Source: Mesorhizobium sp. YM1C-6-2 | GTDB lineage: Bacteria; Pseudomonadota; Alphaproteobacteria; Rhizobiales; Rhizobiaceae | Direction: 5' to 3' | Assembly (NCBI RefSeq): GCF_003666685.1 | Contig: NZ_RCIZ01000002.1 | Location: forward strand, 330,501 to 394,500 | Length of the DNA: 64,000 nt | Position numbers and translations under genes: made by a program | Notes under the pieces: generated by a model | Told to the model about the DNA's origin: nothing | The model's database searches: none | What the model saw: the letters and a program-made list of their open reading frames with translations, nothing else | In this document: piece by piece, positions 1 to 64,000 of the stretch | How the letters are laid out: every line of letters starts with the position of its first letter | Numbering within the stretch: the first letter of the stretch is position 1

Positions 1-3
1 ACG

Positions 4-903
4 ATGGGCACGCTGACCCGCATGCGCGCCTTCATCGACGTGGTCGAGGCGGAGGGATTTTCCGCCGCGGCGCGCAAGATCGGGCGCTCCAAGGCGCTGC
101 TGTCGAAATATGTGCGCGAGCTGGAGGACGACCTCGGCGCGCTGCTGCTCAACCGCACGACACGGCAGTTCTCGCTGACCGAGGCCGGCCATACCTACTA
201 CAAGCGCGCCTCCGAGATCGTGCGCGAGGTGGACAGCCTGTCGGACGCGGTGCGCGAATCCTCGGGCGACGTCCGCGGCCGGATAAAGCTCTCGGCGCCG
301 CGCACCTTCGCCGACGCGCCGATCGGCCAGTCGCTGATCGATTTCGCGGTGGCGCATCCCGAGATCGTGCTGGAGATCCAGCTCGACGACCGTTTCGTCG
401 ATCTCGTGGAGGAGGGGTTCGACCTCGCCATCCGCATCACCAGGCTGGAGAACTCGTCGCTGATCGCAAGGCGGCTTTCGCCTTTCGCGATCAGGCTCTG
501 CGCCTCGCCCGAGGCGATCGAGAAATACGGGGCGCCGGAGCGGCCGCAGGATCTCGCCGGCAAGCCCTGCGTGATCGACACCAACGGCCGCTGGCTCTCC
601 AACTGGCCCTTCGTCGGCGAGGACGGGCAGATGTTCACGGTGTCCGTCAGCGGGCGGATCGAGGTGAACAGCCCGATCGCGGCGCGCGCGGCGGCGGTGT
701 CGGGCCTGGGCTGGGCCGTGCTGCCCGACTTCATCGCCGAGCCGGACATAAAGGCCGGCCGCCTGGTGCCGGTGCTCGACGAAACCCTGCCCAAGGGCGG
801 CGGCATCTTCGCCGTCTATCCGCACCGGCGCTACCTGCCGGCCAAGGTGCGCGTCTTCGTCGACTTCCTGGTGCAATGGTTCCGCAAGGCCGGCGAGGAG
901 TGA
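4..903 (+). CDS. LysR-family transcriptional regulator
   Basis: 299 aa, full length for a LysR regulator. Residues 1-60 form the winged helix-turn-helix (FIDVVEAEGFSAAARKIGRS), and about 90-290 form the effector-binding domain of the CrgA/DmlR-like type. The ATG at base 4 fits the usual N-terminus, although the region upstream (RBS, promoter, any divergent target) lies outside the window. The downstream metal-transport pair has its own start region 100 bases on, so I see no evidence that this regulator controls it. Effector unknown. Confidence 0.9.
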   Translation: MGTLTRMRAFIDVVEAEGFSAAARKIGRSKALLSKYVRELEDDLGALLLNRTTRQFSLTEAGHTYYKRASEIVREVDSLSDAVRESSGDVRGRIKLSAPRTFADAPIGQSLIDFAVAHPEIVLEIQLDDRFVDLVEEGFDLAIRITRLENSSLIARRLSPFAIRLCASPEAIEKYGAPERPQDLAGKPCVIDTNGRWLSNWPFVGEDGQMFTVSVSGRIEVNSPIAARAAAVSGLGWAVLPDFIAEPDIKAGRLVPVLDETLPKGGGIFAVYPHRRYLPAKVRVFVDFLVQWFRKAGEE

Positions 904-953
904 GCGGACAGCAGGTCGCGGCGTTTGCCGCCGGCACGGTCCCATTTTCGCCA

Positions 954-974
954 GCTTTGTGATAACGTTACGTT
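954..974 (+). promoter_or_regulatory. Candidate metal-regulator operator upstream of the DUF1007/NicO pair
   Basis: Bases 954-971 (GCTTTGTGATAACGTTAC) have a strong half-site, ATAACGTTAC, resembling the Zur-type half ATAACATTAC, and a weak left half. Overlapping it is a perfect odd palindrome, AACGTTACGTT (964-974). The site lies about 30 bases before the chosen ATG at 1004. The match to a Zur box is from memory of the motif and is tentative. Confidence 0.3.
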
Positions 975-1003
975 CCGGCGAACAAAGAGCGATTCAGGAA
1001 AAG

Positions 1004-1651
1004 ATGCGGACCGCGACAACGGCCTTCGGACTTGCAGTCCTCCTTGCCTCGACGATTCCGGCGAGCGTGCATCCGCACGTCTTCGCCGAGGCGCGGCTCG
1101 ACGTCATCGTCAATCCCGACCAGACCGTGAAGTCGCTGCGGCATCTGTGGCGCTTCGACGATCTGTTCTCGTCGACGGTGCTGGTCGAATTCGACGAGAA
1201 CGCCGACCTCAAGCTCGACGACGCCGAACTGCAGCAGGTTTCGCAGACGGTCTACGACTCGCTCGCCGACTTCAACTATTTCCAGCTCGTTTCCGTCGAC
1301 GGCAAGGACGTCGCGATGAAGCCGCCGCCGCAACTGATGGCGAATTACGAGAACGACCAGCTCATCATCATGTTCGAGACCGAGCCGAAGGAGGGCCTGG
1401 CGCTGAAGGGCAAGATCGACTTCGGCGTCTACGACCCGACCTTCTACACGGCGATCGAGTTCCTCGACGACGACAACATGGCGGTGAAGGATCTGCCGGC
1501 GAGCTGCACGCGCGCCGTCATCCGGCCTGACCCGGACGAGGCGATAGCGCAGAACCAGGGCACGCTGACCGAGGCGTTCTTCAGCGACCCGTCGGGCAAC
1601 GACCTCAGCAAGATATTCGCGACGAAGCTGGAGCTGACCTGCAGCGGCTGA
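1004..1651 (+). CDS. DUF1007 family periplasmic protein (ZevA-like metal-uptake partner)
   Basis: 215 aa with an N-terminal signal peptide (hydrophobic stretch ending about residue 20) followed by HPHVF, the histidine motif typical of DUF1007. The frame is open from a GTG at 959, but the ATG at 1004 starts the signal peptide directly and is preferred. The NicO-family transporter follows 23 bases later. The pair matches the ZevAB arrangement of Haemophilus influenzae, which is implicated in zinc acquisition. Here the metal (zinc, nickel or cobalt) cannot be told from sequence. The protein probably acts in the periplasm and delivers metal to, or senses metal for, the membrane partner. Confidence 0.8.
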   Translation: MRTATTAFGLAVLLASTIPASVHPHVFAEARLDVIVNPDQTVKSLRHLWRFDDLFSSTVLVEFDENADLKLDDAELQQVSQTVYDSLADFNYFQLVSVDGKDVAMKPPPQLMANYENDQLIIMFETEPKEGLALKGKIDFGVYDPTFYTAIEFLDDDNMAVKDLPASCTRAVIRPDPDEAIAQNQGTLTEAFFSDPSGNDLSKIFATKLELTCSG

Positions 1652-1674
1652 AGGCAGGCGAGGGGAGACGGGAT

Positions 1675-2769
1675 TTGCAAAAGACAACGGTCCGGATCGT
1701 CTTCGGCCTGCTCGCGCTGACCTATGTGCTCACGCATTTCATGGGACATGCGCATGCGCAGAGTTCGCTCGGCATCGGCACGGCCGAGACGGCGGTGCCT
1801 TCGACCGGGCTGTTCGCCGGCTGGCTGAACTGGATCAATGTGCAGCAGCAGGGTTTCTACCGGGCGCTGACCGGCGCGCTCAAGGGCATGCGCGAGGACG
1901 GCAGCCGGCTGTGGGTGCTCGTCGGCCTCTCTTTCGCCTATGGCGTCTTCCACGCCGCCGGGCCCGGTCACGGCAAGGCGGTGATCTCCTCCTACATGCT
2001 CGCCAACGAGGTGGCGCTGAGGCGCGGCATCATGCTTTCCTTCGTGTCGGCCTTTCTGCAGGCGGTGACGGCGATCCTGGTCATGGCGCTGGTGTTCTTG
2101 GTGCTGCGCGGCACCTCGGTGTCGATGACCGACGCGACCTGGTTCCTCGAGATCGTGAGCTATGTGCTGATCACGCTGTTCGGCGCATGGCTGCTCTGGC
2201 AGAAGGCGGGGCCGCGGCTGCTGTCGCTGTTCGGCGCCGGTCCCGCCCACAGCCTGTCGGCCGCGCATTCGCACGATCACGGGCATGCGCATGTGCATCA
2301 CGGCCACGCGCACGACCATCACCATCATGGCCACCATGCGCACAGTCACGCGCACGAACATGCTCATGGGCATGCCCACGCCGCGGGCGAGGTCTGCGAG
2401 ACCTGCGGCCACAGCCACGCGCCGGACCCGGCGATGCTGTCGGGCGACCGCTTCAGCTGGAAGACGGCTTGGTCGGCGGTCGCCGCGGTCGGGCTGCGGC
2501 CATGCTCCGGCGCACTGATCGTCTTGACCTTCGCCTTCCTCAACGGCCTCTTCGTCGGCGGGGTGATGTCGGTCTTCGCGATGGCGGTCGGCACCGCGAT
2601 CACAGTCTCAGTGCTGGCGACGCTAGCCGTCACCGCCAAGAACTGGGCGGTGGCCTATGCCGGCGATGGACGCATGGGCAACCGCGTGCACGCGACGATC
2701 GAGATCGCCGGCGCGGCAATGGTGCTCCTGCTCGGCCTGCTGCTGCTCACCGCCAGCCTGGCGACATAA
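1675..2769 (+). CDS. NicO/RcnA-family metal transporter with histidine-rich loop (ZevB-like)
   Basis: 364 aa multi-pass membrane protein. It carries the family signatures HAAGPGHGKAV (about residues 93-103) and GLRPCSGAL (about 272). Between them, at about 194-250, is a cytoplasmic or periplasmic loop with some 24 histidines plus a CETCGHSH motif, suited to binding Zn, Ni or Co. The start is a TTG at 1675 behind a GGGGAG-type ribosome site, and it opens with a signal-anchor-like segment. It is probably in one transcript with the upstream DUF1007 gene. NicO members include exporters (RcnA) and importers (ZevB). The DUF1007 partner favours uptake, but this is inference. Confidence 0.85.
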   Translation: MQKTTVRIVFGLLALTYVLTHFMGHAHAQSSLGIGTAETAVPSTGLFAGWLNWINVQQQGFYRALTGALKGMREDGSRLWVLVGLSFAYGVFHAAGPGHGKAVISSYMLANEVALRRGIMLSFVSAFLQAVTAILVMALVFLVLRGTSVSMTDATWFLEIVSYVLITLFGAWLLWQKAGPRLLSLFGAGPAHSLSAAHSHDHGHAHVHHGHAHDHHHHGHHAHSHAHEHAHGHAHAAGEVCETCGHSHAPDPAMLSGDRFSWKTAWSAVAAVGLRPCSGALIVLTFAFLNGLFVGGVMSVFAMAVGTAITVSVLATLAVTAKNWAVAYAGDGRMGNRVHATIEIAGAAMVLLLGLLLLTASLAT

Positions 2770-2772
2770 AGG

Positions 2773-2979
2773 TCAGCCGCCGCGTTTGCGCTGGCTCCTG
2801 CCGCGCAGCCAGAACACCATGAAAAAGGCGGCGACGAAGAGTACGGCGATGACGCCGGCGACGGCCGTCGAAAAATTGCCGACCGCGAGCATGACGGTCG
2901 GCAGGTAGAAGGCGCCGAGCCCGAAGACGGCGAGAAGAACGGCGGCGGCGATGGCGGAGTTGCGGTTTTCCGGGGTCAT
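2773..2979 (-). CDS. Small two-helix membrane protein, function unknown
   Basis: 68 aa. Two hydrophobic segments (about residues 9-30 and 38-57) are separated by a short turn, and the tail is basic (RGRSQRKRGG), as in an inner-membrane protein with a cytoplasmic C-terminus. It converges on the NicO gene with only 3 bases between stop codons. I do not recognise a family. Its reading frame and composition look genuine, and its hydrophobic layout is not what a chance frame would give. Confidence 0.6.
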   Translation of the reverse strand: MTPENRNSAIAAAVLLAVFGLGAFYLPTVMLAVGNFSTAVAGVIAVLFVAAFFMVFWLRGRSQRKRGG

Positions 2980-3064
2980 GCGGCCTTCCTAGCCCAAGCG
3001 CGGCGCATCGGCGACAGGGCGCCCGTGCAGCATGGTGACGCGGAGCGGCCTGCCTGAGAGGTGG

Positions 3065-3823
3065 TCACAGCGCGAAACCGCCATCGACCTGCATCACCGT
3101 GCCGGTGGTGAAGGCGGCCTCGTCGGAGGCCAGGTAGACGACGATCGGCGCGATCTCGGCGGCCTCGGCGACGCGGCCCATCGGCTGGCGCTGCACGAAC
3201 ATCTCCAGCGCCTTCTCCTTGCTGCCCCATTCCTTGCCGAGCGTCTCGACGCGGTCTTCCCAGGAGGGCGACTTGAAGGTGCCGGGAGCGACCGCGTTGC
3301 AGCGGACGCCGTCGCGGATGAAGTCGGCGGCGACCGCCTTGGTCAGGCCGATGACAGCGGCCTTGCTGGCGCCGTATGCATAGCGGTTCGGGATGCCGCG
3401 CACGGAGGAGGCCCCGGACGCGATGTTGACGATGGAGCTCGTCCTGCCGCTCTCCTTGGCCCGCTCCAGCATTCCGGGCAGGAAGGCCCGGATCGTGCGG
3501 TGCATGGACTTCACGTTGAGGTCGAAGGAGAAATCCCAGTCCTTCTCGCTGGTGGTGAGCACGGTGCCGTGATGCACGAAGCCCGCCACGTTGACCAGGA
3601 TGTCGACCGGCCCGACCTTGGCGGCATAGGCATCCACGGCCTTGGTCGAGAGCACGTCGAGCTTCGCTTTCTTGGCGCGGGCGAGCCCCTCGAGCTTGTC
3701 GCGGGAAACGTCGGAGGCGTAGACGGTCGCGCCCTCCGCCACGAAGGCCTCGGCGATCGCCCGGCCGATGCCCTGTCCTGCCGCCGTGACGACGGCGATC
3801 TTCCCCTTCAGCCTGCCTGCCAT
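3065..3823 (-). CDS. Short-chain dehydrogenase/reductase (SDR)
   Basis: 252 aa classical SDR. The cofactor motif TAAGQGIG is at about residues 13-20, an NVAGFVHHG segment (NNAG equivalent) at about 87, the catalytic Ser in NIASGAS, and the YGASK Tyr/Lys pair at about 150. The C-terminal VYLASDEAAFTTGTVMQVDG is typical. The pattern resembles 2-keto-3-deoxy-L-fuconate and type-2 3-hydroxybutyrate dehydrogenases, but no sugar-acid gene is adjacent, so the substrate is left open. It is read away from the CDF gene and appears monocistronic. Confidence 0.88.
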   Translation of the reverse strand: MAGRLKGKIAVVTAAGQGIGRAIAEAFVAEGATVYASDVSRDKLEGLARAKKAKLDVLSTKAVDAYAAKVGPVDILVNVAGFVHHGTVLTTSEKDWDFSFDLNVKSMHRTIRAFLPGMLERAKESGRTSSIVNIASGASSVRGIPNRYAYGASKAAVIGLTKAVAADFIRDGVRCNAVAPGTFKSPSWEDRVETLGKEWGSKEKALEMFVQRQPMGRVAEAAEIAPIVVYLASDEAAFTTGTVMQVDGGFAL

Positions 3824-3841
3824 GATGTCCCCTGATGAATG

Positions 3842-4918
3842 TTAGTGCTGATTTCCCGATGGTTCGTCCGTACAGGCGCCGAATTCCGGCTCGACGGTGG
3901 CATGGTCGATGCCGTGCGTCTTGGCAAGCCGCGATTTTATCGCAGTGACGGCGGCGTAGGCGTCGGTCCCGTCGGTGAGGCAGGCGTGCAGCGTCGCCAT
4001 GTTCCTGGCGCCGTCCATCGACCAGACATGCATGTGATGGATCTCGCGCACCCCGGCCACATTGGCCGCGATGTCCTTCGCGATCCCGTCGCGGTCGAGG
4101 CTGTCAGGCACGCCTTCGAGCAGCAGATTGCCCGACTCGCGCACCAGCGACCAGGCGCTGCGGAAGAGGAGCACGGCGACCAGCGCCGAGAGGATCGGGT
4201 CGATCAGCACCCAGCCGGTGGTGATGATGACCGCCGCCGCGACAAGCGCGGCGACGGAGCCGAGCAGGTCGCCCAGGACATGCAGGATGGCACCGCGCAT
4301 GTTGAGGCTTTCGCGGTCGCCGCCATGCAGCACCAGGAAGGCGACGATGTTGACGATGAGGCCGAGGACGGCGATGACCAGCATCGGACCGCCGAGCACC
4401 GGCGTCGGGTCGTTGAGGCGATGGAAGGCCTCGACCACGATCCAGGCACCGATGGCGAAGACGGCTATGCCGTTGGTGTATGCGACCAGGGTCTTCACCC
4501 GGTGGAAGCCGTAGGTCAGCCGCGGGGTGGCCTTCCTGTCGGCGAGGTGGAAGGCGTACCAGGCGAGCAGCAGCGAGATCGAGTCGGTCAGCATGTGGCC
4601 GGCGTCTGCAAGCAGCGCCAGCGAGCCGGTGATGATGCCGCCGGCGGCCTCGGCGACCATGAAGCCGCCGGTCAGGCAGGCGGCGATGAGGACGCGTGTC
4701 TTGTCCGTCGAGCCGTGCACATGGCCGGGGCCGTGGCTGTGGCCGGCGTGACCATGCCCGGCATGGCCGTGCCCGACATGGCCGGGGGCTTCATGAGCGT
4801 GCCCCGAATGGTCATGGTCGGGGTGGTCATGATCGGAATGGTCGTGGTCGTGGCGGTGGCCGCCATGACCGGGGGAAGATGCCAAAACAGACCTCGTCGT
4901 AACGAAATAACCTTTCAC
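3842..4918 (-). CDS. Cation diffusion facilitator (CDF) metal exporter, CzcD/ZitB type
   Basis: 358 aa. Residues about 15-70 are a His/Asp-rich N-terminal tail (HGGHRHDHDHSDHDH and repeats), followed by six membrane helices. The metal-site patterns are LLADAGHMLTDS (HxxxD of helix II) and GDLLGSVAAL (helix V). A cytoplasmic C-terminal domain follows (HHMHVWSMDG). This is a Zn2+ (Co2+, Cd2+)/H+ antiporter of the inner membrane. The start is GTG at 4918, overlapping the stop of the upstream acetyltransferase as GTGA, so the two are translationally coupled. With the NicO pair 2 kb away, the region holds likely uptake and export routes for divalent metals. Confidence 0.92.
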   Translation of the reverse strand: MKGYFVTTRSVLASSPGHGGHRHDHDHSDHDHPDHDHSGHAHEAPGHVGHGHAGHGHAGHSHGPGHVHGSTDKTRVLIAACLTGGFMVAEAAGGIITGSLALLADAGHMLTDSISLLLAWYAFHLADRKATPRLTYGFHRVKTLVAYTNGIAVFAIGAWIVVEAFHRLNDPTPVLGGPMLVIAVLGLIVNIVAFLVLHGGDRESLNMRGAILHVLGDLLGSVAALVAAAVIITTGWVLIDPILSALVAVLLFRSAWSLVRESGNLLLEGVPDSLDRDGIAKDIAANVAGVREIHHMHVWSMDGARNMATLHACLTDGTDAYAAVTAIKSRLAKTHGIDHATVEPEFGACTDEPSGNQH

Positions 4919-5595
4919 GCCAAGGACTTACGAAAATCCTCCAGGCGGCGTTTCTGGTTTCCGTCACTATCAAAATTGGCCGGATCGAGCCAGCCCTCAT
5001 ATGCCGTCTTCAGCGCAGGCCATTCCTTGTCGATGATCGAGTACCAGGCGGTGTCGCGGTTCTCGCCCTTGATGATCATGTGCTGGCGGAACACGCCCTC
5101 GAACTGGAAGCCGAAGCGTTCGGCGGCGCGTTTCGACGGCCCGTTGTTGTTGTTGCACTTCCATTCCCAGCGGCGGTAGCCGAGATCGTCGAAGATGTGC
5201 TGCATGAAGAGATAGTGCGCTTCCGTCGCCGCCGGCCTGCGCTGCATCAGCGGCCCCCAGTGGATGTGGCCGATCTCGATGACGCCGTTGGCCGGATCGA
5301 TCCGCAGGAAGGTCTGGCGGCCGGCGATTTTGCCCGACGCTTTGTCGATGGCCGTGAAATAGAGCGGATCCGTGCTCGCCTCGGCCTTGTCGAGCCAGGG
5401 CTGGAACGCGGCGCGGCTCTCAGGCGTCGTCTCGCCCAGCCAGCGGAAGCGCTCGTCGGCGTTGGCGACGGTTGCCGCCTCGAAGAGCCCGTCGCCATGT
5501 GCCGCGGCGGAGAGGGGTTCGAGCCGCACATAGCGGCCTTCGAGCGACTTTCGCTCGGGGCGCGGGCGCGGAGTCCAGTCCTTCAGATCGGCCAT
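4915..5595 (-). CDS. GNAT-family N-acetyltransferase
   Basis: 226 aa. RimJ/RimL-like acetyltransferase fold: VRLEPLSAAAHGDGLF near the N-terminus, an acetyl-CoA-binding beta strand region (GVIEIGHIHWGPLMQRRPAATEAHYL), and the WKCNNNNGPSKRAAERFGF motif typical of the YjdJ-like/RimJ group. The ATG at 5595 is chosen because the frame upstream runs into the vapB operator. It heads a two-gene operon with the CDF exporter (4-base overlap) and is transcribed divergently from vapB. The substrate, a protein N-terminus or a small amine, is unknown. Confidence 0.85.
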   Translation of the reverse strand: MADLKDWTPRPRPERKSLEGRYVRLEPLSAAAHGDGLFEAATVANADERFRWLGETTPESRAAFQPWLDKAEASTDPLYFTAIDKASGKIAGRQTFLRIDPANGVIEIGHIHWGPLMQRRPAATEAHYLFMQHIFDDLGYRRWEWKCNNNNGPSKRAAERFGFQFEGVFRQHMIIKGENRDTAWYSIIDKEWPALKTAYEGWLDPANFDSDGNQKRRLEDFRKSLA

Positions 5596-5616
5596 GCAAA
5601 AACCTCGCCTGCTTGA

Positions 5617-5648
5617 GAATGGAAGCATAGCAGTATATGCTTCCATTC
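5617..5648. promoter_or_regulatory. Perfect 13-bp inverted repeat: likely VapB(C) operator shared by two divergent operons
   Basis: The arms GAATGGAAGCATA (5617-5629) and TATGCTTCCATTC (5636-5648) are exact reverse complements with a 6-base spacer. The repeat sits 19 bases before the vapB start and 21 bases before the acetyltransferase start on the other strand. VapB antitoxins autoregulate by binding such palindromes, so this is the expected operator, and its central position implies control of both promoters. Confidence 0.8.
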
Positions 5649-5667
5649 CAGCAAGGAGATAGGGCCA

Positions 5668-5904
5668 GTGGCCATCACCATTAGGAACACGGAGATCGAA
5701 AACATGATCCGCGAGATCGGTCGCCATACTGGCGAAGGCCCGAGCGCGGTGATCGCCCGTGCCGTTCGCAGCCTGAATGGTGACCAACTTTCGCCGGAGG
5801 AGTCGCGCGCAAAGCTGAACCGGCTCATGCGCGGAGTGCCGCCGCGTGATCCGAAGCTGACGTGGAAAGACCTCGAGAACGACATGAACAGCATTTTCGA
5901 CTGA
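5668..5904 (+). CDS. vapB: VapB-type antitoxin (Rv0623-like)
   Basis: 78 aa. The N-terminal ribbon-helix-helix-like DNA-binding part is MAITIRNTEIENMIREIG, followed by the conserved TGEGPSAVIARAV segment of Rv0623-like VapB antitoxins. The C-terminal tail (WKDLENDMNSIFD) would wrap the toxin. It starts at GTG 5668, seven bases behind an AAGGAG ribosome site. Its stop overlaps the vapC start as TGATG. It neutralises VapC and represses its own promoter through the palindrome at 5617-5648. Confidence 0.9.
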   Translation: MAITIRNTEIENMIREIGRHTGEGPSAVIARAVRSLNGDQLSPEESRAKLNRLMRGVPPRDPKLTWKDLENDMNSIFD

Positions 5905-6320
5905 TGTCCGACGCCGTCGTCTCGTCCTGCGTGATAGACACGTCGGCGATCGTCGCCGTGCTTGCCCGCGAGCCCGATGCCATCCCCTTGATCGAGGCGC
6001 TGGGTTCATTCCCTCACCGCGTCCTGCCGCCGTCTTGCGTGGTCGAGCTTTGTTTCCTGCGCAGGCTGGGGGTGGACATGAAGCGCTGGCTGTCGGACTT
6101 CATGCATGAATACGATGTCACGATCCTGCCCATGGACAGCCACATCGCCTGGCTGGCCGCGGAGGCCGCGACACGTTACGGACGCGGCTCGGGCCATCCC
6201 GCGAAGCTGAATTTCGGCGATTGCATGTCCTATGCCTTCGCACGGAATCTGGACGCCTCCCTTCTTTTCAAGGGAGAAGATTTTGCGCATACCGACATAA
6301 AGACAGCTCTACCGAGGTAA
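5904..6320 (+). CDS. vapC: VapC-type PIN-domain ribonuclease toxin
   Basis: 138 aa PIN domain. The four acidic positions are visible: Asp in CVIDTSAIVAVL (about residue 12), Glu in CVVELCFL (about 46), Asp in NFGDCMSYAFA (about 103) and Asp in KGEDFAHTD (about 121). All appear intact, so the toxin should be an active Mg-dependent endoribonuclease, by family usually against tRNA or rRNA. The ATG at 5904 overlaps the vapB stop by one base. An upstream in-frame ATG at 5862 lies inside vapB and is not used in my reading. The next gene starts only 3 bases after the stop. Confidence 0.92.
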   Translation: MSDAVVSSCVIDTSAIVAVLAREPDAIPLIEALGSFPHRVLPPSCVVELCFLRRLGVDMKRWLSDFMHEYDVTILPMDSHIAWLAAEAATRYGRGSGHPAKLNFGDCMSYAFARNLDASLLFKGEDFAHTDIKTALPR

Positions 6321-6323
6321 CAC

Positions 6324-7523
6324 ATGCTCCACACCGTCGCCGCCTTCGACCGGCTGGGCGAAGAGAACGCCTTCGCCGTGCTTGCCCGTGCCACCGCGCT
6401 CGCAGCGCAAGGCAAGGACATCATCAACCTTGGCATCGGCCAGCCCGACTTCAAGACGCCGGGCCACATCGTCGAGGCGGCGATCAAGGCGCTGAAGGAC
6501 GGACATCACGGCTATACGCCGGCGACCGGCCTGCTTGCCACCCGCGAGGCGGTGGTGCGCCGGACCCTGACGACGACCGGCGTCGAGGTGTCGCCCGAAA
6601 ACGTGATGATCCTGCCCGGCGGCAAGCCCACCATGTATGCGGCGATCATCATGTTCGGCGAGCCGGGTGCGGAGATCATGTACCCGGATCCCGGCTTCCC
6701 GATCTACCGCTCGATGATCGAGTTCACCGGCGCGACGCCTGTGCCGATCCCGATCCGCGAGGAGAACGGTTTTGCCTTCTCGGCCGAGGAGACGCTGGCG
6801 CTGATCACGCAAAAGACAAGGCTGATCATCCTCAACTCGCCGGCCAACCCGACCGGCGGCGTGACGCCGAAGGCCGAGATCGACAAGCTGGTGAAGGGGC
6901 TGGAGAAGCATCCCGACGTCGCGATCCTGTCCGACGAGATCTACGACGTGATGACCTATGACGGTGAGCAGCACACCTCGCTGCTCAACTACCCCGAAAT
7001 CCGCGACCGGCTGATCGTGCTCAACGGCTGGTCGAAGACCTGGGCGATGACCGGCTGGCGCATGGGCTGGTCGATCTGGCCGAACGGCGAGAAGGGCGGA
7101 AACCTCTACGACAAGGTGCGGAAGCTCGCGGTGAACTGCTGGTCCTGCGTCAATGCGCCGAGCCAGTTCGCCGGCATCGCGGCGATCGACGGGCCGCAGG
7201 ACGAGGTGGAGAAGATGATGAAGGCCTTCGACCGGCGGCGGAAGATCGTGGTCGAGGGGCTGAACGACCTGCCCGGCGTCTCCTGCATCACGCCGAAAGG
7301 CGCCTTCTATGCCTTCCCGAACGTGTCGAAGACCGGCTGGAAGGCGAAGAAGCTGGCCTCCGAACTGCTGGATGACGCCGGCGTCGCGCTGATCGGCGGA
7401 CCGGATTTCGGCGTGCTCGGTGAAGGCTATATCCGCCTGAGCTACGCCAATTCAGAAGAGAATATCCTCAGGGCGCTGGAACGGATGAAGGCTTTTCTGA
7501 ACAGGACGCATAATCAGGGCTGA
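6324..7523 (+). CDS. PLP-dependent class I/II aminotransferase
   Basis: 399 aa, fold-type I aminotransferase (aspartate/aromatic aminotransferase group). Motifs: NLGIGQPDFKTPGHI near residue 35, NSPANPTGG (about 173), LSDEIYDVMTYDG (about 205), and the PLP lysine in SKTWAMTGWRMGW (about 236). The substrate cannot be set from these motifs. It begins 3 bases after vapC, with its ribosome site (GAGG, about 6313-6316) inside the vapC end. It is therefore probably co-transcribed with vapBC at least in part, an unusual partnership for a metabolic enzyme. Confidence 0.9.
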   Translation: MLHTVAAFDRLGEENAFAVLARATALAAQGKDIINLGIGQPDFKTPGHIVEAAIKALKDGHHGYTPATGLLATREAVVRRTLTTTGVEVSPENVMILPGGKPTMYAAIIMFGEPGAEIMYPDPGFPIYRSMIEFTGATPVPIPIREENGFAFSAEETLALITQKTRLIILNSPANPTGGVTPKAEIDKLVKGLEKHPDVAILSDEIYDVMTYDGEQHTSLLNYPEIRDRLIVLNGWSKTWAMTGWRMGWSIWPNGEKGGNLYDKVRKLAVNCWSCVNAPSQFAGIAAIDGPQDEVEKMMKAFDRRRKIVVEGLNDLPGVSCITPKGAFYAFPNVSKTGWKAKKLASELLDDAGVALIGGPDFGVLGEGYIRLSYANSEENILRALERMKAFLNRTHNQG

Positions 7524-7537
7524 GCCTGATAAGCCAT

Positions 7538-7567
7538 CGACGGCCGGATGCTACAATCTGGCCGTCG
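7538..7567. terminator. Hairpin between convergent aminotransferase and LysE genes
   Basis: The arms CGACGGCC (7538-7545) and GGCCGTCG (7560-7567) are exact complements with a 14-base loop that includes the lysE stop. No T-run follows on either strand, so termination is only suggested. Confidence 0.4.
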
Positions 7568-8183
7568 CGAGCTTGAAGCTGGCGAACAGGAAGAAGCAGC
7601 CGAGACCGGCCTCGATCCAGCGGCGGGCGCGCACATAGGTGGCGCGGACCGGGGCGGAGGACAGAAGCAGCGCATAGCCGCCGTGGCCGAGGAACGAGTT
7701 CACGAAGGCGACGACGACGAAGAGGGCTACCACCGGCAGCGGCGCATCGCCGACGCCGCCGACGCTGGCGATGGCCAGCCAGAACATGATCGCCTTGGGG
7801 TTCGAAATCTGCAGCACGAAGCCGGCAAGTCCGGTGCGCCAGACGCTTTCGTGCCCGACCTTTCCAACGACGAGTTTTGGCGTCGAGGCGGCGTTGCGAA
7901 ACGCCTTCCAGGCCAGCCAGGCCAGATAGGCCGCGCCGGCGAAGCGCAGCACGGTCATCAGTTCGGCGACCTGGGCGAGGATCGCGGTGACCCCGGCGAC
8001 CGTCGCGACGGCCAGCACGATCGATCCGCAGGCGACGCCGAAGGCGGCGACCACGGAGGGCAGCCGGCCGCGGCTGGTCGCCACGCCGAGGATGAGCGCC
8101 ACGCTCGGCCCCGGCGAAAGGATGCCCATGGCCTGGATCGACCAGGCGAGCAGCAGTTGCGGCAGGTATTCGGCGAAGTGCAT
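7551..8183 (-). CDS. LysE/RhtB-family amino-acid or metabolite exporter
   Basis: 210 aa inner-membrane protein with about six hydrophobic helices. The family signature GILSPGPSVALILG is near residue 20, and GFVLQISNPKAIMFW (about 120) matches the conserved N-P-K segment of LysE translocators. Members export amino acids such as lysine, homoserine or leucine, or their derivatives. The substrate here is unknown. The gene stands alone and converges on the aminotransferase. Confidence 0.9.
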   Translation of the reverse strand: MHFAEYLPQLLLAWSIQAMGILSPGPSVALILGVATSRGRLPSVVAAFGVACGSIVLAVATVAGVTAILAQVAELMTVLRFAGAAYLAWLAWKAFRNAASTPKLVVGKVGHESVWRTGLAGFVLQISNPKAIMFWLAIASVGGVGDAPLPVVALFVVVAFVNSFLGHGGYALLLSSAPVRATYVRARRWIEAGLGCFFLFASFKLATARL

Positions 8184-8357
8184 CGTTTTTCCCGGGCGAG
8201 ACGTTCGGTTGGAGTTGCCGGGGATCGGCTAGCATAACCTCTGCTGCCAGCGTCGTGGCAGGAGGCGGTCTCCGCTTGGCGCACGGGCCGCCCCTTGGCG
8301 CGGCCCCGTGCGCGTGGTCAATTGCGCCCGGTTGTTTCAGGAGAAAGGTGTCTGCCC

Positions 8358-8720
8358 GTGCTCTACGCAATTCTGGCCTATCACGAGGAGGCGAAGATCA
8401 CCTCGATGTCGTCCGAGGACCAGGCGGCGCTGATGGCGAACCTATTGAGGATCCAGGGACCGAAGGTCGAGGACGGCAGCCTCGGCCCGCAGGTGCGGCT
8501 CGGCGCGACCAGGGAGGCATGCACAGTCCGCGCGCGCGGCATGGTGGTCGATGGCCCCTTTGCCGAGACCAAGGAGCATCTGCTGGGGTTCTACGTCATC
8601 GACTGTGGCGAACGCGACGAGGCGATCGCGTTCGCGCGCGAACTGCAGCAGGTCAATCCGACCGCGGTCTACGAAATCCGGCCGGTCCCGCTCTACATTC
8701 GCGGAGCGCCGCTGGGGTGA
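8358..8720 (+). CDS. YciI-family (DGPF domain) protein
   Basis: 120 aa from the GTG at 8358, preceded by GGAGAAAGG about 10 bases upstream. It contains VVDGPFAETKEHLLGFYVID, the DGPF signature of the YCII-related ferredoxin-like fold. Members are small dimeric proteins, often encoded beside ECF sigma factors, with no settled reaction. Here the nearest sigma factor is 14 kb away. The frame extends upstream to 8295, but that part is arginine-rich and unlike the family. Confidence 0.85.
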   Translation: MLYAILAYHEEAKITSMSSEDQAALMANLLRIQGPKVEDGSLGPQVRLGATREACTVRARGMVVDGPFAETKEHLLGFYVIDCGERDEAIAFARELQQVNPTAVYEIRPVPLYIRGAPLG

Positions 8721-8723
8721 CCG

Positions 8724-9494
8724 CTATCCCCTGCCGACGAACGGCATCTTGGTCGCCATGACGGTCATGAAGAGCACGTTGGCCTCCGGCGGCAGGCTCG
8801 ACATATAGACCACCGCTTCGGCCACGCGCTGCACGTCCATCACCGCCTCGGTCGCCATCTCGCCATTGGCCTGCGGCATGCCTGTCGTCATGGCGCGGGC
8901 CATGTCGGTCAGCGCGTTGCCGATGTCGATCTGGCCGCAGGCGATGTCGAAGGGACGCCCGTCGAGCGCCAGCGTCTTGGTCAGGCCGGTGATGGCGTGC
9001 TTGGTGGCGGTGTAGGGCACGGAGCCCGGCCGCGGCGCATGCGCCGAGATCGAGCCGTTGTTGATGATGCGGCCGCCCATCGGCGTCTGCCGGCGCATGG
9101 CGGCGAAAGCGGCGCGCGCGACCAGGAACGAGCCGGTGAGGTTGACGGCGACGACGTCGTTCCACACCTCGACCGGAATCTCGTCGATGGTCGAGGTCTT
9201 GAAACCCATGCCGGCATTGTTGAAGACGAGGTCGATGCGGCCGAACGCCTTGTCCACTTCGGCGAAGAGGGCGTCGACTTCGGCGGGCTTGGTGACGTCG
9301 CAGGAAACGGCGAGCGCCTTCGCGGCGGGGCCGGACTTCTGCGCTTCGGCAACCGCCTCGTCGAGCAGGTTCTTGCGGCGGCCGACGAAGACCGTGTTCC
9401 AGCCCTCGGCGAGAAGCGCTGCCGCTGTCGCCTTGCCTATGCCTGTGCCGGCTCCGGTGACGATCGCGGTCTTGCCGTTTGCGGGTTTTGCCAT
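8724..9494 (-). CDS. Short-chain dehydrogenase/reductase (SDR)
   Basis: 256 aa from ATG 9494, which has a strong GGAGGAAGG ribosome site. Motifs: TGAGTGIGKA (cofactor binding, about residues 13-22), NNAGMGF (about 90), NNGSIS (catalytic Ser) and YTATK (Tyr/Lys). The ending EANVLFMTVMATKMPFVGRG is typical of an SDR group in rhizobia. Substrate unknown. It is convergent with the YciI gene, with 3 bases between stops. It is not paralogous enough to the SDR at 3065 to suggest a recent duplication. Confidence 0.88.
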   Translation of the reverse strand: MAKPANGKTAIVTGAGTGIGKATAAALLAEGWNTVFVGRRKNLLDEAVAEAQKSGPAAKALAVSCDVTKPAEVDALFAEVDKAFGRIDLVFNNAGMGFKTSTIDEIPVEVWNDVVAVNLTGSFLVARAAFAAMRRQTPMGGRIINNGSISAHAPRPGSVPYTATKHAITGLTKTLALDGRPFDIACGQIDIGNALTDMARAMTTGMPQANGEMATEAVMDVQRVAEAVVYMSSLPPEANVLFMTVMATKMPFVGRG

Positions 9495-9553
9495 CCTGCC
9501 TTCCTCCTGGTTTGCGAAAAGACACATGGCAAACACGGGAGGGCAAGGCAAAC

Positions 9554-9580
9554 AAAAAGGGCGGCCATTGGCGACCGCCC
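9554..9580 (-). terminator. Rho-independent terminator of the TerB-like gene
   Basis: Read on the minus strand, stem GGGCGG/CCGCCC (9575-9580 with 9559-9564) is followed directly by TTTTTG (9554-9558 on the plus strand as AAAAA). It lies 120 bases beyond the stop at 9699. Confidence 0.75.
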
Positions 9581-9698
9581 CAGTTCGCAGATCAAGCTTG
9601 GGAGGAGGAGGCTCGATCCGACTGCTCCAAAGCATGCGCCCGACTGGTTAACGAAAGCTTAACGGCTGCAGCCTCGCTCAGGACGCAACTTCCGCGTG

Positions 9699-10478
9699 TT
9701 ACCAGCGCGAACTGCCCGACCCGGAGATGGGCGGTACGGATGTGGGGGAGCCGCGGTCGCTCTCGACATCCACGGTCGCGGGCTCCTTGGCGGCCGAGAC
9801 GGTGGCCTCGATGTGGTCGACCAGCGCGTCGGGAAGCTGCAGCCGGCCGGCGAGCAGGTCGAGATAACCGCGCTCGGCGCGCGAATCCGGCTCGATGGTG
9901 AGGCGCGAGGCGGTGTAGAGCTCGACGCGCTGCGCCTCGGTATGAGCAAGCCCCACCAGCTCGTCGAGGTCGAGCGGCTTTTCCAGCTCCTCGGTCAGGA
10001 AGGCTTCGGCCTCCGAACCGATGCCGGCAAGCGCGAGGCGGTCGCCGATCTTCTTCTTCTCCTCGTCGTCGATATGGCCGTCGGCCTTGGCCGCGGCGAT
10101 CATGGCGCGCACCAAAGCGAGGGTGAATTCGGCTTCGCCCTGCGGTGCCTGGGCAGGATCGAACTCGGTGTTGGAGGGTGGCGGCAGGAGCTCGGGCTGC
10201 TTCTGGGCCTCGGCGCCCGGCTGGTCGCCCTTCTGGTAATTCTGGTAGGCCTTGTAGGCGAGGCCGGCGACGGCGGCGAGACCGCCGATCTTCAGCGCGG
10301 AGCCGGTCACCTTGCGGCCCGTGCCGGTGCCGAGCAGCACCGCGACCAGCGCGCCGGCGGCAAGCGGATTGTCCTTGGCGAGCTGGGTCGCCTGTCCGGC
10401 CTTCTCGCGCACGGTGGATTCGGTGCCGGGGATCTTCGAGCCGAGCAGGTCGTCGAGCAGTTTCTTGGGATCGAACAT
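9699..10478 (-). CDS. TerB/DUF533-family protein (YebE-like)
   Basis: 259 aa. The N-terminus MFDPKKLLDDLLGSKIPG and a glycine-rich hydrophobic stretch (about residues 40-75, AAGALVAVLLGTG and GGLAAVAGLAYKAYQNYQ) suggest a membrane-associated start. Residues about 110-230 are the TerB-like helical domain (LVRAMIAAAKADGHIDDEEKKKI, with the acidic loop that binds metal in TerB). It is related to E. coli YebE, an envelope-stress gene of unknown function. It is followed by a clear terminator and appears monocistronic. Confidence 0.85.
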   Translation of the reverse strand: MFDPKKLLDDLLGSKIPGTESTVREKAGQATQLAKDNPLAAGALVAVLLGTGTGRKVTGSALKIGGLAAVAGLAYKAYQNYQKGDQPGAEAQKQPELLPPPSNTEFDPAQAPQGEAEFTLALVRAMIAAAKADGHIDDEEKKKIGDRLALAGIGSEAEAFLTEELEKPLDLDELVGLAHTEAQRVELYTASRLTIEPDSRAERGYLDLLAGRLQLPDALVDHIEATVSAAKEPATVDVESDRGSPTSVPPISGSGSSRW

Positions 10479-10568
10479 GAGGGACTCCGGGTTGGCGGGG
10501 CGGTCTTCGATCAGGTAGGCGCAGGCGGCGACATTACAATGACGCGCCGGCGAATTCGACGGCGACGA

Positions 10569-11498
10569 TCAACTGCCGATATGCGGGCGGGCGCCGCGCG
10601 CGGCGGCGAGTTCGACCTGGCGGTGGCGCTCGGCATAGCGGGCGCGGTCCTGTTCGCTGCGGTCGCCGTGGCAGCGCTCGCAGGAGACGCCCTCGCGGAA
10701 CTTCGGCGACTGGCGATCGGCGGCGGTGAGCGGGCTGCGGCAGGCGCGGCAGAGTTCGGCCTCGCCGATCTCCAGCCCGTGGGCGACGGAGACGCGCTCG
10801 TCGAAGACGAAGCATTCGCCCTGCCAGAGGCTGTCCTCGGCGGGCACCTCCTCGAGATATTTCAGGATGCCGCCCTTGAGGTGGAAGACGTCCTCGATGC
10901 CGAGCGAGCGGACATAGGCTGTCGCCTTCTCGCAGCGGATGCCGCCGGTGCAGAACATGGCGACCTTCCTGCCTTCGAGGGCATCCCGGTTGCGGGCGAC
11001 CCAGTCCGGGAAATCGCGAAAACTCGGCGTTTCGGGATCGATCGCGCCGGCGAAGGTGCCGAGACGGACCTCGTAGTCGTTGCGGGTGTCGATGACCACC
11101 GTGCCAGGGTCGGCGATCAGCGCGTTCCAGTCGCCGGGATCGACATAGGCGCCCGCATCGGTCAGCGGGTCGATGTCGGGGACGCCCATGGTGACGATCT
11201 CCTTCTTCAGCCGCACCTTCATGCGGTGGAAGGGCATCTCGCCGGCGGTGCTGTATTTGACGTCGAGGCCGGCGAATCCCGGCATCGCCTCCAGATGCGC
11301 GACGAGTTCGGCGATCGCGTCCTCGCTGCCCGCGACCGTGCCGTTGATGCCTTCGCGGGCAAGCAGCAGCGTGCCCTTGATGCCGTGCCCGCAGCAGAAG
11401 GCGGCGAGCGGCGCGCGCAGGCTTTCATAGTGCTCCAGCCGCACGAAGCGGTAGAGCGCCGCGACGCGGACGGGCTGGGCTGGCGTGGAGACGTTCAT
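10569..11498 (-). CDS. trhO: tRNA uridine(34) hydroxylase TrhO (rhodanese family)
   Basis: 309 aa, the expected length. The N-terminal acylphosphatase-like domain includes [16 protein letters not shown] (about residues 38-53). The rhodanese domain carries [15 protein letters not shown] and the active loop [10 protein letters not shown] (about 181). The C-terminal zinc-ribbon-like cysteines ([16 protein letters not shown]) are intact. TrhO installs 5-hydroxyuridine at the wobble position of certain tRNAs using oxygen. Stand-alone gene. Confidence 0.93.
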
Positions 11499-11620
11499 GC
11501 GCCGGGGCGGTACTGTTTCAACACGGTGTTTTCAAGGCCAAGGCTTCATATGCGGCAGTGCAACTATTTTTTCCACCCTGTCTCAAGTCGGGCGATAGTG
11601 GCGGCATGACGGAGGAAAAG

Positions 11621-12523
11621 ATGTTCACGCAGGCGACAGCAGATGAAATCAGGAAAGTGGCGGCGGAGTTCGGGATCGAGCCGGCGGCGCTGCTGGCGGT
11701 TGCCGAGATCGAGAGCGGCGGCGACGTCTTTGCCGTGATCGACGGCAGGCAGGAGCCGCTGATCCGCTTCGAGGGCCATTATTTCGACCGGCGGCTTTCG
11801 GGAGAAGCGCAGGCACGGGCGCGCGCCGAGGGCCTTGCCTCGCCGGATACCGGCGCGGTCGCCAATCCGGCCTCGCAGGCGGCGCGCTGGGAACTGCTCG
11901 AACGGGCCGCCGGGATCGACCGCAAGGCTGCCTATGAATCGGTGTCCTGGGGACTCGGCCAGGTGATGGGTGCGCACTGGGAATGGCTGGGTTTCCCCGA
12001 TGTGGATGCGCTGGTCGCCGAAGCCCGCACCGGGGCTGGCGGGCAGGCGGGGCTGATGGCGCGCTTCATCCGGAAATCGGGGCTGAAGGACGCGCTCGAA
12101 AAACGCGACTGGGAAGCGTTCGCGCGCGGCTATAACGGGCCGGGGTTCCGAAGGAACGCCTATGACACGAAACTCGCAGCCGCCTATCGGCGGCATTCCG
12201 GCGGAGGCGATGTCGGCGAGTCCGTCGGCGCGCCTGCCGAAAGGACGGCGCTGCTCGGCAGGGGATCGGCCGGCGAAGCCGTGCGCGACCTGCAGCGGAA
12301 CCTGTCGGCGCTCGGCTATCCGCTCGCCGCCGACGGCATCTTCGGCAGGGACACGGAGAAGGCCGTGCGGGCTTTCCAGCGGGACCACGGGCTGGACGCG
12401 GACGGCATCGCCGGCCCCAGGACATTCGCGGCGATCGGCGAAGCGCTGCCGTTCGGCGGAGCCGGCGGCTGGGCGCTTGCGGCGTGGCGGCGGGTAAGCC
12501 GCTGGCTCGGCCTGCGTTCATAG
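11621..12523 (+). CDS. N-acetylmuramidase with C-terminal peptidoglycan-binding domain
   Basis: 300 aa from ATG 11621, chosen because GGAGG (11611-11615) sits 5 bases before it. An ATG at 11606 overlaps that ribosome site. Residues about 15-185 match the N-acetylmuramidase family (DUF3380-like), with the probable catalytic Glu in AVAEIESGGDVF and SWGLGQVMG. Residues about 210-280 form a PG_binding_1 module (GSAGEAVRDLQRNLSALGY, DGIFGRDTEKAV). There is no signal peptide, so export may need a holin-like or other route. Such enzymes occur in phages and as domesticated lysins, but no phage genes are nearby. Confidence 0.85.
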   Translation: MFTQATADEIRKVAAEFGIEPAALLAVAEIESGGDVFAVIDGRQEPLIRFEGHYFDRRLSGEAQARARAEGLASPDTGAVANPASQAARWELLERAAGIDRKAAYESVSWGLGQVMGAHWEWLGFPDVDALVAEARTGAGGQAGLMARFIRKSGLKDALEKRDWEAFARGYNGPGFRRNAYDTKLAAAYRRHSGGGDVGESVGAPAERTALLGRGSAGEAVRDLQRNLSALGYPLAADGIFGRDTEKAVRAFQRDHGLDADGIAGPRTFAAIGEALPFGGAGGWALAAWRRVSRWLGLRS

Positions 12524-12581
12524 ACTCGCCATCCGCCTTCTGCTAACCGGTCCAAAATCCCCGCGCGCCGAAAGAGGACCC

Positions 12582-13223
12582 ATGACCGGAAAATCCGAAA
12601 AGCTCATCTCCCTGCTCGGCGGCCAGCCGGTCATCCCGGTGCTGAAGGTGAAGGACGCGGCGGACGCGGTGCCACTTGCCCGCGCTCTTGCTGCCGGCGG
12701 CCTGCGGATGATCGAGATCACGCTGCGCACCAAGGATGCGCTGGAGGCGATCCGCCGCGTGGCCGGCGAGGTCGAGGAGGCAATTGTCGGTGCCGGCACC
12801 GTGCTCGATCCGAAGCAGTTCGCGGAGGCGGCCGCCGCCGGCTCGAAATTCATCGTCAGCCCCGGCGTGACGGCGAGCCTGATCGCTGCGCAAGGCGACA
12901 GCGAGGTGCCGCTGCTGCCCGGCGCGATCACGCCGGGCGAGGTCATGATGGCGCTGGAAGCCGGCATCAGTTTCCAGAAATTCTTTCCGGCCGAGCAGGC
13001 CGGCGGCACCGTGTTTCTGCGGTCGCTCGCCTCGCCGCTCGCCGCGGTGCGCTTCTGTCCGACCGGCGGCATCTCGGCGCTCAACGCGCCGGAATATCTC
13101 GCCGTGCCGAACGTGGTCTGCGTCGGCGGCTCGTGGGTGGCGCCGGACGAGATGATCCGCGAAGGCAAATGGGACATGATCGAATCGCTCGCCCGCCAGG
13201 CGAGCGAGCTGAAGCCGATCTGA
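12582..13223 (+). CDS. eda: 2-dehydro-3-deoxy-6-phosphogluconate (KDPG) aldolase
   Basis: 213 aa class I aldolase of the Entner-Doudoroff pathway, splitting KDPG to pyruvate and glyceraldehyde-3-phosphate. Key residues: Glu in IEITLRT (about 46), the Schiff-base Lys in FQKFFPAE (about 133) and the phosphate-binding PTGGI (about 161). GAGTVLDPKQ matches the family. The usual neighbours (edd, zwf, pgl) are absent here. The ddl gene follows 12 bases later, so the two are likely co-transcribed. Confidence 0.95.
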   Translation: MTGKSEKLISLLGGQPVIPVLKVKDAADAVPLARALAAGGLRMIEITLRTKDALEAIRRVAGEVEEAIVGAGTVLDPKQFAEAAAAGSKFIVSPGVTASLIAAQGDSEVPLLPGAITPGEVMMALEAGISFQKFFPAEQAGGTVFLRSLASPLAAVRFCPTGGISALNAPEYLAVPNVVCVGGSWVAPDEMIREGKWDMIESLARQASELKPI

Positions 13224-13235
13224 GCCTCGTCGCCC

Positions 13236-14306
13236 ATGGCCGCGAACAGGTTGCGCATAGCGGTGCTCTTTGGCGGACGCTCCGCCGAGCATGACGTCTC
13301 GGTGATGTCCGCCAACAACGTCATGCGCGCGCTTGATGCGGCGAAATACGATGCCGTCCCGGTCTTCGTCACCCGCGAGGGACGCTGGCTGCTGTCGAGC
13401 TACGAGGACGGGACGCTGGCGAAGCCCGCCGGCGGCGTGGAACTCAGCCTGGTGCCGGGCGGGCAGGGGCGCGTGCTCGCCATCCCGCAGGAAGGCGCGC
13501 CGCACGAACTGCCTGCAATCGACATCATGTTTCCGGTCCTGCACGGGTTGCATGGCGAGGACGGCGCAATTCAAGGGCTGGCGGAAGTGGCGCGCGTGCC
13601 GCTCGCCGGATGCGGCATACTCGGGTCAGCGACCGCGCTCGACAAGGATATCGCCAAGCGCCTCATGAAGGAGGCGGGCCTCTCCGTTGCGCGGTCGGTC
13701 ACCATCCAGCAGGGCTCGACCCCGGATTTTACGGAGATCGAGGGCGAACTCGGGCTTCCGGTCTTCATCAAGCCGGCCCGGCAGGGCTCCTCCGTCGGGG
13801 TGAGCAAGGTTTCCAGCGAGGCGGAATACAAGGCGGCGCTCACCGAAGGGTTCCGGCACGACCGCAAGCTGCTGGCCGAACAATTCATCCGCGGACGCGA
13901 GATCGAATGCAGCGTGCTGGAGGATACCGAGGGCGCGCTTTTCGTCTCGCGCCCCGGCGAGATCGTGCCCGCCGAAAGCCACGGCTTCTACAGCTACGAC
14001 GCCAAATATATCGACGAGCAGGGCGCGGCGCTGAAGGTGCCGGCGGAACTGGCGCAGGGGATCGAAGGCAAGGTCCGGGAACTGGCCGCCGCCGCCTTCC
14101 GGGCGCTCGGCTGCGACGCCATGGCGCGCGTCGACTTCTTCGTGACCGAGGACATGGAGTGCCTCGTCAACGAGGTGAACACGATCCCCGGCTTCACCGA
14201 CATCAGCATGTATTCGAAGGCGATGGCCGCGAGCGGCGTCAGCTATCCCGAGATCATCGACCGGCTGGTGGAGCACGGACTGGCGCGGGCAGGGCGGTCG
14301 GCCTGA
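13236..14306 (+). CDS. ddl: D-alanine--D-alanine ligase
   Basis: 356 aa, the length of DdlA-type enzymes. It starts with the VLFGGRSAEHDVSV motif. The ATP-grasp domain is seen in HGLHGEDGAIQGL, PVFIKPARQGSSVGVSK and CLVNEVNTIPGFT, which carries the Mg-binding Glu and Asn. The enzyme makes the D-Ala-D-Ala dipeptide of peptidoglycan in the cytoplasm. Rhizobia usually carry a ddl inside the division/cell-wall cluster, so this copy, next to eda, may be a second paralogue. That is inference. A terminator follows at 14347. Confidence 0.95.
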   Translation: MAANRLRIAVLFGGRSAEHDVSVMSANNVMRALDAAKYDAVPVFVTREGRWLLSSYEDGTLAKPAGGVELSLVPGGQGRVLAIPQEGAPHELPAIDIMFPVLHGLHGEDGAIQGLAEVARVPLAGCGILGSATALDKDIAKRLMKEAGLSVARSVTIQQGSTPDFTEIEGELGLPVFIKPARQGSSVGVSKVSSEAEYKAALTEGFRHDRKLLAEQFIRGREIECSVLEDTEGALFVSRPGEIVPAESHGFYSYDAKYIDEQGAALKVPAELAQGIEGKVRELAAAAFRALGCDAMARVDFFVTEDMECLVNEVNTIPGFTDISMYSKAMAASGVSYPEIIDRLVEHGLARAGRSA

Positions 14307-14346
14307 GGCGCCGCTCGTGCGCCGTCCGCTCGAAGGGCTGCAAATG

Positions 14347-14373
14347 AAAAAGGCCGGCGATGCCGGCCTTTTT
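14347..14373. terminator. Bidirectional rho-independent terminator
   Basis: Stem GGCCGGC (14352-14358), loop GAT, stem GCCGGCC (14362-14368). TTTTT follows on the plus strand and AAAAA precedes it, so it can stop both ddl and the convergent DUF882 gene. Confidence 0.85.
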
Positions 14374-14393
14374 GTTTTGCCAGAGCTGGCGGT

Positions 14394-16061
14394 TCAGTTC
14401 TCGAAGCGGGCGACCGGCATGAAGGTGATCGCCTTGCCGCTGAAGCGGCTGGCGTCGGCCACCACCGTGTCGCGCTGGAAGCCGGTGGCGTAGACCTCGC
14501 TCGCCACGCTGCGCAGATGCTCGATCGACGGGCCGCCGGCGGCGTAGGCGAGATGCGTCTCGCCGCTGAGCGCCCAGCGGGCGGCCTCCGGCTGGGCGGC
14601 AACGACCAGCGGCTTCGGAGCCGGCCTGGCGCCGGAACGGGCGCGGGCGGCCTTCTCCGTCGTCTTCACGCTGCCCGGCTTGGCCGCGGCTTCGGTGTCG
14701 CGGGAAAGCGAGGCGACAGCTTCGTCGATGCCGGCAGGCCTGGAGAGCCCTGCGAGACGGTTGCTGTTTTCCTGGATCACGGCCTCGATGGCGTCGGATT
14801 CGGAGCCGTTCAGGCCGGCAAGGCCGACTTCCTGCAGGACCGCGGCGCTATCGGATTCGGGCTGTGCGAGGGCGAGCAGCGAGCCGTCCTCCCCGACCCC
14901 GGGATCGGGCCGCCAGGTCGGCAGCGGGACGTTGATGCCGGCGTCTTCGCCGATCTCGTCGCCGCCGTCCTCCGGCAGCACCTCGGCCATGCCGAAGGGG
15001 ATGTTTTCGGGCTGCGCTGCGGCAACCGTCGTCGGGCCGACATCGGCCTGCGGCCGCGGCGCGAAGGCCGGCAGCGGGATGTCGCGTGCGGGGAGCGCCG
15101 CGATGATCGTCTCGGGGGTCGCCTCGATCGGCTCCTCGACCGCCGGTGTGGCAGCGGCTGCGGGCGTGGCGAGCTCCGGCGGGACGATCTGGATCTCGCC
15201 GGCAGGCTTCTTCGGCGCCCGCGCGGCAGGGGCGGCGGCTGCGACCGATTCTTCGCCGTTGTCCTCTTCCTCGTCGGCGCCGCCGCCGAAGAGCGCCGAG
15301 AGCAGGCCGCCGGACCGGCCGGACTTCGAAGGGCTGGCGGCAAGGGCGAGCGCGGTGGTGCCGCTCTTCTTGCGTGCCTCGTAGGAGGCGAGCGCGGTCT
15401 CGAAGCCGGGCAACGGCTTGCCGTCGGAAGGCACATGCAGCGTCTTGCCGTTCGGGAACACCGCGACCAGCTCCTGGCGGCTCATGCGCGGCCAGTGGCG
15501 CACGTTGCCGACGTCCATGTGGACGAAGGGCGAGCCGGAACGCGGATAATAGCCGACGCCGCCGGCCTGGGCGCGCAAGCCTGCGTCGCGCAGCTTCTTC
15601 AGCGAAACACCGGGGATATAGAAGTCCATCGCCTTGCCGAGCATGTGCTGGCTCTTGTTGGCGACGCCCTTCGAGCGCTTGCGCAGCATCGAGTTGGTGG
15701 CCGGCGAGCGATAGGCGGAGACGACGTGGATATAATCCCTGGCGCCGACGGCCTTGTAGGTCTCCCAGACGGCGTCGAGCAGCCGCGGGTCCATCTTCGT
15801 AGGCTCGTTGCGCCGCCAGTCGCGCAGGAAATTGTTGATCTTCTTCAGCCCGGCCTGGTCGTAGCGGCCGTTGCGCTTGAAGGTGATCTCGGCCTTTTCC
15901 TTGGTGTGGATGAAATAGAGCTTGAGCGTGCGGGTTTCGGCCTCTGCGGCGGGGGCCATGGCCAAAACGAAACCGAAAGCCAGCATGAAACCAGCAAGCC
16001 ACTTCGGCCAGACCGTGGTCTTCAACGTCCGCCGATCGATGGGTCGGTCTGTATTCGTCAA
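14394..16061 (-). CDS. Secreted DUF882 protein, M15-like peptidase fold
   Basis: 555 aa. A signal-peptide-like region is followed by the DUF882 domain (about residues 43-200), related to the D-Ala-D-Ala carboxypeptidase fold. The metal-site pattern SQHMLGKAMDF (HxxGxAxD) and the later FVHMDVG histidine are present, so it may be catalytic on peptidoglycan. Residues about 230-490 are a Pro/Ala/Glu-rich, probably disordered region, ending in a compact tail. The start is TTG at 16061 with an AAGG upstream. Its N-terminus has a twin arginine (DRRTLK) that only partly fits a Tat motif. It converges on ddl. Confidence 0.85.
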   Translation of the reverse strand: MTNTDRPIDRRTLKTTVWPKWLAGFMLAFGFVLAMAPAAEAETRTLKLYFIHTKEKAEITFKRNGRYDQAGLKKINNFLRDWRRNEPTKMDPRLLDAVWETYKAVGARDYIHVVSAYRSPATNSMLRKRSKGVANKSQHMLGKAMDFYIPGVSLKKLRDAGLRAQAGGVGYYPRSGSPFVHMDVGNVRHWPRMSRQELVAVFPNGKTLHVPSDGKPLPGFETALASYEARKKSGTTALALAASPSKSGRSGGLLSALFGGGADEEEDNGEESVAAAAPAARAPKKPAGEIQIVPPELATPAAAATPAVEEPIEATPETIIAALPARDIPLPAFAPRPQADVGPTTVAAAQPENIPFGMAEVLPEDGGDEIGEDAGINVPLPTWRPDPGVGEDGSLLALAQPESDSAAVLQEVGLAGLNGSESDAIEAVIQENSNRLAGLSRPAGIDEAVASLSRDTEAAAKPGSVKTTEKAARARSGARPAPKPLVVAAQPEAARWALSGETHLAYAAGGPSIEHLRSVASEVYATGFQRDTVVADASRFSGKAITFMPVARFEN

Positions 16062-16275
16062 ATCAAATGGCCTTGCAGGCTGCCGTTTGTCCCCGGAGAT
16101 GACGCACGGATGTGTTGGAAGACATCCGAATATCGATCCTAATGGTTAATCCTCGCTTATTGAAGCCGAAATGCGGTGAGACCGTGGCGGAAATCCGGTG
16201 CAAATCGTCAAGCCGATTTCTTGGTAAACCGCAGGTTTAATTCAAATCCCACCCTATCGACGGGGCCTGCCGCGA

Positions 16276-17784
<1,509 letters not shown>

Positions 17785-17927
17785 GAGAGATCGCTATTTG
17801 GGGCATGCCCTCGGGAGCCGTCGCCGGCGACTGGATCAACTTGGCACAGGCTTCTAAATAACGCTTCAAAAAAGCCGGTGAACGAAGTCTTTAGACTTTT
17901 CACGGTTTCGGATCGGAAGGCGGTCAA

Positions 17928-19781
17928 ATGCGGACGTTTTCAACGCAAAGAGCGGTTTCGGCGCAAAGAACGGGCGCCGCGGCGGCGAAAGAGGCCAAGG
18001 CGGCGCTCGGTGACCTGCCGGAATGGAACCTCGCCGACCTCTATGCGAGCATGGATGCGCCGGAGCTGAAGGCCGACATCGAGCGCGCCGGGCGCGAATC
18101 GCAGGCTTTCGAAACCCGCTGGAAGGGCACGCTCGCCGCCGAGGCGGAGAAAGGCGCGGCGGGCCGGCTCGGCGAAGCGCTGCGGGACTTCGAGGCGCTG
18201 GAGGAACTGATCGGCCGCGTCGCCTCCTATGCGGGCCTCGTCTATGCCGGCGACACGTCCGACCCGAAGCGGGCGAAGCTCTACGGCGACATCCAGGAGA
18301 AGATGACCGATGCTTCCGCGCATCTCCTGTTCTTTGCGCTGGAGCTCAACCTGATCGACGACGCGCTGATCGAAAAGGCGCTGGCGGCCGATCCGCTGTT
18401 CGGCCACTACCGGCCGTGGGTCATCGACCTCAGGAAGGACAAGCCCTATCAGCTCGAGGACCGCATCGAGCAGCTCTTCCACGAGAAGTCGATCACCGGG
18501 CGCGGCGCGTGGAACCGCCTGTTCGACGAGACGATGACGGAACTGCGCTTCGACGTCGGCGGCGAGGAGATGCTGCTTGAGCCGACGCTGAACCGGCTGC
18601 AGGACGCCGACGGCGCGGTGCGCCGCGAGGCCGCCGAGGCGCTGGCGGCGACCTTCCGCAAGAACCTGCGCAGCTTCACGCTGATCACCAACACGCTGGC
18701 CAAGGACAAGGAGATCTCCGACCGCTGGCGTGGCTTCCAGGATATCGCCGATTCCAGGCATCTGGCCAACCGGGTGGAGCGCGAGGTCGTGGATGCGCTG
18801 GCCGCCGCCGTTCGCGAAGCCTATCCGCGGCTGTCGCACCGCTATTATGCCATGAAGGCGCGCTGGCTCGGCATGGAGGCGATGAACCACTGGGACCGCA
18901 ACGCGCCGCTGCCCGAAACCCCGCAGGCGACGATCCAGTGGGACGAAGCGAAGAACACGGTGCTCTCCGCCTACCAGGATTTCTCGCCCGACATGGCGGA
19001 GATCGCGCGCACCTTTTTCGACAAGAACTGGATCGATGCGCCGGTGCGCCCCGGCAAGGCGCCGGGCGCCTTCGCGCATCCGACGGTTCCCTCGGCGCAC
19101 CCCTACGTGCTCCTGAACTACATGGGCAAGCCGCGCGACGTGATGACGCTGGCGCACGAACTCGGCCACGGCGTCCACCAGGTGCTGGCGGCGGGGCAGG
19201 GCGCGCTGATGGCGTCGACGCCGCTGACGCTCGCCGAGACGGCCTCGGTGTTCGGCGAGATGCTGACTTTCCGCTCGCTGCTCGACAGGACGAGCGACCG
19301 GCGCGAGCGCAAGGCGATGCTCGCCCAGAAGGTCGAGGACATGATCAACACGGTGGTGCGCCAGATCGCCTTCTACGAATTCGAGCGCAAGGTGCACACG
19401 GAGCGCAAGAACGGCGAGCTGACGTCGGACAAGATCGGCGAATTCTGGCTGGAGGTGCAGGCAGAGAGCCTGGGCCCGGCGATCAAGCTGCGCGAAGGCT
19501 ACGAGACGTTCTGGACCTACATCCCGCACTTCATCCATTCGCCCTTCTACGTGTATGCCTATGCTTTCGGCGACTGCCTGGTGAACTCGCTCTACGCGGT
19601 CTACCAGAATGCCGAGCGTGGTTTTCAGGAGAAATATTTCGAGATGCTGAAGGCCGGCGGCACCAAGCACCATTCGGAGCTCCTGAAGCCGTTCGGGCTC
19701 GATGCATCGGACCCGAAATTCTGGCAGATCGGGCTCGGCGTGATCAGCGGGCTGATCGACGAGCTGGAAGCGCTGGACTAG
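17928..19781 (+). CDS. pepF: M3-family oligoendopeptidase F
   Basis: 617 aa zinc metallopeptidase. The HExxH site is in LAHELGHGVHQ (about residue 408), and the third ligand Glu is expected in LAETASVFGEML, just downstream. The ADLYASMDAPEL start region and the overall length fit PepF/M3B. The cytoplasmic enzyme trims short peptides. It is transcribed divergently from the sigma-54 activator with a 143-base gap. pabB follows 31 bases downstream. Confidence 0.93.
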   Translation: MRTFSTQRAVSAQRTGAAAAKEAKAALGDLPEWNLADLYASMDAPELKADIERAGRESQAFETRWKGTLAAEAEKGAAGRLGEALRDFEALEELIGRVASYAGLVYAGDTSDPKRAKLYGDIQEKMTDASAHLLFFALELNLIDDALIEKALAADPLFGHYRPWVIDLRKDKPYQLEDRIEQLFHEKSITGRGAWNRLFDETMTELRFDVGGEEMLLEPTLNRLQDADGAVRREAAEALAATFRKNLRSFTLITNTLAKDKEISDRWRGFQDIADSRHLANRVEREVVDALAAAVREAYPRLSHRYYAMKARWLGMEAMNHWDRNAPLPETPQATIQWDEAKNTVLSAYQDFSPDMAEIARTFFDKNWIDAPVRPGKAPGAFAHPTVPSAHPYVLLNYMGKPRDVMTLAHELGHGVHQVLAAGQGALMASTPLTLAETASVFGEMLTFRSLLDRTSDRRERKAMLAQKVEDMINTVVRQIAFYEFERKVHTERKNGELTSDKIGEFWLEVQAESLGPAIKLREGYETFWTYIPHFIHSPFYVYAYAFGDCLVNSLYAVYQNAERGFQEKYFEMLKAGGTKHHSELLKPFGLDASDPKFWQIGLGVISGLIDELEALD

Positions 19782-19812
19782 GCAAAGGCCACCCGATCGG
19801 CGGACCGCGCCC

Positions 19813-20961
19813 GTGCTGAAATCACCCTTCATCCTCTTCCGCGACGATTTCTCGGGCAGCGAGGTGCTGTTCGACCGGCCGCGGAAAATCATCGTCGCGG
19901 AGAAGCCCGAGGAGTTTTTCCCCGCACTGGAGGCGGCGCAGAAGGCGCATGAGCAGGGAAAATGGCTCGCCGGCTATTTTTCCTACGAGGCGGGCTACCT
20001 GCTGGAGCCGAAGCTTGCGCCGATCATTCCAGAGGACAGGCGCACGCCGCTGATGATGCTTGGCGTTTTCGATGGTCCGTCGGAAAACGCGCTGCCGCAG
20101 GACCGCCGTCCGCAGACCAACGGGCCGATCTTCGGCGTCAGCGCGACGTGGTCGTTCGAGGACTACAGGAAACGTTTCGACCGCGTGCACCGGCACCTGC
20201 GCGAGGGCGACTGCTACCAGGCAAACCTGACCTTCCCGGTCGAGGCGAAATGGACGGGCGATCCGCTGTCGGCCTTCGACGCGCTGGCTGCGCGGCAGGC
20301 GGTGAAATACGGCGCGCTGGTCGATCTCGGCGGACCGGTGATCCTTTCGCGCTCACCGGAGCTTTTCTTCGAGATCGACGACGAGGGCTGGATCGAGACG
20401 CACCCGATGAAGGGCACGGCGCCGCGCGGCGCCACGCCGGAGGAGGACGAGGAACTGAAGCGTTTCCTCGCCAACGATCCGAAGAACCAGGCCGAGAACC
20501 GGATGATCGTCGACCTGCTCAGGAACGACATCTCGCTGATATCAGAGGTCGGCACGCTCGACGTGCCGGAGCTCTTCCGCATCGAGAGTTTTGCGACAGT
20601 CCACCAGATGGTGAGCCGGGTGCGCGCAAAGCTGCTGCCGGGCCTCACCATCCGCGACATCTTCGCGGCGCTGTTCCCCTGCGGCTCGATCACCGGGGCG
20701 CCGAAGATCCGCGCGATGGAGATTCTCCGCGAGCTGGAGACGGCGCCGCGCAACGCCTATTGCGGCGCCATCGGCTGGATCGAGCCTGGCGGCCGGATGC
20801 GCTTCAACGTCGCCATCCGCACCATCACCCTCTTCCCCGACGGCGAGGCCGTCTACAATGTCGGCGGCGGCGTGGTGTTCGATTCCACCGCCGAGGAGGA
20901 ATATGCCGAATGCCTGCTGAAGGCGCGCTACGCGACGGGACGGCCGCCGGCCTCGAGCTGA
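19813..20961 (+). CDS. pabB: Aminodeoxychorismate synthase component I
   Basis: 382 aa, chorismate-binding enzyme of folate (p-aminobenzoate) synthesis. Family signatures: GDCYQANLTFP, the MKGTAPRG loop with the active-site Lys, AENRMIVDLLRND, CGSITGAPKIRAMEI and GGGVVFDSTAEEEY. The start is GTG at 19813 with a weak ribosome site. The final 52 bases overlap the next gene in another frame. The glutamine amidotransferase subunit (PabA/TrpG) must lie elsewhere. Confidence 0.93.
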   Translation: MLKSPFILFRDDFSGSEVLFDRPRKIIVAEKPEEFFPALEAAQKAHEQGKWLAGYFSYEAGYLLEPKLAPIIPEDRRTPLMMLGVFDGPSENALPQDRRPQTNGPIFGVSATWSFEDYRKRFDRVHRHLREGDCYQANLTFPVEAKWTGDPLSAFDALAARQAVKYGALVDLGGPVILSRSPELFFEIDDEGWIETHPMKGTAPRGATPEEDEELKRFLANDPKNQAENRMIVDLLRNDISLISEVGTLDVPELFRIESFATVHQMVSRVRAKLLPGLTIRDIFAALFPCGSITGAPKIRAMEILRELETAPRNAYCGAIGWIEPGGRMRFNVAIRTITLFPDGEAVYNVGGGVVFDSTAEEEYAECLLKARYATGRPPASS

Positions 20962-21569
20962 TCGAGACGCTGCGCTGGGAGCCCGGCGAGGGGTTCGTGC
21001 GGCTGGAGCGGCATCTCCAGCGGCTTTACGCCTCCGCGCATGCGCTTGGCTTCGCCGCGGATCCCGAGGCGATCGGCGAGGCGTTGCGTGAATGCAAGGG
21101 CGAGCGCGTGCCGCTCAGGGTACGGCTGACGCTAGTGCGGAATGGCGAGATAAAGGCGACGACCGCGCCGTTCGAACCGCTGCCCGCGGATGCGGTGTGG
21201 TCGCTGCGCATCGCCGCGACGCGGCTGGATTCGGCCGATCCGCTGATCCGCCACAAGACGACGCGCAGGCAGGTGTACGAGGCGGCGCGGGCGGAATTTT
21301 CGCGCGAGGAGGCGGACGAGGTTCTGCTCCTCAACGAGCGCGGCGAGGTCTGCGAAGGCACGATCACCAACGTCTACATCGACACGGGCGGGCTGGTGCT
21401 GGTCACGCCGGCGCTCGACTGCGGCCTGCTGCCCGGCGTGCTCCGCGGCGAGATGATCGATGAAGGGAAGGCGAAAGAGGCGGTGCTGACGGAGGTCGAT
21501 TTGCGCGCGGCAAGGGCGCTCTATGTGGGCAATTCCCTGCGCGGGCTGATCAAGGCGAGGCTGGCCTAG
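20910..21569 (+). CDS. pabC: Class IV aminotransferase family, probable aminodeoxychorismate lyase
   Basis: 219 aa from ATG 20910, inside the pabB end. Fold-type IV PLP enzyme: the probable PLP lysine is in LIRHKTTRRQVYE, followed by LLNERGEVCEGTITNVY. The C-terminal GLLPGVLRGEM is typical. By context it converts 4-amino-4-deoxychorismate to p-aminobenzoate plus pyruvate. The frame is open further upstream but only as a shadow of pabB. Branched-chain aminotransferases share this fold, but the short length and pabB overlap favour PabC. Confidence 0.85.
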   Translation: MPAEGALRDGTAAGLELIETLRWEPGEGFVRLERHLQRLYASAHALGFAADPEAIGEALRECKGERVPLRVRLTLVRNGEIKATTAPFEPLPADAVWSLRIAATRLDSADPLIRHKTTRRQVYEAARAEFSREEADEVLLLNERGEVCEGTITNVYIDTGGLVLVTPALDCGLLPGVLRGEMIDEGKAKEAVLTEVDLRAARALYVGNSLRGLIKARLA

Positions 21570-21632
21570 CAGGCGAATGTTGCAGCCACCAATTCGAAAC
21601 GTTATCGCGAAGCGGAACGAGACAGGCCTGTT

Positions 21633-22559
21633 GTGACGCAACTCCCCATCCACACGCCCTATGACGGTTCGTCGAAGCTTTTTCAGATCGGGCTGAAGCA
21701 GCTCGACCTGACGACCTGGATCGAGATCGACGAGACCTTCGATTTCCAGCTTGCTGAAAAGCGGCGCATCTACGCCGCGCATGCGCGTGACGTCTTCGTT
21801 GCCGAGCCCGGCACCGAAGAGGCGCAGGCCGAGGTGCTGGCTCTGCTGACCGAGCATCTGCCGACGCGGTTTCCGGAACGCTACCGGCAGGACGGTAACA
21901 GGCTGATCGTTGCCGGCCAGCCGGAACTCGACGGGCTTGAGGCACAGGAGCTGCCACCGCTCCAGCAGGCATCGCTGCTCGTGCAGGAAGACCTGATCCT
22001 GATGCGGCGCGGCGAGGAGAGCTGGCGACTCGCCGCCGGCGCGCTCTGCTTCCCGTCCTCGTGGCGGCTGACGGAAAAATTCGGCAAGGCCATGTCTGAA
22101 ATCCATGTCCCGGTGCCGGGATTCGGACCGGGCACGCGCAATGCCGGGCTGATCGACCGCATGTTCGGCAGACTGCAGATCGCGCAGCCGGTGGAGCGCT
22201 TCAACTGGTCGATCCAGGCAGGCGACGCGCTCTATCACCCGCTGTCGAACGACGAGCGCATCGACCGCGCCACCGGCCGGCCGGTCCGCTTTCCCGATGT
22301 CGAGGCCGCCGCCCGCGCCTTCATCCGCGTCGAGCGGCAGACGCTTCGGAAGCTGCCTGTCTCGGGCGACATCCTGTTCACCATTCGCATCCATCTCGAT
22401 CCGATGGGACTGCTGAAGAGCCGGCCGGACCGCGCAACGCTGGCGGCCTCATTCGCCGAACAGCTTCTCGCCCTCGACGGCGAGCAGCTCGACTACAAGG
22501 GCCTCACCGCCGACCGCGACAGGCTGGTGGAGGCGCTGCGGGGGATCGCGGCGGCTTAG
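21633..22559 (+). CDS. DUF3445 family, heme-dependent oxidative demethylase-like protein
   Basis: 308 aa from GTG 21633. It matches the DUF3445/HDOD family: TPYDGSSKLFQIGL at the start, DLILMRRGEESWRLAAGALCFPSSW in the middle (the hallmark segment), and HVPVPGF. Characterised members include the dimethylamine monooxygenase subunit. No partner subunits are nearby, so the substrate is unknown. A 63-base gap separates it from pabC, with a weak ribosome site. Confidence 0.85.
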   Translation: MTQLPIHTPYDGSSKLFQIGLKQLDLTTWIEIDETFDFQLAEKRRIYAAHARDVFVAEPGTEEAQAEVLALLTEHLPTRFPERYRQDGNRLIVAGQPELDGLEAQELPPLQQASLLVQEDLILMRRGEESWRLAAGALCFPSSWRLTEKFGKAMSEIHVPVPGFGPGTRNAGLIDRMFGRLQIAQPVERFNWSIQAGDALYHPLSNDERIDRATGRPVRFPDVEAAARAFIRVERQTLRKLPVSGDILFTIRIHLDPMGLLKSRPDRATLAASFAEQLLALDGEQLDYKGLTADRDRLVEALRGIAAA

Positions 22560-22578
22560 CCGACAAGGCGCACGCCCC

Positions 22579-23454
22579 TCAATTCAGCGCGTGCTCGACA
22601 TGCTTCAGCTTGTCGGGGTTGCGCATGACGTAGATGCCGAAGATCTTGCCGTCACGGATGTCGAGGGCAGTCGTCTGCAGCGTGTCGTCGGCCTCCATCG
22701 TCACGAAGCCCGGCAGGCCGTTGATGACGGCGAAACGCAGGAAGCGCGAGCCGTTCCTTGCAAAGAACTGCGCCAGCGCGGTGTGGAACTTCATCACCTC
22801 GTCGAGGCCGAGCATCGGCTTCATCGTGGCGGGTTTCTTGCCGCCGCCGTCGGTGTGCATCGAGACATCGGCCGCGAGCAACCCGGCGAGGGCCGTCATG
22901 TCGCCGCTGCGCGAGGCGGTGAAGAAGGCCTCGGCGATCTCGATCCCCTTTTCCCTGGGCAGGTCGAAGCGGGGCCGGTCGGCCCGTACGTGGCTGCGCG
23001 CGCGGGCCGCAAGCTGCCGGGTGGCGGCAGGGTCGCGGCCGATCGTCGTGGCGACCTCCTCGAAAGCGACGCCGAACACGTCGTGCAGGATGAAGGCGGC
23101 GCGTTCCAGCGGCGAGAGCCGTTCGAGCGCCATCATCAGCGGCAGCGTGACGTCGTCGGTCTCGTCCTCGCCGGATTCGACCACCGGCTCGGGCAGCCAT
23201 TCGCCCGGATAGACCTCGCGACGACGGCGCGCGGATTTCAGATGGTCGAGGCAAAGACGCGTGACGGTGCGGCGCAGGAAACTTTCGGGCTGCCGCACCG
23301 CCGAGCGGTCGGTCGCCATCCAGCGCAGGAATGCGTCCTGGACGACGTCCTCCGCGTCGGCGACCGAACCCAGCATGCGATAGGCGATCCGCGCGAGCTT
23401 CGGACGCAATGGATCGAAGACCGATGCCGGGTCCGGCGCCGACGGGGTCGCCAT
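22579..23454 (-). CDS. ECF41-family RNA polymerase sigma factor with SnoaL-like C-terminal domain
   Basis: 291 aa. Sigma region 2 (RIAYRMLGSVADAEDVVQDAFLRW, shortened) and region 4 (LSPLERAAFILHDVFGVAFEE) occupy residues 10-165. A NTF2/SnoaL-like C-terminal extension carries the DGGGK and NPDKL motifs diagnostic of ECF41, which modulate its activity in place of an anti-sigma factor. It is coupled to the upstream carboxymuconolactone decarboxylase-like gene (TGATG; a GTG at 23457 is an alternative start). The operon is preceded by a promoter of the ECF41 type, implying autoregulation. Confidence 0.93.
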   Translation of the reverse strand: MATPSAPDPASVFDPLRPKLARIAYRMLGSVADAEDVVQDAFLRWMATDRSAVRQPESFLRRTVTRLCLDHLKSARRRREVYPGEWLPEPVVESGEDETDDVTLPLMMALERLSPLERAAFILHDVFGVAFEEVATTIGRDPAATRQLAARARSHVRADRPRFDLPREKGIEIAEAFFTASRSGDMTALAGLLAADVSMHTDGGGKKPATMKPMLGLDEVMKFHTALAQFFARNGSRFLRFAVINGLPGFVTMEADDTLQTTALDIRDGKIFGIYVMRNPDKLKHVEHALN

Positions 23455-23912
23455 CACGCGGCCTTGCGCTGCTGCGAGATGGGCGGCACGTGAAAGCCGA
23501 CGCCGATGCGGTTGAAACTGTTGATCACGCCGACCATAAGGGTAAGCGCAACCTGCTCCTCCTCGCTGAACTGGGCCTGCACGGCTTCGTAGACATCGTC
23601 CGGCGCGCCCTTTTCGGACAGCCGCGTCAGCGTCTCGGTCCAGGCGAGCGCCGCCTTCTCGCGCTCGTTGTAGAGCGTCGTCTCGCGCCAGGCCGAGAGC
23701 ATCAGTACGCGCTCCTCGGTCTCGCCTGCCTGGCGCGCTTCCTTGGCGTGCATGTCGAGGCAGACGCCGCAGCCGTTGATCTGCGACGCGCGGATCTCGA
23801 CCAGCCTCATCAGGCTTTCTTCCAGGCCGTAGCCCTTGACGGTCTTGCCGAGGTCGATCAGCGGCTTCACCAGGCCGTAGTGCGTCACATAGGGGTTCAT
23901 TCTAGCAGTCAT
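23454..23912 (-). CDS. Carboxymuconolactone decarboxylase / AhpD-like protein
   Basis: 152 aa. It contains ASQINGCGVCLDMHAKEAR, the CxxC...H site of AhpD-type alkylhydroperoxidases, so a peroxidase or thiol-disulfide role is more likely than decarboxylation. This family is the standard partner of ECF41 sigma factors. It is the first gene of the operon, and its stop overlaps the sigma factor start. The ribosome site GGAAG lies upstream of ATG 23912. Confidence 0.92.
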   Translation of the reverse strand: MTARMNPYVTHYGLVKPLIDLGKTVKGYGLEESLMRLVEIRASQINGCGVCLDMHAKEARQAGETEERVLMLSAWRETTLYNEREKAALAWTETLTRLSEKGAPDDVYEAVQAQFSEEEQVALTLMVGVINSFNRIGVGFHVPPISQQRKAA

Positions 23913-23944
23913 CGTCGCTTCCTTTCAGATGGTTCCGGAGACAA

Positions 23945-23971
23945 GACGAGATGGCAACGCCCGATGTGACA
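23945..23971 (-). promoter_or_regulatory. ECF41-type promoter, TGTCACA-N16-CGTC
   Basis: On the minus strand, -35 TGTCACA (23971-23965), exactly 16 bases, then -10 CGTC (23948-23945), 33 bases before the ATG at 23912. This equals the published ECF41 target motif with the right spacing and is placed before the sigma factor's partner gene. Confidence 0.9.
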
Positions 23972-23998
23972 TGGGCCGGAAAATTTTTCCCGGCCCAT
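23971..23998 (-). terminator. Inverted repeat between ilvD and the ECF41 operon
   Basis: The arms ATGGGCCGG (23971-23979) and CCGGCCCAT (23990-23998) pair perfectly around an A/T-only loop with one C. It lies 30 bases beyond the ilvD stop and may end that transcript, although no T-run follows the stem on the minus strand. Its edge touches the -35 element of the ECF41 promoter. Confidence 0.5.
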
Positions 23999-24027
23999 AC
24001 AGAATTCCCGAAAATGAAGCGGAAATC

Positions 24028-25866
24028 TCACTCCTCCGGCACGATGCGCACGGCGCCCTTGTCGGCGCTGGTGGCGAAGGCGGCGTAGGCGCGTAGCGCG
24101 GTGGTGACGTTGCGCTTGCGCTTCTCGGCCGGCTTCCAGCCCTTGGCGTCCTGCTCGGTCCGGCGGGCGTCGAGGGTCGGCTGGTCGACCAGGAGGTTGA
24201 TGGTGCGGTTGGGGATGTCGATCTCGATGAGGTCGCCGTTCTTCACCAGCCCGATCGCGCCGCCGAGAGCCGCCTCCGGCGAGGCGTGGCCGATCGAGAG
24301 GCCGGAGGTGCCGCCCGAGAAGCGGCCGTCGGTCAAGAGCGCACAGGCTTTGCCCAGGCCCTTCGACTTCAGGTAGCTGGTCGGATAGAGCATCTCCTGC
24401 ATGCCCGGGCCACCCTTCGGTCCCTCGTAGCGGATGACGACGACATCGCCTTCCTTGACCTCGTTGGAGAGGATGCCCTTCACCGCCGCGTCCTGGCTCT
24501 CATAGACGACGGCTGGGCCGGTGAACTTCAGGATCGACTCGTCGACGCCGGCGGTCTTCACCACGCAGCCGTCGAGCGCGATGTTGCCCTTCAGCACGGC
24601 GAGGCCGCCGTCCTTGGAGAAGGGGTGTTCGGCCGAGCGGATGACGCCCGACTTGCGGTCGAGATCGAGCTCGGCCCAGCGGTTTGACTGCGAGAAGGCC
24701 TGCGTGGTGCGCACGCCGCCGGGCGCCGCCATGAAGAACTGGCGCACGTTCTCGCTGTTGGTGCGCGAGATATCCCACTGGTCGAGCGCGTCGCCCATGG
24801 TGACGGCATGCACGGTCGGCTCGTCGCGGTTGATCAGGCCGGCGCGGTCGAGCTGGCCGAGGATCGCCATGATGCCGCCGGCGCGATGCACGTCCTCGAC
24901 ATGCACGTCGCTCTTGGCGGGCGCCACTTTGCAGAGCACCGGCACGCGGCGCGACAGGTCGTTGATGTCGTCCAGCGTGAAGTCGACGCCGCCCTCGTGA
25001 GCCGCCGCCAGGATGTGCAGCACGGTGTTGGTCGAGCCGCCCATGGCGATGTCGAGCGCCATGGCGTTCTCGAACGCCTTGCGGGTGGCGATGGAGCGGG
25101 GGAGTGCGGTCTCGTCGTCCTGCTCGTAATAGCGCCGCGCCAGATCGACGATGAGATGGCCGGCCTCGACGAACAGCCGCTTGCGGTCGGAATGGGTGGC
25201 GAGCGTGGAGCCGTTGCCGGGCAGCGACAGGCCGAGCGCCTCGGTCAGGCAGTTCATCGAGTTGGCGGTGAACATGCCGGAGCAGGAGCCGCAGGTCGGG
25301 CAGGCGTTCTGCTCGACCGCTTCGACTTCCTCGTCGGTGTATTTGTCGTCGGCCGCCATCACCATGGCGTCGACGAGGTCGAGCGCCTGCAACTGGCCTT
25401 TCACCAGCGCCTTGCCGGCCTCCATCGGGCCGCCCGAGACGAACACGGCCGGGATGTTGAGGCGCATGGCCGCGTTCAGCATGCCGGGGGTGATCTTGTC
25501 GCAGTTGGAGATGCAGACCATGGCGTCGGCGCAGTGGCCGTTGACCATATATTCGACGGCGTCGGCTATGATCTCGCGGCTCGGCAGCGAATAGAGCATG
25601 CCGTCATGGCCCATGGCGATGCCGTCGTCGACGGCGATCGTGTTGAACTCCTTCGCCACGCCGCCGGCGGCCTCGATCTCGCGCGCGACGAGCTGGCCGA
25701 GGTCCTTGAGGTGCACGTGTCCCGGCACGAACTGGGTGAAGGAGTTCACCACCGCGATGATCGGCTTGCCGAAATCGCCGTCCTTCATGCCCGTCGCGCG
25801 CCAGAGGCCGCGGGCGCCGGCCATGTTGCGGCCGTGGGTGGTGGTGCGTGAACGATAGGCGGGCAT
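24028..25866 (-). CDS. ilvD: Dihydroxy-acid dehydratase
   Basis: 612 aa. It catalyses the penultimate step of valine/isoleucine synthesis and needs an Fe-S cluster. The cluster cysteines are visible in [13 protein letters not shown] and [37 protein letters not shown] near the C-terminus is the second signature. The ATG at 25866 ([12 protein letters not shown]) has GAGG upstream. The frame opens at a TTG five codons earlier, which overlaps that ribosome site. It is preceded by a conspicuous palindrome at 25953-25986. Confidence 0.96.
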
Positions 25867-25952
25867 GGGTGGTTTCCTCAAAACTGCGGCCGTCTCGCGA
25901 TACAGTCCCGGCCTTGCAGCCTAGTTAATATGAAAGCGCGCGCCCGGCAACC

Positions 25953-25986
25953 AGAAACCGTACCGTACGGTACGGTACGGTTTTCT
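25953..25986. promoter_or_regulatory. Large GTAC-rich palindrome upstream of ilvD
   Basis: The core CCGTACCGTACGGTACGG (25958-25975) is a perfect 18-bp palindrome. An outer pairing, AGAAACCGTACC with GGTACGGTTTTCT (one-base bulge), spans the whole site. It consists of 5-bp CCGTA/CGGTA units. It lies between the tetR stop and ilvD, about 90 bases before ilvD, so it may be an operator for ilvD, an attenuator-like hairpin, or the tetR transcript end. Confidence 0.5.
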
Positions 25987-26037
25987 GAAGGCAGGCCCGG
26001 CGCCCGCTGGCCGGTGCGGCTGAGCCGCGGCTCGGCC

Positions 26038-26736
26038 TCATCTCGTGGCAAGGCCATCGAGCAGGGTGTCGAGGCCTTGCCTGAAAGCCCCGTCCCAATC
26101 GTTGTCGAGGAGAAGGCGGGAGCGCGCGATTGTCGGGTAGCGTTCGCTTTGATCTGCGAGGCGCTGCTGGGCGGCGGTCCTCTCGTCGTCCGAGACGCCG
26201 AAACCCGCCCGGGTGACGGTGGCGCCTATCACATAGTTCCAGAGCGACCATAGCGCGACGTTCAGATCGGCGTCCGCCACACCGGCCCCGGACAAGGTTC
26301 TGCTCAGCAGTTCCAGGCGGCCGAGGATGTTCGGGCCGAGCGTCCGGCGCGGCAACAGCAATGCCGACCAGGGATGGCGCAGCATGCCGGCGCGCCAGTC
26401 TTCGAGCATGTGAACGACGTCCTCGTGCCAGGCCTGGGGCCCGGCCGTCCGCGACGGTCCGCGATATTCGAGCACCGAGTCGAGCGCCAGGTCCAGGACA
26501 TCCTCCTTGTTGTCGACGTGCCAGTAAAGGCTCATCACCCCCGAGCCGAGGCGGTCGGCCAGCCGACGCATCGTCAACCCCTCGAGCCCTTGGGCGTCCA
26601 GCAGTTCGACCGCTGTCGCCACGATGCGCTCCAGGGAAAGCGGCGGCTCCTGACCGGATCGAACCGATTTGGCCCTGCCTCGAACCGGTTTGTCACGAAC
26701 CGGTTTGTCTGGGGCGCTGCTATGTTTGCCTGCCAT
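26038..26736 (-). CDS. TetR/AcrR-family transcriptional regulator
   Basis: 232 aa. A basic N-terminal extension (KPVRDKPVRGRAKSVRSG) precedes the TetR helix-turn-helix at about residues 35-80 (LTMRRLADRLGSGVMSLYWHV). The C-terminal ligand domain resembles the TetR_C type (EDWRAGMLRHPWSALLLPRR). It is transcribed divergently from the RidA-like gene, with two dyad sites between them, so it likely represses itself and ridA. The extension is encoded by short DNA repeats. Ligand unknown. Confidence 0.88.
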   Translation of the reverse strand: MAGKHSSAPDKPVRDKPVRGRAKSVRSGQEPPLSLERIVATAVELLDAQGLEGLTMRRLADRLGSGVMSLYWHVDNKEDVLDLALDSVLEYRGPSRTAGPQAWHEDVVHMLEDWRAGMLRHPWSALLLPRRTLGPNILGRLELLSRTLSGAGVADADLNVALWSLWNYVIGATVTRAGFGVSDDERTAAQQRLADQSERYPTIARSRLLLDNDWDGAFRQGLDTLLDGLATR

Positions 26737-26807
26737 CCATGCCCTCGCTGTCAGAGCGGTCGATCTAGACCGTCAATGCGCCGAATGTCGATCCCGGTCC
26801 AGTTGAC

Positions 26808-26846
26808 TCGTACTATGTACGATGCGACTAGTAGTACATTGTACGA
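26808..26846. promoter_or_regulatory. Paired operators of the TetR/RidA divergon
   Basis: Site 1 TCGTACTATGTACGA (26808-26822) is a perfect 6-3-6 inverted repeat. Site 2 TAGTACATTGTACGA (26832-26846) differs at one arm base, with centres 24 bp apart. They are nested in a longer dyad, GACTCGTAC (26805-26813) with GTACGAGTC (26841-26849). Spacing and position fit two TetR dimers. Confidence 0.8.
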
Positions 26847-26931
26847 GTCGATCGTTATTCAGGCGGGAACGGCCAGCGTGCGGATCCCGCCCGATGCGAT
26901 CGTTCGCGTTCATCGAAGCCACGAGAAAATC

Positions 26932-27408
26932 ATGTCACTGACAATCAAGCATCCGCTCATCGGAGGACTAATCATCATGACCATGGGAATTTCCACCGCT
27001 GCGACGGCGACCGGACTGACCATCGTCAATCCGGGGAACCTTCACGATCCGTCACCGAACGGCTACAGCACTGCGGTGATCACGCCTCCCAACGCCCGGG
27101 TGGCCTACATCTCCGGGCAGGGCGGCCAGGACAGCACCGGAGCCCTGTCGCCCGACTTCGCTGTCCAGGTCGAGCAGGCCTATGCCAACTTGCGCACCGC
27201 CATCGAAGCCCTCGGCGCCAGACCGGATCAGGTCGCCAAGCTCACGATCTTCGTGGTCGATCACGATATGTCCAAGCTCGAGGTGCTGACCAGGAACGTC
27301 AAGGCTATGTTCGGCAAGTCGCTGCCGGCGCAGACTTTGGTGCCTGTTCCGAAGCTTGCAATCGACCCGATGCTCTTCGAGGTCGAAGCCATCGTCGTTC
27401 TGGAATAG
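26932..27408 (+). CDS. RidA (YjgF/YER057c/UK114) family protein, possibly exported
   Basis: 158 aa from ATG 26932, or 143 aa from ATG 26977, which has GGAGG 10 bases upstream. The RidA core is clear: YISGQGGQDSTGAL, QAYANLRTAIEALGARPDQVAKLTIFVVD, and the end VPKLAIDPMLFEVEAIVVLE. From 26932 the first 26 residues look like a signal peptide (LIGGLIIMTMGISTAATATG). Classical RidA deaminates enamine/imine intermediates in the cytosol. The usual catalytic Arg near IDPMLFEVEA is not evident (RidA has a conserved R before the E-x-E end), so it may be a non-deaminating subfamily. Divergent from tetR. Confidence 0.8.
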   Translation: MSLTIKHPLIGGLIIMTMGISTAATATGLTIVNPGNLHDPSPNGYSTAVITPPNARVAYISGQGGQDSTGALSPDFAVQVEQAYANLRTAIEALGARPDQVAKLTIFVVDHDMSKLEVLTRNVKAMFGKSLPAQTLVPVPKLAIDPMLFEVEAIVVLE

Positions 27409-27520
27409 CGCCTCCGGCCGCCCCGGGCAGGGGAATTCCGCGCTTTTTGCCTCTTTATTGTGACACCGCCTTGTGCTTTCTGCTTGGCCAGTGCGCAACA
27501 GAGACGGAGTGCTGCCCAAA

Positions 27521-28966
27521 ATGGCGGATCAGAAATGGCCGGTTCACGGCGAGATAACGGGCCCAATCGTGATGATCGGCTTCGGGTCGATCGGGCGCGG
27601 GACCCTGCCGCTGATCGAACGCCATTTCAAATTCGACAAGTCGCGCCTGATCGTCATCGATCCGAGTGACGAGAACAAGAAACTGCTCGACGAGCGCGGC
27701 ATCGCTTTCCTGCAGGAGAGCGTCACCCGCAAGAATTACAAGAAGCTCCTGACGCCGCTGCTTACCAATGGCGGCGGCCAGGGTTTCTGCGTCAACCTCT
27801 CGGTCGATACCGGCTCGGTCGATCTGATGCATCTCTGCCGCAAGCTCGGCGCGCTCTATGTCGATACCGTCGTCGAGCCCTGGCTCGGCTTCTATTTCGA
27901 CGCCAAGGCCGACAATGCCAGCCGCACCAACTACGCGCTGCGCGAGACGCTGCGTGAGGAGAAGCGCAAGCATCCGGGCGGTCCGACCGCGGTGTCCACC
28001 TGCGGCGCCAACCCCGGCATGGTCTCGTGGCTGGTCAAGCAGGCCCTCGTCAACCTCGCCACCGATCTCGGCCTGAAGTTCAAGGAGCCTACCGTCGACG
28101 ACCGCGAGGGCTGGGCGAAGCTGATGAAGAAGGCCGGCGTCAAGGGCATCCACATCGCCGAGCGCGATACCCAGCGCACCAAGAAGCCGAAGCCGCTCGA
28201 CGTGTTCTGGAACACCTGGTCGGTCGAGGGCTTCATCTCCGAAGGCCTGCAACCGGCCGAGCTCGGCTGGGGCACCCATGAGAAGTGGATGCCGAAGAAC
28301 GCCAGGAAGCAGAAGCAAGGCTGCAAGGCGGCGATCTTCCTCGAACAGCCCGGCGCCAACACCCGCGTGCGTACCTGGTGCCCGACGCCCGGCCCGCAAT
28401 ACGGCTTCCTCGTCACCCACAACGAGTCCATCTCGATTGCCGATTTCTTCACCGTGCGCGGCAAGGACGGCAAGGTGAGCTACCGGCCGACCTGCCACTA
28501 CGCCTACCATCCCTGCAACGACGCGGTGCTGTCGCTGCACGAGATGTTCGGCGCGGCGGGCAAGGCGCAGCCGGTCCACCACGTGCTCGACGAGAATGAG
28601 CTGGTCGACGGCGTCGACGAGCTCGGGGTCCTGCTCTACGGCCACAAGAAGAACGCCTACTGGTTCGGCTCGCAGCTTTCGCTGGAGGAGGCTCGCAAGC
28701 TCGCCCCCTACCAGAACGCCACCGGCCTGCAGGTGACCTCGGCGGTGCTCGCCGGCATGGTCTGGGCGCTGGAGAACCCGGAGGCCGGCATCGTCGAGGC
28801 CGACGAGACGGATTACCGCCGCTGCCTGGAAGTACAGCTTCCCTATCTCGGCCCGGTCAAGGGCTATTATACCGACTGGACGCCGTTGGAAGGCCGACCG
28901 GGCCTGTTCCCCGAGGATATCGACAAGAGCGATCCCTGGCAGTTCCGCAACGTTCTGGTGCGGTAA
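27521..28966 (+). CDS. hss: Homospermidine synthase
   Basis: 481 aa from ATG 27521 (MADQKWPVHGEI). NAD-binding start: GPIVMIGFGSIGRGTLPL. Further family features are STCGANPGMVSWLVKQAL and WGTHEKWMPKNARKQ. It converts two putrescines to sym-homospermidine, the main polyamine of many rhizobia. An upstream TTG/ATG region (27473) is in frame but separated from a good ribosome site. GGAG lies at about 27505. The gene stands alone. Confidence 0.95.
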   Translation: MADQKWPVHGEITGPIVMIGFGSIGRGTLPLIERHFKFDKSRLIVIDPSDENKKLLDERGIAFLQESVTRKNYKKLLTPLLTNGGGQGFCVNLSVDTGSVDLMHLCRKLGALYVDTVVEPWLGFYFDAKADNASRTNYALRETLREEKRKHPGGPTAVSTCGANPGMVSWLVKQALVNLATDLGLKFKEPTVDDREGWAKLMKKAGVKGIHIAERDTQRTKKPKPLDVFWNTWSVEGFISEGLQPAELGWGTHEKWMPKNARKQKQGCKAAIFLEQPGANTRVRTWCPTPGPQYGFLVTHNESISIADFFTVRGKDGKVSYRPTCHYAYHPCNDAVLSLHEMFGAAGKAQPVHHVLDENELVDGVDELGVLLYGHKKNAYWFGSQLSLEEARKLAPYQNATGLQVTSAVLAGMVWALENPEAGIVEADETDYRRCLEVQLPYLGPVKGYYTDWTPLEGRPGLFPEDIDKSDPWQFRNVLVR

Positions 28967-29039
28967 GCGTCGAAAGCAAACAGAGCGGCCTTGAGGCGCC
29001 CTCTAGAGCACGCACCACGCGGGATGGTAAAGAACCTAC

Positions 29040-29735
29040 ATGGAAACGGTCGAGGTTAAAAAACCCAGGGTGTCGGTTCGCAAGCGCGCGGACGCGATCA
29101 AGTCGTTTCGCTGTAAAAACTTGGTCGCGGTCGTCGAAGATCCAAACGACATCAAAAACATCGGGACGGTAATACGCAACGTAAACGCGCTCGGCGTCGA
29201 AAAAGTCTATATCGTGGATCCGCGAAAGGCGCTTCCCGATGATTGGCAGGATATGCGCGAGCGCAAGTCCCTTTCCGGCACGTCCGTATCTGCCGTCAAA
29301 TGGACGTTCGTAAGGCGCTTCGACAGCACCGAAGCGTGCTGCGACCATCTGGAGAAGCAGGGCTTCGTGTCGGTCGTTACCTCGCCGCATGTGAAGGGCA
29401 AGACGAACGTTTTCCTGCACGAAGGCGATTACACGGGGCCGACGAAACTCGCCGTCTGGTTTGGTAACGAAAAACGCGGCATCAGCCAGCTTGCTGTCGA
29501 GCGCAGCGAGATGTGTGTGGCAATCCCGATGTTCGGAATGATTGAGAGTCTCAATCTGGGCACCAGTTCAGGCATCGTTCTTTACGAGGTCGCCAAACAA
29601 CGGCGTGAATATCAGAGCAAATATCGCCGTAGCAGGCGGAAGGGGAAACGCGCTGAGCCACTGCCCACCGTGATGCTTCGCGACGATGAGTCGATGCCCT
29701 TGGAAGCGATGCTGTCGATGGAAGACGCCGGCTAG
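29040..29735 (+). CDS. TrmH/SpoU-family RNA 2'-O-methyltransferase, low-GC
   Basis: 231 aa. SPOUT knot motifs: NDIKNIGTVIRNVNALGV (motif 1), VWFGNEKRGIS (motif 2) and IPMFGMIESLNLGTSSGIVLYE (motif 3). It would transfer methyl from SAM to the ribose 2'-OH of tRNA or rRNA; G18 of tRNA is possible. The basic tail (SKYRRSRRKGKRAEP) could bind RNA. Three 60-base lines I counted average about 52% GC, against 63% in one counted line of hss. It may be a transferred gene, but no mobility genes or repeats flank it. Confidence 0.88.
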   Translation: METVEVKKPRVSVRKRADAIKSFRCKNLVAVVEDPNDIKNIGTVIRNVNALGVEKVYIVDPRKALPDDWQDMRERKSLSGTSVSAVKWTFVRRFDSTEACCDHLEKQGFVSVVTSPHVKGKTNVFLHEGDYTGPTKLAVWFGNEKRGISQLAVERSEMCVAIPMFGMIESLNLGTSSGIVLYEVAKQRREYQSKYRRSRRKGKRAEPLPTVMLRDDESMPLEAMLSMEDAG

Positions 29736-29775
29736 GCGACCTTGCTTTTTGGGCGCTTACCTGACTGCGCCCGGC

Positions 29776-30063
29776 CTACTTGCGCAGTTCGGCTTCGATC
29801 TCGTCGAGCGCCTTGTCCTTGCCGATGCCGGTGAGGAAGGCGAGGCCCTTGATGACCGGGATGGTTATCGACGAGGAGACCGGCGTGGTCGCCACGATCA
29901 GGTCCGCGTTCTCCGCCATGCTCGGCGCCTCGGTCGCCTTGCACTGGACCGAGTTGAAGGTCAGCCCGCGCGCCTTCATCGCCTCGGTCACGGTGGCGTT
30001 GACCGCCGTCGAGGTGGCGACGCCGGTGCCGCAGGCAAAGAGTATGGTCTTCTGTCTGGCCAT
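29776..30063 (-). CDS. gatB: PTS system IIB component, galactitol type
   Basis: 95 aa. The phospho-Cys is in FACGTGVATST (about residue 10), with the lactose/galactitol IIB fold. It would carry the phosphoryl group from IIA to the incoming sugar on IIC. It is the last gene of the IIC-IIA-IIB operon, 20 bases after the IIA gene. No sugar-phosphate dehydrogenase follows, so the substrate is not fixed. Confidence 0.88.
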   Translation of the reverse strand: MARQKTILFACGTGVATSTAVNATVTEAMKARGLTFNSVQCKATEAPSMAENADLIVATTPVSSSITIPVIKGLAFLTGIGKDKALDEIEAELRK

Positions 30064-30083
30064 GCCGAGCTTTCCTTCCCTTC

Positions 30084-30539
30084 TCAGCCGAGCAAGGATC
30101 TGATCTCCTCGGCGGTCCTCGCGCTTGTGAGACCGCTGAGTGTATCCGGATCCTGGATCGCTTCCATTATCTGCTGGAGCATGTCGATCTGCTTGTTCTT
30201 GTCATCGATGGCAAGCAGGAACACCACTCCGACCGGTACCAACTCATCCGGCTCCTCCATATTGGCGAAATCGACCGGGGCCGACAGCACGCCGAGCGCG
30301 ACGCCCGGCCTGATGACGTGCTCGGGATCGGTATGCGGGATGGCGACGTTGACCGCCCGCCCGAGCGGCAAGCCCGTCGGCATCGTGGCCTCCCGCTTCA
30401 CCACCGCGTCGGCGTAGGACGACCTCACATAGCCCAGTGCCTCGAGCCTTTCGGCGAGCAGGCTTATCGCCTGCTCCGCACTCTGCGCATCGATGCCAAG
30501 CGCAAGCGCTTTGGGGTGGATATGGTCGATGAGCGCCAA
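30084..30539 (-). CDS. gatA: PTS system IIA component (EIIA fructose/Ntr/galactitol fold)
   Basis: 151 aa from TTG 30539, which lies 5 bases after a GGAGG (30549-30545). An in-frame ATG at 30572 lies in the loop of a 12-bp hairpin and is unlikely. The phospho-His is in NVAIPHTDPEHV (about residue 69). The ending SGLTSARTAEEIRSLL is typical of PTS_EIIA_2 domains. It needs EI and HPr, not encoded here. In rhizobia the nitrogen-PTS proteins could supply phosphate, which is an inference. Confidence 0.88.
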   Translation of the reverse strand: MALIDHIHPKALALGIDAQSAEQAISLLAERLEALGYVRSSYADAVVKREATMPTGLPLGRAVNVAIPHTDPEHVIRPGVALGVLSAPVDFANMEEPDELVPVGVVFLLAIDDKNKQIDMLQQIMEAIQDPDTLSGLTSARTAEEIRSLLG

Positions 30540-30558
30540 AGAGGCCTCCCCGTGTTCC

Positions 30559-30586
30559 GGAACCGGCCGCATGGGCGGCCGGTTCC
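30559..30586 (-). promoter_or_regulatory. Intercistronic 12-bp perfect hairpin between gatC and gatA
   Basis: GGAACCGGCCGC (30559-30570), 4-base loop, GCGGCCGGTTCC (30575-30586). The stem is exact and very GC-rich, with no T-run after it on the minus strand. It sits between the IIC stop and the IIA ribosome site, so it may protect the 3' end of gatC mRNA or set the ratio of membrane to soluble subunits. Confidence 0.7.
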
Positions 30587-30615
30587 CTTACTATACTATG
30601 GCTTTGCCTTTCGGC

Positions 30616-32022
30616 TCAGGCCGTACTGGCCTCCGGCTCGTCCTCGGCGCCGGCCGCCCGCTCCCAGGCCGCTGCGTTGCGGTGGTAGAGGACGAAGGTC
30701 ACCGCGATGACGACGGCGAGCAGCACGAGGCCGAAGACGGCCAGCCACTGGATCGCCTCGATGACCACGTAGGGGATCCACAGGAAGCCGTCGACCACCG
30801 AGGTGATCTCCACCGCGTTCGCCGGCAACTGGAAGCCCGATGCGACGGCGGCGCTGGTGAAGAGCGGCGCCAGCGCGTTGGCGACGTAGAAGCCGACGGC
30901 GAGCGTTATCGTTCCGACCACCACCATGCGGAAGACGTTGCCCTTGAGCAGCGGCGCAGTCATGGCGACGATGAAGGGGATGACGGCGAGGTCGGCGAAC
31001 AGGATCACGCGGTTGCCTGGCAGGACGATCGACAGCACGATGGCGATCGGCACCAGGATCAGCGACGAGGCGATAGCCGCCGGATGGCCGATCAGGATCG
31101 CCGAGTCGAGGCCGACCAGCAGCTCGCGGTCGCCGGTGCGCTTGCGCACGAATTCCTGCGCGGCGTCGGAGACGGGCAGCAGCCCTTCCATGAGGATCTT
31201 CACCATGCGCGGCAGGAGCAGCATGACCGCGGCCAGCGTCATGCCCGTGCCCAGCACCTTCGACAGCACCGTGCCGAAATCGCCGGCGTTGTAGTAGCCG
31301 ATGAGGCCGAGAACGAGGCCGATGATCAGGCCGAGCACGACCGGCTCGCCGAACACGCCGAACCGCTTCTCGATGGTCTCGGTGCTGATGTCTATGCGGT
31401 TGATGCCGGGGATGCGGTCCATCACCCAGTTGAGCACGATGGCGATCGGCAGGATCTGCGCCGAGGCGAGATGCGGTACCGAGACGCCGGGGATGCCGTA
31501 GAACTGTTGGACGGCGCGCGCCGACCAGTCGGCGAAGAGCAGCGCCAGTGCCGCGACCAGCGCGCCGACGACGAGGCCGTAGCCGAGGCTGCCGGTCGCC
31601 GCGGTCGCCAGCGAGCCGATGAAGGCGAAGTGCCAGAAATTCCACACGTCGACGTTGAGCGTGCGGGTCAGGCGGGTGAGCAGCAGCACTATGTTGACGG
31701 CGATGCCGATCGGAATGATCCACAGGCCGACCGACGAGCCGAAGGCGATCGCCGCGGCCGACGGCCAGCCGACGTCGACGATGTCGCGCTTTATGCCGGT
31801 GTTGGTGACGATCGCCTGGGCGACGTCGCCGATCGAGCCGAGCATCAGCCCGAGCACGAGATTGATGCCGATGAAGGCGACGCCGATGGTGACGGCGGCG
31901 CGGAAGGCGCGGCCGACCTTGGCGCCGAGCACGATGGCGATGATGAAGATGACGATGGGCAACAGAACCGTCGCCCCGAGCGTGTCGATGGCCGTCTTGA
32001 GGCCGGTCAGAAAGACATCCAT
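30616..32022 (-). CDS. gatC: PTS system IIC component, galactitol-type permease
   Basis: 468 aa integral membrane protein with some 12 hydrophobic segments, opening with MDVFLTGLKTAIDTLGATV and containing the family regions GLWIIPIGIAVN and LIGYYNAGDFGTVLSK. First gene of the C-A-B operon. It starts at ATG 32022 after GGAGAACTCAAGGA. By family it brings in and phosphorylates a hexitol or related sugar together with IIA and IIB. No regulator or catabolic enzyme is adjacent. Confidence 0.9.
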   Translation of the reverse strand: MDVFLTGLKTAIDTLGATVLLPIVIFIIAIVLGAKVGRAFRAAVTIGVAFIGINLVLGLMLGSIGDVAQAIVTNTGIKRDIVDVGWPSAAAIAFGSSVGLWIIPIGIAVNIVLLLTRLTRTLNVDVWNFWHFAFIGSLATAATGSLGYGLVVGALVAALALLFADWSARAVQQFYGIPGVSVPHLASAQILPIAIVLNWVMDRIPGINRIDISTETIEKRFGVFGEPVVLGLIIGLVLGLIGYYNAGDFGTVLSKVLGTGMTLAAVMLLLPRMVKILMEGLLPVSDAAQEFVRKRTGDRELLVGLDSAILIGHPAAIASSLILVPIAIVLSIVLPGNRVILFADLAVIPFIVAMTAPLLKGNVFRMVVVGTITLAVGFYVANALAPLFTSAAVASGFQLPANAVEITSVVDGFLWIPYVVIEAIQWLAVFGLVLLAVVIAVTFVLYHRNAAAWERAAGAEDEPEASTA

Positions 32023-32274
32023 TCCTTGAGTTCTCCTCCCGCAATGCCCCGATCTTCGCCGGGGAACATTTGTCGATTATGGAATGCGAAAGTTCGTCGT
32101 CAAAGGGCGGTCGGCGCCGCCACACAGCTTATCCCGAGAAAAATGCTGGAACCGGGGCCGGCCTCCTGTCGTTTGCGCTGTCCAGAAAGACGTGATGCGC
32201 TTGCGAGCGCGCCTTGATTTCATTCGAAAATCAGGCGATTGAGGGTGTCGGGTCGGAAAGAGAGGGACGAAATC

Positions 32275-32652
32275 ATGACGATTGCACGCAAAGTGTTCTC
32301 GGCAGGTGCGGTTGGCGCCCTGTCTGTCATCCTCGCCGGCTGCATGGGCGATGGCGGAGGCGGCTCGCCGTCCAGGCCTTCCCAGTCCGGCGTCGAGGGT
32401 TCCTGGATCGACGCGCAGGGAACCGGGCTTTCCACGCTTGCGGGGGGCTCCTTCTCGACGGTCGCCACCGACACCGGGCAGAAACTCGCCGAGGGCAGCT
32501 ACACGCTGACCAACCCGACATCGGTGCAGATCAACGGCACCTCGCTGATCCGCCAGTCGCCGATCAGCTTCAACTGCCTGCTGGTTTCGGCCAGGCAGCT
32601 CAACTGCACCAGTTCGGCCGGCCAGCAGTTTGTGCTGACCAGGCGCGCCTGA
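32275..32652 (+). CDS. omp10: Omp10-like outer-membrane lipoprotein
   Basis: 125 aa from ATG 32275 (upstream frame opens at 32239). A lipoprotein signal ends in SVILAGC, so Cys at about 23 would be acylated. After a Gly/Ser/Pro linker, the body matches Brucella Omp10 closely in pattern: VEGSWIDAQG, TDTGQKLAEGSYTL, SFNCLLVSARQLNCTSSAG. The two Cys in the mature part may pair. It has an envelope structural role, reported in Brucella as an outer-membrane antigen. Monocistronic. Confidence 0.9.
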   Translation: MTIARKVFSAGAVGALSVILAGCMGDGGGGSPSRPSQSGVEGSWIDAQGTGLSTLAGGSFSTVATDTGQKLAEGSYTLTNPTSVQINGTSLIRQSPISFNCLLVSARQLNCTSSAGQQFVLTRRA

Positions 32653-32932
32653 CAAGCTGAGCCCTTCACAGCGCTGACGATCGTCGTCTTCGCCGTTTTT
32701 CCCCTGGCAATCCGGTCCGGGTGCAGCGCGCCATAGGCTGTCATGGCGCGGAGCGCCCCGACCTCGACGGCGCGAAGGTCGAGATATCCGACCAGGGTGA
32801 CCGCACCGCTCCCGTGGCAAAGGCGGTTCGTCTACCGCCAACGGCTATTCGCCCGCCTTGCCGATATCGCTGGCCAGCCTTGCGCGCCGGATAGGACTGC
32901 TGCGATAGTCCGGCCCACGCCGGAGGAGCGTC

Positions 32933-34186
32933 ATGGTCGCCTATTTCGACGAGCGGGAAATCCGCGACTACAAAATTCGCGAGGCCGATCTGTTCGGTCG
33001 CCTGCCAGCCTTTGTGGCGCGCGCGATGGCAAGGGCGCCCGGCTGGGCGCGCTGGCTGGAAGGCGTCGATCCCGTCAGCGTCAAGAGCCGCGAAGCGCTG
33101 GCCAGGCTGCCGGTGCTGCGCAAGGCGGAGCTAGCCGAATTCCAGGCAAAGGAGCCGCCTTTCGGCGGTTTCGCCGACCGCGACGCGCTGCAGGGCGCGC
33201 GTCTCTTCCAGTCGCCGGGGCCGATCTTCGAGGTCCAGGGCGCCGGCGTCGACCCCTGGCAGTCGGCGCGCGCCTTCTTCGCGGCCGGCGTGCGCGCCGG
33301 CGACATCGTCCACAACGCCTTCTCCTACCATTTGACGCCGGGCGGGTTCATCCTCGACGAAGGGGCGCGGGCGCTGGGCTGCGCCGTGCTTCCGGCCGGG
33401 GCGGGCAACACGGACGCGCAGGTGGAGGCCGCGGCCGGCCTGCGGCCCGGCGTCTATTGCGGCACGCCGGATTTTTTGAAGATCCTGCTCGACCGGGCGG
33501 CGGAGATGGGCCGCGACCTCGGTTCCTTCCGCCGCGCGCTGGTGTCGGGCGGCGCGCTGTTCCCGGCCATGCGGCAGGACTATGCGGCGCGCGGCGTCGC
33601 CGTCTTCCAAGCCTATGCCACCGCCGAACTCGGCGTCATCGCCTATGAAAGCGCGGCCGACGACGGCTCGCCGTATCCGGGCATGATCGTCAACGAGAAA
33701 CTGATCCTCGAGATCGTGCGGCCGGGAACCGGCGACCCGGTGCCGGCGGGAGAGGTCGGCGAGGTGGTGGTGACCAGCTTCAACCCGGCCTATCCGATGA
33801 TCCGGTTCGGCACCGGCGACCTGTCGTCCGTGCTATCAGGCGCCTCGCCCTGCGGGCGGACGAACACCCGCATCAAGGGCTGGATGGGCCGCGCCGACCA
33901 GCGCACCAAGGTGAAGGGCATGTTCGTCGATCCCAGGCAGGTCGCCGAGGTGCTCCGCCGTCATCCTGAAATCGCCAAGGCGAGGCTCAGCGTCTTCCGC
34001 GACGGCGACCGCGACGCGATGCGGCTCGATATCGAGCCGGCCGGCGCTTCGGCGATCGACGCGAAGGCGATCGAGGCGGCGCTGCGCGATGTCACCGGCC
34101 TGTCAGGCGCCGTCGCCATGGTCGACCCGGGAAGCCTGCCGAACGACGGCAAGGTGATAGTCGACGAACGGGATTATTCCCGCTAG
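32933..34186 (+). CDS. Phenylacetate-CoA-ligase-like AMP-forming enzyme
   Basis: 417 aa, ATG 32933 behind GGAGGAG. ANL-superfamily signatures: the PaaK-type core with VSGGALF, AYATAELGVIAYE, RFGTGDLSS, and the hinge/C-terminal domain GRADQRTKVKGMFVD. It should adenylate an aromatic or small carboxylate and form its CoA thioester. Rhizobial homologues often sit by branched-chain amino-acid ABC transporters; none is here. 280 bases upstream hold no recognisable gene. Confidence 0.87.
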   Translation: MVAYFDEREIRDYKIREADLFGRLPAFVARAMARAPGWARWLEGVDPVSVKSREALARLPVLRKAELAEFQAKEPPFGGFADRDALQGARLFQSPGPIFEVQGAGVDPWQSARAFFAAGVRAGDIVHNAFSYHLTPGGFILDEGARALGCAVLPAGAGNTDAQVEAAAGLRPGVYCGTPDFLKILLDRAAEMGRDLGSFRRALVSGGALFPAMRQDYAARGVAVFQAYATAELGVIAYESAADDGSPYPGMIVNEKLILEIVRPGTGDPVPAGEVGEVVVTSFNPAYPMIRFGTGDLSSVLSGASPCGRTNTRIKGWMGRADQRTKVKGMFVDPRQVAEVLRRHPEIAKARLSVFRDGDRDAMRLDIEPAGASAIDAKAIEAALRDVTGLSGAVAMVDPGSLPNDGKVIVDERDYSR

Positions 34187-34317
34187 CGGGCGGCGCGGTT
34201 TTCACTTGCATCGGAGAAATCCGGGTGTGAACATCCAAGCCTAGGGAATGCTGAGAATTCCATCGGCGAAGGCGCGTCAGACGCTGTCGGGACACCAGTA
34301 AAATCGGGAGACGTTGC

Positions 34318-36267
34318 ATGAGAAAGATCGCCGTAATCGCCGCGCTGTCGGCCTCGGCTTTCGGCCTTTCGGCGGGAGCGTCCTTTGCCGACTACACGCT
34401 GACCATCCTGCACATCAACGACTGGCACAGCCGCATCGAGTCCAACAATGCCTACGAGTCGACCTGCTCCGCCGAGGAGGAGACGGAAGGCAAGTGCATC
34501 GGCGGCGCGGCGCGGCTGGTGACGGCGATCGCCGACCGCCGCAAGGCCAACGAGGGCAAGAACGTTCTCCTGCTCAACGGCGGTGACAATTTCCAGGGTT
34601 CGCTCTTCTACACGACCTACAAGGGCAAGGCGGAGGCCGAGTTCCTCAACCTGATGAAGTTCGACGCCATGACGGTCGGCAACCACGAGTTCGACGACGG
34701 CGAGGATGCGCTGGTCCCGTTCCTGGAAGAGGTGACCTTCCCGGTGCTCTCGGCCAACGTGCATCCCAATGCGCAGTCCAAGGTCGGCGACAGGATCAAG
34801 CCGTCGCTGGTGCTCGATGTCGGCGGCCAGAAGATCGGCATCATCGGGGCGGTGACGACCGATACGCCCGAGATCGCCTCGCCCGGTCCCAACATCGCCA
34901 TCGAGGACGACATCAAGACGATCACAGCCGAGGTCGAGAAACTGAAGGGCGAGGGCGTCAACAAGATCATCGCGCTCACCCATGTCGGCTATCCCCGCGA
35001 CAAGGAGCTGATCGCCAGGATTCCGGGCGTCGACGTCGTGGTCGGCGGCCATTCCCATTCGCTGCTGTCGAACACGGACGACAAGGCCGAGGGGCCGTAT
35101 CCGACGATGATCGACAATCCGGACGGCTACAGGGTTCCGGTGACGCAGGCGGCGTCCTATTCGAAATATCTCGGCGAGTTCACCGTCACCTTCGACGACA
35201 ACGGGGTGGTCAAGGAAGCGAAGGGCGATCCGATCTTCCTCGACAAGTCGATCACGCCGGACGCAGCCGTGCTGGTTCGCGTCAAGGAGCTCGCCGGGCC
35301 GATCGAGGAGGTGAAGGCGAAGGAGGTCTCGGAGACCACCGCGCCGATCGACGGCGACCGCAAATCCTGCCGCGCGCGCGAATGCGAGATGGGCAACCTC
35401 GTTTCCGAGGCCATCCTCGACCGCGTGAAGGACCAGGGCGTCACCATCGTCTTCCAGAACGGCGGCGGCCTGCGCGCTTCGATCGACCAGGGCGTCGTCA
35501 CCATGGGCGAGGTGCTGAACGTGCTGCCCTTCCAGAACACGCTCGCCACCTTCCAGCTCACGGGCAAGGACGTCGTCGCGTCGCTGGAGCACGGCGTCAG
35601 CATGGTGGAGGAGGAGAAGGGCGCCTTCCCGCAGGTCGCCGGCCTGAAATACTCCTTCGACAAGTCGGTGGGGCCCAATGCCGGCCGCATCAAGTCGGTC
35701 GAGGTGATGGAAAATGGCGCCTGGGCCCCCATCGACGAGGCCAAGCTCTACACGGTCGCCACCAACAATTTCACGCGCGGCGGCGGCGACGGCTACGAGT
35801 TGTTCGAGAAGAACGCTGAGAACGCCTATGATTTCGGCCCAAGCCTGGAGCAGGTGGTGGCCGACTACCTGACCGCCAACCGGCCCTACACGCCCAAGCT
35901 CGACGGCCGCATCGTGGATCTCGCCGCAGCAGCTCCGGAAACCGCCGCTGCACCCGCGCAATCGGAGGCTGCGGCGGCTCCCGCAGCCGCCGAGCCGCAG
36001 GTGCCAGCGCCGCCAGCGGCCTCGGCTGACATCGCGGCGACGCCGCCGACTGTCGAAACGGCGGCTGCACCCGCCGCGACGGAAGCCGCAGCCCCGGCGG
36101 CCGCGGAAAACACGCACACCATCGTTCGCGGCGATACGCTGTGGCATATCGCCAGAAAGGCCTATGGCGCCGGTTCCAAGTGGAAAGTGATCTCCGATGC
36201 CAACCCCGGCATCGACGCGCTTGATCTGACCATAGGCTCGACGCTGAAAATCCCGCCGGCGAGCTGA
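34318..36267 (+). CDS. Periplasmic 5'-nucleotidase/metallophosphatase fused to a LysM domain
   Basis: 649 aa. A signal peptide ends about residue 22 (SAGASFADYT). The UshA-like metallophosphatase domain shows HINDWHSRI, NGGDNFQGS, GNHEFDDG and GGHSHSLL. The 5'-nucleotidase C-terminal domain has FQNGGGLRASIDQG and LPFQNTLATF. A Pro/Ala linker (about 540-595) leads to a LysM module (HTIVRGDTLWHIARKAYG, about 598-649) that would bind peptidoglycan. It hydrolyses extracytoplasmic nucleotides to nucleosides and phosphate, here probably held at the cell wall. Confidence 0.92.
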   Translation: MRKIAVIAALSASAFGLSAGASFADYTLTILHINDWHSRIESNNAYESTCSAEEETEGKCIGGAARLVTAIADRRKANEGKNVLLLNGGDNFQGSLFYTTYKGKAEAEFLNLMKFDAMTVGNHEFDDGEDALVPFLEEVTFPVLSANVHPNAQSKVGDRIKPSLVLDVGGQKIGIIGAVTTDTPEIASPGPNIAIEDDIKTITAEVEKLKGEGVNKIIALTHVGYPRDKELIARIPGVDVVVGGHSHSLLSNTDDKAEGPYPTMIDNPDGYRVPVTQAASYSKYLGEFTVTFDDNGVVKEAKGDPIFLDKSITPDAAVLVRVKELAGPIEEVKAKEVSETTAPIDGDRKSCRARECEMGNLVSEAILDRVKDQGVTIVFQNGGGLRASIDQGVVTMGEVLNVLPFQNTLATFQLTGKDVVASLEHGVSMVEEEKGAFPQVAGLKYSFDKSVGPNAGRIKSVEVMENGAWAPIDEAKLYTVATNNFTRGGGDGYELFEKNAENAYDFGPSLEQVVADYLTANRPYTPKLDGRIVDLAAAAPETAAAPAQSEAAAAPAAAEPQVPAPPAASADIAATPPTVETAAAPAATEAAAPAAAENTHTIVRGDTLWHIARKAYGAGSKWKVISDANPGIDALDLTIGSTLKIPPAS

Positions 36268-36423
36268 GCCGCGGCTTCGCGCGCCTTGCCGCTTCTCGCT
36301 TGCCGGGGCTGACGGGCGGGCGCCTGTAGGCGGGCAGGGGCTGTGCGGGAGGCCCTTGCGCCGAATTTGAAGTGCGGCCAGACGCAGCATTGAAAACGCC
36401 GCCGCCGCCGCTAAGTTCGCGCC

Positions 36424-37506
36424 ATGTCAGAAGCACCCGTGAAATCCGCCGCCGACAAGCAAGTTCCCGGCGCCGCCACTAGGGAAACCATTATCCCTGC
36501 CGCCCGTCCGTCGGCAGAGCCGCGCCGCGTCGGCGTGCTGCTAGTCAATCTCGGCACCCCTGACGGCACCGACTACAAGTCGATGTGGCGGTATCTGCGC
36601 GAATTCCTGTCCGATCCGCGCGTCATCGAACTGCCGAAGATTGCCTGGAATCCGATCCTCTACGGGCTGGTGCTGACCACCAGGCCACAGAAATCCGGCG
36701 CGAACTACAAGCGGATCTGGAACACGGAGATGGACGAATCGCCCCTGCGCACCTTCACGCGGGGCCAGGCGGAGAAGCTCGCGGCAGCGCTTGCCGACCT
36801 GCCCGACGTCCGCGTCGAATGGGGCATGCGCTACGGCAATCCCTCCACCCGCAGCGCCGTGCAGAGCCTTTACGAGCAGGGCTGCGACCGTATCCTCATC
36901 TTCCCGCTCTACCCGCAATACTCGGCGACGACGACCGCCACCGCCAACGACCAGCTCTTCCGGGCGCTGATGAAGATGCGCGAAGCCCCGGCGGTGCGTT
37001 CCGTGCCGCCCTATTACCGGGAGCCGGTCTACATCGAGGCGCTGGCGCGCTCGCTGCAGGCGAGCCTCGCCAGACTCGATTTCGAACCGGAAATGGTGCT
37101 CGCCTCCTATCACGGCATACCCAAGCCCTATGCCGACAAGGGCGATCCCTATGGTTTCCACTGCGAGGAGACGACCCGGCTGCTGCGCGAGTTTCTGGGC
37201 TGGGACGAGAAAAGGCTGATCACCACCTTCCAGTCGCGCTTCGGCGCGCAGGAATGGCTGCAGCCCTATACGGACAAGACAGTCGAGCGGCTGGCGAAGG
37301 AAGGCGTGAAGTCGATTGCCGTCATCAATCCGGGGTTCTCGGTCGACTGCATCGAGACGCTGGACGAGATCGGCCGCGAGGTGCGCGACGAATTCCTGCA
37401 TGCCGGCGGCAAGCATTTCGCGCATATCCCCTGCCTGAACGACAGTCCGGAAGGCATGGACGTCATCGAGACGCTGGTGCGGCGCGAACTGCAGGGCTGG
37501 GCGTAA
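36424..37506 (+). CDS. hemH: Ferrochelatase
   Basis: 360 aa, inserting Fe2+ into protoporphyrin IX, the last step of heme synthesis. GVLLVNLGTPDG, the catalytic His in ASYHGIPKPYADKGDPY, TFQSRFGAQEWLQPYT and INPGFSVDCIETLDE are all intact. The first 35 residues are a short extension before the core. I found no convincing Irr/ICE box in the 156 bases upstream. The DAO oxidoreductase follows 55 bases later. Confidence 0.96.
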   Translation: MSEAPVKSAADKQVPGAATRETIIPAARPSAEPRRVGVLLVNLGTPDGTDYKSMWRYLREFLSDPRVIELPKIAWNPILYGLVLTTRPQKSGANYKRIWNTEMDESPLRTFTRGQAEKLAAALADLPDVRVEWGMRYGNPSTRSAVQSLYEQGCDRILIFPLYPQYSATTTATANDQLFRALMKMREAPAVRSVPPYYREPVYIEALARSLQASLARLDFEPEMVLASYHGIPKPYADKGDPYGFHCEETTRLLREFLGWDEKRLITTFQSRFGAQEWLQPYTDKTVERLAKEGVKSIAVINPGFSVDCIETLDEIGREVRDEFLHAGGKHFAHIPCLNDSPEGMDVIETLVRRELQGWA

Positions 37507-37561
37507 CCGGAACCGCCGGCCCCGCGAGGCGTTGAGGGCAGTCTCGGGGAGACTGCCATCC

Positions 37562-38776
37562 ATGCGCCGAAAGCTCGATCTGAGGACCGGCCGTCCGGTC
37601 TGGTTCGCCTATCGCGTGCCTTCCGTTCCAACCGAAAAGCTCACCCGCGACGTCAAGGCGGACGTCGCCGTCGTCGGCATGGGCATCAGCGGGGCGATGA
37701 TGGCCGAAGCGCTGACGGCGCGCGGCCAGTCGGTCGTCACCATCGACCGGCGCGGCCCGATGAAGGGCTCGACGGCGGCGACCACCGCGCTGGTGCAGTT
37801 CGAGATCGATCAGCCGCTCGCCAAGCTGTCGGGCATGATCGGCCGCGCGAAGGCGGAGCAGGCCTGGCGACGCTCGCGGCTCGCCATCGAGAGCCTGGCC
37901 GCCCGCATCCAGGGCCTCGACATCGATTGCGGGCTGGGCCGGCGTCCCTCGCTCTATCTCGCCGGCAATATGCTTGGGCCGGGCGCGCTTCGAGAGGAGG
38001 CTGAGGCAAGGCGGCGGGCAGGGATCCATGCGACATATCTCACGGCTGCCGCGCTCAGGGAGCGCTTCGGCATCGGGCGCGAGGGTGCGATCCTCAGCTA
38101 CGGCAACCTGACGCTGGACCCGCGCAAGCTGACCGCCGGCATGCTGCTGAAGGCGTGGGAACGTGGGGCGCGTTTGTATGCGCCGGCGGAGGCGGTGGCG
38201 ATCGAGGACGGCAAGGACGAGGTTACGATCGTGACCAAGGCCGGGCCGACCGTCACCGCCGGCCATGTCGTGCTCGCCACCGGCTATGAGCTGACCGACA
38301 TGGTTCCGGCGGCAAGTCATCGGATCATCTCGACCTACGCGATCGCCACGCGCCGGCAGCCACGCAAGCTCTGGCCGCAGCAGGCCTTCATCTGGGAGGC
38401 GTCGGACCCCTATCTCTACATGCGCGCCACGAGGGACGGCCGCGTCATCTGCGGCGGCGAGGACGAGGAGTTCTCCGATGAGGACAAGCGCGATGCGTTG
38501 ATCGGAAAGAAGGCTGCGCGCCTGTCGAAGAAGCTGGCAAGGCTCTTCCCGGGCCTCGATACCGATCCGGAATTCGCCTGGGCCGGCTCCTTCGGCACCA
38601 CGACGACCGGCCTGCCCTATATCGGCAAGGTGCCGCGCCATCCCCGCATCCTTGCCGTGATGGGCTATGGCGGCAACGGCATCACCTACTCCGGGATCGC
38701 CTCGGAGATCGCGGCTGCCGCGATCGAAGGCCGCGACGACAGCGACGCCGGTCTTTTCGCCTTCAGACGCCGTTAA
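37562..38776 (+). CDS. FAD-dependent oxidoreductase (DAO family)
   Basis: 404 aa from ATG 37562. FAD-binding start [17 protein letters not shown] (about residues 36-52), [12 protein letters not shown], and the C-terminal [16 protein letters not shown] dinucleotide-closing segment. It belongs with glycine-oxidase/sarcosine-oxidase-like amine oxidases. A TTG 30 bases upstream is also in frame but overlaps no ribosome site. Substrate unknown; it is a possible second gene of the hemH transcript. Confidence 0.87.
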
Positions 38777-38889
38777 GCCTCGCCGCCAACCACCGGTTCA
38801 ACAATCGGCTGCCGTCTGATTGTATAGCGGCCAGACGAATCCTAACTGATTCTCGGGCGGCCGACGCCGCGACAATGGGGAGAAGCGGA

Positions 38890-39840
38890 ATGTTCTCGGG
38901 CTTCGACATCATCATACCCGTGCTGGTCGTTCTCGTCCTGCTGGTGATCTTCACCGGCATCAAGACGGTGCCGCAGGGCTACAACTACACGGTCGAGCGT
39001 TTCGGCCGCTACACGCGCACGCTGGCGCCGGGCCTCAACATCATCATCCCCTTCGTCGACCGCATCGGCGCCAGGATGAACATGATGGAGCAGGTGCTCG
39101 ACGTCCCGACGCAGGAGGTCATCACCCGCGACAACGCCATCGTGGCGGTCGACGGCGTCGCCTTCTTCCAAGTGCTCAACGCCCCGCAGGCCGCCTACCA
39201 GGTGTCCGGCCTGCAGAACGCCATCCTCAACCTGACCATGACGAATATCCGCTCGGTCATGGGCTCGATGGACCTCGACGAGCTCCTGTCCAACCGCGAC
39301 GCCATCAACGAGCGGCTTCTGCGCATCGTCGACGAGGCGGCGCATCCGTGGGGCATCAAGATGACTCGCGTCGAGATCAAGGACATCAACCCGCCGGCCA
39401 ATCTGGTGGAATCGATGGCGCGGCAGATGATGGCCGAGCGCGACAAGCGCGCGCAGATCCTGACCGCGGAAGGCCTGAAGGCGGCGCAGGTGCTGGAAGC
39501 CGAGGGCCGCCGCGAGGCGGCGTTCCGCGACGCCGAGGCGCGCGAGCGCGCGGCCGAAGCCGAGGCCAGGGCGACGCAGGTCGTCTCGGAGGCGATCGCC
39601 AAGGGCGACGTGCAGGCGATCAACTACTTCGTGGCGCAGAAATACACCGAGGCGCTCACCAAGATCGGCTCGGCGTCGAACAGCAAGGTCGTGCTGATGC
39701 CGATGGAAGCGTCGTCGCTGATCGGCACGCTGGGCGGCATCGGCGAGATCGCCAAGGAGGTTTTCCGGGCCGAGGGCACGGCCGGCGCGCAGCGGCAGGC
39801 CGCCCGCACGCCGCTGGTGCGCCCCGAAGACAACCAGTAG
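38890..39840 (+). CDS. SPFH/stomatin-like membrane protein (QmcA type)
   Basis: 316 aa from ATG 38890 (GGGGAGAAG upstream; an ATG at 38875 lies within that site). One N-terminal membrane helix (about 6-25), then the band-7/SPFH domain ([32 protein letters not shown]). A coiled-coil, Ala/Glu/Arg-rich region follows (about 185-245). It pairs with the NfeD gene 9 bases on, the usual arrangement of SPFH-NfeD membrane quality-control or raft-like systems. Confidence 0.92.
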
Positions 39841-39849
39841 GCGGCGGCC

Positions 39850-40314
39850 ATGCTGGAGCGCGTCTTCGCCGAACTCGGCCCCTGGAACTGGATGGTCCTG
39901 GGCTTTGCCCTGCTGACGCTCGAGATTCTGACGCCGGGCGTATTCATGCTGTGGATTGGCCTGGCGGCGCTGATCGTCGGCGCGCTTTCGCTGATGTTCT
40001 GGAGCGCCGGCTTCTGGGTCTGGCAGGTGCAGATCTTGGTGTTCCTGGCGCTGGCGCTGGTCTGCGCCTTCGCCGGCAAGAAGATCATGAGCGGGCGCGG
40101 GAGCGCTTCCGACCAGCCGCTGCTCAATCGCCGCGGCGACCAGCTGATAGGCCGCACCGCGACGCTGACCGAGCCGATCACCGATGGGCGAGGGCGCATC
40201 AAGATCGGCGACACGACTTGGCGCGTGTCCGGGCCGGACCTCCCGGCCGGCACAAAGGTGCGGGTCAAGGCGGCGGCCGACCTCGATCTGGAACTGGTGG
40301 TGGAACCGGTGTGA
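39850..40314 (+). CDS. NfeD-family membrane protein
   Basis: 154 aa. Two to three N-terminal hydrophobic helices, then an OB-fold NfeD C-terminal domain (LIGRTATLTEPITDGRGRIKIGDTTW, shortened). It is co-transcribed with and probably bound to the SPFH protein. The short NfeD form lacks the ClpP-like protease domain. Ends 5 bases before a rhizobial hairpin repeat. Confidence 0.92.
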   Translation: MLERVFAELGPWNWMVLGFALLTLEILTPGVFMLWIGLAALIVGALSLMFWSAGFWVWQVQILVFLALALVCAFAGKKIMSGRGSASDQPLLNRRGDQLIGRTATLTEPITDGRGRIKIGDTTWRVSGPDLPAGTKVRVKAAADLDLELVVEPV

Positions 40315-40319
40315 GACGG

Positions 40320-40342
40320 CTTCTCCCCGTTACGGGGAGAAG
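40320..40342. repeat. Rhizobial-type intergenic hairpin repeat
   Basis: CTTCTCCCCG (40320-40329), loop TTA, CGGGGAGAAG (40333-40342): a perfect 10-bp stem between convergent nfeD and kdsD. This sequence type is scattered widely in rhizobial genomes. No T-run follows, so a terminator role is uncertain. Confidence 0.65.
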
Positions 40343-40349
40343 GTGGGAC

Positions 40350-41354
40350 TTACGCGATGCCGATCCTGAGCAGGTCGTGGAAGTGCACGATGCCGACCGG
40401 CTTGCCGTCCTCGACCACGACGAGCGCCGAGATGCGTTTTTCTTCGAGGATAGCCATCGCCTCGACTGTCAGCGCGTCCGGGTCGACGGTCTTGGGCGTA
40501 CGGGTCATGATCTCGTCGACGGCCATGCCGCCGAGGTTCCTGTCGAGATTGCGGGCAAGGTCGCCGTCGGTGATGATGCCGGCGAGCAGGCCGTTGTCGT
40601 CGACGATGCAGACGCAGCCGAAACGCTTGTTGGACAGCGTCACCATGGCGTCGCGCAGCGAGCTGCCGACCGGCGCCATCGGCATGTGGTCGCCCCGATG
40701 CATGATCTCGCGCACCTTCATCAGGCTGGCGCCGAGCTTTCCGCCGGGATGGAAGGTGCGGAACTGGTCCGGAGTGAACTCGCGCGCCTCGAGCAGCGCG
40801 ATGGCGAGCGCATCGCCGGCGACCAGCTGCAGCAGCGTCGAGGTGGTCGGCGCCAGCCCGTGCGGGCAGGCTTCCGGCACGCGCGGCAGGGCCAGCACGA
40901 CGTCGGCCTCGCGCGCCAGTGTCGATGTCTCGCCCGAGGTGACGGCGATCAGCGGAATGGAAAACCGGCGCGAATAGGCGACGATGCTTTTCAGTTCCGC
41001 GGTCTCACCCGACCATGACATGGCGATGATGGCGTCGTCCTTGGCGATCATGCCGAGATCGCCGTGATTGGCCTCGGCCGGATGGACGAAGAAGGCCGGA
41101 GTACCGGTGGAGGCCAGCGTCGCGGCGATCTTGGCGCCGATATGGCCGCTTTTCCCCACCCCGGTGACGATGACGCGGCCGCGGATCGCCGAGATCAGCT
41201 CGATGGCGTGGGCAAAGGATTCGGACAGGCCGTTGTTCAGCGCCTCGGCAAAGACGGCGAGGCCTGCCTGCTCGGTGGCAACGGTTCTCAGGGCGGAGGC
41301 GATCGCGGCGCTCCGGTCAGGCTGCTTCTTCATCGGCACTGCATGCATGGGCAC
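40350..41354 (-). CDS. kdsD: Arabinose-5-phosphate isomerase, KpsF/GutQ family
   Basis: 334 aa. SIS domain (GVGKSGHIGAKIAATLASTG; MSWSGETAE) for the isomerase, followed by two CBS motifs (about residues 205-330). It turns ribulose-5-P into arabinose-5-P for Kdo in lipopolysaccharide. The GTG at 41354 and ATGs at 41348 and 41333 are all in frame; no strong ribosome site decides. Reads toward nfeD. Confidence 0.92.
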   Translation of the reverse strand: MPMHAVPMKKQPDRSAAIASALRTVATEQAGLAVFAEALNNGLSESFAHAIELISAIRGRVIVTGVGKSGHIGAKIAATLASTGTPAFFVHPAEANHGDLGMIAKDDAIIAMSWSGETAELKSIVAYSRRFSIPLIAVTSGETSTLAREADVVLALPRVPEACPHGLAPTTSTLLQLVAGDALAIALLEAREFTPDQFRTFHPGGKLGASLMKVREIMHRGDHMPMAPVGSSLRDAMVTLSNKRFGCVCIVDDNGLLAGIITDGDLARNLDRNLGGMAVDEIMTRTPKTVDPDALTVEAMAILEEKRISALVVVEDGKPVGIVHFHDLLRIGIA

Positions 41355-41501
41355 AGCGATTAGCGCTTCGCGGTGCGGCTGTCCATACGATCCTGCGCCG
41401 GGCGGCCCCGGCAGGCCGGCTTTCTCAACGCTCCATTAACCATCGGCATTTACGGTTCGGTAAGCATGGCGCGGCTCGCGCCTTCAATCATTTGGGTCGA
41501 G

Positions 41502-43121
41502 ATGCCGCCGGTACGCCCCGACAAAACAACACGTCCCGGCCGGGGCGCCTTGCAGGCACTTCTCCTGGCAGCCACGGCTGCCGGGGCTGTCTCGGCCGGC
41601 ACGGTCCAGGCCCAGGAAACCACGGGTTTGCGCGGCGCCCTGACAGCCGCCGATACGAACAGCGGCCTACTTGCCGGAGAGGATGCCCGCCCGGCCGAAG
41701 CGGCGCCGGCCTACGTGCCGGTGAGCCCCGGCGCGTTGCCGGAGGAGGATGCGCCCCGTCCGCCCCGGATATTCGCGGCCGACCCTGCGTTGCCGGGCGA
41801 GGCCGAAGCCCAGCCCCAGTCCCCTGTCGCTGCGGCCGCGTCACGGGCGGCAGCTGCCGCCGAGATCGACCAGACTCCGACCGGAACCGTGCGCCAGCCG
41901 ACGGTCGATTCGCTTGAGAGCGAGTCCCTCGATCGTGGCGCGCAACGCGCCCAGGCGATCGAGGGCCTGGACCGGCCGATCGAGGAAAACCCCTATGAGG
42001 CGCCGGGCATCACCTTCGGCACCTTCATCCTGAAACCCTCGATCGAGCAGGGCGTGACCGCCACCTCCAACGCCGATTCGAGCACCGACGGGTCCGAAGC
42101 GGTGCTGTCGGAGACGACGCTGCGCCTCAACGCGGTGTCGGACTGGTCGCGCCATTCGGCGACGGTCGACGCCTTCGGCACCTTCCGCAAGACGCTGTCG
42201 GGCCAGGAGGTCGACGACTTCGAGGGCGGCGTCGACGCCGTGCTGGATCTGGAACTCGCCCATGAATACCGGGCCCGGGGCACCTTCACCTACTCGGCGG
42301 CGCCCGAATCGGCCGCTTCGCCGGTGGTCATTGCCAATACCGTGGAAGAGCCGATCACCCAGCGCGTCGGCGGAACACTCGGCCTCCAGAAGGACATGGG
42401 CAAGGCGCGTTTCGGCATCACCGGTGGCGCCATCCACGACAGCTATGGCGACGCCGACCTCGAGGGCGGCGGCACGCTGTCGCAGAGCGACCGCGATGCG
42501 ACGCTCTACACGATGACGCTGCGCGCAGGATACGAGATATCCCCGGCGCTGACGCCGTTCGTGGAGACCGAGATCGGCCGCAATCAGTACGACCAGGAAG
42601 TCGACAGCGCGGGCTATCAGCGCTCGTCCGACCGTTATGCCGTGCGCGGCGGCCTGGAACTCGATCTCGGCGAGAAATTCTCGGGCGAGGTGGCCGCTGG
42701 CTGGGTCCGCGAGGATTTCGACGACGACAGGCTGGATGCGCTCTCGACGCCGACGGTGGACGGCCTGCTGAGATGGTCGCCCGAGCGCGGCACCGACGTG
42801 ACGCTGTCCGGCTCGACCATCCTGGAAGGCACCACGACGGCGGGCGAAAGCGGATCGGTGCTCTATTCCAGCCGTATCGGGATCGAGCGTCAGATACGCT
42901 CGAACCTCACCGGCGGGGCGCTTCTCGGCGTGGCATACCGAAACTACTCGCAGTCGGACGGATACGACGTCATCTTCGATGCCGAGGCGAGCCTGACCTG
43001 GTGGCTGAACCGCTATGCCGGCGTCGTGACGCGTGTCGAGCACGAGACGGTGACCAGCAACCTCTCCGACCGCGACGCCAAGACGAACAGCATCTTCCTG
43101 GGGCTGAAGCTGCAGCGCTAG
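41502..43121 (+). CDS. Outer-membrane beta-barrel protein
   Basis: 539 aa from ATG 41502, giving a clean signal peptide (RGALQALLLAATAAGAVSAG, cleaved after VQA-QE); an ATG at 41466 is an alternative. After a low-complexity segment of about 130 residues (Pro/Ala/Glu-rich), the rest alternates like beta strands (GTFILKPSIEQGVTATSN and onwards), ending FLGLKLQR, with a basic Arg end typical of this barrel family (BBP2_2-like). Function unknown; possibly exopolysaccharide-related by family. Confidence 0.82.
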   Translation: MPPVRPDKTTRPGRGALQALLLAATAAGAVSAGTVQAQETTGLRGALTAADTNSGLLAGEDARPAEAAPAYVPVSPGALPEEDAPRPPRIFAADPALPGEAEAQPQSPVAAAASRAAAAAEIDQTPTGTVRQPTVDSLESESLDRGAQRAQAIEGLDRPIEENPYEAPGITFGTFILKPSIEQGVTATSNADSSTDGSEAVLSETTLRLNAVSDWSRHSATVDAFGTFRKTLSGQEVDDFEGGVDAVLDLELAHEYRARGTFTYSAAPESAASPVVIANTVEEPITQRVGGTLGLQKDMGKARFGITGGAIHDSYGDADLEGGGTLSQSDRDATLYTMTLRAGYEISPALTPFVETEIGRNQYDQEVDSAGYQRSSDRYAVRGGLELDLGEKFSGEVAAGWVREDFDDDRLDALSTPTVDGLLRWSPERGTDVTLSGSTILEGTTTAGESGSVLYSSRIGIERQIRSNLTGGALLGVAYRNYSQSDGYDVIFDAEASLTWWLNRYAGVVTRVEHETVTSNLSDRDAKTNSIFLGLKLQR

Positions 43122-43189
43122 AGCATCGGGCCGGCCTGCGGGACCGCGCAGCGAAAAGATGCGCGGCCGTTTCGGGAAATCCGATGCTC
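43121..43189. repeat. Structured intergenic element with two nested stems
   Basis: Outer arms GAGCATCGG (43121-43129) and CCGATGCTC (43181-43189). Inner arms CCGCGCA (43144-43150) and TGCGCGG (43160-43166). It lies between convergent genes and begins on the last base of the barrel stop. It resembles repeated intergenic palindromes of Mesorhizobium-like genomes. Confidence 0.55.
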
Positions 43190-43238
43190 GAACAATGAGA
43201 TAGGCTGCAAAAGCGGCCCGGGTCGGGCGTCTGCCGGG

Positions 43239-44159
43239 CTAGTTCACGTTCTGCAATTTTGCTCCGGTCTTCTCGTCGAGCAGGCCCGAGATGATATCGG
43301 CCATCTTGGCTGATAAATCCGGCCTTGCCAGCGCAAACGCGACGTTGGCCTCGACAAAACCTTCCGGCGAGCCGCAGTCGAAGGTGCGGCCCTTGTAGTG
43401 ATAGCCGTAGAAGCCCTGCTGCTTCTCAAGCTTCAGCATGCCGTCGGTGAGCTGGATCTCGTTGCCGGCGCCCCGCTCCTGGTTCTCCAGGATCGAGAAG
43501 ATCTCCGGCTGCAGGATGTAGCGGCCGTTGATGAACAGGTTCGACGGCGCCGTGCCCTGCTTGGGCTTCTCCACCATCCCTGTGATGCGGAAACCGTTAT
43601 GCGCCGCCTCGCCCTTGCCGACGATGCCGTATTTGTGCGCCTCTTCAGGATCGCATTCCTGCACCGCGACGATGTTGCCGCCGGTGTTTTCGTAAAGCTC
43701 CACCATCTCGGCCATGCAGCTCTTCCTGGACTGCATGATCATGTCGGGCAGAAGCAGCGCGAACGGCTCGTCGCCGACCAGTTCGCGGGCGCACCAGACC
43801 GCGTGGCCGAGCCCCAGCGGCTCCTGCTGGCGGGTGAAGCTGGTCTGCCCGGCCAAGGGCTGCAGCCGCTGCAGCTTGGCCAGCTGGTCGTCCTTGCCGC
43901 GCTGCGCCAGCGTATGGTTCAGCTCGAACTGCATGTCGAAATGATCCTCGATGACCGCCTTGTTGCGGCCGGTCACGAAGATGAAGTGCTCGATACCCGC
44001 CTCGCGAGCCTCGTCGACCACATACTGGATCACAGGACGGTCGACGACCGTCAGCATCTCCTTGGGCACCGCCTTCGTCGCCGGCAGGAACCGCGTCCCC
44101 AACCCTGCTACCGGAAATACTGCCTTGCGGACTCTTTTCGGCCCTCGTTCCATTCCCAT
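43239..44159 (-). CDS. galU: UTP--glucose-1-phosphate uridylyltransferase
   Basis: 306 aa. The nucleotidyl-transfer loop [20 protein letters not shown] is at about residues 15-34. [20 protein letters not shown] and [13 protein letters not shown] match the family. It makes UDP-glucose for lipopolysaccharide, exopolysaccharide and cyclic glucans. The gene is alone and divergent from mltB-like, with 200 bases between. Confidence 0.96.
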
Positions 44160-44359
44160 ATCGATCCTTTCGAAAAGCCCGGCATTGCTTACGTAACGAC
44201 ATTTTCATGCCGGAATTCACGGCTACCGACAACGTCGTCACGTTTTTGTGTCCGGCGGATAAGGCGTTTCAGGTATTTTCGTTCCCTGCATCGAACATGG
44301 TAAACTGATTCATAACCTTCAGCGATGAATCGTCTTCCTGACTCTCGAAGGAGGAAAAG

Positions 44360-45580
44360 ATGCGTCTCTCTATAAGCGTCCGGCGTCTTGCCGGCACGGC
44401 TGCGGCGACTGTGCTTGGGCTTGGCATGCTTCTCTCGCCCGCGCTTGCCGAGGCAGGATTCGAACGCTGGGTCGCCGGCTTCCGCCAGACGGCGGCCGAA
44501 AGCGGGATATCGCGCTCGACCTACGACCGCGCCTTCCGCGGCGTCAACAGCATCGACCCGGAAGTGCTGGAAAAGGCGCGCTACCAGCCCGAGTTCACGG
44601 CTCCGGTGTGGGATTATTTCGACAACCGCGTGCATGAGCACTCGGTCGAGGTCGGCCGCCAGATGGCGCGGAAGTACAAGGGGACCCTCGACCGCATCGA
44701 GCAGCGCTACGGCGTCGACCGCTATATCCTGCTCGCCATCTGGTCGATGGAATCGAACTACGGCGAAATCCTCAAGAACGACAAGGTGATGCGCAATGTG
44801 GTGCGCTCACTCGCCACGCTCGCCTATGCCGACAAGAAGCGCGCCAAGTTCGCCCGCACGCAGCTTATCGCGGCGCTCAAGATCCTGCAGAGCGGCGACA
44901 TCGACGAAAGCCATCTGACCGGCTCCTGGGCCGGCGCCATGGGCCACACGCAGTTCATCCCGACCAGCTACCAGGCCTATGCCGTGGATTTCGACGGCAA
45001 CGGCCGCCGGGACATCTGGAACTCGGTGCCGGACGCGCTGGCGACGGCGGCAAATCTCCTGCGCAAGAACGGCTGGCAGGCGGGCAAGACCTGGGGCTAC
45101 GAGGTCGAGCTTCCGGGCGGACGCAAGTTCCCGAGCGGCTCGTTGTCGCTCGCCAAATGGCAGGACCTCGGGGTGAGGCGCGCCAATGGCAAGGCGTTCC
45201 CGCGCGGCAACGACAAGGCCGAACTCAAGGTGCTGGACGGGCGCGGCGGCCCGGCCTTCCTCGCGACCAAGAACTTCTTTGTGTTGAAAAGGTACAACAA
45301 CGCCGACAAATATGCGCTCGCCGTCGGCCTGCTCGCCGACGAGATCGCCGGCTATGGCGGGCTCGTGCGCGACTGGAACCGGCCATTCACGAAGCTCAGC
45401 TTCGAGGAAAAGCAGGAATTGCAGGAGCGGCTGTCGGTTCAGGGCTATTACGACGGCAAATTCGACGGAAAAATCGGCGAAGGGTCCAAAAGCGCCATCA
45501 AGGCGTTTCAGGCGCAGGCGGGCTTGACGCCCGACGGTCATCCTAGCATGGAAGTGCTGTCGAGGCTGAGGCAGCGTTAG
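44360..45580 (+). CDS. MltB-family lytic murein transglycosylase
   Basis: 406 aa. Signal peptide (GLGMLLSPALAEA), SLT_2 domain to about residue 330 with catalytic Glu in WSMESNYGEI (about 130) and AGAMGHTQFIPTSY, and a C-terminal PG_binding_1 module (LQERLSVQGYYDGKFDGKIG). It cleaves glycan strands of peptidoglycan in the periplasm. The DUF459 gene starts 9 bases later, so an operon is likely. It starts at ATG 44360 after AGGAGG. Confidence 0.94.
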   Translation: MRLSISVRRLAGTAAATVLGLGMLLSPALAEAGFERWVAGFRQTAAESGISRSTYDRAFRGVNSIDPEVLEKARYQPEFTAPVWDYFDNRVHEHSVEVGRQMARKYKGTLDRIEQRYGVDRYILLAIWSMESNYGEILKNDKVMRNVVRSLATLAYADKKRAKFARTQLIAALKILQSGDIDESHLTGSWAGAMGHTQFIPTSYQAYAVDFDGNGRRDIWNSVPDALATAANLLRKNGWQAGKTWGYEVELPGGRKFPSGSLSLAKWQDLGVRRANGKAFPRGNDKAELKVLDGRGGPAFLATKNFFVLKRYNNADKYALAVGLLADEIAGYGGLVRDWNRPFTKLSFEEKQELQERLSVQGYYDGKFDGKIGEGSKSAIKAFQAQAGLTPDGHPSMEVLSRLRQR

Positions 45581-45589
45581 GAGCACCTA

Positions 45590-47944
45590 TTGAAGGCGAG
45601 GACGGGCGATGGGGCTCTCTCATCCCGATGCGCAGTGCTGTTCCTTGCGCTGGCCGTCCTTGCCGCGGCTTTCCTTGCCGCGCCGTCAAACGCGCAGGCC
45701 CAGGAGGACGAGCCCCGCATCGGCATCCTGAACCGGCTTTTCGGCAGGCCTGCCTACCGGGTCGAGGAGCCGCCGGCCAATGTCGCCAAGCCGAAGGCCG
45801 AGCGGACCGAGCGGAGCCAGCGCAAGAAGGCGCGCGCGCGGCGCGATAACGACGAACAGCCACCGCCGGTCGCGGTGATCAGCAAGCATCCGGATGCGCG
45901 CGTCGTGCTGGTCATCGGCGATTTTCTCGGCAGCGGACTGGCCGAGGGCCTGACCACCGCCTTCACGGAAATCCCCAATGTCAGGATCGTCGACCGCACC
46001 AGCGGGTCGTCGGGTTTCGTGCGCGAGGATTTCCACAACTGGCCGGAGAAGATCGGCGAGCTGATCACGGCCGAGCGGCCGGCGGCGGTGATCGTCATGA
46101 TCGGGGCCAACGACCGCCAGCAGATGCTGGTCGACGGCGTGCGCGAGACGGTGCGCTCGGAAAACTGGAACAAGGAATATGCCGAGCGCGCCGGCGAACT
46201 GGCGAAGGCGATCGCGGCACGCAAGGTGCCGTTCCTGTGGGTCGGCATGCCTCCCTTCAAATCGTCGAAGATGATGCTCGACATGCTCGCCTTCAACGAC
46301 GTCTACCGCGCCGCGGCAACCGGCGTCGGTGGCGAGTATGTCGACATCTGGGACGCATTCGTCGACGAGAACGGCGCCTATGCGCCGAGCGGCCCAGACA
46401 TCAACGGCCAGCCGGCGCGGCTGCGCGCCAATGACGGCATCAACCTTGCCCGCCCCGGCAAGCGCAAGATCGCCTTCTACGCGGAGAAGCCGCTCTACAA
46501 GCTGCTCGGCCTCGACCCGACGGCGGCCGCTGCTGCCACGGCCGTCGCGCCGCGCTCGCCTTATCGCATCATGGGCCCTTTCGGACCGGCCGAGGTCGAG
46601 CTGCCCTCCGACATCGACGTCGTCGTCAATCCCAACGAACTCGCCCCGCTGGACGCCTCGCGGCCGGTCTTCCTGAGGACCCCGGGTCTCGACGGCGGCG
46701 AGGAGCTGCTCGGCATGGTCGCCGAACCGCGCCACGAGGCGCGCACGCCGGCAGAGAAGCTCGCCATCGAAGGCCTGGCGCCGGCGCCCCAGGCGGGTCG
46801 CGCCGACCAGTTCGCCGGCCCGCAGGTGGCTTCCGCCGCGACCGCTGCCCGTGCGATCGCCGTCGACCGCACGACCAACAAGGTCGCGGCGCCGTCGGTG
46901 CTGCCGGAGGCGCCCGGCGACCGGGCCGAGCTGCGGCTGGTCCGTTCCGATGCGTCGACCGCGCCTGCGCCCGAGGCGCCGCTTCCGATACCGCCGGAGA
47001 TCAGGCCCGATCGGCTGGATGAGATCTCGCCGGCGCAGGCAGCACCAGACATCGCCGCCCTGCCGCCGTCGATGACGTCCCCGGCCACCAAGAACAGGGC
47101 GACGGTGCCGGATTTCGCCGCCGGCGATCCGAAGGACCGGTCGCCGTCGCGCGCCGCGCCGCGCGAATCCTACAAGCGGCCGAAGTCGATCGGACCCGAG
47201 CCGAACCGCGCGCCTACGGCCGTGCCGCCTCCGATCGAGCAGATTCTGGCGCCGGCGGAGGTGCAGCCCGAAGTGCCTTCGGCTTCGACCGGCGAAGGCG
47301 CGGCAGAACCTGTCGCCGAAGTGCAGCCGGCCTTGCCCGACACCGCGCCGGCGAGGGCAGGCGCACCGTCGCTCGTGCAGGAACCCGTCGCCGATCCGGC
47401 GCCTGCCAGGGGCGCGCCGGCCAAGGCCGATCCGGTTCCGGTGGCGGCCCTGCCGGTGAAAGACGTTCCGACTGCGCTGGAGCCGGTATCCGTGGCGCCG
47501 GCCATCGCCGCGCCGAACGCGCCGGTCGAGCCGGCGGAAGATGTTTCCGTCGCCAAGGCGGCGCCGTCCACGATCATGTCCGACGATGTCGACGGCCCGC
47601 CGTCCAGGACGGTCCCGACAGACGAGACGCTGCCCACGAGCGGGGCGCTGCCGGCGGGTGAGGCGTCCGCGCCCGCGCAAGCACCGGTTCCGACCGAGCC
47701 GGCAGCGCTTCCCGAAGCCTCGCCCCCGACGTCCGACGCGGTCGCGCCGGCGGCAGCCGGTCCGCAGCCGGCTGCACCCACTGTCCCGACCGAAACCGTG
47801 AGGCCGGCGACGCCGGTCGCGCCGGCCCCGCCGACGGTGCTGCCGACCGGTTCACCCGCGCCGCGCGAAAAGGCGGAAGCGCTTCAGGACGAGCCCGCCG
47901 GCCCGGCGCCCGCGGCTCAGCCTTCGTCTTCGACGCCCGGATAG
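45590..47944 (+). CDS. DUF459 SGNH-hydrolase-like periplasmic protein with long Pro/Ala tail
   Basis: 784 aa from TTG 45590. Signal peptide to about 37 (FLAAPSNAQAQ). SGNH-like core about 100-310: block I VIGDFLGSGLA, block III MIGANDRQ, and a late Asp near DGINLARPGK; the catalytic Ser is replaced by Phe or Leu in block I (GDFLGSG), so activity is uncertain. From about 310 to the end, about 470 residues are Pro/Ala/Val/Glu-rich and probably disordered. Co-transcribed with the transglycosylase; a cell-wall or polysaccharide O-acyl role is possible. Confidence 0.82.
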   Translation: MKARTGDGALSSRCAVLFLALAVLAAAFLAAPSNAQAQEDEPRIGILNRLFGRPAYRVEEPPANVAKPKAERTERSQRKKARARRDNDEQPPPVAVISKHPDARVVLVIGDFLGSGLAEGLTTAFTEIPNVRIVDRTSGSSGFVREDFHNWPEKIGELITAERPAAVIVMIGANDRQQMLVDGVRETVRSENWNKEYAERAGELAKAIAARKVPFLWVGMPPFKSSKMMLDMLAFNDVYRAAATGVGGEYVDIWDAFVDENGAYAPSGPDINGQPARLRANDGINLARPGKRKIAFYAEKPLYKLLGLDPTAAAAATAVAPRSPYRIMGPFGPAEVELPSDIDVVVNPNELAPLDASRPVFLRTPGLDGGEELLGMVAEPRHEARTPAEKLAIEGLAPAPQAGRADQFAGPQVASAATAARAIAVDRTTNKVAAPSVLPEAPGDRAELRLVRSDASTAPAPEAPLPIPPEIRPDRLDEISPAQAAPDIAALPPSMTSPATKNRATVPDFAAGDPKDRSPSRAAPRESYKRPKSIGPEPNRAPTAVPPPIEQILAPAEVQPEVPSASTGEGAAEPVAEVQPALPDTAPARAGAPSLVQEPVADPAPARGAPAKADPVPVAALPVKDVPTALEPVSVAPAIAAPNAPVEPAEDVSVAKAAPSTIMSDDVDGPPSRTVPTDETLPTSGALPAGEASAPAQAPVPTEPAALPEASPPTSDAVAPAAAGPQPAAPTVPTETVRPATPVAPAPPTVLPTGSPAPREKAEALQDEPAGPAPAAQPSSSTPG

Positions 47945-47962
47945 CTCCGGGTTTCCCGTCGG

Positions 47963-47980
47963 CCCGCGATTTTGCGCGGG
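47963..47980. terminator. Small hairpin between convergent DUF459 and DUF1428 genes
   Basis: CCCGCG, loop ATTTTG, CGCGGG. A perfect 6-bp stem 18 bases after the DUF459 stop, with no T-run after it. Confidence 0.35.
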
Positions 47981-47994
47981 AAGCGGGAGGGGCT

Positions 47995-48348
47995 TCAGGC
48001 CTGCACGAAGGCTTCGAAGCCGCCGAAGATCATGCGCTTGCCGTCGAAGGGCATCTTGTCCATGTCGCCGTCCATGCGCGGATCTTCCATCACCTTCTTC
48101 ATGATCCGGTCGCGCGCCTCGCGGGATTCATAGGTCACCCAAGAGAAGATGACGGTCTCGTCGTCCTTGGCCTGAACGGCGCGCGGGAAGGAGGTCAGCT
48201 CGCCGTAGGGCACGTCGTCGCCGGTCGCCTCGACATAGCTCAGCGCGCCGTGCTCCATCCACACCTTGCTCGCCTTGCGCGCCAGCTCCTTGTATTCGTC
48301 GAGTCTGGCCTTCGGCACCGCGAGCAGGAATCCGTCGACATAGGTCAT
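47995..48348 (-). CDS. DUF1428 family protein
   Basis: 117 aa from ATG 48348 behind AAGGAGACG. The ferredoxin-like dimeric domain starts MTYVDGFLLAVPKARLDEY and includes the conserved WMEHGALSYVE and FSWVTYESREARDRI. YbaA-like proteins have no known reaction. The frame extends upstream to 48411 without a ribosome site. Monocistronic. Confidence 0.87.
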   Translation of the reverse strand: MTYVDGFLLAVPKARLDEYKELARKASKVWMEHGALSYVEATGDDVPYGELTSFPRAVQAKDDETVIFSWVTYESREARDRIMKKVMEDPRMDGDMDKMPFDGKRMIFGGFEAFVQA

Positions 48349-48434
48349 GGTCGTCTCCTTGTTACCCGCAAAGGACGAACGGGCCGGCATCGATCCGACA
48401 CCGGCCCGCAAATTGTTCTGGCTGTCTTCTGCGA

Positions 48435-48839
48435 TCAGTAGACGCAGTAGCGGACAGACCCGATGCGCACGCAGTCACGGCCGCCGTGGCCGTCCCAGCG
48501 GCGCAGCACGCGGACGCGGCAGTTGGGGCCGACATGACGGTGCAGAACGCGGCCATATCCCGGCACGAAGTGCCGCCGGGCGTCGCGGTGGCAGTCCCTG
48601 CGGTTTCCGCTGTCGACGCGAACGGGACGGCAGTTCCTCTGATGGCGATGGGTCGCGGTGCGCCCGAACTCGGGAACATAGGCGCGGCGAACGTCGGAGT
48701 GGCACCGGTGGACCGGCACGACGAGGCTCTGACCCGCAGGCTGTGCGCCGGGCGAGGCAAAGGGAGCCGCGCCTACAGGTGACACCAGAGCGAAACTGGC
48801 GGCCAAGCAGGCCGCAGATGCGAAGCGAAGCAGATTCAT
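48435..48839 (-). CDS. Small secreted Cys/Arg/His-rich protein, function unknown
   Basis: 134 aa. A signal peptide (LLRFASAACLAASFALVSPVGAA, shortened here to its core LAASFALVSPVGAA) is followed by a basic segment rich in His, Arg and Cys (VHRCHSDVRRAYVPEFGR; HRHVGPNCRVRVLRRW; GGRDCVRIGSVRYCVY). The five or so cysteines could pair in the periplasm. ATG 48839 has GAGG upstream. No family recognised; similar short secreted proteins are common in rhizobia. Confidence 0.65.
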   Translation of the reverse strand: MNLLRFASAACLAASFALVSPVGAAPFASPGAQPAGQSLVVPVHRCHSDVRRAYVPEFGRTATHRHQRNCRPVRVDSGNRRDCHRDARRHFVPGYGRVLHRHVGPNCRVRVLRRWDGHGGRDCVRIGSVRYCVY

Positions 48840-49004
48840 GCAATGATTCCTCGAAATGCGTCCCAACGTGCCCCAACGTCTTTCCGCCGGAAAAGTTCAG
48901 GCGCCGCAATCAGGCATGGGTCAGGAAAAATTGCAACCAGGACTAGAAGCCGACCCTGCCGCCGCGGATCGGACAGGGTCAGACCTTGACGTAGACTTGG
49001 ATCG

Positions 49005-52046
<3,042 letters not shown>

Positions 52047-52179
52047 GACCCGAATATGGGGCGAGTCAGGCCGAATGGAAAGTGTCAGTTGGACGTGAGG
52101 CGCGAGCCAGCCGGCAATGCTGACAGGAGGGTGTCAGGAGGGTCGTCGCTGTCGTCGCCGAAAAGAGCGGTGGACGATA

Positions 52180-52205
52180 TTTACGTAAAAGTTGACGTAA
52201 CGTCA
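52180..52205. promoter_or_regulatory. Two adjacent palindromes between uvrB and DUF1097
   Basis: TTTACGTAAA (52180-52189) and TGACGTAACGTCA (52193-52205), the second a perfect 6-1-6 dyad, only 3 bases apart and sharing ACGT cores. They lie 88 bases before the DUF1097 start and 134 before uvrB. Looks like a regulator site; the regulator is unknown. Confidence 0.5.
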
Positions 52206-52292
52206 GATTGATGATGTTGTCCCGCCCAGGGCACTGGCATGAGGCAAGGCACACGCGCTGCGTTGCCTCTGCAATCCGGTTGGAGGATTGAC

Positions 52293-52826
52293 ATGCCACT
52301 GCTCACAGCACTTGCACTCAGCATCGGCATTCTCGGCGGCATCGCGACCTACCTGTTCGTAGGGCCGGCTGCCGCGCTCGGCCTGCAGATATGGGCCGCC
52401 TTCGTGGCCTGGGCGGCCTATTACCATTCGGGCGGCAAGGAAGCGTCGCTCAGGAGCAACATTCCCGCGCATATCTGGGGCGCGCTGCTTGGCTGGGTGG
52501 CGCTGCTCGGCATCAACGCATTGGCCGGCTCGCTCGGCGTGCCGCTCGCTGCCGGGATTTCGGTCGCGGTCACCGTGATCGTTCTGGTGCTCGGCGCGAA
52601 CCTGCCGCTCTTCTCCCAGATCCCGTCGGCGGTCTACGGCTATGCCTGCGTCGCGGCCTATGCGCTGCTTGCCGGCAAGCTCGCCACGCTGACCTCGGCG
52701 TCGCTGGTCGACAATCCGCTGGTCAACATCATCGTATCGATGATCATCGGATCGCTGCTCGGCTGGCTTTCTGAGAAGATCGCAACCGCGCTCGCCACCA
52801 AGGCGCCTGCGGCGGCGTCGGCCTGA
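52293..52826 (+). CDS. DUF1097 family membrane protein (YcdZ-like)
   Basis: 177 aa from ATG 52293, with GGAGG 8 bases before it. About five hydrophobic helices (PLLTALALSIGILGGIATYL, then LLGWVALLGINALAG and others). DUF1097 members are inner-membrane proteins of unknown role. The start chosen removes a 18-residue extension that lacks a ribosome site. Confidence 0.85.
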   Translation: MPLLTALALSIGILGGIATYLFVGPAAALGLQIWAAFVAWAAYYHSGGKEASLRSNIPAHIWGALLGWVALLGINALAGSLGVPLAAGISVAVTVIVLVLGANLPLFSQIPSAVYGYACVAAYALLAGKLATLTSASLVDNPLVNIIVSMIIGSLLGWLSEKIATALATKAPAAASA

Positions 52827-52945
52827 CATCGACGCACGCCGGCCGGCCGGGTTCACCGGCCGGCGTCGCCCCGGAGCCGGTCCGGCTGCGCCGGGCGCGC
52901 GCGGTTCGGCTTGCCAAGCCCGAACGAAAGCGGTCTGCTCCGCGC

Positions 52946-54064
52946 GTGTCGAACTTTCCGCTGTCCTACAGGCTTTCCTGGCCGCTGCGGCTGCTGAAGC
53001 CGTCGCTGGCCGGCAAGGGCGGGGCGTTCGGCCCGCTTGCGGCACGGTGGCGCAAGCCGCACTCGGCCGTGCGGCTGGCCTTCCTGGGCGACATCTCGGC
53101 GGTGGCGAACAGCGAGCCGCCGGAGATCGACCCGGCGCTGCGCGAGGCGATCGCCGGGGCCGACCTGGTCGTCGCGAATTGCGAAAGCCCGGTGGTCGCA
53201 AGGCCTGCGTTTCCCTTTTCAACGCGGCTTGGCCTGCGCCATACGATGACGCCGGCGTTTCTCGACCGGGTGCTGGTGGCGGCAGGCATCGCGCCGGCCA
53301 GGCTGGCGCTGTCGCTTGCGAACAACCATGCGCTCGACCAGGGTATCGCCGGTTTCGACGAAACCGTTGCGGCGCTGGCCGATCGCGGAATCACGGTGAT
53401 CGGCACGGCCGCGGGCGGACCGGTTCAGGGCGTGGAGGCAGGCCCGCTCAAGCTAGGCTTCCTGGCTTTCACGAGATGGCGCAATGCCGCCGCCCTCGAC
53501 TTTGCCGGCCGCGTCGTCATGCCGGACACGACGGGCGGCTGGCGCGAGCGCGCGCCGGAGGTCGATCTCCTCTGCGCGGTGCCGCACTGGGACCTCGAAT
53601 TCAGGCATTTTCCGCTGGCGGAGACGAGAACGCTGGCGCGAAGGCTGGTCCGGGAAGGCGTCGGGCTGGTCGTCGGAGGCCATCCCCATGTCGTCCAGCC
53701 CGTCGAGGCTGTCGACGGAGCACTCATCGCCTACGGGCTCGGCGATTTCCTCGGCACCGTGGCTTCGCGCACGCCCTGGCCGATGAGGCTCGGCGCAATG
53801 CTGTCGGTCGAGGTCAGCGCCGACGCGGATAGCAAGGGTCAGGTCGCCGCATACCGGGTTTTTCCTTTCATGCGCGAGAGGCGGGGGCGGCATGAAACGC
53901 TGCTGCCGATCGAGCGGTCCGAAGGGCCGGGGGCAGGGAAGGTGAAAGGCCGGCTGGCGGCGATCTTCGCCGATCGGGCCACGAAGGTCTCTACGGCGGC
54001 GCGTTCCCAGGCCGGTGCGCGAGACAGGAGCGGCGGCGGGCACTCAACTCCCGAAACAGAGTAG
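52946..54064 (+). CDS. CapA-family metallophosphatase-like protein
   Basis: 372 aa from GTG 52946. PGA_cap domain with FLGDIS (about 47), NCESPV, SLANNHALDQG (about 127) and VGGHPHVVQPVE (about 246), the metal-site residues of the calcineurin-like fold used in poly-gamma-glutamate synthesis proteins. No signal peptide is evident and no capB/C genes are near, so a role in polyglutamate export is not supported. Its true substrate is unknown. Confidence 0.85.
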   Translation: MSNFPLSYRLSWPLRLLKPSLAGKGGAFGPLAARWRKPHSAVRLAFLGDISAVANSEPPEIDPALREAIAGADLVVANCESPVVARPAFPFSTRLGLRHTMTPAFLDRVLVAAGIAPARLALSLANNHALDQGIAGFDETVAALADRGITVIGTAAGGPVQGVEAGPLKLGFLAFTRWRNAAALDFAGRVVMPDTTGGWRERAPEVDLLCAVPHWDLEFRHFPLAETRTLARRLVREGVGLVVGGHPHVVQPVEAVDGALIAYGLGDFLGTVASRTPWPMRLGAMLSVEVSADADSKGQVAAYRVFPFMRERRGRHETLLPIERSEGPGAGKVKGRLAAIFADRATKVSTAARSQAGARDRSGGGHSTPETE

Positions 54065-54088
54065 GCGCCGGGATTTCTCCCAGCGCCT
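54063..54088 (+). terminator. Hairpin at the end of the CapA-like gene
   Basis: AGGCGC (54063-54068) with GCGCCT (54083-54088), and GGGA (54070-54073) with TCCC (54078-54081), one mismatch between. No T-run after it. Confidence 0.4.
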
Positions 54089-54577
54089 CCCTGCCAGATC
54101 GAGCCTTGCGCTCGCGCCGCTGCTCGGAGAGCAGGGTACCGCGCTGGCTTTCTCGTGACGGTCCGGCAAAGCGCTTCTCGAAAGATGCGGCATCTGTCCG
54201 AACCTACGCCTGCTTCTCCCGAAGGGTCCACTGACGTGCCATCGAAAGTCTTTCCCGGCCTTTCATGGCAGCATCGGTCCGCCGTAGGCGTTTGCACGCT
54301 TCCCGCGGTCCCCCGTTCGTCGGACTGGCGCGTGACGGGCGAACCCGCCGCCTTCCTGCCCCCGGTTTCGGGGTTCCCCAGGTTGCTCCCTCCACTTCCG
54401 CTTCGCCTTGCGGCGCCGTTTCCGTTTCGGGCCTGAGATGGGTTTACCTTAGGTGACGAAAGACCGGGAGGAAATGGCCGCGGTCCTGTGGAAAACGGGA
54501 TTATCGGGGAACAGTCGACGGAAAATCGGCGGCTTGCGGCGGGCGCGAAACTGCAACAGGGTGCGGGGGGAGGACGC
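54089..54577. other. Non-coding gap, nothing recognised
   Basis: About 490 bases between the CapA-like gene and the lipid kinase. Possible frames are short, lack ribosome sites and give Pro/Ser/Arg-rich translations without family features. I see no tRNA cloverleaf, riboswitch or repeat. The last 50 bases presumably hold the kinase promoter. Confidence 0.5.
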
Positions 54578-55507
54578 ATGAAGGTCGGCGTGATCATGAA
54601 CCCGGTCGCGGGAGGCGGCGGACTCCGCCGCCATTGGCCTGTCATCGCCGTCGCTCTGAAAGGCGCGTTCGGCGAATTCGAATTGCGCGAGACGCAGGCG
54701 GCGCGCGATGCGGTGACACTGGCGATGGACCTCGCCGCCAACGGATGCGGGCTGGTCATCGCGGCCGGCGGTGACGGCACGGTGAGCGAAGTCGCCGGAG
54801 GGCTGATCAGCGCGGCGGCCGAGGGGAGCAAGGCGTCTCTCGGCGTGCTGCCCTGCGGTACCGGGACCGATTTCGCGCGCGGCCTCGGCGTTCCGCTCGA
54901 TCCCGAGGCGGCCGTCCGCCGCATCGCCGCTTCGAAGGGACGGACGATCGATGCCGGCCGCGTCTCCTATGTCGACGCTCATGGAGCGCTGGCCAGCCGC
55001 CACTTCATCAACATAGCGAGCCTTGGCGTCTCCGGCGCGGTCGCGAGCGCGGTCAATGCCGACGAGCGCCGCGGACGCGTTTCGTCGAAGGCGCTGTTCT
55101 ACTGGCACACCGTCGCCGAATTCGTCCGCTACCGCTTCCAGGACGTCAGGATCACCGTCGACGATGCCGAGCCGTTCGACGCGCCCGTCGCGCTGGTCGC
55201 GGCGGCCAACGGAAAATTCTTCGGCGGCGGCATGATGGTGGCGCCCGATGCGGCGCTCGACGACAGCCAGTTCGACATCGTCGTCCTGCGCGCGGCAAGC
55301 AAGCTCGGGCTGATCCGCGACATCCGCCTCCTCTATGGCGGACGGCACCGCAACCATCCGGCGATCACCATACTGCGCGGCCGCAAGGTAACGGTCGAGC
55401 CGGTGTCGGCAGCGACCCGGCTGCCGGTCGAAGCCGACGGGGAATCGCCCGGACATATACCGGCGACCTTCGAGATCGTGCCGGGGGCGCTGACGCTCAT
55501 GGACTGA
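54578..55507 (+). CDS. Diacylglycerol-kinase-family lipid kinase (YegS/DagK type)
   Basis: 309 aa from ATG 54578, after GGGGGAGG. DAGK catalytic motifs: MNPVAGGGG (8-16), AAGGDGTVSEVAGG (about 62) and LPCGTGTDFARGL (about 91). The C-terminal domain has NGKFFGGGMMVAPDA. It phosphorylates a membrane lipid such as diacylglycerol, phosphatidylglycerol or a sphingoid base. Converges on the dehydrogenase operon. Confidence 0.9.
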   Translation: MKVGVIMNPVAGGGGLRRHWPVIAVALKGAFGEFELRETQAARDAVTLAMDLAANGCGLVIAAGGDGTVSEVAGGLISAAAEGSKASLGVLPCGTGTDFARGLGVPLDPEAAVRRIAASKGRTIDAGRVSYVDAHGALASRHFINIASLGVSGAVASAVNADERRGRVSSKALFYWHTVAEFVRYRFQDVRITVDDAEPFDAPVALVAAANGKFFGGGMMVAPDAALDDSQFDIVVLRAASKLGLIRDIRLLYGGRHRNHPAITILRGRKVTVEPVSAATRLPVEADGESPGHIPATFEIVPGALTLMD

Positions 55508-55571
55508 TTCAAGTGGCTGCCGGCCTGATTCAAGGAAGGCAGGCAAGTCATTGGCAGGCCGTGCTTTTTTC

Positions 55572-56492
55572 TCAGGCCTCGAGCCTGGCGGGAAAGCCCG
55601 GGGCGCGCAGGTCGGTGCCGGTCGTGTCCTCCAGCAGCCTGACGATCATGGTCGACCATGCTTCGCCACCATAGGCCGCCTTGCCCTCCTCGAAGATGGC
55701 GCGGACGCGGGTGGCGAGGTCGAGCGGCGCCCCGAATTCCTTGCCCATGGCGAGCGCGAAGCCGAGGTCCTTCAGCGCGAGGTCCATGGTGAAGCCGATG
55801 TCGTAGGAACCGTTGAGCACGAGCTGGCTCTCGGTCTCGTGCACGAAGCTGGTGCCCGACGACGCTGAGATCGCGTGGTAGGCCTGCGCGAGGTCGAGCC
55901 CGCCGCGCTTCGCCAGCATCAGCGCCTCGCCGGCGGCGACGAGGTGGATGAAGGCCAGCATGTTGGTGATGACCTTGATCACCGCCGCCGAGCCGACCGG
56001 CCCCATCAGGAAGCTTTTCGCGCACATCGCCTCGATCGCGGCGCGGTGCCTTTCGTAGAGGGCGGGATCGCCGCCGACCAGCGCGGTGATTTTTCCCGCC
56101 GCGGCGAGGTGAACGCCGCCGGTGACGGGACATTCGAGCGTCTCGACGCCTCGCGCGGCTGCGATGGCTGCCAGACGAACGATCTCGTCGCGGCCGTTGG
56201 TCGACATCTCGATCCACGTGCCGCCCGCCGGAAGTCCCGACAGCAATCCGTCCGGCCCGGCCAGAACCGCCTCGCTGATGGCGGGCGAGGGCAGGCAGGT
56301 GATCGCATTGCCGGCGCTGGCGGCGGCTTCGGCAGGCGAATTTGCGGGGGCTGCACCGAGCGCGACCAAACGAGCGACGGCGGCCGGGTCACGGTCATGG
56401 ACGGTGACGGTAAAACCCGCGCGCAGCAGCGAAGCGGCCAGATGCCCGCCGAGATGGCCGAGGCCGATGAAGGCATAGGCAGGCTTCGCCAT
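55572..56492 (-). CDS. Beta-hydroxyacid dehydrogenase (3-hydroxyisobutyrate dehydrogenase family)
   Basis: 306 aa from ATG 56492, overlapping the upstream stop (TGATG). NAD(P) motif FIGLGHLGGHLAASLL, substrate loop CPVTGGVHLAAAGK (GGxxGA-like), and the catalytic Lys in VIKVITNMLA (about 172). By family it oxidises or reduces a short hydroxy acid such as tartronate semialdehyde or 2-(hydroxymethyl)glutarate. Third gene of the GMC-enolase operon, so it probably handles a product of sugar-acid breakdown. Confidence 0.9.
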   Translation of the reverse strand: MAKPAYAFIGLGHLGGHLAASLLRAGFTVTVHDRDPAAVARLVALGAAPANSPAEAAASAGNAITCLPSPAISEAVLAGPDGLLSGLPAGGTWIEMSTNGRDEIVRLAAIAAARGVETLECPVTGGVHLAAAGKITALVGGDPALYERHRAAIEAMCAKSFLMGPVGSAAVIKVITNMLAFIHLVAAGEALMLAKRGGLDLAQAYHAISASSGTSFVHETESQLVLNGSYDIGFTMDLALKDLGFALAMGKEFGAPLDLATRVRAIFEEGKAAYGGEAWSTMIVRLLEDTTGTDLRAPGFPARLEA

Positions 56493-57703
56493 CACGGGAA
56501 CAGCGGCGTCTGCCGCATCTCCAGATGCAGCGCCTTGCCGTCATAGGGATGCGCCTCGCAGACGGCCTCGTCGAGCTCGACGCCGAGCCCCGGCTCCTTC
56601 GACGGGATGACGTAGCCGTCCTGCCACTCGATCTTCTTCTTGAGCAGCTTGGCGTGAAAACCGTCCCACTGCTTCAGCGATTCCAGGATCAGGAAGTTGG
56701 GCAGGGTGACGGCGAGCTGTATGTTCGCCGCGCCGACGATTGGCCCGCAATAGCAGTGCGGGGCGATCTGCACGTGATAGGCCTCGGCCATGGCGGCGAT
56801 CTTCTTGGTCTCGAGGATGCCGCCCGAGCGTCCAAGGTCGGGCTGCAGGATCGTCGCGGCGCGTGTCTCGATGACGCGGGCGAACTCGAATTTCGTGGTC
56901 AGCCGCTCGCCGGTGGCGATCGGGATCGAGGTTCCGCGCGCCACCTCGGCCATCACTTCCGGCATGTCGGGCGGCACCGGCTCCTCGAACCACAACGGAT
57001 CGTAGGGCTCGATCGCCTTCGCCATGCGCAGCGCCCCGGACGTGGTGAACTGGCCGTGGGTGCCGAACAATATGTCGGCCTTCGTGCCGACCGCCGCGCG
57101 GATCGCCTTCAGCATGCGGGCGGAGAGGTCGATGTCGACGAGCCTCGGCTGGTGCCCGTCGAAGGCGGTGTAGGGCCCGGCGGGGTCGAGCTTCACCGCG
57201 TCGAAGCCCTGGCTGACGTAGACCGCGGCGCATTCGGCCGCCATGTCGGGGTCGTTGTAGACGTTCTTCGGCCCGACATCCTCGGTGTGGACGGAGCCGG
57301 TGTGCGGGTAGAGATAGGTGTAGGAGCGCAGTCTTTCGTGCACCTGGCCGCCGAGGAGCTTGTAGACCGGCTTGCCGGCCTCCTTGCCGACGATGTCCCA
57401 GCAGGCCATCTCCAGCGCCGAGAAGCAGCCCATGCCCGAGACGTCGGGCCGCTGAGTGAAGCCGGAAGAATAGCAGCGGCGGAAGAAGATTTCGATGTCG
57501 TGCGGGTCGTGGCCGATGAAATAGCGCTCGGCCATGTCCTCGATCATCCTGGCGGTGACATGCGCCGAGAAGGTTGCGTTGTAGGCCTCGCCATAACCGG
57601 AGACGCCGGAGTCGGTCGTCAGCTTTACGAAGATGAAATATTTGCCGCCGATGCCCGGCGGCGGATTGCCGACGACCCAGGTCTTTACGTCGGTGATCTT
57701 CAT
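56492..57703 (-). CDS. Enolase-superfamily (mandelate racemase/dehydratase-type) enzyme with altered metal site
   Basis: 403 aa. N-terminal cap, then a barrel with the Lys motif VKLDPAGPY (about 173), the usual second and third metal ligands WFEEP (Glu) and ATGERL (Glu), and the general base His in IAPHCYCGP. At the first metal-ligand position, where DAN/DxN is normal, the sequence reads GTHGQF (after ADILF), so Asp is Gly and the Asn place is His. It likely dehydrates a sugar acid; substrate unknown. Its start overlaps the GMC stop by 4 bases. Confidence 0.88.
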   Translation of the reverse strand: MKITDVKTWVVGNPPPGIGGKYFIFVKLTTDSGVSGYGEAYNATFSAHVTARMIEDMAERYFIGHDPHDIEIFFRRCYSSGFTQRPDVSGMGCFSALEMACWDIVGKEAGKPVYKLLGGQVHERLRSYTYLYPHTGSVHTEDVGPKNVYNDPDMAAECAAVYVSQGFDAVKLDPAGPYTAFDGHQPRLVDIDLSARMLKAIRAAVGTKADILFGTHGQFTTSGALRMAKAIEPYDPLWFEEPVPPDMPEVMAEVARGTSIPIATGERLTTKFEFARVIETRAATILQPDLGRSGGILETKKIAAMAEAYHVQIAPHCYCGPIVGAANIQLAVTLPNFLILESLKQWDGFHAKLLKKKIEWQDGYVIPSKEPGLGVELDEAVCEAHPYDGKALHLEMRQTPLFP

Positions 57704-59316
57704 GTCTGCTCCTCCAGCACCATTTCCGCGCCCTTCCAGCCGGTCATGATGGACGCCGCATTGGTGTTGCCCGAGATGTTATCCGGAAAAATCGAGGCGT
57801 CGATGACCCGCAGGCCGGAAATCCCGTGGACGCGCAGGCGCGGGTCGACCACGGCGCGCGACGGGTCGGGTCCCATGCGGCAGGTCGATACCGGGTGGTA
57901 GACCGTGCCCGAGCGCTTCCGGAAATCCTGGATCAGGTCGGCGTCCGCGGTGACGGAAGGGCCGGGTAGCACCTCCTCCTCGATGATCTCGGCCAGTGCC
58001 GGCTGCGCCGCGATCTTGCGCACGAATTTCACCGCCGCCAGCATCTCGGCGACGTCGGCCTCGGTGGAATAGGCGTTGGCGACGATTTTCGGATAATCGC
58101 GCGGGTTCTTCGAGCGGATCATGATCTCGCCGCGGCTCGACGGCCGGCAGTTGGAGAGACCGACGGAGAAGCCGGGCCATGGGTCGGGGGTCAGGATCGG
58201 CCGCTCGCCGCTCTTCGGGATGACGGTCGAGAAGGCCTGGAAATAGAGCTGCATGTTCGGCCGTGCCATCGTCGGGTCAGTGCGGAAGAAGCCGCCCGCC
58301 CCGTTCATCGACAGCGACAGCGGCCCGCTGCGCAACAGGATGTAGCGCATGCCGACCAGCGCCTTGCCCCACCAAGGGCGCAGGATCTGGTTGAGCGTCG
58401 GCAGCCGTCCCTTGAAGGTATAGTTGATGCCGACGTGATCCTGCAGGTTGGCGCCGACATCGGCGTTGGCGTGCACGACCGGGATGCCGAGGTCTTGCAG
58501 CAGCGGAGCCGGACCGACGCCGGAAAGCTGCAGGAGTTGCGGCGAGTTGATCGAGCCGCCCGACACGATGACCTCGCGGCCGGCGCGCACGGAATGGGTC
58601 CGGCCGTGCTGCTCGTATTCGATGCCGACGGCACGTGTGCCCTCGAACAGGATCTTCGTCCCCAGCGCGTTGGTCTCGACGCGCACGTTGCTGCGCTTCA
58701 TCGCCGGGCGCAGGAAGGCGCGCGCCGCCGACATGCGACGGCCGCCCTTGGCGTTGATCTGGTACACGCCGACGCCCTCCTGGCTCGCCCCGTTGAAGTC
58801 CGGGTTGAGCGGCAGCCCGGCCTGTTCGGCGGCCGCGAGGTAGCGCGCGGTCAGCGGGTGAACCTTGTCGGTCGTGTCGGTGATGTGGACGGGACCGCCG
58901 GCGCCGCGCCATTCGTCCGCGCCGGCTTCGTTGTCTTCGATCGCCTTGAAGACCGGCAGCAGGTCCTTGTAGGACCAGCCCGGATTGCCGGCCGCCGCCC
59001 AGGCGTCGAAATCCTCGCGCTGGCCCCTGATCCAGACCATGGCGTTGATCGAGCTCGACCCGCCGAGGATCTTTCCGCGCGGCCAGTGGTCGGCATTGCC
59101 TGATAGCCCGGGGTCGGGCTCGGCACGGTAGTTCCAGTTGACGGCGGGGTCGAAGAAGGTCTTGCCGTAGCCGAGCGGCATCTGCACATAGAAGCGCATG
59201 TCGGTGCCGCCGGCTTCCAGCACCAGCACGGAGAAACGGCCGCTCGCCGACAGCCGCTCGGCGACCACCGAGCCGGCGGAGCCGGAACCGACGACGATGA
59301 AATCATAAGCCTGCAT
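57700..59316 (-). CDS. GMC-family FAD oxidoreductase
   Basis: 538 aa from ATG 59316 (MQAYDFIVVGSGSAG). FAD-binding VVGSGSAGSVVAERL, GMC signature 1 GKILGGSSSINAMVWIRG, signature 2 SGGSINSPQLLQLSGVGP, and the C-terminal active-site His/Asn region HPVSTCRMG and GNTNAASIM. Family reactions include choline, alcohol and aldose oxidation. First gene of the operon; by context it probably oxidises a polyol or sugar toward the acid used by the next enzyme. No transporter or regulator is beside it. Confidence 0.92.
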   Translation of the reverse strand: MQAYDFIVVGSGSAGSVVAERLSASGRFSVLVLEAGGTDMRFYVQMPLGYGKTFFDPAVNWNYRAEPDPGLSGNADHWPRGKILGGSSSINAMVWIRGQREDFDAWAAAGNPGWSYKDLLPVFKAIEDNEAGADEWRGAGGPVHITDTTDKVHPLTARYLAAAEQAGLPLNPDFNGASQEGVGVYQINAKGGRRMSAARAFLRPAMKRSNVRVETNALGTKILFEGTRAVGIEYEQHGRTHSVRAGREVIVSGGSINSPQLLQLSGVGPAPLLQDLGIPVVHANADVGANLQDHVGINYTFKGRLPTLNQILRPWWGKALVGMRYILLRSGPLSLSMNGAGGFFRTDPTMARPNMQLYFQAFSTVIPKSGERPILTPDPWPGFSVGLSNCRPSSRGEIMIRSKNPRDYPKIVANAYSTEADVAEMLAAVKFVRKIAAQPALAEIIEEEVLPGPSVTADADLIQDFRKRSGTVYHPVSTCRMGPDPSRAVVDPRLRVHGISGLRVIDASIFPDNISGNTNAASIMTGWKGAEMVLEEQT

Positions 59317-59471
59317 GATGGGCTGGTCCCGGAAGCTTGCCGAAGCTAGTCCGGGCGCCGCCCGCGCGTCATGCGCCCATCCGGCATGGCCTGTGGAAAA
59401 AGCGACCGGCCTTGGCTTGCGGCCGCGTCTGCGGCATGAGGGAGTCACCGCATCGGACGAGGATCACGCAT

Positions 59472-59861
59472 ATGGCCGCCGACAAAGTGCACCCCATCGG
59501 CGAATTGACGCTGCGCACGCTTGCCATGCCGGGCGACACCAACGCCGCCGGCGACATTTTCGGCGGCTGGGTGATGGCGCAGATGGACCTTGCCTGCGGC
59601 ATCCGCGCCGCCGAACGCGCCCGCGGCCGCGTGGTCACCGCCGCGGTCAGAGAAATGTCCTTCGCCGCGCCGATGAAGATCGGCGACACGCTCAGCATCT
59701 ACACGAAGGTGACGAGGGTCGGGCGCACCTCGATGACGCTGAAGGTCGAGGCCTGGGCGCAGCGCTACCTGACGCACATCATGGAGAAGGTGACCGACGC
59801 GGAGTTCGTCATGGTGGCGCTGGACAGCGAAGGCAAGCCGACGCCGGTGCCGGCGGAATAG
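59472..59861 (+). CDS. Acyl-CoA thioesterase, YciA hotdog family
   Basis: 129 aa from ATG 59472. Hotdog motif MPGDTNAAGDIFGGWVMAQM with the catalytic Asp of this family, and AVREMSFAAPMKIGDTL. It hydrolyses acyl-CoA thioesters in the cytoplasm, limiting their build-up. Divergent from the GMC operon; converges on the HxlR gene. Confidence 0.92.
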   Translation: MAADKVHPIGELTLRTLAMPGDTNAAGDIFGGWVMAQMDLACGIRAAERARGRVVTAAVREMSFAAPMKIGDTLSIYTKVTRVGRTSMTLKVEAWAQRYLTHIMEKVTDAEFVMVALDSEGKPTPVPAE

Positions 59862-59867
59862 GGAGGA

Positions 59868-60269
59868 CTAGACGGTCCTCCCGATTCGGTTTGTGTCGAC
59901 CCCTGCAACCGCCGCATCGAACCGCGCCCGTGCGGCATTGACGCGCCCCGTATTCTTCCGCGCCCATTCGCCCAGCCTGTTGACGGGCTCGAGGAGCTCG
60001 CAGCCGAGATCGGTGAGTTCGTAATCGACGCGTGGCGGAATGGTCGGAAAAACAGTGCGGGTGACGAAGCCGTCGCGCTCCAGCCCGCGCAGCGTCGTCG
60101 TCAGCATCTTCTGCGAGATGCCGCCGACGGCTGCGCGCAGCTCGTTGAAGCGCAGGGGGCCGTCGCCGAGCTTGCCGACCACCAGCACCGTCCACTTGTC
60201 GCCGACCCGTTGCAGGATGTCGCTGACCGCGCGGCAGTCCTCGCTGAGGTGCTCGTGCCTAGGTTTCAA
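59868..60269 (-). CDS. HxlR-family transcriptional regulator
   Basis: 133 aa from TTG 60269, which has GGAGG 7 bases upstream. HxlR winged helix: DCRAVSDILQRVGDKWTVLV, LRFNELRAAVGGISQKML, LERDGFVTRTVF. The N-terminal Cys in EDCRAV (about 11) is often the redox/electrophile sensor of this family. A longer in-frame start at 60440 would run through the next gene's promoter and is rejected. Divergent from the flavin reductase, with an operator between. Confidence 0.9.
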   Translation of the reverse strand: MKPRHEHLSEDCRAVSDILQRVGDKWTVLVVGKLGDGPLRFNELRAAVGGISQKMLTTTLRGLERDGFVTRTVFPTIPPRVDYELTDLGCELLEPVNRLGEWARKNTGRVNAARARFDAAVAGVDTNRIGRTV

Positions 60270-60298
60270 AAAGGTGCCTCCTTGCCGGAGTTGCTTCC

Positions 60299-60332
60299 AG
60301 TATCCTATGTAGGCCAGGTATCCTCTGGATAC
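60299..60332. promoter_or_regulatory. HxlR operator with three GTATCC units
   Basis: GTATCC at 60300-60305, then GTATCC TCT GGATAC at 60318-60332 (a perfect 6-3-6 dyad). Between the hxlR-like TTG and the reductase ATG, 23 bases before the latter. Confidence 0.75.
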
Positions 60333-60354
60333 TAGAGCTTCACAGGAGACTAAT

Positions 60355-60957
60355 ATGTCCAAACCCAAGATCGCGGTGATCGTCGGCTCGACCCGCGCCA
60401 CCCGTTTCGCCGACAAACCGACGGAGTGGATCGCCAACATAGCAAAAGCGCGTGGCGATTTCGATGTCGAGGTTGTCGACCTGCGCGACTACCCAATGCC
60501 GTTCTTCGACGAGGCCACCTCCTCCCTGTGGGCGCCGTCCAAGAACGAGGTGGCGCTGCGCTGGCAGAAGAAGGTGGCCGAGTTCGATGGTTTCATCGTG
60601 ATCGCTGCCGAATACAATCGCGGCCCGACGGCGGTGCTGAAGAACGCGCTCGACTACGCCTACACCGAATGGAACCGCAAGCCGATCACTTTTGTGGGAT
60701 ATGGCGGCGTCGGCGGCGCGCGTGCGATAGAGCAACTCAGGCTGCATGCGGTCGAGCTGCAGATGGCGCCAAGCCGTTTTGCCGTGCACATCGTCTGGGG
60801 CGATTTCATCCAGATTCTGCAGCAGGGCAAGAAGATCGAGGAATTCGAGCACCTCAACCAGGCCGCGACCGTCGCACTCGACGACCTCGCCTGGTGGGCG
60901 AGGGTGCTGAAGCAGGCGCGCGAGGAAGACCTCCAGGTCAAGCAGGCCGCCGAGTAA
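60355..60957 (+). CDS. NAD(P)H-dependent FMN reductase
   Basis: 200 aa flavodoxin-like reductase. FMN phosphate loop VGSTRATRFADKP (about 10-22), EYNRGPTAVLKNALDY (about 83) and FVGYGGVGGAR. Such enzymes reduce quinones, azo dyes or chromate using FMN. Under probable HxlR control, as in electrophile-induced yod/azoreductase systems. A strong terminator follows. Confidence 0.92.
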   Translation: MSKPKIAVIVGSTRATRFADKPTEWIANIAKARGDFDVEVVDLRDYPMPFFDEATSSLWAPSKNEVALRWQKKVAEFDGFIVIAAEYNRGPTAVLKNALDYAYTEWNRKPITFVGYGGVGGARAIEQLRLHAVELQMAPSRFAVHIVWGDFIQILQQGKKIEEFEHLNQAATVALDDLAWWARVLKQAREEDLQVKQAAE

Positions 60958-60975
60958 GGCAGACCCTATCCTCCC

Positions 60976-61031
60976 AAAGCATGATCCCGAAAAGTGCGAA
61001 GCGGTTTTCGGAAAAGATCGTGCTCAACAAA
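60976..61031. repeat. Rhizobial intergenic palindromic repeat
   Basis: Starts AAAGCATGATCCCGAAAAG. Arms GCATGATC with GATCGTGC and CCGAAAA with TTTTCGG form an imperfect long hairpin. This element is one I recognise as very common between rhizobial genes. Confidence 0.75.
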
Positions 61032-61044
61032 CAGGTAGGCACGG

Positions 61045-61068
61045 GGGCGGCATTAGCCGCCCTTTTTT
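61045..61068 (+). terminator. Rho-independent terminator of the flavin reductase gene
   Basis: Stem GGGCGGC (61045-61051), loop ATTA, GCCGCCC (61056-61062), then TTTTTT. Confidence 0.9.
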
Positions 61069-61084
61069 GAGAAAGCTGGAACCG

Positions 61085-62392
61085 CTAGGTCTTTCGGCCG
61101 CGGTGGACGTCGGGCAGCCGCGAGGCGATGACCTTGTCGATGCGGCGGCCGTCGAGATCGACCACCTCGAAACGCCAGCCGTCGGCGTCGACGCATTCGC
61201 CGGTCGCCGGCAGCCGGTGGAGATGCGACAGGATATAGCCGGCGACCGTCTCGTAGTCGCGGCTCTCCGGCAGGTCGATGCCGATCTGCTCGGCCATTTC
61301 GTCGGCCTGCATGTAGCCGGCGAGCAGCCAGGAACCGTCCTCGCGCCTGACCGCCGGCGGCTCTTCCTCCTCGTCGAGGTCGGAGCGGAAGACGCCGGTG
61401 ATCGCCTCCAATATGTCGGCCGGCGTGACGATGCCTTCGAAATGGCCGTATTCGTCATGCACCAGCGCAACGGGCACTTCCGATTCCTTCAGGGTCGTCA
61501 GCACGTCCAGCGCATCGGCCTGGTCGTGCACGATCGGTGCGTGGCGCATGTATTTGCGCGGCTCGTAGGCCTGGCCGGAGAGCAGCGCTGCGAGCAGGTC
61601 GCGCGTCTTGACGACGCCGACCATGTTGTCGACGGCGCCTTCGCCGACCGGCAGGCGCGAATGCTGTGTCTCCACCAGCATCTTCCTGGCCGTCGGCTCG
61701 TCCCATTCGAGGTTCAGCCAGTCGATTTCGGTGCGCGGCGTCATCACCCCGCGCACCGCGCGGTCGCCGAGCCGCATGACGCCGGCGATCATGCGGCGCT
61801 CGTCGGATTCGATCGTGCCGTGGTGTTCGGCCTCGGCGACGAGCATTTTGATTTCCTCGTCGGTGACCTTCTCCTCGCTTTCGCCGGACTGGCCGAGCAG
61901 CCAGAGGACGCCGCGGCCGGATACGTCGAGCAGGAAGACGAGCGGCAGGGCCACCTTGGAAAGGACGGCCATGGCGGGCGCGACCATGACGGCGATGCGT
62001 TCGGGATCGCGCAGCGCGATCTGCTTGGGCACCAGCTCGCCGATGATCAGCGAGGCATAGGTGATCACCGCGACCACGATGCCGACGCCGAGCGGGTTGG
62101 CGAGGCCGGGCGACATGCCCGATGTGTTCAGCGCCTCGCTCAGCCGCTGGCCGAGCGTTGCGCCGGAGAAGGCGCCCGACAGCACGCCGACCAGCGTGAT
62201 GCCGATCTGCACCGTCGACAGGAAGCGGCCTGGATTGGCGCCGAGTTCGAGGGCGTGCCCGGCGCCTTTGACGCCGCGATCGATCATTGCCTTGAGGCGG
62301 GCAGGCCGGGCAGAGACCACCGCCAGTTCCGACATGGCCAAAAGGCCGTTCACGCAGATCAGAACGACAACAATCGCAATTTCTAAAGACAT
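61085..62392 (-). CDS. CNNM/CorC-HlyC-type membrane protein (hemolysin family)
   Basis: 435 aa. DUF21 membrane domain with four helices (about 1-200), two CBS motifs (about 215-345) and a CorC_HlyC C-terminal domain (ESRDYETVAGYILSHLHRLP). Homologues act in Mg/Co or other divalent-cation transport or its regulation; the name hemolysin is historical. Monocistronic; begins 85 bases from the LssY_C gene end. Confidence 0.92.
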   Translation of the reverse strand: MSLEIAIVVVLICVNGLLAMSELAVVSARPARLKAMIDRGVKGAGHALELGANPGRFLSTVQIGITLVGVLSGAFSGATLGQRLSEALNTSGMSPGLANPLGVGIVVAVITYASLIIGELVPKQIALRDPERIAVMVAPAMAVLSKVALPLVFLLDVSGRGVLWLLGQSGESEEKVTDEEIKMLVAEAEHHGTIESDERRMIAGVMRLGDRAVRGVMTPRTEIDWLNLEWDEPTARKMLVETQHSRLPVGEGAVDNMVGVVKTRDLLAALLSGQAYEPRKYMRHAPIVHDQADALDVLTTLKESEVPVALVHDEYGHFEGIVTPADILEAITGVFRSDLDEEEEPPAVRREDGSWLLAGYMQADEMAEQIGIDLPESRDYETVAGYILSHLHRLPATGECVDADGWRFEVVDLDGRRIDKVIASRLPDVHRGRKT

Positions 62393-62477
62393 CGAGGCTC
62401 AATAGCATCCCAGCGGGGACGAAGAAAATAGACGCCGCGCCGATTTAAGCAATGGCCGGGCTGGCCGGTTCCGGCAC

Positions 62478-63209
62478 TCAATCGGCCTTTCCGAGCACGC
62501 CGACCATCACTTTGCCGTCAGTGAAATAGCGGTCGCCGCCGCCGTTTCGTCCGTCCTTGGTGGCTCCGGAGCCCTTTACCTCGTAGGTCGAGCGGATCCA
62601 GCCGGCTTCGGTCAGGTTGGAGATGACGAAATCGCGCTCGGCGTCGAGGTCGGGCCCGATGTGGTGGGTTATCTGGCCGGTGTCGTGGCTGAAGCCGACG
62701 CCGCGGTCGAAACTCGCCGAACCCAGCCACAGCGGGCCGTCGCCGCCCGGCGTCAGCGGATCGCTGTGCCAGAAGCGGACGTGGTTGCGCTGGTCGGCGC
62801 TGCCGCCCACGGGTTTCTCGAAGGCGAGGTCCTGCCGCCGTCCGTCATAGACCAGCGTGCTGACCGGGGCGTCGGGATCGGGCAGGCGCAAGGCCACGCT
62901 GAGGCCGATCTCGACGCTGGTCTTTAGCGTGATCGCGTCGGCAGGCCGCCAGCCAGCGGCGGTGAAGGCCTGCAGGAGGTCTTCCTTGGCGCCGACAAGG
63001 CCGACATTGATGGGATCGCCCGGAATGCCGTCGGTCGTCGTGGTGCGCATGGCGAGCCGGTTCAGTCCGCCCTCGCGGAACCACCAGAATTCGGGCGCGG
63101 CGATATAGGCGATGGCGAGATAGACGAACAGGATGACGAGGCTGGCCGTGGCGGCGCGCCGCGAGCGTTTGGGGTGGTGCTTCTCCGGCTCTGCGGGCGC
63201 TGCGGTCAT
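62478..63209 (-). CDS. LssY C-terminal domain-containing membrane protein
   Basis: 243 aa. One N-terminal membrane helix (ATASLVILFVYLAIAYIAAP), then a mainly extracytoplasmic LssY_C-like domain (FTAAGWRPADAIT; RFWHSDPL; HHIGPDLDAERDFVISNL). LssY_C occurs in type I secretion and phosphatase-like proteins; function unknown. Monocistronic. Confidence 0.8.
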   Translation of the reverse strand: MTAAPAEPEKHHPKRSRRAATASLVILFVYLAIAYIAAPEFWWFREGGLNRLAMRTTTTDGIPGDPINVGLVGAKEDLLQAFTAAGWRPADAITLKTSVEIGLSVALRLPDPDAPVSTLVYDGRRQDLAFEKPVGGSADQRNHVRFWHSDPLTPGGDGPLWLGSASFDRGVGFSHDTGQITHHIGPDLDAERDFVISNLTEAGWIRSTYEVKGSGATKDGRNGGGDRYFTDGKVMVGVLGKAD

Positions 63210-63275
63210 GGCCCGCAGTCTAGGCCAGCAGCCAGTCGGCTGCCAAGCGGAACTCGTTGCCGACCGGCTGCCGCC

Positions 63276-64000
63276 TCAGTGGCAGGCGACGCGGTTGGCG
63301 CGGCGCTCCTTGATGTCGAAGTGGAAGTGGTTGCGGTGGTCGTAATTGTAGCCGGGGCCGAGCACCGTGTTGAAATACTGGCAGCCGTCGGCGCGCACAT
63401 TGTTCAGGAAGCCGCGCTGGCGGAACGAGAAGAAGCCGGGCTTCTTCACGTCGATGTCCCTGCCGCTGTTCAGCTCGATGCGCATGATGTCCAGTGCATT
63501 GCCCTTGCCGTGCTCGGACAGGGTGCGGCTGCGGGCGATCTTGCGGCAGGAATAGCTCGAACCCTGGTGGATCGTCTTGACCCCGGTGAGGTAGCGCCGG
63601 CGGGCGGAAGGCACGAGTTCGTTCTTGGTCCACTGCGCGAAGGTCAGCGCCATGGCGCAGGTGAGGGTCGCCGCGGGCTTCATCTGGACGCTGCCGATGG
63701 CCGAAATCTTGACCGGATGGTCGATGCCGCACTGGCCGTCACGGATGGGCGCCAGGTCGACGAACTGCACTTTCAGCCGCTTGAGCTGCGCCCGGCAATC
63801 GACCTCGTCTGAAGGCATCGGGTTGTATTGGGGAGCGGATGGCGGGTCGGGACGCGGATAACCGGCCATATAGGGATCGGACGGCACCAGTGTCTGCAGC
63901 CCGACGCCCTGACGAGGCGAGGCCTGCGCGACCTGCACCGGGGGCGTCATGGTCTCGGCGGGCGGCGCCAACACGCCGTTGGGTGTCGCGAGGGTTTCGG
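63276..64000 (-). CDS. Extensin-like family protein (5' end outside window)
   Basis: At least 241 codons, open to the window edge, so the N-terminus is missing. After a Pro-rich start, the Extensin-like_C domain shows DCRAQLKRLKVQFVDLAP, CGIDHPVKI, SEHGKGNALDI and DHRNHFHFDI. The His/Asp motifs resemble M15-type zinc peptidases. Likely an envelope protein. A GTG at 63974 could start a shorter form, but the frame continues without a stop. Confidence 0.88.
   Translation of the reverse strand, partial: ETLATPNGVLAPPAETMTPPVQVAQASPRQGVGLQTLVPSDPYMAGYPRPDPPSAPQYNPMPSDEVDCRAQLKRLKVQFVDLAPIRDGQCGIDHPVKISAIGSVQMKPAATLTCAMALTFAQWTKNELVPSARRRYLTGVKTIHQGSSYSCRKIARSRTLSEHGKGNALDIMRIELNSGRDIDVKKPGFFSFRQRGFLNNVRADGCQYFNTVLGPGYNYDHRNHFHFDIKERRANRVACH

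Follow-up and report, generated by a model that had tools for sequence, protein, structure and literature searches.

To our knowledge, Rid enzymes are internal housekeeping proteins. The imine hydrolysis carried out by RidA has been tied to one arginine, Arg105, in the sections of PMC4433059 and PMC5619798 drawn on here. Proteins without this residue make up the groups Rid4 to Rid7, with the position being variable in Rid5 and Rid6, and, as of 2015, most Rid proteins without the catalytic arginine had no assigned function (PMC4433059, same sections). An endoribonuclease of the Rid7 group has been reported since then (title in the reference list of PMC13118837), and the Arg-less protein Y3550 of Yersinia pestis has been described as Rid5/6-like (PMC7221256, accessible part). 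On the regulatory side, the closest described systems are the TetR_C_1 repressors (TetR, ActR and SimReg2), which share with the locus analyzed here a regulator with both domains, a divergent gene and two palindromic operators; the difference is that the target in the present cassette is a Rid protein.

The window, i.e. the whole 64,000-nucleotide stretch of Mesorhizobium sp. YM1C-6-2 DNA that was analyzed, carries a TetR-family gene and a Rid-fold gene (rid) as a back-to-back, divergent pair (Table 1). All elements listed in a preliminary description of this DNA (a Rid reading frame, a TetR, two palindromes, and two start codons, ATG 26932 and ATG 26977) are present in the sequence, with the divergent tetR gene lying beyond the segment, 26737 to 27408, which that description covered.

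Table 1. Features of the tetR-rid cassette (window coordinates)
Feature	Position	Strand	Basis
tetR, putative dedicated repressor, 232 aa	26038..26736	-	TetR_N + TetR_C_1 (Pfam); no Cys
-35-like TTGACT, shares one base with operator 1; promoter inferred	26803..26808	+	sequence; 71/80 upstream regions
Candidate operator 1, TCGTACTATGTACGA, perfect palindrome	26808..26822	.	palindrome and operator-pair searches
Candidate operator 2, TAGTACATTGTACGA, one mismatch	26832..26846	.	palindrome and operator-pair searches
Weak initiation region GAGAAAATC, conserved, before first start	26923..26931	+	entropy; SD energy -3.0
rid, long form, 158 aa, predicted exported	26932..27408	+	Pfam; coding signature of leader
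Predicted Sec signal peptide, residues 1-26, predicted cleavage after A24-T25-A26	26932..27009	+	core IGGLIIMTMGI; Ala(-1)
GGAGG, putative Shine-Dalgarno for internal start, 10 nt 5' of ATG	26962..26966	+	duplex -9.5 kcal/mol
rid, short form, 143 aa, predicted cytosolic	26977..27408	+	internal ATG 81/81; start of leaderless clade
Gln134 codon, replacing RidA Arg105	27331..27333	+	PAQT position Gln in 78/78 rows

Relatives were taken from a contig scan across genomes. The best 80 of 214 are 77 to 85% identical; the ranking favours full-length matches, so that leaders no longer in frame may be missing from this set. Most of these 80 come from Rhizobiales, with outliers such as Inquilinus and Dongia. 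A divergent tetR gene, its product 64 to 83% identical, adjoins rid in 78 of the 80 loci; the two others are L051, truncated by the end of its contig, and L043, where none was found. The distances among the TetR proteins correlate with those among the Rid proteins (Mantel r 0.58, with 0.31 the highest value among 999 permutations; n = 77, that is, 76 loci and the window, as L051 has no TetR). The proposal of a dedicated TetR is thereby supported, the pair being conserved over many genera. Start codons were counted in the 80 loci and the window, L043, L071 and L081 included; the alignment has 78 rows (77 loci and the window), since no ATG, GTG or TTG start was found in these three.

When mechanically called ORFs of at least 100 aa were clustered around the 80 loci and the window, no flanking cluster occurred in more than 8 of the 81 loci, and a conserved operon partner was therefore rejected. 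Within the window, positions 22579 to 23912 carry a gene for an ECF sigma factor (Sigma70_r2/r4_2) next to a CMD-family gene of the same orientation, an arrangement which we take to be that of ECF41-type loci. Both gene types, CMD and ECF sigma, also follow the rid gene of L175, whose product was labelled exported; a functional link to rid was not adopted, as the flank clustering shows no widely shared neighbour. Also in the window are a gene resembling the alpha subunit of haem-dependent oxidative N-demethylase (21633 to 22559; PF11927, E 3e-60) and, on the minus strand, PTS IIB, IIA and EIIC-GAT genes in a row (29776 to 32022).

Counting the own genome each time, genomes with a match number 35 of 247 in the family and 5 of 385 in the class (both at E<=1e-25), 9 of 297 in the order (E<=1e-20) and 32 of 398 in the phylum, where the limit was relaxed to E<=1e-12. 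This patchy distribution, together with the high identity across families, suggests that the cassette has spread horizontally. Thirty of the 35 family genomes have a signal-like leader, as judged by reading the N-termini, and 28 of these 30 have the TetR; the five leaderless ones have no TetR within the DNA stretch examined around each. WYL-type regulators adjoin rid instead in the leaderless L176 and L177 and in the leader-bearing L181, and the near neighbours of annotated plasmid relatives are TetR, YafY, an HTH protein with DJ-1, GlxA, MarR with a cupin, and LacI. Thus, a regulator is often but not always found near rid, and its type changes. Another upstream element, around TTGGCACCGATT, is common to all members of a leaderless clade (L106, L142, L170, L171 and L173) and is possibly the site of its WYL-type regulator.

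The Rid reading frame matches Pfam Ribonuc_L-PSP (PF01042) with an E value of 7e-18 and 65.2 bits against a cut-off of 27.3, and the 50 Foldseek matches listed are all of the Rid/YjgF type (E 1.2e-8 to 1.3e-7; TM about 0.5-0.7), the query being a modest model (mean pLDDT 66.3) that was used for the fold only. Domain score and fold together place the protein in the Rid superfamily (PF01042). Counting this one, Ribonuc_L-PSP matches number 17 in the genome, so that a Rid protein in itself is nothing unusual in this organism. The active site is another matter. The preliminary description had framed the protein as an enamine detoxifier of the RidA kind, and this framing is not supported: the equivalent of Arg105 is Gln134, which aligns with the Arg of the PAR motif in solved Rid proteins and is Gln in all 78 rows (PAQT). 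Because the catalytic Arg is replaced by an invariant Gln, classical enamine deamination would not be expected. The score against TIGR00004 is also below its cut-off (36.6 versus 106.25 bits). The equivalents of two further RidA residues, Tyr17 and Glu120, are retained as Y45 and E152 and are invariant in 35 rows. The product therefore appears to be a Rid protein, not a RidA deaminase.

Compared with the RidA/YjgF/UK114 imine deaminases, the cassette protein has the HMM family, the Foldseek fold and the Tyr17 and Glu120 equivalents (numbering of PMC4433059, accessible part) in common, and it differs in the Gln for Arg105, the predicted export signal and the dedicated TetR. Its replaced Arg and retained Glu would be consistent with Rid5 or Rid6 (PMC4433059); the portions of PMC4433059 and PMC7221256 drawn on here do not mention an export signal for those groups, whereas the cassette protein has a predicted one. 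Among solved sequences, 5v4f comes closest; its title names YyfB of Yersinia pestis. Relatives from outside the class, 42 to 50% identical, carry PACT or PTCT in place of PAQT. Since Rid7C, another Arg-less type, has been reported as an endoribonuclease (title in the reference list of PMC13118837), an RNase role would be conceivable for the cassette protein.

The TetR protein exceeds the Pfam cut-offs for the TetR_N helix-turn-helix (HTH; 35.6 versus 24 bits) and for TetR_C_1 (44.5 versus 21 bits), and its nearest solved sequences are 5ojx, SimReg2, 2hxo and ActR. These two domains, along with palindromic candidate operators between divergent genes, would assign it to the TetR_C_1 group. Conservation of its C-terminal part is close to that of the HTH (0.88-0.90 versus 0.90), as would be expected if the homologues share one ligand. 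The mean pLDDT of the predicted model is 73.5. The HOCl sensors RcrR and NemR are likewise TetR-family proteins and, according to the accessible part of PMC9600549, sense through Cys, whereas the window TetR has none. Only 16 of 77 homologues have any Cys, and no alignment column has one in more than 3 of the 77. With no Cys in the window protein and none conserved, thiol- or HOCl-based redox sensing by this regulator is unsupported and seems unlikely.

The motif TCGTACNNNGTACGA occurs twice between tetR and rid, once perfectly and once with a mismatch, the starts being 24 bp apart. The claim of two good operators is borne out by the homologues: of 80 homologous upstream regions of 200 nt (79 loci and the window, with L051, at a contig end, left out), 72 contain such a pair (at most 2 mismatches per site) versus a mean of 0.0 paired regions in 20 first-order Markov resamplings, and the spacing is 24 or 25 bp in 68 of the 72 two-site regions. 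TTGACT stands immediately 5' of a half site in 71 of the 80 regions, whereas a mirror-image -35 on the tetR side is present in just 30. Generic sigma-70 promoter and terminator consensus scans of positions 26600 to 27560 found nothing. No site with up to 2 mismatches was found in the 64-kb window beyond these two. A scan of the 5.5-Mb genome, limited to 1 mismatch at most, gave no second pair and one further single place (1 mismatch), with 2 places for the reversed pattern as control; a wider TetR regulon in this genome is thus unsupported, the additional place being at control level. Between tetR and the operators, at 26784 to 26792, is AATGTCGAT, of which 62 of 80 upstream regions retain TGTCGAT. 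Judging from this architecture and from what is known of the family, the private TetR very probably represses both genes and would be released by a small molecule.

The N-terminus of the long form was previously noted as signal-like, and the comparison of homologues over many genera strengthens this observation. In the leader consensus, MSRAIKHLLIGGLIIMTMGVPTATTA^NE, a charged start precedes a hydrophobic core, which is followed by a c-region of small residues; the window leader reads MSLTIKHPLIGGLIIMTMGISTAATA^TG. Ala occupies the predicted -1 position in 76 of the 76 rows having a residue there, and the best 11-mer has a mean hydropathy of 2.15 in the window, where the core is IGGLIIMTMGI, and 1.63 to 2.77 across the 78 rows. 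The composition (charged start, hydrophobic core, small -1 residue) is that of a Sec signal, although hydropathy overlaps that of leaderless relatives and fails on its own to split the groups (up to 2.03 in leaderless L173, just 1.6 in leader-bearing L169). The hydrophobic stretch is strong, and an uncleaved membrane anchor, holding the Rid domain on the outer face of the inner membrane, might be considered. The short h-region and the c-region that follows it, with its invariant Ala, are as for cleavage, and we regard such an anchor as highly improbable.

Several features suggest that the 45-nt leader is read as protein. Non-majority letters number 69/54/123 at codon positions 1, 2 and 3. The leader is 15 codons long in 68 of 78 rows, 14 in 8, 13 in 1 and 17 in 1, so that length changes come in whole codons. 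The tblastn alignments, which do not require the leader for a match, extend into it in frame at all 80 loci (query start <=9), and the diverged L144, L172 and L175 keep a hydrophobic leader of different sequence. The pN/pS ratio is 0.45 over codons 2-15, compared with 0.16-0.22 for the mature portion. Constraint is weak over codons 2-9, the first half of the leader (0.64), and the low value over codons 10-15 (0.24) may in part be due to the Shine-Dalgarno (SD) bases there. Upstream of the first start, ungapped entropy is 1.2-1.8 bits at -30 to -13 and 0.1-0.85 bits over the last nine bases. The initiation region GAGAAAATC-ATG-TCACG is tandemly duplicated, in frame, immediately ahead of the rid start in L024 and L026, and the duplication is imperfect in L027. 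The leader thus looks translated, and an exported form of Rid is probably made.

Every one of the 81 loci has the internal ATG, but the first start varies, being ATG in 76, GTG in 2 and none of ATG, GTG or TTG in 3. The SD duplex preceding the internal ATG has a median energy of -10.0 kcal/mol (-9.5 in the window) versus a median of -2.9 at the first start (-3.0 in the window); for comparison, 51 TetR starts give -4.0, and three further conserved Met codons give -2.7, -3.5 and +0.4. The internal SD is the stronger one in 74 of 78 rows, and GGAGG occurs 6-13 nt 5' of the internal ATG in 71 of 78. An energy of -9 or below is found in 70 of 78 rows versus 20-22% after synonymous recoding, although these rows are related by descent and do not represent 70 independent events. 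The GGA codon is the main one (52/78) at one unrelated Gly column of rid as well. The distance of 10 nt between GGAGG and ATG in the window is longer than ideal. A tree of the window and 51 loci of our choosing places a five-member leaderless clade (support 100/99) within a fork supported at 98/86, the other rows of which bear leaders; the precise placement of the clade is less certain (84/78), and the leader label takes 4 changes on this tree. The clade begins at an ATG-AC aligned with the internal codon, with GGAG just 5' of it in 5 of 5 members.

Three accounts of the two start codons have to be weighed. If only 26932 were used, all of the product would be periplasmic and the internal GGAGG would be a pause site or reflect the codon bias of signals. 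The coding signature of the leader and Ala(-1) agree with this, as do the diverged L144 (with no internal Met in its leader) and L175 (with no internal SD), which have ordinary-looking signals and an SD-like site before the first start, and SD-like sites within a signal could pause ribosomes rather than initiate. However, the internal ATG persists even where the first start has been lost, and its SD is far stronger than those of the other Met codons tested and than synonymous recoding produces. Sole use of the first start is, in our judgement, unlikely. If only 26977 were used, the upstream 45 nt would be leader RNA. The strongest SD tested at the locus precedes this codon, three loci lack the first start, the leaderless clade starts at the matching ATG, and codons 2-9 are weakly constrained, all of which fits. 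A leader RNA does not readily account for a third-position excess, for a frame maintained through codon-sized length changes, for a hydrophobic translation leading into a c-region with Ala(-1) in every row, or for the conserved bases before the first start. A structured leader RNA is likewise unsupported, as four folds did not go beyond their shuffles (z -0.20, -0.16, +1.49 and +1.96). A purely cytosolic product is thus unlikely.

The evidence points to selection on both starts. The preliminary description had left a choice between an exported product from 26932 and a cytosolic one from 26977; both codons exist, but the either/or is probably wrong, as both starts are apparently selected. Translation from 26977 would therefore not, by itself, disprove export from 26932. 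That both forms are made has, we estimate, about an even chance.

Combining these observations, we envisage a self-contained, ligand-inducible two-gene cassette. TetR would bind both palindromes, thereby repressing tetR and rid, and leave the DNA upon binding a small molecule. The rid mRNA would then be read from two starts, the weak first start giving a Sec-signal form destined for the periplasm and the strong internal start giving a cytosolic form, both of which would fold as Rid proteins. With Gln in place of the Arg by which RidA grips the carboxylate, the enzyme is probably directed at another reactive compound, for which the inducer itself or its product would be plausible. The chances for this scheme as a whole, that is, one gene giving exported and cytosolic Rid forms upon induction by a TetR ligand, appear evenly balanced. 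The most natural reading of such a pair, we infer, would be that its periplasmic and cytosolic members guard against one reactive compound. More tentatively, and at somewhat less than an even chance, one gene may supply one Rid-fold enzyme to two compartments by alternative starts under a private ligand-sensing TetR; the cassette would then be a portable system protecting periplasm and cytosol alike against a reactive compound that soil- and plant-associated bacteria encounter, and its Gln-type Rid active site would have new chemistry.

All parts of the cassette belong to known families. Among the open-licence literature matches listed, there was no description of an exported Rid protein or of a TetR-Rid cassette, nor did any of the listed papers on internal starts combined with signal sequences treat this case; the suggestion of an unrecognised ligand-responsive system is plausible to this extent. 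Exported and non-exported Rid from one gene would be unusual, Rid enzymes being internal housekeeping proteins. Since work on Rid proteins concerns metabolite damage inside cells, the existence of an exported form would point to a target beyond the cytoplasm. Use of both starts would make the cassette a conserved example of dual targeting by isoforms in bacteria. Finally, its private ligand sensor makes the function of an Arg-less Rid protein approachable: once the inducer of TetR is found, the substrate class may follow.
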